A stretch of 34,415 nucleotides of DNA, taken from IMG/VR virus record IMGVR_UViG_3300040806_000451, positions 1-34,415 of that record; one strand, given 5' to 3'. Each line of letters starts with the position of its first letter. The first letter of the stretch is position 1. This stretch comes from a virus. Made by a program: the position numbers and the translations under genes. The notes beneath the pieces are model-generated. The model ran no database searches. It saw only the letters and a list, made by a program, of their open reading frames with translations, and had not been told where the DNA came from. Shown here one piece after another: positions 1 to 34,415 of this stretch.

Positions 1-231
1 TTCTCTTTCATCCCATTTAGCAGTTTTAGTATCAATCCATTTTACTAAAAATCTACCATTGTTTACAAACCAAGTTTCATCTTTTTCTCGGTGAAAATGC
101 ATACTAAACCGAGCGCCTGCTTTTTGAAACACCATAAGTTTTCCGCAATATTTGTCATTAGTTGCCCAAATTAATTCGTAGCCCCATCCTTTTTCTACAA
201 CACCGTTTAATCGAGTAGACTCACTTTCCAT
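1..231 (-). CDS. Cupin-domain protein, partial (runs off the left edge)
   Basis: Reading leftward from ATG at 231-229, 77 codons are open to the window edge, so the C-terminus is missing. The product contains GWGYE near its start and a MHFHREKDETW segment, the histidine-rich metal-binding motif of cupins resembling sugar-phosphate isomerases (type II phosphomannose isomerase C-terminal-like). The start overlaps the last 11 bases of hldD, so the gene is probably translationally coupled as third gene of a hldE-hldD-cupin operon. A role in sugar-phosphate handling is inferred from fold and neighbours; the substrate cannot be read from sequence. Two other cupin domains occur in the window (25317-26093 and 33836-34165). 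Confidence 0.75.
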   Translation of the reverse strand, partial: MESESTRLNGVVEKGWGYELIWATNDKYCGKLMVFQKAGARFSMHFHREKDETWFVNNGRFLVKWIDTKTAKWDERE

Positions 232-1039
232 TAATATAATCCTCTATATTAGTCCAATTCATATCTATTACAGAATTTAATTTATCTATATTAGCACATG
301 TATAACTTTGGTATTGCAATTTTAAATTTTCTGGCATTGGAATATATTCAATAGCGCCACCATGTTTGTTGATAATAGATTGTGCTACTGTTTCAAAACT
401 TACAGGACGTCCTGTGCCTACGTTATAAATGTCTGTAGCATCTACATTTAGCATTAGTTCGTGTACTTTGCATATGTCTTCTACACATACAAAATCTCTA
501 AGATAGTTATTACTATTTTCAAATAACTTAATTACACCGTTGTTTTTGGCTTGATATGCAAATTTAGTATACGGACTTGCTTGATCACCTTTGTGTTCTT
601 CGCCTTCACCGTACACATTAAAGTAACGGAAGCCCTGCACTAGGATACCAAATTCGTCTTTGTATTGTGTAATATATCTATCAAACAAATATTTTGACCA
701 TGCATACGGGCTTTGCGGCAATAAAGGACCATCTTCAGTAAAATGTGTAGTTGGACCATATACACTTGCGCTAGATGCATATTGTAAATTAGTACCAAAG
801 TTTTCACATACCTGTGCAAGCCTAATGCTAAATTCAAAATTTTGTTCTAGTATTTGATTTACATCAGTAAAGGTAGTTGAACTAATTGCACCTAAATGTA
901 TACACCAATCATAATCTTCTGTGCTAGGAATAATACCAGGTTGCCATTCCCATCCTTCTACATCATGTCCTTGACGCTGTAAATACATTGCTAGATTTCT
1001 TCCAATAAATCCTTTGTATCCAGTTATTAATATTCTCAT
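221..1039 (-). CDS. hldD: ADP-L-glycero-D-manno-heptose 6-epimerase-like (HldD)
   Basis: The 272-residue extended short-chain dehydrogenase has a Rossmann NAD(P) loop GYKGFIG at 7-13, SSASVYG at 89-95 and the catalytic Y112-x3-K116 (YAWSK). RYFNVYGEGEEHKGDQAS (about 138-155) and IEYIPMPENLK (230-240) match segments typical of HldD/RfaD rather than generic UDP-hexose epimerases. HldD converts ADP-D-glycero-D-manno-heptose to the L-form in the cytoplasm, the last step before heptose is added to lipopolysaccharide. E. coli HldD has 310 residues, so this is compact. Its ATG overlaps the hldE stop by 4 bases, implying coupled expression. Specificity for ADP-heptose is inferred from motifs and from hldE next door. 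Confidence 0.88.
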   Translation of the reverse strand: MRILITGYKGFIGRNLAMYLQRQGHDVEGWEWQPGIIPSTEDYDWCIHLGAISSTTFTDVNQILEQNFEFSIRLAQVCENFGTNLQYASSASVYGPTTHFTEDGPLLPQSPYAWSKYLFDRYITQYKDEFGILVQGFRYFNVYGEGEEHKGDQASPYTKFAYQAKNNGVIKLFENSNNYLRDFVCVEDICKVHELMLNVDATDIYNVGTGRPVSFETVAQSIINKHGGAIEYIPMPENLKLQYQSYTCANIDKLNSVIDMNWTNIEDYINGK

Positions 1040-2175
1040 TTGCTATTCTCTATAATTTGTGTTGTTGAATATCCGTCTACTGTAGGTATAATATGCACAT
1101 CAGTTAAATCATGTCCTACAACAGTTTCAACAGTATAATCTCCGCCCTTTACAATTAAGTTAGGCTGTATATGTTTAATTAACTCATAAGGAGTATCTTG
1201 TTCAAAAACGTGAACTTCATCTACCCAAGGTAGTATAGATATCTGTTCAACACGTTTTTCTATATTGTTTATTGGACGGTTGTTGCCCTTTAGACGCTTT
1301 ACACTTGCGTCTGAATTAAGTCCAACTACAAGTTTGTCGCCTAAGCTACGTGCTTCTTTTAATAAATTAAAATGACCTGTGTGCATAATATCAAACACAC
1401 CGTTTGTAAAGATTACACGTTCTTCAATATCACTGTGTGTAAGTATATGTGTACCTACGTGCTGTACTGCACGTCTAGATCCTTTAATAGCAAGTTCTAA
1501 ACATTGCGTATAATCATAATTCTTAGCTAAACCGTATACAAATGCAGCCAAGAAACAATCGCCTGCACCAGTAACATCTGACACTTCTACTTGTGCAACT
1601 GGAAGATTATAATCAACACCGTCTATACTAGCAACTACATTATCGCCAGCGTTAGTAGTAACAATATTACCTTGCCACTGACAAAACCCAAACTTAGTAA
1701 ATTCACTATTGTTAGGTTTTACTAACCATGCGCCTTTATATTGAGTCGCATGTTCTTTAGGGTCTACAATGATCTTACAATCAAACTTATTAATATGTTC
1801 AATAATTCTTAGAGAATCGTCTAGTACACCTTTGTTATAATCGCTTAATATTACATAATCGTATTGTGAAAAATCACTACGTAATACATTTTTTAGCACA
1901 GCAGTACTGTCTGCATCTTTGTCGTCATCTATACGTGTAATATAATGTCCGTCGCATATTATGCGTGTCTTAACACTATGTGGTTGATTAGTTTCAAATA
2001 ATGTAACATCAACATCTAGACTTTTAAGATTTTCATATACAAGTCCTGCCCCGCCAATTGTTTGAACTTCGCGTTTATATGTTACAACAGGAACTGGCGC
2101 TTCGGGACTAATACGTGAACTAGTACCGTAGATATATTTGTCGATGATTATGTCACCAAGAACTAAGACTTTCAT
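1036..2175 (-). CDS. hldE: Bifunctional heptose-7-phosphate kinase / heptose-1-phosphate adenylyltransferase (HldE)
   Basis: The N-terminal ribokinase-family kinase (about 1-250) has GDIIIDKY at 7-14, SPEAPVP from 23 and the ATP/catalytic loop DVTGAGD at 200-206. The C-terminal nucleotidyltransferase (about 253-379) has FTNGVFDIMHTGH at 256-268 (HxGH signature), LNSDASVKRLKG and KGGDY (343-347), all HldE-like. HldE phosphorylates D-glycero-D-manno-heptose 7-phosphate and then adenylylates it to ADP-heptose. At 379 residues it is about 100 shorter than E. coli HldE (477); the shortening lies in the kinase half, just after the GGAG segment near 41-44. No gmhA or gmhB is visible, so the host would have to supply those steps. 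A consensus sigma70 promoter ends 6 nt before the ATG, with no Shine-Dalgarno. Confidence 0.9.
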   Translation of the reverse strand: MKVLVLGDIIIDKYIYGTSSRISPEAPVPVVTYKREVQTIGGAGLVYENLKSLDVDVTLFETNQPHSVKTRIICDGHYITRIDDDKDADSTAVLKNVLRSDFSQYDYVILSDYNKGVLDDSLRIIEHINKFDCKIIVDPKEHATQYKGAWLVKPNNSEFTKFGFCQWQGNIVTTNAGDNVVASIDGVDYNLPVAQVEVSDVTGAGDCFLAAFVYGLAKNYDYTQCLELAIKGSRRAVQHVGTHILTHSDIEERVIFTNGVFDIMHTGHFNLLKEARSLGDKLVVGLNSDASVKRLKGNNRPINNIEKRVEQISILPWVDEVHVFEQDTPYELIKHIQPNLIVKGGDYTVETVVGHDLTDVHIIPTVDGYSTTQIIENSK

Positions 2176-2181
2176 AACTTT

Positions 2182-2210
2182 ATTATACTTTCTTTTAGGT
2201 TATTTGTCAA
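2182..2210 (-). promoter_or_regulatory. Sigma70-type promoter for the hldE operon
   Basis: On the minus strand TTGACA (2210-2205), a 17-bp spacer and TATAAT (2187-2182) match the bacterial consensus perfectly. The -35 lies inside the 3' end of the Nudix gene. Only 6 bases (2181-2176) separate the -10 from the hldE ATG, so the expected transcription start is the A of ATG or a base beside it, which predicts a leaderless mRNA. Confidence 0.85.
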
Positions 2211-2640
2211 GAAGATTTATAGTTTGAAATACAGTTTCTAGTTTATTTAGATTAACTTTACTTTGTAAAGTATTACGCAGTCCATGATGTAACGGCTTTG
2301 GCCACTTAGTAAAACTACACCAAGCATAACCATCGTGTTCGTTATTAAGAGTAGGAATAAATTCGGAATGTACTACACAAAGATAAGTATGGAAATAAAA
2401 TTTATTATCTGCACTTAAAAAACTTTCTAAGGGAAGTGTTTTTTTGATGTCTGGTAAAAATCCTATTTCTTCTTCAATTTCTCGTTTAAGTCCTTCGAAT
2501 GGAGTTTCAGCAGCTTCGTTAGTGCCTCCGACTAGACCCCACATGTTATTACGTTTGCCGTTAGCTCTATGCAGGAAAAGAAATCTATTAGTATCTAATG
2601 TGTAAAATAATGCTCCACTACATGTAATCATATCTGTCAT
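2200..2640 (-). CDS. Nudix hydrolase
   Basis: The 146-residue protein has a complete Nudix box GX5EX7REUXEEXGU: G39, E45, then R53-E54-I55, E57-E58 and G60-F61, so the Mg2+-binding glutamates are intact. Nudix enzymes hydrolyse nucleoside diphosphates linked to another group. The position beside hldE/hldD makes a nucleotide-sugar substrate (GDP-mannose mannosyl hydrolase-like) plausible, but nucleotide clean-up is equally possible. The gene starts 8 bases after the gp15 stop, so it may be read from the gp14-gp15 transcript, and ends 24 bases before hldE, whose promoter overlaps its 3' end. I see no strong Shine-Dalgarno before this ATG; a second ATG lies at codon 4. Confidence 0.85.
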   Translation of the reverse strand: MTDMITCSGALFYTLDTNRFLFLHRANGKRNNMWGLVGGTNEAAETPFEGLKREIEEEIGFLPDIKKTLPLESFLSADNKFYFHTYLCVVHSEFIPTLNNEHDGYAWCSFTKWPKPLHHGLRNTLQSKVNLNKLETVFQTINLLDK

Positions 2641-2648
2641 ACATATAG

Positions 2649-4061
2649 TTAGCCAGTTAAGTCAATCCTCCATGTACCAACTGGATAATCACCATCTACT
2701 GACTTTAACCATTCATTATCTTTATATCTGTATTGTGTACTAGTATTAAGATTTGTAGTATATACTGTTTTTGTAGATTCACTAGCATCAAATACAATTG
2801 ACCAATTGTTACCGTCCCATTCTATAATGTCGTTTGCACTAGCAAAAAATCCTGTGCTATCGCTATTTTTCCATGCTGCTGGATATTCTGTTGCATCTGG
2901 GCTACTTAAATCGTCTAGTAGTAATAATCGCAAGCCGGCTGTTTTAATAGATGTAGGATTGTAATTCAACGGATCGATAATATAATCAATACTAGTTCTA
3001 TTAGCAATAATAGTGTCTGACGGAAAACTATCAGCATCCCAATTTACGTTAATTATAGTTTCATCAAAAGGATTAAGGGTAAATGTACCAGTTGCTGTAC
3101 TATCATTATCAATGCTTCTAAAGAATACTCTAGATACATCCGAAGCATATGTTCCTGGAAGTGCTATAAATATTTCTCTCCAGTTTTTAACTCCAACGGC
3201 TCCATTTGACACTAATCTTACAGTATCACCATCTACGTATGCTCCAAATGTATTAAAGTTTACGTTAGCTGTCTCACTTGAAATGTCAGTATTTGCTTTG
3301 CGACCAAATCCAGTTTCTACTGTACCAGGCTTAGCAAAGTCGTCGTATTGATTTATTTGAGGAGCACTTATACCAGTATCAATATCACCTCTCGATTCGT
3401 CAAACATTGAAGTAATAACATTTGTAATGACGCCCATTTTTTTAACTTTAGTAGGCGGACTAATATATATTGGAATACTAAACGTAAGTGTTGCTATATC
3501 AATTTCACTATCGACACCTACAGGAATACTTCGATTAGACCATGTTACATTCTCTAAATTTACAACAGTTATACTAGTCCAGTCAATAAAGTTATCAGTA
3601 GTTTGCATTTCTAAACTAGGATTGAATAATACTAGTATTTGCTCTAGTAGTTGTAGTTTTTGATCAGTATTACTTGCCCAAATATCTGCATTTAATCGCA
3701 TCATATAAGGAGTTGGTATTAATCTTTCAACTGTATAGTTTTTGCCTTGATAGTTAAGATATTCTTCGTTTTCTGAATCATATGCACGTTCTCTTATATT
3801 TGTTTTGCGTGTATAAGTAGCATCAGCCAAACGATCTTTATCAAGTTCTAATCCAGTTAAGTACACAGCTATTCTAGGTACAGTTGGAAGTTTATTTTCA
3901 CTGTTTTCTCTAATAATACTTGCTACCTGTCTAGTTAAATCCCCGTAAGTAACTGGGACGTCTTTAACTGCACCTTTACCATCTTTCACTGGAAAGTTAC
4001 TTAGTATGCGCATCATTTGCGTAGTGTATCTTCTTATTTGGCCGTCGTAAAAATGTAACAT
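2649..4061 (-). CDS. gp15: Tail completion / sheath stabiliser protein gp15-like
   Basis: The N-terminal half aligns by eye with T4 gp15: FYDGQIRRYTTQMMRILSNF at 4-23 (T4 FYNSSFRRYATLMGDLFSN), PRIAVYLTGLELD (T4 PRINLHLVDFSYN), and PTPYMMRLNADIW followed by LLEQILVLFNPSLE (T4 PSPIKMIYELSIF, IVEQILPYFQP). gp15 caps the tail tube and sheath as a hexamer and forms the head-tail joining surface. T4 gp15 has 272 residues and this protein has 470. The extra C-terminal part (from about 230) is Asp/Thr/Ser-rich and holds short Trp-containing segments (WDGNNWSIVFD, YRYKDNEWLK) like those in gp14 and gp18 here. Its ATG overlaps the gp14 stop (TAATG). gp14 and gp15 run leftward, opposite to gp13. Confidence 0.85.
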   Translation of the reverse strand: MLHFYDGQIRRYTTQMMRILSNFPVKDGKGAVKDVPVTYGDLTRQVASIIRENSENKLPTVPRIAVYLTGLELDKDRLADATYTRKTNIRERAYDSENEEYLNYQGKNYTVERLIPTPYMMRLNADIWASNTDQKLQLLEQILVLFNPSLEMQTTDNFIDWTSITVVNLENVTWSNRSIPVGVDSEIDIATLTFSIPIYISPPTKVKKMGVITNVITSMFDESRGDIDTGISAPQINQYDDFAKPGTVETGFGRKANTDISSETANVNFNTFGAYVDGDTVRLVSNGAVGVKNWREIFIALPGTYASDVSRVFFRSIDNDSTATGTFTLNPFDETIINVNWDADSFPSDTIIANRTSIDYIIDPLNYNPTSIKTAGLRLLLLDDLSSPDATEYPAAWKNSDSTGFFASANDIIEWDGNNWSIVFDASESTKTVYTTNLNTSTQYRYKDNEWLKSVDGDYPVGTWRIDLTG

Positions 4062-5233
4062 TAATTATCCGCCGTTGGTTTTTTTGGCCTAAGTGCCTTT
4101 GATAGACTTTGTCTTTCTTCAACTTGTTCGCCGTCTATATTACTTGTTGCAGTATTGTTGATAAACGAGGACTTGTAAGTTCTGCGTTCTAGCGTATTGC
4201 TTAGATCCATTCTTAAATTGTCTTCTATCTTTATCCAACGCAAGCCGTCAAATTTAAACATTCTATTTGGAAAAAAATCTGTACGCAAAAAATAATCTCC
4301 GTCTGCATTATCTCTAGGAAATTGTATACCAAAACCAAACGGAGATCCATTTGGCGCATTGCCATCGCCATAGTTAACAAGGTATCCTGAATATCCTGCT
4401 CTATCAGGTCTGTCTGCTATTTCATCTGCATTAATGTTAATGTTGCTTGCATCTAAGTCAGTTTCATCTGCTGTTTGTAGTGCAATATTGCCGTTATCGT
4501 CAGTTGCTATAGAATAATAATGACTAGTGTCAAAACCACTTTTAGGAGCGTCTGCTTCTGCTTGTGCAACTACTGCACTATTAATTTGCATTTCTTTTTC
4601 ATAAGTAGATAATACATCTCTTAATGTTGTATCAGAATCTTCTGATACAGGAAGATCAAGTATTTCTGCATATTCTTGTCCGTCATAAATTTGTTTTAAT
4701 TTTAGTCTATATAAATGTGGATACCATGTTTGACTAAATCCTTCTGCGGCCCGGTTTACATCCTCTACAACATAAAACCGTTTAAGTGAAACATCGTAAT
4801 CATTTAATGCATATTCGTCTTTTAAATGCGGCAATTCAATTACATCGCCGCTCATAATTTTTCTGCCTAATGTCTTTACACTGCTATTAATCGGTATAGT
4901 CATAAACAATGTATCATTACTTAAAAATAACCCAAATTGTGATAGGTCAAAATCAATATCCTGTACATTATAAATGCCGCGCATTGTATAAACATCAGGA
5001 TCGTATTTTCTATCTCTATTTTCTAAGAATAACAAATCTTGTATATTTGTTTCTTTAACAGCATCGTACTCAGGTTGTACAGCACTACGGTCATCTGCAC
5101 TAGGTGTATCAGTACCTAAGTATTTGTGTATGTTAATATCAGTGCCGCCAATGGTAAACATTTCTTGGATTTGCTTGTCCAAAAAGTAATAGTCATTGCC
5201 GCGTTCGGGTTTATATAATGATAGTCTTGGCAT
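4061..5233 (-). CDS. gp14: Neck protein gp14-like
   Basis: The predicted 390-residue product resembles T4 gp14 (256 residues) in order and character: a HKY segment, an ENRDRKYDPDVYTMRGIY segment (compare T4 MRGVECYYVPREYVSPD), SQFGLFLSNDTLFMTIP (T4 SNFGMQVQDEVTLSIN), SGDVIELPHLKDEYAL (T4 EGDLIYFPMDNSLFEI) and Tyr/Leu-rich sequence. gp14 joins gp13 in the neck that closes the filled head and receives the tail. The C-terminal extension contains a DGDYFLR...RMFKFDGLRWIKIE module. I chose ATG at 5233 (MPRLSLY) because it gives the same box-to-ATG spacing of 5 nt as other late genes here. An in-frame ATG at 5239 and a TTG at 5251 lie further upstream, the latter inside the promoter palindrome. Confidence 0.82.
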   Translation of the reverse strand: MPRLSLYKPERGNDYYFLDKQIQEMFTIGGTDINIHKYLGTDTPSADDRSAVQPEYDAVKETNIQDLLFLENRDRKYDPDVYTMRGIYNVQDIDFDLSQFGLFLSNDTLFMTIPINSSVKTLGRKIMSGDVIELPHLKDEYALNDYDVSLKRFYVVEDVNRAAEGFSQTWYPHLYRLKLKQIYDGQEYAEILDLPVSEDSDTTLRDVLSTYEKEMQINSAVVAQAEADAPKSGFDTSHYYSIATDDNGNIALQTADETDLDASNININADEIADRPDRAGYSGYLVNYGDGNAPNGSPFGFGIQFPRDNADGDYFLRTDFFPNRMFKFDGLRWIKIEDNLRMDLSNTLERRTYKSSFINNTATSNIDGEQVEERQSLSKALRPKKPTADN

Positions 5234-5238
5234 ATACA

Positions 5239-5260
5239 TATTTATCGCCAACGATAAATA
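5239..5260. promoter_or_regulatory. Back-to-back divergent late promoters (perfect inverted repeat)
   Basis: TATTTATCG (5239-5247), a 4-base spacer CCAA, then CGATAAATA (5252-5260) form a perfect 9-bp inverted repeat. Each arm is a T4-type late -10 box (GATAAATA), one pointing left to gp14-gp15 and one pointing right to gp13. Rightward, a Shine-Dalgarno TTGGAGA follows about 10 nt before the gp13 ATG. Leftward, the ATG comes 5 nt after the box with no room for one. Confidence 0.8.
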
Positions 5261-5277
5261 CTATTGGAGAAACTCAT

Positions 5278-6036
5278 ATGGCAGATTTAGCAACACAAAA
5301 ACAAGAAGTATTTGATTATGTTAATACTTTCCTCGGCGGAGGAATGGTAGACGTTGAATTAGATCCTATTCATTATCAAACTGCATTAACTAAAGCATTA
5401 ACAAAATTCAGACAACGCAGTGATAATAGTGTTGAAGAATCATATATGTTTTTAACAACAGTAGTAGATCAAAACGAATACGTACTACCGAGTGAAGTAA
5501 TCGAAGTGCGTAAACTATTCCGCAGGAGTATTGGCTCAAGGACCGGAGGCGGAGACGGCGGCAGTATGTTCGAACCGTTCAACTTAGCTTACACAAATAC
5601 ATATCTATTGTCTAGTAGCAAAATGGGCGGTTTAGCAACATACGATTTATTTTCACAACATCAAGAGCTGGTAGGTAGGATGTTTGGGTCATTTATCGAA
5701 TTTAAATGGAATACCACAACTAAAAAATTAACACTATTACAACGCCCAAGAGCTGAAGAAGAATTGCTGCTATATGTTTACAATTATCGTCCTGATGCAG
5801 AATTACTTAGTGACTATCTAGCTGTGCAATGGATTAAAGATTATACATTAGCAGCCTGTAAATATATGCTAGGTGAAGCACGTTCAAAGTTTGCTACTGT
5901 TGCTGGTCCACAAGGTGGTTCAACACTTAATGGTGATGCACTAAAAGCAGAAGCACAAGCTGAAATGGAAAAATTAGAATCTGAAATATCATTACAAGTA
6001 GGCGGCGGCGTTGGCTACGGATTTTTAATCGGATAA
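5278..6036 (+). CDS. gp13: Neck / head completion protein gp13-like
   Basis: The 252-residue protein has the features of the gp13 family of marine T4-like phages: an N-terminal helical segment with TKALTKFRQRS, VVDQNEYVLPSEVIEVRKLF, and the C-terminal stretch IKDYTLAACKYMLGEARSKF followed by GPQGGSTLNGD. gp13 binds the portal after packaging and, with gp14, closes the head and accepts the tail. T4 gp13 has 309 residues. The ATG at 5278 is chosen over an upstream in-frame ATT at 5218 because GGAG lies at 5266-5269, 8 bases before it, and the upstream option would read through the late promoter. The C-terminus is Gly-rich. It is transcribed away from gp14-gp15. Confidence 0.85.
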   Translation: MADLATQKQEVFDYVNTFLGGGMVDVELDPIHYQTALTKALTKFRQRSDNSVEESYMFLTTVVDQNEYVLPSEVIEVRKLFRRSIGSRTGGGDGGSMFEPFNLAYTNTYLLSSSKMGGLATYDLFSQHQELVGRMFGSFIEFKWNTTTKKLTLLQRPRAEEELLLYVYNYRPDAELLSDYLAVQWIKDYTLAACKYMLGEARSKFATVAGPQGGSTLNGDALKAEAQAEMEKLESEISLQVGGGVGYGFLIG

Positions 6037-6042
6037 AAACAC

Positions 6043-6071
6043 TTGACAATATATTAAATTTTTGTTATAAT
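6043..6071 (+). promoter_or_regulatory. Sigma70-type promoter for the kinase gene
   Basis: TTGACA (6043-6048), a 17-base spacer and TATAAT (6066-6071) match the consensus perfectly in the gap between gp13 and the kinase gene. The predicted start is near 6078, leaving a leader of about 19 nt that carries TGGAGA (6087-6092) before the ATG at 6097. Confidence 0.88.
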
Positions 6072-6096
6072 ATAAATTATATTATGTGGAGATTTT

Positions 6097-6603
6097 ATGT
6101 TACCTAAATTATTAGTAATTGGCCATGGTCGACATGGCAAAGATACAGTTTGTGAAATACTAGAAAAAAATTACGGTTATAGTTTTGAGAGCAGTAGCCG
6201 ATTTTGTTCAAAACTTTTTATCTTTGATATGCTGAAAGACAAATATGGTTATTCTAACGAAGAAGAATGCTATGCTGATAGACACAATCATCGTGCTGAG
6301 TGGTATGACGCAATCTGCGATTATAATGAAAGAGATGCAGCAACATTAGGTAGAGAAATATTTAAAGAACATGATATCTATTGCGGACTGCGTAACAAAC
6401 GCGAATTCTTTGCTATGAAAAATACTAATGTTTTTGATTATGCAATTTGGGTAGATAGATCAGATCATTTGCCGCCCGAAGCAAAAGATTCAATGAGCTT
6501 AGAACAATGGATGGCAGATTTTACTATTGATAATAATAGAGACTTAGATCAATTAATGTTCAATACATATCAGTTAATAGAACATCTAAAAGTCCGGAGT
6601 TAA
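6097..6603 (+). CDS. P-loop kinase, probable deoxynucleoside monophosphate kinase (T4 gp1-like)
   Basis: The 168-residue protein begins with a beta strand and the P-loop GHGRHGKDT (9-17), which has the GKDT ending seen in T4 dNMP kinase gp1 (GVKRSGKDT). SSRFCSK, RHNHRAEWYD and WVDRS segments are typical of the short kinase-like proteins of marine T4-like phages. A dNMP kinase would raise dNTP supply for replication. The substrate is inferred; a related P-loop nucleotide kinase is the alternative. Expression from its own consensus sigma70 promoter fits early or middle timing, in contrast to the late genes on both sides. Its last 18 bases overlap the 3' end of the convergent HNH gene. Confidence 0.65.
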   Translation: MLPKLLVIGHGRHGKDTVCEILEKNYGYSFESSSRFCSKLFIFDMLKDKYGYSNEEECYADRHNHRAEWYDAICDYNERDAATLGREIFKEHDIYCGLRNKREFFAMKNTNVFDYAIWVDRSDHLPPEAKDSMSLEQWMADFTIDNNRDLDQLMFNTYQLIEHLKVRS

Positions 6604-6921
6604 ATCTCCTTGCTTCCAGCGTATACCTTCTTTTTGCACAATGCGTTGACAATTAGCGCATATAGTTTTTAAATTATTTGGTCTACAATTTTCTAAATTT
6701 CCGTCAACATGAAATACATTAAATTGTTCCGGATACTTAGATTTAAACCCACATTTTTCACATACAGTTTTTTTAACGTATCCTCTTTGCTCCCATAAAG
6801 GAATACCGTGTCCTGCACCATTGCGTAAACATTGCTCGCATTTTTTACGGTAATATGTCCTACCATCTTTCTTGTAATTAATAGCAGCCGGTCTTTTACC
6901 GCATACACATAAAGGTCTCAT
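6586..6921 (-). CDS. HNH endonuclease-like zinc protein
   Basis: The 111-residue protein has cysteine pairs C5/C7 and C28/C31, then C54/C57 and C88/C91, flanking an HNH core with H71 (FHVDGN), N83 and NLKTICANC. This layout is that of small phage HNH nucleases, free-standing homing-type or packaging-associated. It is too small and isolated to tell which. It runs opposite to its neighbours and is convergent with the kinase, with overlapping stop regions centred on the palindrome TCCGGA. On the minus strand AAGGTGAG (about 14 nt upstream) may serve as Shine-Dalgarno. A degenerate late box GCTAAATA ends 4 nt before the ATG. Confidence 0.72.
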   Translation of the reverse strand: MRPLCVCGKRPAAINYKKDGRTYYRKKCEQCLRNGAGHGIPLWEQRGYVKKTVCEKCGFKSKYPEQFNVFHVDGNLENCRPNNLKTICANCQRIVQKEGIRWKQGDLTPDF

Positions 6922-6988
6922 ACTGTATTTAGCTCACCTTTTTGGTACCTTTTTTAGGTGTGTATTGCAGGTGTTTTATTAATTAAAT

Positions 6989-6996
6989 GGTAAATA
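6989..6996 (+). promoter_or_regulatory. Probable late promoter for gp18 (variant box)
   Basis: GGTAAATA differs from the box seen elsewhere in the window (GATAAATA) at one core position. It lies 40 nt before the sheath ATG, with a Shine-Dalgarno TAGGAGAA just before the gene. The rest of the 115-bp gap 6922-7036 contains a T-rich inverted repeat (CACCT ... AGGTG around 6935-6960) that may be part of a terminator. Confidence 0.5.
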
Positions 6997-7036
6997 TACA
7001 TATAGAACAACTAGTCATCCAAATAGGAGAAATAAC

Positions 7037-10000
7037 ATGGCATTAGTATCACCAGGCGTAGAAGTCAGTGTAATTGACGAATCATTCTACACCCCAGCAG
7101 CTGGCGGCACTGTACCTATGATTTTTGTAGCAACTGCTAGTAATAAACTTTCAAGCAGTGGCACAGGAACAGCATCAGGTACAACTAAAGCGAACGCTGG
7201 TCAACCTTACTTAATCACCAGTCAGCGAGAGCTTGGTGAAACATTTGGCGATCCATTATTTTATAGTGACGCCTCGGGCAATATGATCCACGGTGGAGAG
7301 CTTAACGAATACGGACTACAAGCTGCTTATTCGTCATTAGGCGTTTCAAATCGTGCATATGTAGTTAGAGCAGATATTGACTTAGCTGAATTAGAAGCAA
7401 GTGCAACAGCACCAGGCGGCGCCCCAGCAGATGGTGCATGGTGGTTAGACACGCTTGCAAGTGAATTTGGTATTTTAGAATGGAACGGCGCAGCAATTAC
7501 AACTGTAGGCGGACAAACATTTGCAAGTAAAACACACATTGCTATTACATCAAGTGATGACTTAGATGGTAGTGATTTACCTAAACAATCAATTGGTGCT
7601 ATTGGAGATTATGCTATTGATCATTCAAGCAATGATAATAGAGTATTTTATAAGTCACCAGGTTACGGTGCATCACAAGCAACAAGAACAGCAAATGCAG
7701 GCAAATGGGTTGCACTTGGAAGTAACGAATGGGCAGATAGTTATCCAGCAGCAACAGGCTCTAATGCGCCAGCAGCCGTTGATGCTTCACATACAATCGT
7801 ACTAAATGGTGTTTCAGTCGTTGCTGGCGGTACAACATTTACCGATGTAGTAACAGCAATTAATGCAGCGGCGGTAACAGGTATAAATGCCGCGCTAATT
7901 GATAGCAGAATTAAAATTTATGTAGATGCTACAGCAATTGCTGACGAAGGCGGCGTAGGCACTACAGCTACAGGAACAGTTAGTATTGCAGAAGGCACCG
8001 GAACACTAGTAGCAAACTTAGGTTTAACAGCTGGAACATACTCTGCACCAAGAGTGCAAATTGCTCCACACACAAGCGTACCAACTTTTAAGTCTTCAGA
8101 CACGTCACCTGCACCAACAGGCAGTGTTTGGCTTAAAACTACACAACCAAATGGCGGCGCAAACATTAGTGTAAAACAATATTCAGCAGCAGGAGCTGTT
8201 TGGAACAAAGTTGTAACACCAATTTTTAGTAGACCTGAGCAAGCAATTTACGGTTTAGATCCAACAGGCGGCGGCACAAACATCACTGTTGATTCTTTGT
8301 TTGCAGACGTTAATGTTAACGGTACTACACCACCAATTGGAGATTTTAAAATATATCGTAGAAGTGCAATTGGAGCAACTGTAATTACTAGTGCTAAAGT
8401 TTCATCAACAGGTATTACAGCAGCTACATATACATTTACTATTGCAGAAACAACAGCAGCTTCAGCTAGTAAAACATCAGCAGTCACAGTAAGCGTTACA
8501 ACTACTGCTGACATTGCTGATGCAGATACATTAGCTGGTCAAATTAACGCAGCAGGATTAACAAATGTTATTGCTGTAGTTGATGCACAAAACCGTGTAC
8601 AGATTTCACACAAGTTAGGCGGTGAAATTGACTTAGTTGATACCGATGGCGGCTTAGAACTATTTGGCTTTAGTGCAAGTGCAGGCGGAACAACTAACTT
8701 GTATTTTGCTCCAGGCACAACAGCAGCTACATCACCAAAGCAGTTTGTAGCTTCAAACTGGGCACCATTAACTTATACTGCTTCAAATAGCGCACCATTG
8801 AGCTTAACAGCACAAGGCGCACTATGGTACAATTCAATTGTTGACGAAGTTGACATTATGGTACACAATGGTGAAACTTGGGTAGGTCTTGCATATGACG
8901 GAGCGTCAGGTGAAAGCTCAATTGCAAGTCCATTTAGTGGTACAGATCCAGAAGGTCCAATTGTATCAGCAGCTGAACCAAAAACACAAGCAGACGGTGT
9001 ATCAGCACTAGTAACAGGTGATATTTGGATTAGCACAGCAAGCGTAGAAAACTATCCAGTAATTTACAAATACAATGCAACTATTGCTGCAACAGGAGCA
9101 AGTGGTTGGATTTTAGTTGATAAAGCAGATCAAACTACTGAAGATGGAATTTTGTTTGGTGATGCTCGCTATGGCGACACTGGTGGTACAACATTAGTAG
9201 CACCAAATGCAACTATTGCAGAAATGATTACTAGCGATTATTTAGATCCAGATGCTCCAGATCCTGCATTATATCCAAGAGGTATGTTGCTATGGAACAC
9301 ACGTAGAAGTGGTTTCAATGTCAAACGTTTTGAGCGTAACTACGTAGACACTAATGGAACTAACGGACGTTATGGAGATCTAAGCATGAGCAATTATTAT
9401 CCACATCGTTGGGTAACAGACTCAGGCAATAACGAAGACGGTTCAGGAACATTTGGACGTCATGCACAACGCAAGAGTGTTGTACAAGCATTACAAGCAC
9501 TAGTAAACAGTAACCAAGAGATACGTGACGAAGAATCACGTCAGTTTAACTTAATGGCAACACCAGGTTATCCTGAACTAATTGGTGAAATGATTACACT
9601 AAACACTGATAGACGTTTAACATCGTTTGTAGTTGGTGATACACCATTCCGTTTAACACCAGACGCAACTTCATTAAATGAATGGGCATCAAACGTTAAA
9701 CTTGCTGTTGAAGACAACGACAATGGTGCAGTGAGCTTTGACGAGTATATGGCTATGTATTATGGTTCAGGCTTCACAAGTGACAACTTTGGTAATAACA
9801 TTGTTGTTCCTCCAAGCCACATGGCACTACGTACTATTATACTTAACGACCAAGTTGCGTTCCCCTGGTTTGCTCCAGCAGGTACAAGACGAGGCGGTGT
9901 AAGCAACGCAACAAGCTCAGGTTATATTAATAGCGAAGGAGAGTTTGTTTCAGTAGCACTAAACACAGGACAGCGTGATACACTATATTCAAATAAAATT

Positions 10001-10399
10001 AATCCAATTACATTCTTAAGTGGTGCAGGATTAGTAGTATTTGGGCAAAAGACTCGTGCAAGAAATGCAAGTGCATTGGATAGAGTTAACGTAGCACGTT
10101 TGACTGTTTACTTACGTGGACAACTTGAACTATTGGCAAAACCATACTTGTTTGAACCAAATGACAAGATTACACGTGACCAAATTAAAGCAGCGGCAGA
10201 TGCACTGTTATTAGAATTGGTAGCACTAAGAGCTGTTTACGATTACTTGGTTGTATGTGATGAATCAAATAACACAGCAGCTAGAATTGATCGTAACGAG
10301 CTTTATTTAGATGTAGCTATTGAACCAGTTAAGGCGATTGAATTTATTTACATTCCGCTAAGACTTAAGAATACTGGGGAGATTGCTGCACTAGGATAA
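7037..10399 (+). CDS. gp18: Tail sheath protein gp18-like, greatly enlarged
   Basis: The N-terminus (MALVSPGVEVSVIDESFYTP) and the C-terminal domain (INPITFLSGAGLVVFGQKT, LDRVNVARLTVYLRGQLE, KPYLFEPND) are those of contractile sheath proteins. The sheath polymerises around the tube and contracts on infection. T4 gp18 has 659 residues and this one has 1120. The extra mass lies at about 130-700, an Ala/Thr/Gly-rich region built of repeated modules: short Trp-containing units (GAWWLDT near 134, GSVWLKT near 360, GALWYNS near 594, GDIWIST near 661) and two hook-IN-like units (about 248-338 and 481-555). The conserved sheath core therefore carries a large surface insertion, probably on the outside of the tail. 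It has its own late box and a good Shine-Dalgarno. Confidence 0.93.
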   Translation: MALVSPGVEVSVIDESFYTPAAGGTVPMIFVATASNKLSSSGTGTASGTTKANAGQPYLITSQRELGETFGDPLFYSDASGNMIHGGELNEYGLQAAYSSLGVSNRAYVVRADIDLAELEASATAPGGAPADGAWWLDTLASEFGILEWNGAAITTVGGQTFASKTHIAITSSDDLDGSDLPKQSIGAIGDYAIDHSSNDNRVFYKSPGYGASQATRTANAGKWVALGSNEWADSYPAATGSNAPAAVDASHTIVLNGVSVVAGGTTFTDVVTAINAAAVTGINAALIDSRIKIYVDATAIADEGGVGTTATGTVSIAEGTGTLVANLGLTAGTYSAPRVQIAPHTSVPTFKSSDTSPAPTGSVWLKTTQPNGGANISVKQYSAAGAVWNKVVTPIFSRPEQAIYGLDPTGGGTNITVDSLFADVNVNGTTPPIGDFKIYRRSAIGATVITSAKVSSTGITAATYTFTIAETTAASASKTSAVTVSVTTTADIADADTLAGQINAAGLTNVIAVVDAQNRVQISHKLGGEIDLVDTDGGLELFGFSASAGGTTNLYFAPGTTAATSPKQFVASNWAPLTYTASNSAPLSLTAQGALWYNSIVDEVDIMVHNGETWVGLAYDGASGESSIASPFSGTDPEGPIVSAAEPKTQADGVSALVTGDIWISTASVENYPVIYKYNATIAATGASGWILVDKADQTTEDGILFGDARYGDTGGTTLVAPNATIAEMITSDYLDPDAPDPALYPRGMLLWNTRRSGFNVKRFERNYVDTNGTNGRYGDLSMSNYYPHRWVTDSGNNEDGSGTFGRHAQRKSVVQALQALVNSNQEIRDEESRQFNLMATPGYPELIGEMITLNTDRRLTSFVVGDTPFRLTPDATSLNEWASNVKLAVEDNDNGAVSFDEYMAMYYGSGFTSDNFGNNIVVPPSHMALRTIILNDQVAFPWFAPAGTRRGGVSNATSSGYINSEGEFVSVALNTGQRDTLYSNKINPITFLSGAGLVVFGQKTRARNASALDRVNVARLTVYLRGQLELLAKPYLFEPNDKITRDQIKAAADALLLELVALRAVYDYLVVCDESNNTAARIDRNELYLDVAIEPVKAIEFIYIPLRLKNTGEIAALG
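7424..9124 (+). repeat. Protein-level repeat modules inside gp18
   Basis: This part of gp18 encodes repeats visible in translation. Four or five Trp modules share the pattern G-x-hydrophobic-W ... polar ... W-hydrophobic (for example TGSVWLKT...AVWNKVV; AQGALWYNS...ETWVGLAY; TGDIWIST...GWILVD). Two longer units share INAA, a D-x-x-I/V-x-I strand and G-T/E-L...LG/FG. The order IN-like unit, linker, Trp module appears twice, which suggests duplication of a unit of roughly 200 residues. The DNA copies have diverged, so this is an old duplication rather than a recent direct repeat. Confidence 0.6.
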
Positions 10400-10412
10400 T
10401 ATGCGCACTTTA

Positions 10413-10436
10413 TGGGTGGATGAAATACTCCACCCA
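10413..10436 (+). terminator. Stem-loop after gp18 (no U-tract)
   Basis: TGGGTGGA (10413-10420) pairs with TCCACCCA (10429-10436) around an 8-base loop. It is followed by AAAAC rather than a run of T, so it is not a standard intrinsic terminator. It may protect the 3' end of the sheath transcript or set the sheath-to-tube ratio. The gp19 late box starts 7 bases later. Confidence 0.5.
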
Positions 10437-10442
10437 AAACAG

Positions 10443-10450
10443 CATAAATA
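10443..10450 (+). promoter_or_regulatory. Late promoter for gp19
   Basis: CATAAATA lies 23 nt upstream of the gp19 ATG. A clear Shine-Dalgarno AGGAGA follows at 10461-10466, so this transcript has a conventional leader. Confidence 0.7.
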
Positions 10451-10473
10451 CATGTGTAACAGGAGATTAAAAA

Positions 10474-11115
10474 ATGCCAATCACAACACTACAAAATATT
10501 AGTATTCCTACAGAGGGTGCTGGATCAAACTCATCTTTATTGATGCCTAAATTACAGTATCGTTTTAGAGTATTATTAGATAATTTTGGTACTACTGGTG
10601 GACCAGACGGTACTAGAGAAATTTCAAGACAAGTGGTAGACGTAACTCGTCCTAACTTATCTTTTGAACAAATGACAATTGATGCTTATAACTCAAGAAC
10701 ATATCTTGCAGGCAAGCACACATGGGAACCAGTTACGCTTACATTGCGTGAAGATGCAAACAACAACGTACAAAAAATTGTTGGTCAGCAACTTCAAAGA
10801 CAATTTGACTTCTTTGAGCAGCAAAGTGCTGTGTCAAGTGGTTCGTACAAATTCCAAACTAGAATTGAAATCCTAGACGGTGGTAATGGTACAGACGGAG
10901 CAAATGTAATTGATAGATTCCAACTAGTAGGATGTTATATCGAATCAGCAAACTACAATACATTAGCATATGCTACTAGTGATGCAGTAACTACTTCATT
11001 AACAATCCGTTATGATAACGCTGTACAATTCGGTGGCGATGATATCACTGGTATCGGTGAGTCTGTTGCAAGAGCTACTACAGGCGCTATTGGCGGAACA
11101 ACAGTTTCTAACTAA
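10474..11115 (+). CDS. gp19: Tail tube protein gp19-like
   Basis: The 213-residue protein is of the T4 gp19 family (T4: 163 residues). YRFRVLLDNFG near the N-terminus, FEQMTIDAYNSRTYLAGKHTW, EPVTLTLREDANN, and a C-terminal QLVGCYIESANYNTLAYAT...TSLTIRYDNA stretch correspond to strands of the tube beta-barrel. Hexameric rings stack to form the DNA channel inside the sheath. It follows gp18 directly, has its own late box and Shine-Dalgarno AGGAGA, and ends before a strong hairpin terminator, so it is probably made as an abundant monocistronic message. The extra length over T4 lies mainly in loops and a Gly/Thr-rich C-terminus. Confidence 0.92.
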   Translation: MPITTLQNISIPTEGAGSNSSLLMPKLQYRFRVLLDNFGTTGGPDGTREISRQVVDVTRPNLSFEQMTIDAYNSRTYLAGKHTWEPVTLTLREDANNNVQKIVGQQLQRQFDFFEQQSAVSSGSYKFQTRIEILDGGNGTDGANVIDRFQLVGCYIESANYNTLAYATSDAVTTSLTIRYDNAVQFGGDDITGIGESVARATTGAIGGTTVSN

Positions 11116-11139
11116 ACTAGTTTCAACGATTGGCATTAT

Positions 11140-11180
11140 AAAAAGCGAGGATTGGTTAACGTCAATTCTCGCTTTTCTTT
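11140..11180 (+). terminator. Intrinsic terminator after gp19
   Basis: AAAAGCGAG (11141-11149) pairs with CTCGCTTTT (11168-11176), and inside it ATTG pairs with CAAT, with one mismatch between. The stem is followed by CTTTATATA. A T-rich tail on one side and an A-run on the other make it usable in both directions, and it separates gp19 from the next late promoter. Confidence 0.8.
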
Positions 11181-11202
11181 ATATACGCACTTAATCTATA
11201 AG

Positions 11203-11210
11203 GATAAATA
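11203..11210 (+). promoter_or_regulatory. Late promoter abutting the tube-like gene
   Basis: GATAAATA ends 5 nt (TTTAC) before the ATG at 11216. No Shine-Dalgarno fits in that space, so the mRNA is predicted to start at or next to the initiation codon. Confidence 0.78.
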
Positions 11211-11215
11211 TTTAC

Positions 11216-12430
11216 ATGAGTAATTTAAAAGATGCATTCCTTTTTAATTTAACTGCGGGCACACATTTGCGCGATGCGCAACATGCGCACAAGATTTATA
11301 CCAATAGTAATTTTACTTTTGCCCCCAAACAAAAGTACATGTATCATGTGGTATTTCAACCAAATGCAGAGGTTGGCAATAGCTCAACTGCTAATTCTTT
11401 TCTTTTCCAAAAAGAATTAGGAATACTTGTAAAATCAACAGACTTACCTAGTTTTAGAGCAAGTGTAGAAAATAAACAACAGTACAATAGAAAGAAAAAT
11501 ATTCAAACAAGATTAGATTACCAAGATATTAGAATGACATTACATGATGATAATTTGGGTGCAGTACGTGCAATGCTTAAAGAATATTACAAATATTACT
11601 TTGCTGACGGCAACCGTGGGACGTCAGGTTCACAAGCAGCATATTTGCCAAGAGACAAATATTTTGGTGATGTGCCAAACTACGGTTTAAATAATAAAAA
11701 AAGAACTCCATTTTTTAGTTATATAACAATATATCAACTAGCAAGAAGACAATGGTTTGCATATACATTATTAAACCCTTTACTGTCTGCTTGGGACCAC
11801 GGCAATGTAGATAGTACTGATGGATCATTCAACGAAGCATCAATGTCAGTTGCATACGAAGGCGTGTTATATAGTGAAGGGACAGTGGACCAAAATCCTA
11901 TTGTAGGATTTGGCGATGCCGAAGTTGGTTACGATGTCGAAGAAAGTCCGTTAGGTGTTATTGATAATGCATTAGGCGGTGAATTTGGAGCAGGAGGATT
12001 ATTACCTGCATTACTCGGAGCAGCAGTTAATGAGATGTTCGGCGGCGGAAAAAGTTTTACTTCAAATGCTGGTGCTGCTGTCGTTGCCACTGCCGCTGGG
12101 GCTGTTATTGCCGCAGCAACCGGAGGCTCAACTGGCGTGTATACTACTGATACACAATCTGATACTACAGTATCATCAGCTACTGAATCTAACTCTCCGC
12201 AACTCAATGCAGCAGCAATCATAGCAGCACTAAATGATCCAGCAACAAAAGCATTACTTACACCGGCTTTGATTAATACAGGTGTAATACCGAACGTTGA
12301 TATTAATACATATAACAATGCTACAGCAGTTGAAAAAGCAGCAATAGATCAAAATCTAATTAATCTAATTCAAGGCGGAAATATTCTACTAATACAAACC
12401 GCATCAAACGCACTAGCAGGAGTAGCTTAA
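11216..12430 (+). CDS. Tail-tube-fold protein, probable baseplate-tube junction component
   Basis: In the first 230 residues KSTDLPSFRASVENKQQYNRK (about 73-93) and IRMTLHDDNLGAVRAMLKEYYKYYF resemble tube-family proteins (DLPSF ... QYNRK ... T-hydrophobic-HDDN ... YY). After gp19 the likeliest role is a tube initiator or baseplate hub/tube adaptor (comparable to T4 gp48 or gp54), but I cannot assign which. Residues 260-404 form a different, Ala/Gly-rich tail with a hydrophobic stretch (about 282-304, AVVATAAGAVIAAATGG) that could insert in a membrane. A tail-tip protein with a membrane-active end would be consistent with DNA delivery, but that is inference. Late box 5 nt upstream; stop overlaps the next ATG (TAATG). 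Confidence 0.6.
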   Translation: MSNLKDAFLFNLTAGTHLRDAQHAHKIYTNSNFTFAPKQKYMYHVVFQPNAEVGNSSTANSFLFQKELGILVKSTDLPSFRASVENKQQYNRKKNIQTRLDYQDIRMTLHDDNLGAVRAMLKEYYKYYFADGNRGTSGSQAAYLPRDKYFGDVPNYGLNNKKRTPFFSYITIYQLARRQWFAYTLLNPLLSAWDHGNVDSTDGSFNEASMSVAYEGVLYSEGTVDQNPIVGFGDAEVGYDVEESPLGVIDNALGGEFGAGGLLPALLGAAVNEMFGGGKSFTSNAGAAVVATAAGAVIAAATGGSTGVYTTDTQSDTTVSSATESNSPQLNAAAIIAALNDPATKALLTPALINTGVIPNVDINTYNNATAVEKAAIDQNLINLIQGGNILLIQTASNALAGVA

Positions 12431-12810
12431 TGGCAAGAACAAAAAGCGACACAACAACGGACGCAAGATCTTTATCAACAGAACCAACACCGGAATATTA
12501 TAAAAACTTTTTTGAATTAGATATTAGTTATAATCCAGAAGAAGTTGACGCAACTATTGGTTACTTCTTAAAAAGAGGTTTTGATAAAGTAGCAGCAATA
12601 AACACTGCAAGCGTATTATTACAACAAGCAAAAATAGATAACTTAAATGTTCAATCGTTATTAGACACATTAAGGGGTGTTACAGATGTACAATTAAGTG
12701 TTATTGTAGCTCAAATTTTAAATCTAAATAGATCAAAAACTAGTGCGTTAGGTTTCAAAGATCAAAAGTTAAACTATGAATTATTTGATCAAAGAAATGT
12801 TGTAATATGA
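12430..12810 (+). CDS. Conserved small phage protein, function unknown
   Basis: The 126-residue protein has a polar N-terminus (MARTKSDTTTDARS), then FFELDISYNPEEVDATIGYFLKRGF-type sequence and a helical middle (LLQQAKIDNLNVQSLLDTLRG; VQLSVIVAQILNLNRSKTS). It has no signal peptide, transmembrane segment or catalytic motif that I recognise. It is translationally coupled to the tube-like gene upstream (TAATG) and is followed 1 base after its stop by gp4, so it is surely part of the late virion operon. The layout resembles small virion or assembly proteins of marine T4-like phages. No function is assigned. Confidence 0.75.
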   Translation: MARTKSDTTTDARSLSTEPTPEYYKNFFELDISYNPEEVDATIGYFLKRGFDKVAAINTASVLLQQAKIDNLNVQSLLDTLRGVTDVQLSVIVAQILNLNRSKTSALGFKDQKLNYELFDQRNVVI

Positions 12811-12811
12811 T

Positions 12812-13249
12812 ATGGCACATTTTGCACAAGGCAAATTCACTCTAAAAAATCCTAAAAAATATATGGGTAATAAAACACCAACGTATAGATCAGGTTGGGA
12901 GTTTACGTTTATGAAATTTTGTGACGAACATCCTAGTGTTAGTCAATGGGCAAGTGAATCGATACGTATTCCTTATAGAAATCCATTAACAGGAAAACAA
13001 ACAATATATGTTCCTGATTTTTTTATTGTATATGCCGACAAGAATGGAAAGCAACGTGTTGAGCTAGTTGAAGTTAAGCCTAGTTCGCAAGCACTAAAAG
13101 AAAAATTAGGAAAAAGCAAACATAACCAAGCACATTATATTATTAATCAAGCAAAGTGGGAAGCAGCTAGGTCATGGTGTAAACAAAAGGGTGTATATTT
13201 CCGTATTGTTACTGAACAGGATATTTTTCATAATGGCCGTAGAAGATAA
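12812..13249 (+). CDS. gp4: Head completion protein gp4-like (PD-(D/E)XK nuclease fold)
   Basis: The 145-residue protein matches T4 gp4 (head completion, formerly gp50/65; about 150 residues) along its length: NPKKYMGN, TYRSGWEFTFMKFCDEHPSV, QWASE, YVPDFFIVY and VELVEVKP. P68-D69 and E87-V88-K89, with E30 upstream, form a PD-(D/E)XK-type active site, so it may trim or process DNA at the portal when packaging ends. T4 gp4 is needed for stable filled heads. The ATG at 12812 lies 1 base after the previous stop with no obvious Shine-Dalgarno, so translation probably depends on reinitiation. Its stop codon lies inside the late promoter of the next gene. Confidence 0.88.
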   Translation: MAHFAQGKFTLKNPKKYMGNKTPTYRSGWEFTFMKFCDEHPSVSQWASESIRIPYRNPLTGKQTIYVPDFFIVYADKNGKQRVELVEVKPSSQALKEKLGKSKHNQAHYIINQAKWEAARSWCKQKGVYFRIVTEQDIFHNGRRR

Positions 13250-13252
13250 ATA
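13245..13252 (+). promoter_or_regulatory. Late promoter for gp16, overlapping the gp4 stop codon
   Basis: GATAAATA contains the TAA stop codon of gp4 (13247-13249). The gp16 ATG is 26 nt downstream, with TTGGA as a weak Shine-Dalgarno candidate. Confidence 0.7.
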
Positions 13253-13278
13253 ATAGTAGCATATAATGGATTGGAACC

Positions 13279-13785
13279 ATGACTAAAAAATTAGAAGATC
13301 TTCTCAACTTGCCTGACGCAAAAGAAATTATACAAGACGCAGAAGCTCAAGAAGAAGAACAACAAAAATATGAAATAGAAGAAACTAATAAAACAATGCG
13401 TGACATTGCAGAGTTTGATAAAATTAGTTCAGCACTTCCGCATGTAAAAGGCCTAGGCGATATGGCCGATAAAGAATTAAATGAAGTTGCAAATAAAGCT
13501 ATGACAGCATACGAAGATCTAATGGATTTAGGCATGAATGTAGAACAGCGTTATAGTGGTAGAGTATTTGAAGTTGCTGGGACTTTTCTTAAAACAGGAC
13601 TAGATGCTAAAGTTGCAAAACTAGACAAAAAACTCAAAATGGTAGAGCTACAACTTAAAAAAGAAAAAATGGATAAGGACGGAAAAGTTGGCCTTGATGA
13701 CGGTATGATCAACGGCGAAGGATATGTAGTTACTGATAGAAACAGTCTATTAGAGAAACTAAAAGGCCTTGATAAAGATAAATAA
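13279..13785 (+). CDS. gp16: Terminase small subunit gp16-like
   Basis: The 168-residue protein is about the size of T4 gp16 (164). It has an acidic N-terminus (MTKKLEDLLNLPDAKEIIQD), a highly charged Gln/Glu stretch, a central helical region (ELNEVANKAMTAYEDLMDLG, then VFEVAGTFLKTGLDAK) and a coiled coil KLDKKLKMVELQLKKEK (about 115-131), matching the oligomerising coiled-coil layout of T4-type small terminases. gp16 forms rings that recognise concatemeric DNA and stimulate gp17. Two genes separate it from gp17, whereas in T4 they are adjacent. The identification rests on architecture and position, so moderate confidence. Its last two codons plus stop form the next late promoter. Confidence 0.72.
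   Translation: MTKKLEDLLNLPDAKEIIQDAEAQEEEQQKYEIEETNKTMRDIAEFDKISSALPHVKGLGDMADKELNEVANKAMTAYEDLMDLGMNVEQRYSGRVFEVAGTFLKTGLDAKVAKLDKKLKMVELQLKKEKMDKDGKVGLDDGMINGEGYVVTDRNSLLEKLKGLDKDK
13777..13784 (+). promoter_or_regulatory. Late promoter overlapping the gp16 stop
   Basis: The last codons GAT-AAA and the TA of the gp16 stop form GATAAATA. The next ATG (13812) is 27 nt downstream and has a Shine-Dalgarno AGGACAGGA. Confidence 0.68.
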
Positions 13786-13811
13786 TACATATAGGACAGG
13801 ATCATTGCACA

Positions 13812-14372
13812 ATGAGATCATTTAAAGAAATATTAACAGAATCAAAAAAGACATACGGATTTAAAATCGGTATTGCTGGACCAGATTGTACGCCCGAGTG
13901 CGTAGAAAGAATGGAAACTGCACTAAAGAAATACAGTGTTGTAAATATTACGCCAGGCAAGAAAACACCAATCCAAGAACGTCCTTTAGATTTTCCGCAA
14001 TTACAAAATATGGAAGTTACTTACTTTGAAGCAGAAGTTGAATATCCAACTACTAGTCAAGTACTACAAGAATATATAGGTCGTTGTTGTGGACTTGATC
14101 AAGCATATATTATTGTACGTAATGTTAATGATCCAAGAGAAGAATACCAAGAAACCAAAGACGATGCTCCATATGAAGCAATGCTTACAAAAGAAGACAT
14201 GGGCGGCGAGTCTGCACAAGATAACGTTGCAGGAAATCGTGTTATGGATTTATTAAAAGAATTAGAAATAGCTCGCAAAGAAAATGAACACAGTGGTGCA
14301 GAAGGTGCACCAGTTGGAGAGTCATCTGATATTAGCGATGAAGAAAATACTAAAGCAGTTGTAGGAGGCTGA
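13812..14372 (+). CDS. Probable virion protein with capsid-targeting-like N-terminus
   Basis: The 186-residue product starts MRSFKEILTES. This has the spacing and character of the T4 capsid-targeting sequence that sends internal proteins into the prohead (MKTYQEFIAE): Met, basic, Ser/Thr, aromatic, Gln/Lys, Glu, two hydrophobics, Ala/Thr, Glu. A compact alpha/beta region follows (FKIGIAGPDCTPECVERMETALKK; VTYFEAEVEYPTT; GLDQAYIIVRN) with a ferredoxin-like strand-helix alternation, then an acidic, disordered C-terminus. If the N-terminus is such a signal, prohead protease gp21 would be expected to cleave it and the protein would be packaged in the head. Function otherwise unknown. Late promoter upstream; 4-base gap to the next gene. 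Confidence 0.6.
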   Translation: MRSFKEILTESKKTYGFKIGIAGPDCTPECVERMETALKKYSVVNITPGKKTPIQERPLDFPQLQNMEVTYFEAEVEYPTTSQVLQEYIGRCCGLDQAYIIVRNVNDPREEYQETKDDAPYEAMLTKEDMGGESAQDNVAGNRVMDLLKELEIARKENEHSGAEGAPVGESSDISDEENTKAVVGG

Positions 14373-14376
14373 GAAC

Positions 14377-15552
14377 ATGAGTATGAAAAAATTAATTGAA
14401 TCAATGGATCATATTGAAGAATGTGGAATGAACGAAGATCCTATGCCAACTGCAATGCCTGGCGCAGATGCCGGACAACCAGTATCAATGAATGTAAGCA
14501 TTAATGCTAGTGGTAAAGATCATGTAGCTGATCTTATTAATATGATGAAAAATGCAGGCATGTCAGCAGCAGAACCAGTTGGCGCTCCAAGTTTAGGAAT
14601 GCGCGGCGATATAGAAAAGTTCCGTTCAGCAATGGATGATGATCCAGAAATTCCAGGCGATGATGATAATCCAGATGATACAGACTTAAAAGCAGGTATT
14701 ATTGGTGCATTAGGCGGCGCAGCAGCAGGAGCAGCAATTCCAGGCGCAGGAGCTGCACTAGGCGGCGTTGGTGGCATGGCAGGCGGAGCACTGGGCGGCG
14801 CAGTAGGCGGCCCAGCTGGAGCAGCAGTAGGCTCTAAGATCGGAAGTGCTATTGGTAAAGCAGCACCTAGTGCAATTGGTAGCAAAATTGGTGATAAACT
14901 TACTGGTGAAGAACTTGCTACAGAAGACGTTCGTTACGATCCTAAACAATCAATGCCAAGTATAATGAAATACGCTTATCAACCAGATGTTTCTAATGCA
15001 CTTGCAAAAGCAGCAGGTGTTGATAGTGAAGAAGTCTACTTTGACGATTCAGATCTAGTATATGGTGATAAAACTGTTGTGCCAAGATGCGGGGTTGACG
15101 ATAACTGTACATTTGGCGATGCCGTTAAGGCGCTCAAAAAGTTTGTTACAAAAGAAGATTATGCTAACGAGCCAGATCCAGAATATGGCGACCTAAGCGA
15201 TGCTATTCCAAACGGCAACGATCTAAACCGCAAGAAGAAAGCATATGCTGCTACACAAGACGGTGACAATCCAATGGCTGTAGAAAACATCAAAGCACAG
15301 CTAATGGCAGCACTTTCAGAAAAGAAAAAGCCAGACGCAAATAAGAATGGTATTCCTGATTACGCAGAAGACGGCAAAGGACCAAACGATCTTGCTAAAG
15401 GTAAAAAAGGTAGCAAGCCTAAAAAAGGCAAAGTACCTCCACAGTTTAAGAAAAAAGGCACTGACGAAGCTGTTGCAACAAAAGACTGTCCAAAGTGCGG
15501 CGCACCAGGTAAAAAAGAATTAATGGCGTGTTCAACCTGCGGTTGTAGCTAA
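14377..15552 (+). CDS. Virion protein with glycine-zipper membrane segment, Ca-loop-like motif and zinc ribbon
   Basis: The 391-residue protein is unrecognised as a whole but has clear parts. The N-terminus MSMKKLIESMDHIEE could be a second, weaker prohead-targeting sequence. Residues about 104-172 are a Gly/Ala zipper (GALGGAAAGAAIPGAGAALG and onward) able to insert in membranes. After an acidic middle comes DANKNGIPDYAED (about 320-332), like an EF-hand/dockerin calcium loop. A Lys/Gly-rich stretch follows, ending in a zinc ribbon C371-x2-C374-x10-C385-x2-C388. These parts suggest a head protein that is ejected with DNA or acts at the envelope, which is inference. Shine-Dalgarno AGGAGG precedes the ATG, and a terminator follows the stop. 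Confidence 0.6.
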   Translation: MSMKKLIESMDHIEECGMNEDPMPTAMPGADAGQPVSMNVSINASGKDHVADLINMMKNAGMSAAEPVGAPSLGMRGDIEKFRSAMDDDPEIPGDDDNPDDTDLKAGIIGALGGAAAGAAIPGAGAALGGVGGMAGGALGGAVGGPAGAAVGSKIGSAIGKAAPSAIGSKIGDKLTGEELATEDVRYDPKQSMPSIMKYAYQPDVSNALAKAAGVDSEEVYFDDSDLVYGDKTVVPRCGVDDNCTFGDAVKALKKFVTKEDYANEPDPEYGDLSDAIPNGNDLNRKKKAYAATQDGDNPMAVENIKAQLMAALSEKKKPDANKNGIPDYAEDGKGPNDLAKGKKGSKPKKGKVPPQFKKKGTDEAVATKDCPKCGAPGKKELMACSTCGCS

Positions 15553-15570
15553 ACTATCCCCCAGCAAATC

Positions 15571-15597
15571 AATAGGCTCTTCGGAGCCTATTTTTTT
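15571..15597 (+). terminator. Intrinsic terminator (UUCG tetraloop)
   Basis: AATAGGCTC (15571-15579) and GAGCCTATT (15584-15592) form a perfect 9-bp stem closed by C(TTCG)G, an exceptionally stable tetraloop, and run into seven T residues (15591-15597). It ends the gp16-to-391-residue-protein transcript one base before the gp17 late box. Confidence 0.93.
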
Positions 15598-15598
15598 C

Positions 15599-15606
15599 AA
15601 TAAATA
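15599..15606 (+). promoter_or_regulatory. Late promoter abutting gp17
   Basis: AATAAATA ends 5 nt (TACGT) before the gp17 ATG at 15612, with no Shine-Dalgarno. The terminator U-tract ends at 15597, so termination and initiation elements are directly juxtaposed. Confidence 0.78.
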
Positions 15607-15611
15607 TACGT

Positions 15612-17192
15612 ATGGCAGCATCATTAGACGGCGTCTTAATTAAAAAGGCGAACAAACAAGAAACTTTTACTGAAGAGCAAATTCAGGACCTTACAGCCTG
15701 TATGGATCCTGACGAAGGATACTTACATTTTGCTCGTCACTTTGCTTATATACAACATCCTGTAAGAGGTAAGTTGATATTTGATCCTTATGAATACCAA
15801 TTGCGTCTAATGCATAGCTATCATACTTACCGTTTTAATATTAACATGATGCCTAGACAAACAGGTAAAACCACATGTGCTAGTATCTATCTTGCATGGT
15901 ATGCAATGTTTAATTCAGACCAAACAATTCTTGTTGCTGCACACAAATATACAGGTGCGCAAGAAATTATGGCACGTATACGTTATGTATATGAAACATG
16001 TCCTGATCATATTAGAGCAGGTGTTACGTCATACAACAAACAATCAATTGAGTTTGAAAATGGATCACGTATTGTAGCACAGACTACAACAGGAAATACT
16101 GGACGTGGTATGAGTATCTCGTTACTGTACTGCGACGAGTTTGCATTTGTGCAGCCAAACATTGCAGAAGAGTTTTGGACTTCAATATCACCTACACTAG
16201 CAACAGGTGGTCGTGCTATTATTACTAGCACACCTAACTCAGATGAAGATACATTTGCTACTATTTGGAAACAAGCAGAACAAAAGTTTGATGCCCACGG
16301 CAATGAACAAGAGCTAGGTATAAATGGATTTCATAGTTTTGTTGCTGAATGGCACGAACATCCTGACCGTGATGACAAATGGAAGGAAGAAGAAATTGGC
16401 CGTATTGGCGAGGAGAAGTTTAGACGTGAATATGGTTGTGAATTCCTAGTATTTGATGAAACACTAATTAATTCAATTAAACTTGCTGTACTTGAAGGTA
16501 AAAATCCAATGTTAAATATGGGTCAAACCCGTTGGTACAAAAAGCCTACAAATCAATATACATATGCTGTAGCACTTGATCCTAGTATGGGCACCGGAGG
16601 AGATTATGCAGCAATACAAGTTTTTGAACTACCAAGCTATGAACAAGTAGCAGAATGGCAACACAATCAAACAGCTATACCTGGACAAGTTCGTGTACTA
16701 TCTGATATATGTAAATATTTAGAACAAGAAACAAATAACCCACAGGGTATATATTGGAGTGTTGAAAATAACGGCATTGGCGAAGCATGTCTAATTGTTA
16801 TTAACGATTTTGGCGAAGAGAACATACCTGGACTTTTTGTAAGTGAACCAATGCGTAAAGGGCATGTAAGAAAATTCCGCAAAGGATTTAATACTACACA
16901 TAGTTCAAAAGTTACAGCATGTAGCAGACTAAAAACTATGGTTGAAAATGATAAAATGACAGTTAATTCAAAGTCATTTATTAGCGAACTAAAAGGATTT
17001 ATTGCAACAGGATCAAGTTATCAAGCAAAGCCTGGTTTATCTGATGATCTTGTTAGTGCAACGTTACTTGCAATAAGGATGATGGATGTATTGAAAGATT
17101 GGGATCCTAGGGTATATAATACTTTTACACAAACAGAAGATTTAGAAGATTACGAAGCGCCAATGCCAATCTTCATTAGCAGTAACTATTGA
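15612..17192 (+). CDS. gp17: Terminase large subunit gp17
   Basis: The 526-residue packaging motor (T4: 610) has an N-terminal ATPase with Walker A PRQTGKTT (81-88), Walker B LLYCDEF with D175-E176, and the coupling motif TSTPN (206-210). The C-terminal RNase H-like nuclease has D323 in ALDPSMGTGGD, D331, E385 (VENNG) and D478/D479 (SDDLVSATL) as the metal-binding acidic set. gp17 docks on the portal, cuts concatemers and drives headful packaging. It is shorter than T4 gp17 at the N-terminus. The ATG follows the late box by 5 nt, and no other Met occurs before residue 31, so leaderless initiation at this codon is the likely mode. Confidence 0.95.
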   Translation: MAASLDGVLIKKANKQETFTEEQIQDLTACMDPDEGYLHFARHFAYIQHPVRGKLIFDPYEYQLRLMHSYHTYRFNINMMPRQTGKTTCASIYLAWYAMFNSDQTILVAAHKYTGAQEIMARIRYVYETCPDHIRAGVTSYNKQSIEFENGSRIVAQTTTGNTGRGMSISLLYCDEFAFVQPNIAEEFWTSISPTLATGGRAIITSTPNSDEDTFATIWKQAEQKFDAHGNEQELGINGFHSFVAEWHEHPDRDDKWKEEEIGRIGEEKFRREYGCEFLVFDETLINSIKLAVLEGKNPMLNMGQTRWYKKPTNQYTYAVALDPSMGTGGDYAAIQVFELPSYEQVAEWQHNQTAIPGQVRVLSDICKYLEQETNNPQGIYWSVENNGIGEACLIVINDFGEENIPGLFVSEPMRKGHVRKFRKGFNTTHSSKVTACSRLKTMVENDKMTVNSKSFISELKGFIATGSSYQAKPGLSDDLVSATLLAIRMMDVLKDWDPRVYNTFTQTEDLEDYEAPMPIFISSNY

Positions 17193-17198
17193 TAAATA
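17191..17198 (+). promoter_or_regulatory. Late promoter overlapping the gp17 stop, abutting the next gene
   Basis: GATAAATA overlaps the last two bases of the gp17 TGA stop (17190-17192) and ends 4 nt (CAAT) before the ATG at 17203. No Shine-Dalgarno is present in between. Confidence 0.75.
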
Positions 17199-17202
17199 CA
17201 AT

Positions 17203-19599
17203 ATGAACGAGTTTAACAAAATAAGTGAAGATCTTTTTAACAAGATACGCGGACGTTTTCCTAATGTTACTATTGGAGATGCTTCTGGCAATGTAACTAA
17301 CCAACCTGAAGTTGCAAGATTTTTTGATTTTGATTATAACGGGTTAGGTAATGTAAGTGTAAGCATCGACGAAGATGACGGCTTAACAATAATTTATAGC
17401 AAGGACATTATTAGCAATGAAGATGCAATAGCAAAACAAGATTGGTATTCATTTTTAAAAGAATTAAGATATTTTGCAAAGAAGAGAATGTTAGACTATA
17501 GTGTAAGAGACATCACTAAATCAAACTTACAAAAAAGAGATTATAGATTTTTAGCAAAAACTTCTGGGGAAGAAAAGATGACAGAATCAAAACTTTATGG
17601 CACTAGCCGTATTAGCTACCAAAAAGTTGGTGAAGCACGTATTGTAATTAAACATACAGAAGGTATTAATCAAGAAAGTGCGACAGGGCGTACACAAAAA
17701 ATTGGTAAAATTTATATTGAAAGTGCTGACGGTGAAAGATTCCGTTATCCATTTAAACACCTAAGTGGTGCTAGAGCAATGGCAAGACATGTTGCTGAAG
17801 GCGGAAACACATATGATGACTTTGGCAAACATATTGTAGGGTTATCAGAAGAAATGGCAAAACTACGCAAGTTTAAAAACTACATGGGCCGTTCGGCTGT
17901 AATGGCAGAGAGCCTAAGTGAGTATGTTGATGTTGTTAAAGAGCGTATTAGTACAGTCAAGAAAACAATTGCATCACTTCAAAAGCCAGCATACTATGCA
18001 GAAGCATTTGCAGCATATGAAGCACCTATTATGGAAGATGTACCAGCAGACGTAAAAGAAAACTGGATCGACGAATTAACTATTAAGCAGTTTAACGAAG
18101 AACTAGCTGATGTATTTCCATACATTTATAATCTAGTAGGCGAAGCAACTAAAGCAAAATCACTAGGCCCAGATGATCTAGACGAGTCAGGCTTAATGGC
18201 ATACGCAGGCAAGAAAAAACACGGCGCAGAATATATGAAAAAAGCTGCACAAGCTGGACGTGAAGGCGCCAGTCAAGAAGAGCTGGGACGTTTAAAGGAC
18301 AAGTACAGCAAAGCTGAAAAGAAAACAAAAGAAGAAATTGAACTAGAGCAGGGCTTTGAAGAAATGATGGGCCAGTTTGGTGAAGAACGTACAGACGAAT
18401 TTCTCCCAGCATTAGCTATTCCTGCATTAATAACTGCGGCAAGAGTAGCAGCACCAAAACTTATACAGATGGGCGCAAAGATTCTTACTAAAGGTGCGCA
18501 AGGTGCAGGCGCAGTTGCCAAAGGCGCAGGCAAAGTAGCAGCTAAAAATCCAGGAACTACAGCAGCAGTAGGCGGTGGCGCATATGTTGGTAAAAAAGCA
18601 GGCGATGCTATTGACGCAGTAGGCGACATGGCTGGTGACCTTGCAACATCAGCAAGTGATTTAATTGCAAAAGCCGAAGGCGGAGTTGAAGCTATTCAAG
18701 GTGAGATTTCAGCATTTTTAGGTGGCGATGCAGTTAAACAAGTTGCAGCAATGGCATCTAAATATGCACTACCTGCACTAGCAGTAGTTGCATTATTATA
18801 TGGCGGCAAAAAAGTAATTGACATGCTTAAAAGCAAAGATGATGATCAAATGCAAACTGCTTCTATGGAAGAGGACGATCTTGAAGAAGCATACATTAAC
18901 ACAAGTAAAGATGCTGTTGAAGTATTAGGCGCACTACGTGGCAAAGGAAAAGCAATTGAACGCGGTCAAGATGACGATCAAGGCAACTTAGCAAATCAGT
19001 ACGTAAGTGATGTATGGGATGTGTATTCATTTATTGAAGCAAGAACAAATGGATTTAGCGGACTAGACAAAAATGCTAAAGCTGCAATTGATGCAATGAT
19101 GAAACTACGTGGCGAAGCAAAGAAACTAGAAACTAAGCCAGGATCAGGTAAAAATGCTCGCTTTGGTAATCAAATTGTTAACACGTTGTATCCTGTAATG
19201 GAATATCTATATACAACAGACTTTGATAGAAACAAAAAAGAAGACGACACTGATGAAGGCAATGCATATGCACACGCTGTAAAGAAAGCCAAAATGAACG
19301 GTAAGAAAAAAGGCGACAAGATTGACGGTCCAGACGGCGACGAGATTACACTTGAAAAGGACCAAAAGACACCATTAGGCGAGTTTATCTTATCATATTT
19401 TGATAGAGAAGCAGGCCAGTTTCCAAAAGGCGAGACCGCAGTACTTACTATGGTAGAAAAAGACTACGGTGAGCAGTTCATAGAACCTGCTAAGGCATTT
19501 ATTGAAAAAATCAATAATAAAGTAGCAGAAATGTATGGTTATAAAGAGGCAGAACAAGACAACGAATATTTAAGAATGAGAGAGTTAGCAGGTTTATAA
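17203..19599 (+). CDS. Large virion-associated protein with membrane-active segments, function unknown
   Basis: The 798-residue protein has an N-terminal alpha/beta domain (about 1-120, FFDFDYNGLGNVSVSIDEDD ... LRYFAKKRML), a KTSGEEKMTESKLYG region, a charged helical middle (about 225-395; AYAGKKKHGAEYMKKAAQ; EELGRLKDKYSKAEKKTKEE), a Gly/Ala/Lys-rich amphipathic stretch (about 400-475) and a likely transmembrane helix at about 520-543 (YALPALAVVALLYGGKKVIDM). The C-terminal 250 residues are acidic and helical. Nothing enzymatic is recognisable. Size, late promoter and position after gp17 suggest a virion component; the hydrophobic segments suggest a protein ejected into the host envelope. That is inference. 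Alternatives are a scaffold or an internal core protein. Confidence 0.6.
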   Translation: MNEFNKISEDLFNKIRGRFPNVTIGDASGNVTNQPEVARFFDFDYNGLGNVSVSIDEDDGLTIIYSKDIISNEDAIAKQDWYSFLKELRYFAKKRMLDYSVRDITKSNLQKRDYRFLAKTSGEEKMTESKLYGTSRISYQKVGEARIVIKHTEGINQESATGRTQKIGKIYIESADGERFRYPFKHLSGARAMARHVAEGGNTYDDFGKHIVGLSEEMAKLRKFKNYMGRSAVMAESLSEYVDVVKERISTVKKTIASLQKPAYYAEAFAAYEAPIMEDVPADVKENWIDELTIKQFNEELADVFPYIYNLVGEATKAKSLGPDDLDESGLMAYAGKKKHGAEYMKKAAQAGREGASQEELGRLKDKYSKAEKKTKEEIELEQGFEEMMGQFGEERTDEFLPALAIPALITAARVAAPKLIQMGAKILTKGAQGAGAVAKGAGKVAAKNPGTTAAVGGGAYVGKKAGDAIDAVGDMAGDLATSASDLIAKAEGGVEAIQGEISAFLGGDAVKQVAAMASKYALPALAVVALLYGGKKVIDMLKSKDDDQMQTASMEEDDLEEAYINTSKDAVEVLGALRGKGKAIERGQDDDQGNLANQYVSDVWDVYSFIEARTNGFSGLDKNAKAAIDAMMKLRGEAKKLETKPGSGKNARFGNQIVNTLYPVMEYLYTTDFDRNKKEDDTDEGNAYAHAVKKAKMNGKKKGDKIDGPDGDEITLEKDQKTPLGEFILSYFDREAGQFPKGETAVLTMVEKDYGEQFIEPAKAFIEKINNKVAEMYGYKEAEQDNEYLRMRELAGL

Positions 19600-19608
19600 T
19601 CTGCTAAC
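19584..19608 (+). terminator. Stem-loop spanning the 3' end of the 798-residue gene
   Basis: GTTAGCAG (19584-19591) pairs with CTGCTAAC (19601-19608) around a 9-base loop that contains the stop codon. A T-rich run begins about 13 nt later (19620 onward), so it may work as a weak terminator or a 3'-end stabiliser. Confidence 0.45.
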
Positions 19609-19647
19609 CCACTTATAAGTTTTTATGTTTTTTCTTTAAAAAAAGAC

Positions 19648-19675
19648 TTGACAAATATTGTAGCGATGTTATACT
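19648..19675 (+). promoter_or_regulatory. Sigma70-type promoter for gp32
   Basis: TTGACA (19648-19653), a 16-base spacer and TATACT (19670-19675) form a near-consensus promoter. The expected start near 19682 leaves a leader of about 75 nt before the gp32 ATG. Confidence 0.82.
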
Positions 19676-19682
19676 AATAACT

Positions 19683-19754
19683 GTGCTACAAAATTAATAG
19701 GCACAAAGTAGCAATGTAGCTACAAAGCACATAGGCATTTATAGGAGGCACAAA
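19683..19754 (+). promoter_or_regulatory. Structured gp32 leader, candidate autoregulatory translational operator
   Basis: The leader holds interlocking complementary segments: GTGC (19683) with GCAC (19701 or 19727), GCTAC (19685-19689) with GTAGC (19708-19712), and the self-complementary GTAGCTAC (19716-19723). The nonamer AGGCACAAA occurs at 19699-19707 and again at 19746-19754, where it overlaps the Shine-Dalgarno AGGAGG (19743-19748). In T4, gp32 represses its own translation by binding an upstream pseudoknot. The layout here would suit the same control; the pairing is read by eye only. Confidence 0.45.
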
Positions 19755-19756
19755 CT

Positions 19757-20758
19757 ATGGCATCATTAGCAGAAATCCGAGCAAAGCTCAAAGAACAAGA
19801 GAACCGAGCTTCAGGTGGTTCAAATGGCCCAACCGGTCCAAACCCAATTTACCCATTTTGGAATATTAAAGAAGGCGAGAGTTGTACTCTACGTTTCCTT
19901 CCTGATGGAGACGCAGACAATACTTTCTTTTGGAAAGAGCGTTTAATGATCAAGTTGCCATTTCAAGGCATCAAAGGTGAAACTGATTCACGTCCAGTAC
20001 AAGTACAAATTCCATGTATGGAAATGTATGGTGAGACATGTAACATTCTTAATGAAGTACGTGGTTGGTTTAAAGATCCAAGTTTAGAAGACATGGGTCG
20101 TAAGTATTGGAAGAAGCGTTCATACGTATTCCAAGGCTTTGTTACAGATAATCCACTTGCTGATGATCAAGCACCGGACAATCCAGTTAGGCGCTTTATT
20201 ATTGGTCCACAAATTTATCAAATCATCAAAGCAGCATTAATGGATCCTGATATGGAAGAAATGCCAACAGATTATACTGCTGGTGTAGACTTCCGTCTTA
20301 ATAAAACATCTAAAGGCGGATATGCAGACTATGGCACATCAAACTGGGCACGTAGAGAGCGTCCATTAAGTGATGAAGAAATGTCAGCTATTAATACGCA
20401 CGGTTTGTTTAACTTATCAGACTTCCTTCCAAAGAAGCCAGACGAGACTGCACAAAAAGTAATGCAAGAAATGTTTGAAGCGTCAGTTGACGGTGAAGCA
20501 TATGATGCAGATCGGTGGAGTAATTACTTCCGTCCAGCAGGCATGCAAGCACGTACAGGTGATCCAAACACGACACCTAGCCCACAAGCAACTGCTACAA
20601 GTGCAAGCGCACCGACACCAACACCTGCTCCAGCGGCAGCACCTGCTCCAGTAGCAGAAGCAGCACCTGCTCCAGCACCAACAGCTGAAGCGGCACCGGC
20701 AGAAGGCGGCAATGCTCAAGACATCTTAGCGATGATTAGATCACGTCAAGGACAGTAA
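19757..20758 (+). CDS. gp32: Single-stranded DNA-binding protein gp32
   Basis: The 333-residue protein has an N-terminal basic helix (MASLAEIRAKLKEQENRAS) of the type used for cooperative binding in T4 gp32. The OB-fold core includes YPFWNIKEGESCTLRFLPDG, FFWKERLMIKLPF and VQIPCMEMYG. Only two nearby cysteines (PCMEMYGETC) remain where T4 has its His/Cys zinc site, so zinc binding may be altered or lost. The C-terminal quarter is an Ala/Pro/Thr linker (about 275-315) ending in a short helix AQDILAMIRSRQGQ rather than the strongly acidic T4 tail. gp32 coats ssDNA and recruits UvsX, UvsY and polymerase. It leads a replication/recombination operon from its own promoter; a hairpin separates it from uvsX. 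Confidence 0.93.
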   Translation: MASLAEIRAKLKEQENRASGGSNGPTGPNPIYPFWNIKEGESCTLRFLPDGDADNTFFWKERLMIKLPFQGIKGETDSRPVQVQIPCMEMYGETCNILNEVRGWFKDPSLEDMGRKYWKKRSYVFQGFVTDNPLADDQAPDNPVRRFIIGPQIYQIIKAALMDPDMEEMPTDYTAGVDFRLNKTSKGGYADYGTSNWARRERPLSDEEMSAINTHGLFNLSDFLPKKPDETAQKVMQEMFEASVDGEAYDADRWSNYFRPAGMQARTGDPNTTPSPQATATSASAPTPTPAPAAAPAPVAEAAPAPAPTAEAAPAEGGNAQDILAMIRSRQGQ

Positions 20759-20762
20759 TAAC

Positions 20763-20791
20763 AATGGGGGAGCAATCCCCCATTTGCTTTT
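20763..20791 (+). terminator. GNRA-loop hairpin between gp32 and uvsX (attenuator-like)
   Basis: AATGGGGGA (20763-20771) pairs with TCCCCCATT (20776-20784) around the tetraloop GCAA (GNRA class), followed by TGCTTTTAATTT. The U-tract is interrupted, so it is probably a partial terminator that lets some transcription continue into uvsX. No promoter is apparent between it and uvsX. Confidence 0.8.
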
Positions 20792-20808
20792 AATTTAGGA
20801 GACTATAT

Positions 20809-21900
20809 ATGGCTAATAAGGCATTTGATCCGACTAAGTTTCGGACGGCATTAACTAAGTCTATATCTGGTATGAGTGCAGGATTTAATGATCCTACTGA
20901 CTGGATTAGTACTGGTAACTATGCCCTTAACTATCTTATTTCAGGAGACTTTAACAAAGGTGTTCCTATGGGTAAGGTAACAGTATTTGCAGGCGAGTCA
21001 GGCGCTGGTAAATCATACATTTGTGCAGGCAACATTGTGAAAGAAGCACAACAACAAGGTATCTTTGTAGTTCTTATTGACTCAGAGAACGCACTTGACG
21101 AATCGTGGCTACATGCATTAGATGTAGACACAGCAGAAGACAAACTACTTAAACTTAACATGAGTATGATTGATGACGTTGCTAAGACTATTAGTACGTT
21201 TATGACAGACTACAAAGCAATGAACGAAGAAGACCGTCCTAAGGTATTGTTTGTTATTGATAGTTTAGGCATGTTGTTAACACCTACAGATGTTGATCAG
21301 TTTAACAAGGGTGATATGAAAGGTGATATGGGTCGTAAGCCTAAGGCATTGACTTCACTTGTTCGTAACACAGTTAACATGATTGGCTCACATAATGTAG
21401 GACTTGTATGTACTAATCATACATACGCATCACAAGATATGTTTGATCCGGATGACAAGATCAGTGGTGGACAAGGTTTCATTTATGCATCAAGTATCGT
21501 TGTTGCTATGAAGAAACTTAAACTAAAAGAAGACGAAGATGGTAACAAGATTAGCCAAGTTATGGGTATCCGTGCTGGCTGTAAAGTTATGAAGACTCGT
21601 TACGCTAAACCCTTTGAAGGTGTACAGGTTAAAATTCCTTATGAAACAGGAATGAATCCTTATAGTGGATTGCTTGAATTGTTTGAAGCAAAAGACATTA
21701 TTAAAAAGCAAGGAAACAGACTTGCGTACACTACACTTGATGGTGAAGAGATTCTTGACTATCGTAAAAAGTGGATTGGTGCAAACCTCGATAAAGTTAT
21801 GTCAGACTACTTAGTAAAAAAGTCACAAGTGGTAAATACCGCTGAAGTTGACGAAGAAGCAACTGATGATAATCTTATTGGGGAAGCGATTAATGAATGA
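20809..21900 (+). CDS. uvsX: UvsX, RecA-like recombinase
   Basis: The 363-residue RecA-family protein has Walker A GESGAGKS (62-69), the strand-E region IDSENALDESWL, Walker B-like VLFVIDSLGML (about 145-155), a loop region with LVCTNHTYAS and SGGQGFIYASS. UvsX forms filaments on ssDNA and drives strand exchange in T4-type recombination-dependent replication and repair. T4 UvsX has about 390 residues. Shine-Dalgarno TAGGAG precedes the ATG. The gene follows gp32 past an attenuator-like hairpin, and its end overlaps the next ATG by 8 bases. The acidic C-terminus (EVDEEATDDNLIGE) is normal for the family. Confidence 0.94.
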   Translation: MANKAFDPTKFRTALTKSISGMSAGFNDPTDWISTGNYALNYLISGDFNKGVPMGKVTVFAGESGAGKSYICAGNIVKEAQQQGIFVVLIDSENALDESWLHALDVDTAEDKLLKLNMSMIDDVAKTISTFMTDYKAMNEEDRPKVLFVIDSLGMLLTPTDVDQFNKGDMKGDMGRKPKALTSLVRNTVNMIGSHNVGLVCTNHTYASQDMFDPDDKISGGQGFIYASSIVVAMKKLKLKEDEDGNKISQVMGIRAGCKVMKTRYAKPFEGVQVKIPYETGMNPYSGLLELFEAKDIIKKQGNRLAYTTLDGEEILDYRKKWIGANLDKVMSDYLVKKSQVVNTAEVDEEATDDNLIGEAINE

Positions 21901-22114
21901 AGAGAACATTGCCGATATTTGGACTTTGTTTAAGGAATATTTAGACAAAAAACAAATAGAAATTATAGCTGAAAAATTTGTCGATCTTATGGCTGACTAC
22001 GGAGTTTCTGATCAAACTCTAAAAGAATCTATGGGATGTGATGCAGCATTAGACGATGCTATTCACTATTATCTAGATTTAGATAACGATGAAGAAGAAG
22101 ATGAATGGGATTAA
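21893..22114 (+). CDS. Small acidic protein between uvsX and uvsY, unknown
   Basis: A 73-residue product starting MNEENIADIW, with a helical core (FKEYLDKKQIEIIAEKFVDLMADYG) and a strongly acidic end (DLDNDEEEDEWD). ATG 21893 is preferred to an upstream in-frame start at 21848 because it overlaps the uvsX stop by only 8 bases and has GGGGAAG about 8 bases before it. The gene is locked between uvsX and uvsY (3-base gap), so a small accessory or regulator of the recombinase is plausible. An acidic protein of this kind could also mimic DNA. Both ideas are inference. Confidence 0.75.
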   Translation: MNEENIADIWTLFKEYLDKKQIEIIAEKFVDLMADYGVSDQTLKESMGCDAALDDAIHYYLDLDNDEEEDEWD

Positions 22115-22117
22115 ACA

Positions 22118-22573
22118 ATGGGTTGGTATAGCGAAGTAAGCCGTGATATAAGTAGAATACCTGATGCAATAGCACACTTTGAGCAAGAATTAATTCAAGC
22201 TCGTGCAGAATGCAAACTTGTAGGTAATGTTGAAAAGTCTGCGGCAGCTATGCCAGGCCTTGTTGAACACCGGTTTAATCAGTTACAAGAAATTGAAGCA
22301 ATTTTAAACTACTTAAATATCGAGCTACGTAGATTGCGTAGCTCGTACTTTAAGAAATATCTTGAAAACTATCAACGAGCTCTGTCAAGCCGTGACGTTG
22401 AAAAATACGTTGACGGTGAGGCAGACGTTGTTGACTATGAAAAGATTATCAACGAGTTTGCACTCATGCGTAACAAATGGTTAGGTGTTCTTAAAGCACT
22501 TGATCAAAAACAATGGCAAATTACTAATGTAGTTAAGCTAAGAGTTGCGGGCATGGAAGATGCCTCAATATAG
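22118..22573 (+). CDS. uvsY: UvsY, recombination mediator
   Basis: The 151-residue protein (T4 UvsY: 137) shows the UvsY pattern in its C-terminal half: YLENYQRALSSRDVEKYVDGE, then a helix with NEFALMRNKWLGVLKALDQK and QITNVVKLRVAGMED. This parallels T4's RYEKSEMKTVLSADKDVLK ... YWGILLDFCSGALDAI ... HIQDMRAFEAG. UvsY helps load UvsX on gp32-covered ssDNA. The N-terminal half is helical. Adjacency to uvsX and gp32 supports the call. The gene's last 14 bases overlap the next start, so the glycan cassette begins as a direct continuation of the recombination operon. Confidence 0.85.
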   Translation: MGWYSEVSRDISRIPDAIAHFEQELIQARAECKLVGNVEKSAAAMPGLVEHRFNQLQEIEAILNYLNIELRRLRSSYFKKYLENYQRALSSRDVEKYVDGEADVVDYEKIINEFALMRNKWLGVLKALDQKQWQITNVVKLRVAGMEDASI

Positions 22574-23192
22574 TATATTAATTGCATGTGATCAAAAATA
22601 TTATAACGACTGGGCAGAAAATTTACTTAAGAGTATCCACTATCACTGTCCTAAGTTAAAACTCCGCTGTCATGTAGTAAACCACGATAAACTAATACAA
22701 CTTCCTTATGTAAAATATACATTTGAAACTAAAACTTTTAAAAACGACGAATCAAGGATTGCATATTTACAAGCTGTAAGATTTTTGTGTGCATCAAAAA
22801 TACCAGTAGAAGAACAATTTATTACACTTGATGCAGACACTATATGTGCAAGACCGTTTAGTATAGATGAATTTACATCTATATTTTCACATCAACACGT
22901 ATTAAAACACCACAAGGCAGACAGATGGTTAGCTGGACTAGTTGCGTTTAAGAGCGACAATTTTAGGAATGTATATGCTAGTGAGTTACTAAAAGAACCT
23001 GTTGATGATTGGCTATGGGGTCGAGATCAAGACATACTATGTGCTCTAGCAGATAAGTACAACTATACGCCAATTGATAATAAATGGATAAGGATAGCAA
23101 AGCCCAAACCTGACACTGTATTCTTAACTCTCAAAGGTGAACAAAAAGTTACAGAAAAGTATTTGGTGCCATTTAAGGGATTCATAAAATGA
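22560..23192 (+). CDS. Glycosyltransferase, GT-A type
   Basis: The 210-residue product opens with a strand-loop typical of nucleotide-sugar binding (YSILIACDQKYYNDWAENLL) and has ITLDADTICARPF with the metal-binding D91-x-D93. That combination is a small GT-A glycosyltransferase, closest in style to GT8-like enzymes. W-G-R-D-Q-D (about 154-159) resembles the late acidic motif of such enzymes. ATG 22560 is chosen because the 5 extra upstream codons from 22545 have no better ribosome site. It overlaps uvsY by 14 bases and ends with an ATGA overlap with the methyltransferase. Substrate unknown. Confidence 0.75.
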   Translation: MPQYSILIACDQKYYNDWAENLLKSIHYHCPKLKLRCHVVNHDKLIQLPYVKYTFETKTFKNDESRIAYLQAVRFLCASKIPVEEQFITLDADTICARPFSIDEFTSIFSHQHVLKHHKADRWLAGLVAFKSDNFRNVYASELLKEPVDDWLWGRDQDILCALADKYNYTPIDNKWIRIAKPKPDTVFLTLKGEQKVTEKYLVPFKGFIK

Positions 23193-23815
23193 AAGAAGTA
23201 TTTAATTATTGGATGCCGGACAGTGATATCCATTTTAGTAGATTAATTCAAAAGCAAGTGAACAACGGTGGATTGCCACAATACCAAAATGATGTTAGAG
23301 ATGAAGCATACAAGTACGTTGTAGATTTTAATTTAGCAATTGATGTTGGAGCAAACGTAGGTTTATGGGCAAAGCCTCTAACAGAAAAATTTAATAGTGT
23401 AATTGCATTTGAGCCTATGAATCAAGTGCTTGAATGCTTAAAACTTAACGTAAAGGGCTTACCTGTTACAATACACGAACACGCATTAGGTAACGTCAAC
23501 AGTAATATAGAAATGCAATTTAATCAAGTAAATACCGGAGCAAGTCATGTTTCTAACATAGGCACAGGTCCAATAAAAATTAAAAAATTAGACGACTTAA
23601 ACCTATCTAAATTTGGATTACTAAAAGTTGATTGTGAACGACACGACATGCAAGTACTACAGGGTGCTGAAAAAACTATTATAGAATATAAACCTGTAAT
23701 TGTAGTTGAGCAACATCCGGATACTGAATACTGCGCCGGTGAATACCTAAAGTCATTAGGCGCAATTGAAATGTCAAGTGTTAGAAAAGATTATATATTT
23801 GCATGGAAAAGGTAA
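23189..23815 (+). CDS. FkbM-family methyltransferase
   Basis: The 208-residue SAM-dependent methyltransferase has motif I IDVGANVGLW (51-60), the acidic FEP (74-76) after the second strand, and LLKVDCERHDMQVLQGAEKT plus KPVIVVEQHP, the typical FkbM pattern (KIDVEG-like replaced by KVDCER). FkbM-type enzymes often O-methylate sugars in polysaccharide clusters, which suits the neighbouring glycosyltransferases. It starts with an ATGA overlap, so it is coupled to the gene before. Target sugar unknown. Confidence 0.88.
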   Translation: MKEVFNYWMPDSDIHFSRLIQKQVNNGGLPQYQNDVRDEAYKYVVDFNLAIDVGANVGLWAKPLTEKFNSVIAFEPMNQVLECLKLNVKGLPVTIHEHALGNVNSNIEMQFNQVNTGASHVSNIGTGPIKIKKLDDLNLSKFGLLKVDCERHDMQVLQGAEKTIIEYKPVIVVEQHPDTEYCAGEYLKSLGAIEMSSVRKDYIFAWKR

Positions 23816-23839
23816 AAGTAAAAAGCGGAAAAGAAATAC

Positions 23840-24400
23840 ATGGAACTTGAAGATCATCTAGGCGGACATCAAGGAACAACTCATATAGACGAAGGAACAC
23901 TTCGGTGGGCAATAGATAGACTAAACGTAACATCAATGTTAGACGTAGGGTGTGGGCCAGGAGGCATGGTTGAACTTGCTGATAGTTTAAATTTAGATGC
24001 ACACGGTATTGACGGTGACTATACATTATCTCGTTACGATAATAGTAAGTTTACTATACATGATTTTACAACAGGTCCAATTCCTGTTGTAAAAACATAC
24101 GACTTAGGATGGAGTGTAGAATTTGTAGAGCATGTACACAAAGAATATATTCCTAATTATGCACAGGCAATGCAACAATGTAAATTTCTAATAATGTCGT
24201 ATGCTCCGGTCGGCGCAACAGGACATCATCATGTTAATTGTAATACAGAAGAATACTGGATAGATAAATTGTCTAATTATGGATTTGAATATTGTAAAGA
24301 TTTAACTATTGAAATGCGTAATCATTCAACTATGGGCACTAAAAAGAAACATAGATTCCTTTCTCGCAGAGGATTACTTTTTCAAAATGAACAAAGATAG
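23840..24400 (+). CDS. Class I SAM-dependent methyltransferase
   Basis: The 186-residue protein has motif I MLDVGCGPGG (33-42), GIDGD (56-60) for the SAM ribose, and WSVEFVEHV as the motif IV-like segment, followed by a His-rich PVGATGHHHVN stretch. It resembles Methyltransf_11-type enzymes that modify sugars or small metabolites. Context suggests glycan methylation. It starts 24 bases after the FkbM gene with GCGGAAAAG as a possible ribosome site and overlaps the next gene by 14 bases. Confidence 0.8.
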   Translation: MELEDHLGGHQGTTHIDEGTLRWAIDRLNVTSMLDVGCGPGGMVELADSLNLDAHGIDGDYTLSRYDNSKFTIHDFTTGPIPVVKTYDLGWSVEFVEHVHKEYIPNYAQAMQQCKFLIMSYAPVGATGHHHVNCNTEEYWIDKLSNYGFEYCKDLTIEMRNHSTMGTKKKHRFLSRRGLLFQNEQR

Positions 24401-25295
24401 TTTAGTAATTGGCATTGAAGAAATGTATAGGAATCATCCTATACCAAATCTTCCTAATTTTAAAATAGTTCCTTGGGCAGATCAAGACACTATACAATCT
24501 GCAGATGTTTATATACAAAATAATATTTTAGGACAAAAGCGTAAAAAACTTAATCAATATTATCAATTTATATTAGACAGTAACAAGCCATTTTTAGTTG
24601 TTGAAAGTGCTGTGTTTAGGCGCAACATGATACAACCTCCAAATCCTATGTCCTATCATAGGTACAGTTGGACAAGTTATTATCAAGACGATGGCAACTA
24701 TTGTAATGCTAATAGTCCTTCAGACCGCTGGCTACGAATACAAAAAGAACAAGCAATAGAAATAAAAGATTGGCGTACAAATGGCGATTATGTATTACTA
24801 GTATTACAACGTCCAGGCGACAGTAGTTTAAAAAAACTTATAGACAAACACGGATCGTATCAACAGTTTATAAAATATACTATACAAGAAATTAAAAAGT
24901 ATACAGATAGGCCAATACGTGTACGTATGCATCCACTACGGCAAGATAGACAACTAGAAACTCTAAAAGATTTTGATGTAGAAATTAGTAAAAATACACA
25001 CGGTGCAGCATTGTTAGAAGGCGGAGATGGGTTGTATGCTGACTTTAGTAATGCTTGGGCAGTAGTAGGATTTAACTCAAATGCATTGACAGAAAGTGTA
25101 TGTGAAGGGATACCAACGTTTAGTATGTGTGCTAGTTCAATGGCATGGGACTGTAGCAACAAGGAGTTAAAAGATTTAGAAAATCCTATAATGTTCGATC
25201 GCAATCAATGGCTTTATAATTTAGGATATTGTCAATGGCGCGAAGATGAAATAGCCAGAGGTGATCCTTGGTTTCATTTATCAAAACACACATAA
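24387..25295 (+). CDS. Glycosyltransferase-like protein, paralogue A (GT-B / capsule-synthesis-like domain)
   Basis: The 302-residue product (ATG 24387, MNKDSLVIGI) shares a domain with three others in this cassette: W-x-T-x-G-x-Y-hydrophobics-Q-R, then IKKYTDRPIRVRMHP, a gap, AVVGFNSNALTESVCEGIPTF, AWDCSNKELKDLENP, DRNQWL and CQW...EI..G.PW. The order (basic/proline patch, N/S-S-x-A/P patch, E-G-I-P) resembles GT-B glycosyltransferases and the KpsC/KpsS capsule enzymes. That family link is by eye only. The gene overlaps the methyltransferase before it by 14 bases. It may add a sugar to a host or phage glycan. Confidence 0.6.
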   Translation: MNKDSLVIGIEEMYRNHPIPNLPNFKIVPWADQDTIQSADVYIQNNILGQKRKKLNQYYQFILDSNKPFLVVESAVFRRNMIQPPNPMSYHRYSWTSYYQDDGNYCNANSPSDRWLRIQKEQAIEIKDWRTNGDYVLLVLQRPGDSSLKKLIDKHGSYQQFIKYTIQEIKKYTDRPIRVRMHPLRQDRQLETLKDFDVEISKNTHGAALLEGGDGLYADFSNAWAVVGFNSNALTESVCEGIPTFSMCASSMAWDCSNKELKDLENPIMFDRNQWLYNLGYCQWREDEIARGDPWFHLSKHT

Positions 25296-25303
25296 ACTGC
25301 GCA

Positions 25304-25311
25304 TATAAATA
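25304..25311 (+). promoter_or_regulatory. Late promoter inside the glycan cassette
   Basis: TATAAATA is a perfect T4 late consensus and ends 5 nt (TCTAC) before the ATG of the nucleotidyltransferase-cupin gene. No Shine-Dalgarno is present. The downstream half of the cassette is therefore predicted to be expressed late, like virion genes. Confidence 0.82.
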
Positions 25312-25316
25312 TCTAC

Positions 25317-26093
25317 ATGAGCAATGTTGTATTAGTTAGTGGCGGCTTTGATCCCTTACACTCAGGGCACATAGCCTATTTTAAAGAAGCAAAAAAACTA
25401 GGTTCAAAGCTAGTAGTAGCATTGAATTCGGACGATTGGCTAACACGTAAAAAAGGTAGACCATTTATGTCTTTTGAAGAACGTGCAGCAATTGTAAAAG
25501 AGTTAACAGTAGTAGACGAAGTTATCGGTTTTGACGACAGCGATGATAGTGCATGTCAAGCAATTTTTCAAACATTAAGCACACACGGATCAGGTAGTAA
25601 AGTAATATTTGCCAACGGCGGAGACAGGACAAATTTCACGACGCCTGAATACAAAATTTACGGTAGTATGCCTTATGTAGATTTTGCATTTGGCGTCGGT
25701 GGTGAAAATAAAGCTAATAGCAGTAGTTGGATATTAGACGAGTGGAAAACACAAAAAACAGAACGTAACTGGGGTTATTGGCGTGTGTTAGATCACAAAC
25801 CTGAGCAAGGATACAAGGTAAAAGAGCTTGTAATATATCCTGGCAAAAGTTTAAGTGATCAAAAACATTTTAAACGTTCTGAACAATGGATAATATTAGA
25901 AGGTGTTGTAGATATGAAAACCGAATGGAAGTCTACACCTAGCACAGTATTATTAGAACCGCACAGAATGCCTTACGAGATTGACAAGGAAGTTTGGCAT
26001 AAGGCTTCTAATCCTGGAGATACAAATGCACATATTTTAGAAATCCAATGGGGCGCCGAGTGCATTGAAGAAGATATTGAAAGAAGAGACTAA
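25317..26093 (+). CDS. Nucleotidyltransferase-cupin fusion
   Basis: Residues 1-135 are a cytidylyltransferase-superfamily domain: VSGGFDPLHSGHIAYF (7-22, HxGH H15-H18), LNSDDWLTRKKG (36-47) and ANGGDR (99-104), closest to HldE domain 2 and glycerol-phosphate cytidylyltransferases. Residues about 150-258 are a cupin like the C-terminal part of type II mannose-6-phosphate isomerases: WGYWRVL, YPGKSLSDQKHFKRSEQW (H184), WIILEG. The fusion suggests one protein that activates a sugar phosphate and also isomerises or binds it. The substrate is unknown; heptose, glycerol or mannose phosphates are candidates. It has its own late promoter and a TAATG overlap with the next gene. Confidence 0.82.
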   Translation: MSNVVLVSGGFDPLHSGHIAYFKEAKKLGSKLVVALNSDDWLTRKKGRPFMSFEERAAIVKELTVVDEVIGFDDSDDSACQAIFQTLSTHGSGSKVIFANGGDRTNFTTPEYKIYGSMPYVDFAFGVGGENKANSSSWILDEWKTQKTERNWGYWRVLDHKPEQGYKVKELVIYPGKSLSDQKHFKRSEQWIILEGVVDMKTEWKSTPSTVLLEPHRMPYEIDKEVWHKASNPGDTNAHILEIQWGAECIEEDIERRD

Positions 26094-27781
26094 TGCAACC
26101 ACTAAAAATTTTTGTAGGATACGACACTAGAGAAGATATTGCATTTCAAGTATGCAAGCAAAGTATTCTCGATACTGCTAGTGTACCTGTAGAAATTATT
26201 CCACTTAACCAACGAGTGTTAAGAAAAGAAAAACTATACAAACGTCCAGTAGACCCGTTAGCAAGTACTGAATTTACATTCACACGTTTCTTAGTTCCCC
26301 ACTTAACTGAGTACACCGGCTGGGCATTATTCATCGATTGCGATTTTGTAGCCCTTACTGATATTAAAGAACTATTCGATCAAGCAGACGATCAGTATGC
26401 AGTAATGTGTGCGCACCATGATTATACTCCTAAGGAAGGTATAAAAATGGACGGACAGAAGCAGACTGTATATCCACGTAAAAATTGGAGTTCGTGTGTA
26501 TTGTTTAACTGTTCACATGTAGCTAATACTAAATTAAACTTAGGATTAATTAATAATCCAGATACTACAGGAGCCTATCTACATAGATTTAGCTGGTTAT
26601 ATGATACTCAAATTGGAGAAATATCGCACGAATGGAATTGGTTAGTTGGTTGGTATAAAGAGCCAAAAGACGGCAAACCTAAAATGCTACATTATACCGA
26701 AGGCGGCCCTTGGTTTGAACAATATCAAGACTGCGAATATGCAAATGAATATTATAAAGTTGAACGCAAATATCATATGCAACTTATAGACAAATACAAA
26801 GATACAGTAACATATCCAACACAGCTAACACTTAGCGATTCAAAAAAAAAATTAGTTAATGATTTATTAAAAACTTTAATAGATCCTACGGGTCAATTTT
26901 ATAATGTAAAGGCAGACAACGTAATTAGAGAGATAGACGATATGATTAGAAATAAAAAGAAAAGTGGATATAAAGTTGTAGCTATACATCCTGGTGACTC
27001 GTTTGATATAGACAAAAAGCATTTATCATACGACCGTTTATTAGAAGCATTTTGTAGCGGTACCCATGGCCGGCTTGGCGATTTTGATCAAGAATTAGAC
27101 ACTTCAATTCCGTTAGTTATTAGAGGTCTCGGCGGCAACAGTCAAAGAGCAATCAATCATTGTTGGGATACTGGAAGAGACTTTTACGCAATAGATACTG
27201 GATACTTTGGCAATGAAAGAAGTAAAGCAAAAATTTGGCACAGAATAACTAAAAATAATTTACAGCAACTTGAAATAATTGATCGTCCTACAGATAGATT
27301 ACGTAGACATGCATGGAAGTATAGAAAGTTTAAGCCGGGAAGCAAAATTCTTATTTGTCCTCCTAGTGATAAAGTAATGAAAATATTTGGACAACCTATA
27401 GCAGAAGAGTGGACAAAGAATGTACTAGCTGAACTAAAAAAATATACAGACAGACCAATTGAAATAAGAATGAAGCCTATTAGATCAGAACGTATATCAA
27501 CAGATACTATTGAAGATGCATTAGCAGATGATGTACACTGTTTAATAACCTACAACAGTATTGCCGCAGTAGAAGCATTAGTAAATGGCAAACCGGCTAT
27601 TACATTGGGTCCTAATGCTGCATCAAGTTTAGCTGGTAATGACTTATCACAAATAGAAAAACTTCCTGTACATGACAAAGATACTATGACAGCCTTTATG
27701 GCACATTTGTCATATTGCCAATTTACACATCAAGAAATGCTAGACGGAACAGCATGGCGAATGATAAACGGTGATGATTGA
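26093..27781 (+). CDS. Two-domain glycosyltransferase (GT-A plus paralogue B domain)
   Basis: The N-terminal half (about 1-265) is a GT-A-type glycosyltransferase: KIFVGYDTREDIAFQVCKQS (5-24), LASTEFTFTRFLVP and ALFIDCDFVAL with D82-x-D84, then HNWS/EWNWL-type sequence. The C-terminal half (about 290-562) is the domain shared with genes A, C and D: VAIHPGDS, LVIRGLGGN, ELKKYTDRPIEIRMKP, LITYNSIAAVEALVNGKPA, SYCQFTHQEMLDGTAW. One chain therefore may carry out two successive transfers. Both starts and ends are coupled to neighbours (TAATG and TGATG). Acceptors are unknown. Confidence 0.72.
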   Translation: MQPLKIFVGYDTREDIAFQVCKQSILDTASVPVEIIPLNQRVLRKEKLYKRPVDPLASTEFTFTRFLVPHLTEYTGWALFIDCDFVALTDIKELFDQADDQYAVMCAHHDYTPKEGIKMDGQKQTVYPRKNWSSCVLFNCSHVANTKLNLGLINNPDTTGAYLHRFSWLYDTQIGEISHEWNWLVGWYKEPKDGKPKMLHYTEGGPWFEQYQDCEYANEYYKVERKYHMQLIDKYKDTVTYPTQLTLSDSKKKLVNDLLKTLIDPTGQFYNVKADNVIREIDDMIRNKKKSGYKVVAIHPGDSFDIDKKHLSYDRLLEAFCSGTHGRLGDFDQELDTSIPLVIRGLGGNSQRAINHCWDTGRDFYAIDTGYFGNERSKAKIWHRITKNNLQQLEIIDRPTDRLRRHAWKYRKFKPGSKILICPPSDKVMKIFGQPIAEEWTKNVLAELKKYTDRPIEIRMKPIRSERISTDTIEDALADDVHCLITYNSIAAVEALVNGKPAITLGPNAASSLAGNDLSQIEKLPVHDKDTMTAFMAHLSYCQFTHQEMLDGTAWRMINGDD

Positions 27782-28710
27782 TGTTAACTGTTGCTTCTTA
27801 TCTAAAAGGTATTCCACCTAAAAATAGAAACCCAGAAAAGCCCGAAGTGTTAATAAACTTTATTAAGGGTGTAAATGCTGTAGGTGATATCGGTAAAGTT
27901 GTAGATGAGTGGAAAGTAATTGACAGTGATGTTGCTGTTGTACAAGGCTTTGTGCATCCTGGAAGTAAAAATGTGACACATTTAAATTTAAGAAAGAATG
28001 TGTTTGATACACAACAAAAAAATAATAAACGCAGTATTATAATTGATTCTAATTTGTTTTTATATGCCGATCCAGGAAATACTAAAAAATATTTAAGATA
28101 CAGTTATGATGGAATTTTTCCTACTACGGGCGAATATTGTAATTCTCAACCTACTCTTAATCGCTGGGAGAAAATTAGTAAAGATCTTAATTTGTCATTA
28201 AAGCCGTGGAGTACTAATAAAGAAACTATTTTAATTTGTTGTCAACGTGACGGCGGATGGAGTATGGACGGACAACAACTTATGCCGTGGCTTGTAAAAA
28301 CAATAATGGAAATTAAAAAATATTCAGACAGAAAAATAGTAGTTAGATTTCATCCAGGTGATCGTAATTCGTCTAAGCATAAATCTGCGCTACTTAGATA
28401 TAATTTACAAAATGTTTTTGTTACATCTAACGAGTCAATTCTTACTGATTTTAAAACAGCACATGTAGTAGTAAACTATAATTCAAGTCCGGCAGTTGCA
28501 GCAGCAATTGAAGGCATACCAGTATTTGTATTAGATTTAGAAAGAAGCCAAGCCAAAGATATTGCTAACACAGATATTAGTAAAATAGAAAATCCAATAT
28601 TATACGATAGAAATATGTGGATACAGAAACTTGCTCAAATGCATTGGACATCAAATGAGCTTATAGACGGAACAGCATGGAGGCATCTACGACAATGGGC
28701 CAAGAAATAA
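27781..28710 (+). CDS. Glycosyltransferase-like protein, paralogue C
   Basis: The 309-residue protein has the same module order as A and D: DSDVAVVQGFVHPG near 49-62, RSIIIDSNLFLY, NRWEKISKDLNLSLKPW, ILICCQRDGGWSM, MEIKKYSDRKIVVRFHPGD, VVNYNSSPAVAAAIEGIPVF, DIANTDISKIENP, YDRNMWIQKL and DGTAWRHL. It is predicted to be a GT-B-like transferase. ATG 27781 is used because it overlaps the previous TGA (TGATG), although an in-frame TTG lies at 27778. Its end overlaps the next gene by 16 bases. Confidence 0.6.
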   Translation: MLTVASYLKGIPPKNRNPEKPEVLINFIKGVNAVGDIGKVVDEWKVIDSDVAVVQGFVHPGSKNVTHLNLRKNVFDTQQKNNKRSIIIDSNLFLYADPGNTKKYLRYSYDGIFPTTGEYCNSQPTLNRWEKISKDLNLSLKPWSTNKETILICCQRDGGWSMDGQQLMPWLVKTIMEIKKYSDRKIVVRFHPGDRNSSKHKSALLRYNLQNVFVTSNESILTDFKTAHVVVNYNSSPAVAAAIEGIPVFVLDLERSQAKDIANTDISKIENPILYDRNMWIQKLAQMHWTSNELIDGTAWRHLRQWAKK

Positions 28711-29561
28711 TAGTAGTAACAACATTTCATCCAGAAGGTATGGAAGTATACGGACAGCGTTTTATTGATAGTTTTGCAAAAAATGTTGCCAAAGCAATAA
28801 AACTAGTTGTGTATGCAGAAGACTGCAATCCTATAAATCCTGATTCTAATCAAATTACTATACTAGATGCAAAAGAATCACTTCCTAAATTAAATGCATT
28901 CAAAGAGCGTTGGAAGAACGATCCAAAGGCAAACGGTATACCACCTGCTGATATTAAAGCACGTAGACCGAGAGATTGGCATAAAGAATTTAAATGGCAT
29001 GCTATTCGTTTTGCAAATAAAACTTATGCCGTGTTCGATGCTTGTGAAAAAAATTATGGTACTGGTAGATGGGTAGTATGGATGGATGCAGATACGTTTG
29101 TGCATTCGCCTTGGAGTCTTAAACAGTTTGAAGAATTATTGCCTTATAATAACTGGATAACATATGTTGGTAGAGGCAAAGGGTCACAGACATGGCCAGA
29201 ATGTGGATTCTATGGAATCAATATGAATCACCCTGTAGGTTGTAGTTTTGTAGAAGAGTTTGAACGTATGTATGAAGATGCAGACAACGGTATTTTTAAA
29301 CTTGAAGAATGGCACGATAGCTATGTGTTTGGGGAACTATTAAACAATAAATTTTTAGACTTTAAAGATAAAGCACACGACTATAGTGCAAACATATATA
29401 ATAAGACTGCAAAAACAGGCGGCGGCGGTCATCCGTTAATTAATAGTGAATTGGGGAAATGGATGGATCACATGAAAGGCGCCCGGAAGTTTGACGGTAA
29501 GTCAAAACGTAAAGATCTAATGACAGATAGAACAGAAACGTATTGGCAAACAGTAAAATGA
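28695..29561 (+). CDS. Glycosyltransferase, GT-A type
   Basis: The 288-residue product has a GT-A look: IIVVTTFHPEGMEVYGQRF, then HKEFKWHAIRFANKTYAVFDA and WVVWMDADTFVHS with D131-x-D133 for metal and nucleotide-sugar binding. WPECGFYGINMNHP and EEWHDSYVFGELL are acceptor/late motifs. ATG 28695 (MGQEI) is preferred to ATG 28677 because GGAGG sits about 12 bases before it. It overlaps paralogue C by 16 bases and ends with an ATGA overlap with paralogue D. Substrate unknown. Confidence 0.75.
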   Translation: MGQEIIVVTTFHPEGMEVYGQRFIDSFAKNVAKAIKLVVYAEDCNPINPDSNQITILDAKESLPKLNAFKERWKNDPKANGIPPADIKARRPRDWHKEFKWHAIRFANKTYAVFDACEKNYGTGRWVVWMDADTFVHSPWSLKQFEELLPYNNWITYVGRGKGSQTWPECGFYGINMNHPVGCSFVEEFERMYEDADNGIFKLEEWHDSYVFGELLNNKFLDFKDKAHDYSANIYNKTAKTGGGGHPLINSELGKWMDHMKGARKFDGKSKRKDLMTDRTETYWQTVK

Positions 29562-30436
29562 TTTTTTGCTTGTATACAGATTATGGAGCACTAAACTCCC
29601 AACCTGTATTTGATGCATTTGCTCAAAGCATAGTTGATGCTGGGCATACTGTAATATATAATGAACCTTATAGAGTAATAGACCATTACAATAACTATGA
29701 TGTTGCAGTCATATGGAGTGTTCTATGGAACGGACGTATGACTCCTAACAAACAAATATGGGAGCAAAATCGCAAACTAAATCGTCCAGTTATTGTTTTA
29801 GAAGTAGGCGGAATAAATAGAGGTGTAACATGGAAAGTAGGGCTTAATGGAATCAATCGCAATGCTTATCTTGGTCCCGTTAATAATGATAATAGTCGTT
29901 GCAATGATCTTGGGTTATTTCTAAAACCTTGGCGCACTGAAGGCAAATATATTCTTATTTGTGGGCAACACGATAAAAGTTTACAGTGGCAAGGGATGCC
30001 ACGTATGAGCAATTGGTTCTTAGATACCTACGATCAAATACGCAAAGTAACAGACCGTCCTATACTATTTAGACCACACCCTCGCTGTAGATTAGAACAC
30101 ATAGAACGCGGGCTAAGACACGTAGAACGACAGGAGCCAATTAAACTTGACAACACTTACGACGACTTTGATATGGGGTTTGATAATGTCTGGGCTACTT
30201 TCAGTTACAGCTCTAATCCGGGGATTCACAGCATTATCAATGGGGTTCCTGCTTTTGTTAGTCCTCATAGTCTTGCTTACGATGTTGGTAATGACATAGA
30301 CTTTTTTCACGACTTAGAAGATCCCCTAATGCCAGATCGAACACAATGGCTAAACGACTACGCTCACACCGAGTATACAATTAAAGAAATATCTCACGGA
30401 ATACCACTTAAACACTTGACTTCTGTACTATTATAA
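29558..30436 (+). CDS. Glycosyltransferase-like protein, paralogue D
   Basis: The 292-residue protein has the shared module again: YDVAVIWSVLWNGRM, LFLKPWRTEGKYILICGQHD, RKVTDRPILFRPHPR, TFSYSSNPGIHSIINGVPAF, AYDVGNDIDF, DRTQWLNDYA and EISHGIPLKHL. ATG 29558 gives an ATGA overlap with the GT-A gene; a TTG at 29543 is the alternative. It closes the glycan cassette. The -35 of the next promoter lies inside its 3' end. Confidence 0.6.
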   Translation: MIFCLYTDYGALNSQPVFDAFAQSIVDAGHTVIYNEPYRVIDHYNNYDVAVIWSVLWNGRMTPNKQIWEQNRKLNRPVIVLEVGGINRGVTWKVGLNGINRNAYLGPVNNDNSRCNDLGLFLKPWRTEGKYILICGQHDKSLQWQGMPRMSNWFLDTYDQIRKVTDRPILFRPHPRCRLEHIERGLRHVERQEPIKLDNTYDDFDMGFDNVWATFSYSSNPGIHSIINGVPAFVSPHSLAYDVGNDIDFFHDLEDPLMPDRTQWLNDYAHTEYTIKEISHGIPLKHLTSVLL

Positions 30437-30444
30437 GTTATAAT
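30416..30444 (+). promoter_or_regulatory. Sigma70-type promoter upstream of the uvsW operon
   Basis: TTGACT (30416-30421), a 17-base spacer and TATAAT (30439-30444) form a near-perfect promoter. Six bases (AGTAAT) then lead to the ATG at 30451, so the predicted +1 is the A of ATG, a leaderless arrangement with the same spacing as hldE. Confidence 0.87.
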
Positions 30445-30450
30445 AGTAAT

Positions 30451-31617
30451 ATGAATAATGTAACTACTATTGAAGATTTACTCGAGTGCGCCGCTAATCT
30501 GCGGAGCATGCCTGTTATAAAACTTGAATCGTCTGACATGACTATCATGCATAGTATCGGTAGACAAGTTTTTAAGGGTACAGCACTAACTGATAGGCAA
30601 CTTGCATTGATGCAAGAAAAGTTAACACCTTATAAAGATCAGTTTATAAATTTAGAAATTGACTTTGACTTTGCTATTGGACAATTAAGACAGCCCTTAC
30701 GTCAAATAGATCGTAGCAAATATATTAAAATTATTGACGGAATGATCCATGTTAGATTTCCTTTTAGAAAAACTGACATCATATCAATACAAACATGTTC
30801 AAGTCAACTTGATTCATCTGAATACTTTCATCAAAAAGGCACACATGTACATCAGTTTGCATATACTGAACTAGCAACTTTAAAATTACTTGACGAATTT
30901 AAAGATAGAAGTTTTGATATTGATAGCGAACTTGTCGAAGTATATAATGAAATTAAGAATATAGAATCTAGTCCTGAAAAACATATAACTGGTATTTTTG
31001 ACGGACAAGCAAAAAACATTACTACTAAGTTAGAAAATACTATTAAAGATGAAATAGGTAACGATAGTGTAAAATTAATTGATAGAAGATTTAGATACGG
31101 CTTAAATTATAATTTAGATTTTACTCCTAAAAATATAACAGAAGATATTATATCAAGGAAAGAAATATATTTCCATAGTCGTCCGTCTGATACAAAGTTA
31201 GGTGATGTATTAGATAGTTTACACGACTTAGACAGATATCCTATTCTTGTAATTTTAGACAAAGACAATGCAGAAAATCAATTACACTCGTTAATTACGT
31301 ATTATAGAGATATGGTCGATGCTAGTAATCAAAGTGTACTATTTAGATTAGAAGATAAAAATGCAGGATTTAATCAATTAGTAAAAGATAGAAAATTAAA
31401 CAATTGGGTTGACAAAACAACAAAAATAGTGTATATTAGTAAAGATAAGTTACCCAAATTATTAGTAAGCGGAGCGTGGAAACCACAAACTGTTTTTTCT
31501 TTTAGCAGTAGTCTAGATCGTATAGTAGATACTTACATAAGATTTTATTGTGACTTAGTTGTTTGGCGTGAAGATACAGTATCACCTTTTAGGGAGTATT
31601 CAAGATTATATGGCTAG
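30451..31617 (+). CDS. Unknown protein upstream of uvsW
   Basis: The 388-residue protein is unrecognised. It has a helical N-terminus (TTIEDLLECAANLRSM; LTDRQLALMQEKLTPYKDQF), a middle beta-rich region (DGMIHVRFPFRKTD) and a C-terminal alternating strand-helix region (PILVILDKDNAENQLHSLI, TKIVYISKDKLPKLLVSG) like a nucleotide-binding or helicase-type fold without a P-loop. Start is set by the promoter. It overlaps uvsW by 8 bases, so a role in replication or repair with UvsW is likely. A helicase accessory or primase-related protein are possibilities; neither is supported by a motif. Confidence 0.7.
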   Translation: MNNVTTIEDLLECAANLRSMPVIKLESSDMTIMHSIGRQVFKGTALTDRQLALMQEKLTPYKDQFINLEIDFDFAIGQLRQPLRQIDRSKYIKIIDGMIHVRFPFRKTDIISIQTCSSQLDSSEYFHQKGTHVHQFAYTELATLKLLDEFKDRSFDIDSELVEVYNEIKNIESSPEKHITGIFDGQAKNITTKLENTIKDEIGNDSVKLIDRRFRYGLNYNLDFTPKNITEDIISRKEIYFHSRPSDTKLGDVLDSLHDLDRYPILVILDKDNAENQLHSLITYYRDMVDASNQSVLFRLEDKNAGFNQLVKDRKLNNWVDKTTKIVYISKDKLPKLLVSGAWKPQTVFSFSSSLDRIVDTYIRFYCDLVVWREDTVSPFREYSRLYG

Positions 31618-33073
31618 CTGTAAATTAATAATTGAAGATGAAGTAAACATAAAGTTAGAAGGACTAGAAGTAGATGTTCGTAGAAGACTGTCTAACGCTC
31701 TTAAGTTCGAAGTACCGTATGCAAAGTATATGCCACAGTACAAACTTGGACGCTGGGATGGTAAAGTTGCTTTCTTTGGTATTGGCGGTACCGGCTATGT
31801 TAACCATCTAGATGTTGTTACTGAAGTATTAGCAAAAAACAATGTCCAAATTGTTGACATTGAAGATAAGCGTCATCCAATACAATTTAACTTTACTCCA
31901 GTTACAGAACGATATTGGGCCGACCAAGGAGTATGTTGGCCTAAAGGACACCCGGCAGAAGGCGAAGAAATTATTCTACGAGATTACCAAGTTGAAGCAA
32001 TCAACAACTTTATTTCTAATCCACAGAGTCTCCAGCAAATTGCTACAGGCGCAGGTAAGACAATTACAACAGCTACGTTATCACATATTAGTGAACCTTA
32101 CGGACGTAGCATTGTAATTGTACCTAATAAGTCCTTGGTTGAGCAAACAGAAGAAGACTATATTAACTGTGGATTGGACGTAGGGGTGTACTTCGGCGAC
32201 AGGAAACAATTAGGTAAGACTCATACTATTTGCACTTGGCAGAGTTTAAATATACTTGACAAGAAGCATAAGGATGGCGCGGCAGTATTGTCGTTAGCAG
32301 AGTTCCTAGAAGGTGTGAGCACTATCATTGTCGACGAAGTACACCAAGCCAAAGCAGAAGTTCTTAAGAACTTGCTCACTCGCAACCTACGCAACGCTCC
32401 AATACGCTGGGGACTAACCGGCACAGTACCTAAAGAAAAGTTTGAGTTTGAAAGTATTCATGCTAGTCTAGGACCTGTTATTGGACAAATTAGTGCTAAA
32501 GAACTACAGGATAAAGGTGTGTTATCACAATGTCATGTTAATGTAGTGCAGCTAATTGATACAGTGGCGCATAGTAATTATCAAGAAGAATTAAAATATC
32601 TAACAACAAATACAGCAAGATTAGAATACATAGGCAAACTACTGAGCACAGTAAAGGAATCAGGCAACACACTTATACTAGTAGATCGTATTAGTGCAGG
32701 CGAAGCATTGGTAGAACTTATACCAGGAAGTGTGTTTGTAAAAGGCGATGTAAAATTAAAAGATAGAAAGGAAGCATACAATGAAATTAACGAAGGAACA
32801 AATCACGTGGTCATTGCTACGTATGGCGTTGCTGCCGTTGGCATTAATATCCCTCGTATCTTTAATCTTGTTCTTATAGAACCAGGCAAAAGTTTTGTTA
32901 GAGTTATTCAAAGTATAGGTAGAGGCGTAAGAAAGGCTAAGGACAAAGACTTCGTGCAAATATGGGACTTGACATCTACATGCAAGTTTGCGAAGCGACA
33001 TCTGACCCAACGTAAGAAATTTTACAAAGAAGCAGAGTACCCATTTACAATAGAAAAAGTGGAATGGAATTAA
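31610..33073 (+). CDS. uvsW: UvsW, SF2 DNA/RNA helicase
   Basis: The 487-residue helicase (T4: 503) has an N-terminal substrate domain (LGRWDGKVAFF 46-56), a Q-motif-like LRDYQVEA (123-130), Walker A ATGAGKT (145-151), the DExH box DEVH (242-245), motif III LTGT, and motif VI QSIGRGVRKA near the C-terminus. UvsW unwinds R-loops and branched DNA and controls the switch from origin to recombination-dependent replication. ATG 31610 (MASCKLI) fits the family start and overlaps the gene before; upstream in-frame starts add no family sequence. It ends with a TAATG overlap. Confidence 0.93.
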   Translation: MASCKLIIEDEVNIKLEGLEVDVRRRLSNALKFEVPYAKYMPQYKLGRWDGKVAFFGIGGTGYVNHLDVVTEVLAKNNVQIVDIEDKRHPIQFNFTPVTERYWADQGVCWPKGHPAEGEEIILRDYQVEAINNFISNPQSLQQIATGAGKTITTATLSHISEPYGRSIVIVPNKSLVEQTEEDYINCGLDVGVYFGDRKQLGKTHTICTWQSLNILDKKHKDGAAVLSLAEFLEGVSTIIVDEVHQAKAEVLKNLLTRNLRNAPIRWGLTGTVPKEKFEFESIHASLGPVIGQISAKELQDKGVLSQCHVNVVQLIDTVAHSNYQEELKYLTTNTARLEYIGKLLSTVKESGNTLILVDRISAGEALVELIPGSVFVKGDVKLKDRKEAYNEINEGTNHVVIATYGVAAVGINIPRIFNLVLIEPGKSFVRVIQSIGRGVRKAKDKDFVQIWDLTSTCKFAKRHLTQRKKFYKEAEYPFTIEKVEWN

Positions 33074-33579
33074 TGAAAATATTAACCTTAGAAAATCAAT
33101 GCTTCAATTTAGACGAGCTACCTGATACTATAGAAGATGATGTACGCTTTAGTGTACTTGATAATAGTGATCCAAAAAATCCTGATTTCTTTTTTGTGCC
33201 TTTAATTTTTCTAGAATCTTTTAGCTCGCCTGCTATGGTTTTAGAAATTGGCGGGAAAGAAATTACAATGCCAGTTGATTGGAGCATTGCTGTAGGCTGC
33301 TCTGAAAGCGGCAACGACTTAGAAATACTTCCGTTAACAAGTATTAACGACAGAGGATTTGAAGCATTCATATTTAATCCTCTATCAAGTTTTAAACCTA
33401 ACTTTGCAGATATTAATATTGTAAATTTTTATACAGATGTAAAATGGTATTTTCCAAAATTAAAAAATGGACAATTACTAAGTGTACCAATCTCCGAAGG
33501 TCATAAACCGGATTGTGCGTTTTTTGTAAAAGATATTAGTAGACAATGTGAAGTAATCGAATACTCAAAGTTAATGTAA
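33073..33579 (+). CDS. Conserved phage protein after uvsW, unknown
   Basis: The 168-residue protein (MKILTLENQC) is rich in beta-prone sequence: VRFSVLDNSDPKNPDFFFVP, SPAMVLEIGGKEITMPVDW, LEILPLTSINDRGFEAFIFNPL, VNFYTDVKWYFPK and CAFFVKDISRQCEVIEYSK. No catalytic motif, signal peptide or membrane segment is visible. ATG 33073 (TAATG with uvsW) is preferred to ATG 33064. The tight coupling on both sides suggests a conserved accessory of replication or virion assembly. I recognise it only as the kind of conserved hypothetical found in marine T4-like phages. Confidence 0.75.
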   Translation: MKILTLENQCFNLDELPDTIEDDVRFSVLDNSDPKNPDFFFVPLIFLESFSSPAMVLEIGGKEITMPVDWSIAVGCSESGNDLEILPLTSINDRGFEAFIFNPLSSFKPNFADINIVNFYTDVKWYFPKLKNGQLLSVPISEGHKPDCAFFVKDISRQCEVIEYSKLM

Positions 33580-33839
33580 TGAAGATGATTCCCGGACAGG
33601 CATTAATATATGAAAGAGCAAATGGTGTAGTATATGCTCGATATAGAGATGCACCGTGGAATGTAATGCCACGTTGGGCTATTGGCGGCGATCCGGGATC
33701 AATGGCTAGAGAGCAAGGAGATCTATTAGATTATAGTGAATGGAAAGATTTATGTGAAGTTGCAAGTACAAATCCAACACTAATGAAACAAATGGATAAG
33801 TTAGTTACAACTTATTATATAATTAAGGATAGCAAATGA
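33579..33839 (+). CDS. Small conserved phage protein, unknown
   Basis: An 86-residue protein (MKMIPGQALIYERANGVVYARY) with a beta-rich first half, a PWNVMPRWAIGGDP turn and a helical second half (YSEWKDLCEVASTNPTLMKQMDKLVTTYYII). It has no cysteine pair or other metal motif. It is coupled on both sides (TAATG, then ATGA). Nothing in it shows a function. Confidence 0.72.
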   Translation: MKMIPGQALIYERANGVVYARYRDAPWNVMPRWAIGGDPGSMAREQGDLLDYSEWKDLCEVASTNPTLMKQMDKLVTTYYIIKDSK

Positions 33840-34165
33840 AATATAACGATTGGGATGTAGGTGGCGAAGTAGTTAAAGAAGACGATCGTTATACCGTAAC
33901 AGATAATACAAATTTAAATAATCTTGTAGTAAGTCGTACTAGACTAAGGCCTAACAGGTCTACATCAGGACACAGACATGCTGGACAAGAAGAAGTTTAT
34001 ATATTTACAAACGGATCTGGGCAAATGGAACTTGACCATAAAATATTTGATGTTAAAAAAGGTGATACAGTTTTAATTGAAGATAACGTATTCCATAAAG
34101 TACATAACACCGGCGACTTTGTTTTAGATTTTATTTGTGTGTTTGATGGAAGGAGAACTTATTGA
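33836..34165 (+). CDS. Single-domain cupin protein
   Basis: The 109-residue protein is a complete cupin: motif 1 GHRHAGQEEVYIFTNGSG (histidines and glutamate as metal ligands) and motif 2 DTVLIEDNVFHKVHNTG. Such small cupins include sugar-phosphate isomerases and epimerases. It overlaps its neighbours by 4 bases on each side and directly precedes kdsA, so a role in the Kdo/sugar-precursor pathway (for example an isomerase step) is plausible but unproven. Confidence 0.82.
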   Translation: MKYNDWDVGGEVVKEDDRYTVTDNTNLNNLVVSRTRLRPNRSTSGHRHAGQEEVYIFTNGSGQMELDHKIFDVKKGDTVLIEDNVFHKVHNTGDFVLDFICVFDGRRTY

Positions 34166-34415
34166 GAATTATAGCAGGACCATGTCAACATGAGAGCTTA
34201 GGTCAAAGTTCAGAAATTGCACGTGAATGCAAACGTGTATGTGACAAGTATGGTATTGAATATTTTTTTAAAGCTAGTTATGATAAAGCAAATCGTACAT
34301 CACTAAATGGTAAACGTGGTGTAGGAATAGATGCCACCCTAAACGATTTTATGACATTAAAAGAAATACTAGGCGTAAAGATTTTAACTGATGTTCATAC
34401 AGAAGGTCAAGTAAG
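34162..34415 (+). CDS. kdsA: 3-deoxy-D-manno-octulosonate-8-phosphate synthase (KdsA), partial
   Basis: The first 84 codons are present. IAGPCQHES at 4-12 is the phosphoenolpyruvate-site start of KdsA/DAHP-type synthases. FKASYDKANRTSLNGKRG and KILTDVHTEGQ match KdsA (FKASFDKANRSS, KIITDVHE). KdsA condenses arabinose 5-phosphate with PEP to Kdo-8-phosphate, the first committed step of Kdo synthesis. The only start close to the family N-terminus is TTG at 34162, which overlaps the cupin stop and has a strong Shine-Dalgarno AAGGAGA about 6 bases before it. The C-terminal two thirds lie outside the window. Confidence 0.9.
   Translation, partial: MRIIAGPCQHESLGQSSEIARECKRVCDKYGIEYFFKASYDKANRTSLNGKRGVGIDATLNDFMTLKEILGVKILTDVHTEGQV

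Follow-up and report, generated by a model that had tools for sequence, protein, structure and literature searches.

Late transcription in phage T4 is a textbook system, and its mRNAs carry leaders and ribosome-binding sites. T4 late promoters work with gp55, gp33, and gp45 and are marked by the box TATAAATA at positions −13 to −6 (PMC2988020; PMC1524935), of which position −13 is variable (PMC1524935). The box lies ∼12–35 nucleotides (nt) before the ATG, mostly with a Shine–Dalgarno sequence between them, and no strict box lies at 4–6 nt. At T4 gene e, a late promoter/hairpin switch couples translation to late initiation, and early read-through RNA is poorly translated (PMC3014915) with its Shine–Dalgarno sequence hidden in the hairpin. 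Bacterial leaderless, TA-led genes have a −10-like signal ∼10–12 bp before the start, use only AUG, and lack a Shine–Dalgarno sequence (PMC3160421; for S. meliloti, PMC3616915). In Lactococcus cremoris, leaders are either <5 nt or ∼40 nt long, with none between 4 and 14 nt (PMC10986495).

The locus described here shares features with each of these systems. It lies on a 34.4-kb IMG/VR virus fragment ("the window," meaning the whole stretch of DNA analyzed) that carries genes for the structural and packaging proteins of a T4-like phage. Named products are Ad2, sheath, two tube-like proteins, head closure, terminase, ssDNA-binding protein, UvsX, and UvsY. The closest cultured relatives of the terminase, at 53% identity, are those of the jumbo phages PA5oct and MIJ3. 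As in T4, structural and packaging genes are preceded by the late box, whose predicted distance from +1 is identical, and gp55 relatives are present in most of the long relatives. In contrast to T4, a fixed set of genes has the box flush against the ATG. This set resembles TA-led genes in signal position, AUG usage, and lack of Shine–Dalgarno sequences, but the signal is a phage late box, only phage genes are involved, and the arrangement is conserved gene by gene across phages. An empty interval of spacings recalls L. cremoris, although there the leaders were measured in the host bacterium and here they are deduced from phage sequence. Unlike gene e, read-through RNA would here carry no ribosome-binding site at all. 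Our main reading, to which we assign a probability of roughly 0.87, is that T4-type (gp55-dependent) late promoters start transcription on the A of the start codon, or at most ∼3 nt from it, and so would yield leaderless late mRNAs.

Late boxes of the window

The original prediction was that five late genes share the arrangement ATAAATA-N4/5-ATG, where N is the number of nucleotides between box and ATG. All five boxes are present where they had been placed:

5239–5245, minus strand: late box before gp14, N5 to ATG 5233, in the context GATAAATA
4061–5233, minus strand: "gp14," 390-residue head/packaging virion structural protein (phrog_11591, E = 2e-84), predicted leaderless late gene
11204–11210, plus strand: late box before the tube-like gene, N5 to ATG 11216
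11216–12430, plus strand: second tail-tube-like protein (weak matches to phrog_13438/4542/45), predicted leaderless late gene
15600–15606, plus strand: late box before gp17, N5 to ATG 15612
15612–17192, plus strand: large terminase gp17 (phrog_36964, E = 2e-119), predicted leaderless late gene
17192–17198, plus strand: late box before the 798-residue gene, N4 to ATG 17203, sharing one base, the final one, with the gp17 stop codon
17203–19599, plus strand: 798-residue virion structural protein (phrog_13484, E = 1e-17), predicted leaderless late gene
25305–25311, plus strand: late box before the NT-cupin gene, N5 to ATG 25317, with the full TATAAATA from 25304
25317–26093, plus strand: nucleotidyltransferase (HldE-like)-cupin gene (phrog_7878, E = 2e-29; "cupin" is the label of the original prediction), predicted leaderless gene

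For gp14, the site, the N5 spacing, and ATG 5233 stand, whereas the extent first given for the box (5247–5239) includes two surplus upstream bases. The only match of its 390-residue product is to the generic head virion-structural family phrog_11591; the name gp14 is used below as a label.

The late boxes precede late genes, including those for terminase, the tube-like protein, and head structural proteins. ATAAATA is exact at all five sites, and the full TATAAATA, with T at −13, occurs only at the NT-cupin gene. The motif is depleted in the window (11 sites versus 20.1 expected from shuffles), and five of the 11 copies sit N4/5 before the ATG of an ORF. As a window control, the 20 other 7-mers composed of these letters have a mean of 0.10 and a maximum of one such site. 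Dinucleotide shuffles of the window, with any ATG counted, give a mean of 0.86 and a maximum of four, and if the nine upstream boxes were placed uniformly, the observed N4/5 sites would have P = 4e-6. Chance and AT-richness as causes are thus ruled out by the controls for motif permutation, shuffling, and spacing.

Other late genes of the same phage were expected to have normal leaders with Shine–Dalgarno (SD) sites, and such leaders are seen at Ad2/gp13, the tube gene, and the gene at 13812:

5254–5260, plus strand: leadered late box of Ad2/gp13, true start 5278, N17, SD GGAG, divergent from gp14
10444–10450, plus strand: leadered late box of the tail tube gene, start 10474, N23, SD AGGAG, for comparison
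13778–13784, plus strand: leadered late box of gene 13812, N27, SD AGGA, for comparison

The mechanical ORF call for Ad2, at 5218, should be 5278. Between 5233 and 5278, two back-to-back late promoters serve divergent genes within 44 bp, one predicted to be leaderless and one leadered.

Spacing and start regions across relatives

Box-to-ATG distances for ORFs of at least 60 residues were collected from 160 loci found in two viral-contig scans. A wider set, extended by NT-cupin and HTVC008M scans and by whole records, comprises 320 related IMG/VR loci, three long relatives, and the cultured SAR11 (Pelagibacter) phage HTVC008M. Counting these distances in related genomes had been proposed as a check on the prediction, and the resulting distribution is sharply bimodal, with a peak at N5 and an empty interval. 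In the 160 loci (1.97 Mb of relatives), site counts, which include related sequences and are therefore less safe than counts per family, are 53 at N4, 210 at N5, three at N6, and zero at N10–12, with a broad hump from N16. Counted as protein families in the wider set, there are three at N4, 30 at N5, four at N6, three at N7, seven at N8, zero to two at each of N9–12, and a broad group of leadered families at N17 and above. Phylogenetic pseudo-replication as the source of the peak is ruled out by the family counts and by the independent HTVC008M clade.

Which class a gene falls into is fixed per gene. Among the 160 loci, N4/5 is found for 22/22 terminase, 74/82 tube-like, 20/20 NT-cupin, and 74/93 798-residue genes, and N5 for 58 of 81 gp14 genes, the remainder in part reflecting a second ATG counted for the same site. 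Orthologues of the sheath, tube, Ad2, 13279, and 13812 genes are nearly all at N13–48. Among box-bearing orthologue records in the wider set, N5 accounts for 60/71 gp14, 76/76 tube-like, and 75/76 NT-cupin genes. The gp17 box varies in relatives as NTAA[A/G]TA at N4 or N5, and N4, N5, and N7 all occur among 798-residue orthologues. Unlike in T4, position −13 in this group mostly has G in place of T. Spacings of N6–N8 are found in six of 53 members of the 798-residue family and three of 30 gp2 genes, so leaders of 1–3 nt need to be allowed.

Start codons at N5 in the wider set are almost exclusively ATG (406 ATG, no GTG, one TTG). Shine–Dalgarno pairing is near zero in four of the seven leaderless families and weak in three: mean anti-SD duplex energies are ∼0 for gp14, NT-cupin, and HTVC008M gp2 and gp48, −1.5 to −2.9 kcal/mol for the other three, and −3.6 to −7.6 kcal/mol for leadered families. 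AAGG stands ∼13–17 nt upstream of the tube-like ATG and could serve as a long-spaced Shine–Dalgarno sequence on read-through RNA. No consistent difference in the strength of 5′ structure was seen between leaderless and leadered genes.

In σ70-family promoters, a −10-type box sets initiation a few bases downstream. Because such a box fixes initiation nearby, any plausible start would leave a leader of a few nt at most. With the T4 box at −13 to −6, N5 places +1 on the A of ATG, as the original prediction had calculated in agreement with the published position (PMC1524935). Alternatively, +1 could be shifted in this gp55 group to give very short leaders (1–8 nt) on mRNAs that are not truly leaderless. 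That N4, N5, N7, and N8 all occur, partly inside one gene family, and that 1-nt shifts between orthologues are tolerated would fit such leaders. However, the dominance of N5 among families, with only three to seven at each of N4 and N6–N8, implies that one register must matter, and the leadered boxes have purines at positions 6–7 past the box, where +1 is expected. Initiation upstream of a −10-type box is, to our knowledge, not known. We regard this explanation as very unlikely; late mRNAs with predicted leaders of 0–3 nt are strongly supported by the sequence patterns.

Terminators and start-codon swaps

At two of the five genes, the DNA just upstream of the box carries an intrinsic terminator:

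11141–11181, plus strand: intrinsic terminator between the tube and tube-like genes, terminator-like in 53/55 orthologues
15571–15598, plus strand: intrinsic terminator, a hairpin followed by a T tract that ends 1–2 nt before the gp17 box, with strong covariation

In most relatives, the order at gp17 is hairpin-T7, 2–3 bases, NTAA[A/G]TA, N4/5, and ATG. All cells (100%) show the 9-bp hairpin as paired; 34 pair changes are double-sided, none of the pairs is broken, and pairing is lost in a control in which the partner is slid. A terminator lies just upstream in 42/55 gp17 and 53/55 tube-like orthologues and almost never in the other families tested. Since terminator and box adjoin, the terminase and tube-like mRNAs must start between the terminator and the ATG. 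The gp14 gene diverges from Ad2 with 44 bp between them and is therefore fed by no same-strand gene.

Natural swaps separate the box from the start codon. For gp14 in five relatives (L087, L109, L118, L120, and L126), the box and the following TGTATA are unchanged and the ATG is at N17 behind AGGAGA. In L056, gp17 has a TTG start at N15 behind AAGGA, and three distant orthologues of HTVC008M gp48 are at N21–26. In these swaps, loss of the flush position goes together with gain of a ribosome-binding site. Two further gp14 orthologues, L130 (∼9975–10010) and L013 (reverse strand, ∼12526), have the leadered AGGAGA form without ATG, GTG, or TTG at the swap position; the only in-frame ATG overlaps the box.

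These data bear on a second alternative, in which ATAAATA is a translation element that substitutes for a ribosome-binding site on longer read-through mRNAs and is not the promoter of the gene that it precedes. AT-rich sequence around starts generally aids initiation, and the 798-residue and NT-cupin genes lie close behind same-strand genes with which they could be cotranscribed. Against a translation element, terminators adjoin the box at gp17 and the tube-like gene, gp14 is divergent, and the box stays in place in the swaps while the ATG moves. Furthermore, other late genes have the motif 17–40 nt upstream together with a Shine–Dalgarno sequence, and permutations of the same letters give no comparable peak in either the window clade or HTVC008M. 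We give this proposal only a slim chance. A third, that the start codons are wrong and the real starts lie downstream behind Shine–Dalgarno sequences with the box-adjacent ATG accidental, has a negligible probability: a few gp14 orthologues do use a downstream ATG, but N-termini are conserved, changes from codon 2 onward being mostly synonymous (655:229 for gp14 and 1390:188 for gp17), and HTVC008M was independently annotated at the same codons. This codon bias is weak in the fast-evolving tube-like and HTVC008M genes.

Spacing, gene-specific conservation, restriction to ATG, absence of Shine–Dalgarno sequences, terminators, and swaps all point to the distinct, conserved class of predicted leaderless late mRNAs that had been proposed. 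In the mechanism that we favor, gp55 would recognize the box, +1 would fall on the A of ATG, and ribosomes would initiate at the 5′-terminal AUG without a Shine–Dalgarno sequence. The remaining late genes would use the same box 17–40 nt before the ATG, with a leader and a Shine–Dalgarno sequence, intermediate leader lengths being avoided. Such an arrangement could plausibly act as a lock: read-through RNA would lack a ribosome-binding site for these genes, and their protein would be made only when the late promoter itself fires.

Distribution among phages and implications

T4 and Syn9 have no strict N4–6 late box before any gene, and for S-PM2, P-SSM2, S-RSM4, KVP40, and several jumbo phages the count barely exceeds, or does not exceed, that of a reversed-pattern control. 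HTVC008M, whose host is Ca. Pelagibacter ubique HTCC1062, has nine strict N5 sites; those compared with the independent annotation coincide exactly with its starts, and the genes include CsgF, tape measure, gp2, gp48, baseplate wedge proteins, and the gene that follows the major head protein. Predicted 5′ ends in this phage fall on the A of the ATGs at 6280, 7562, 16007 (minus strand), 18916 (minus strand), 19456, 31132, 49760, and 75559. Its clade has 58 distinct N5 sites and none at N9–16. Melnitz-2, whose host is OM43, has four N5 matches versus none in the control, one of them at the annotated start 62263 (minus strand). The Pseudomonas phage PA5oct was rejected as a strong cultured case because just two of its N5 sites precede ORFs, which is no more than permuted motifs achieve. 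One PA5oct structural gene, gp262, has TATAAATA-N5-ATG at 144973–144987 (ATG at 144985) and looks real.

Late promoters in pelagimyophages were not found by the method used for cyanophages (PMC7029224), and flush boxes may be the reason for that failure. Relatives of gp55 (phrog_234) occur in 13/13 cultured phages searched and in five of six long relatives; none was detected in the longest, the 275-kb G001, and the five shorter ones each have one. G001 also has N5/N6 boxes of relaxed consensus before radical SAM and UDP-glucose dehydrogenase genes (L178, L180, and L184), and these accessory metabolic genes may be members of the leaderless class.

A gene for ribosomal protein bS21 lies in G001 at 181826–181981 (L252), and a scan with this protein for host inference found no relative. 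Phage bS21 is present in G001, HTVC008M, PA5oct, Phosso, Atu_ph07, and Vibrio 2.275.O. A tight link between bS21 and the class was rejected, because Phosso and 2.275.O carry bS21 but have no N5 sites. A broader proposal is a second, leaderless late translation program in marine T4-like phages of heterotrophic bacteria. A conserved subset of genes would be expressed only from AUG-initial mRNAs, selectively through altered conditions of initiation (phage bS21-bearing or 70S ribosomes, for instance), and would be proof against read-through expression. We consider this extension unlikely, and the idea of special ribosomes, which the original prediction had raised as possible 70S initiation late in infection, is speculative, bS21 being found in some carriers, not all, and in phages without the class.

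The open-access literature searched yielded no prior report of leaderless T4-type late genes. The arrangement is real, conserved across hundreds of genomes, and apparently undescribed for T4-type phages. Both components are of known kinds; as far as that literature goes, their combination and gene-specific conservation are new. In a large marine group that includes a cultured SAR11 phage, promoter choice and translation start seem to be one element. This would show how these phages gate production of terminase and virion proteins, and it would offer better annotation of start codons and a ready system in which leaderless translation could be tested in abundant marine bacteria.
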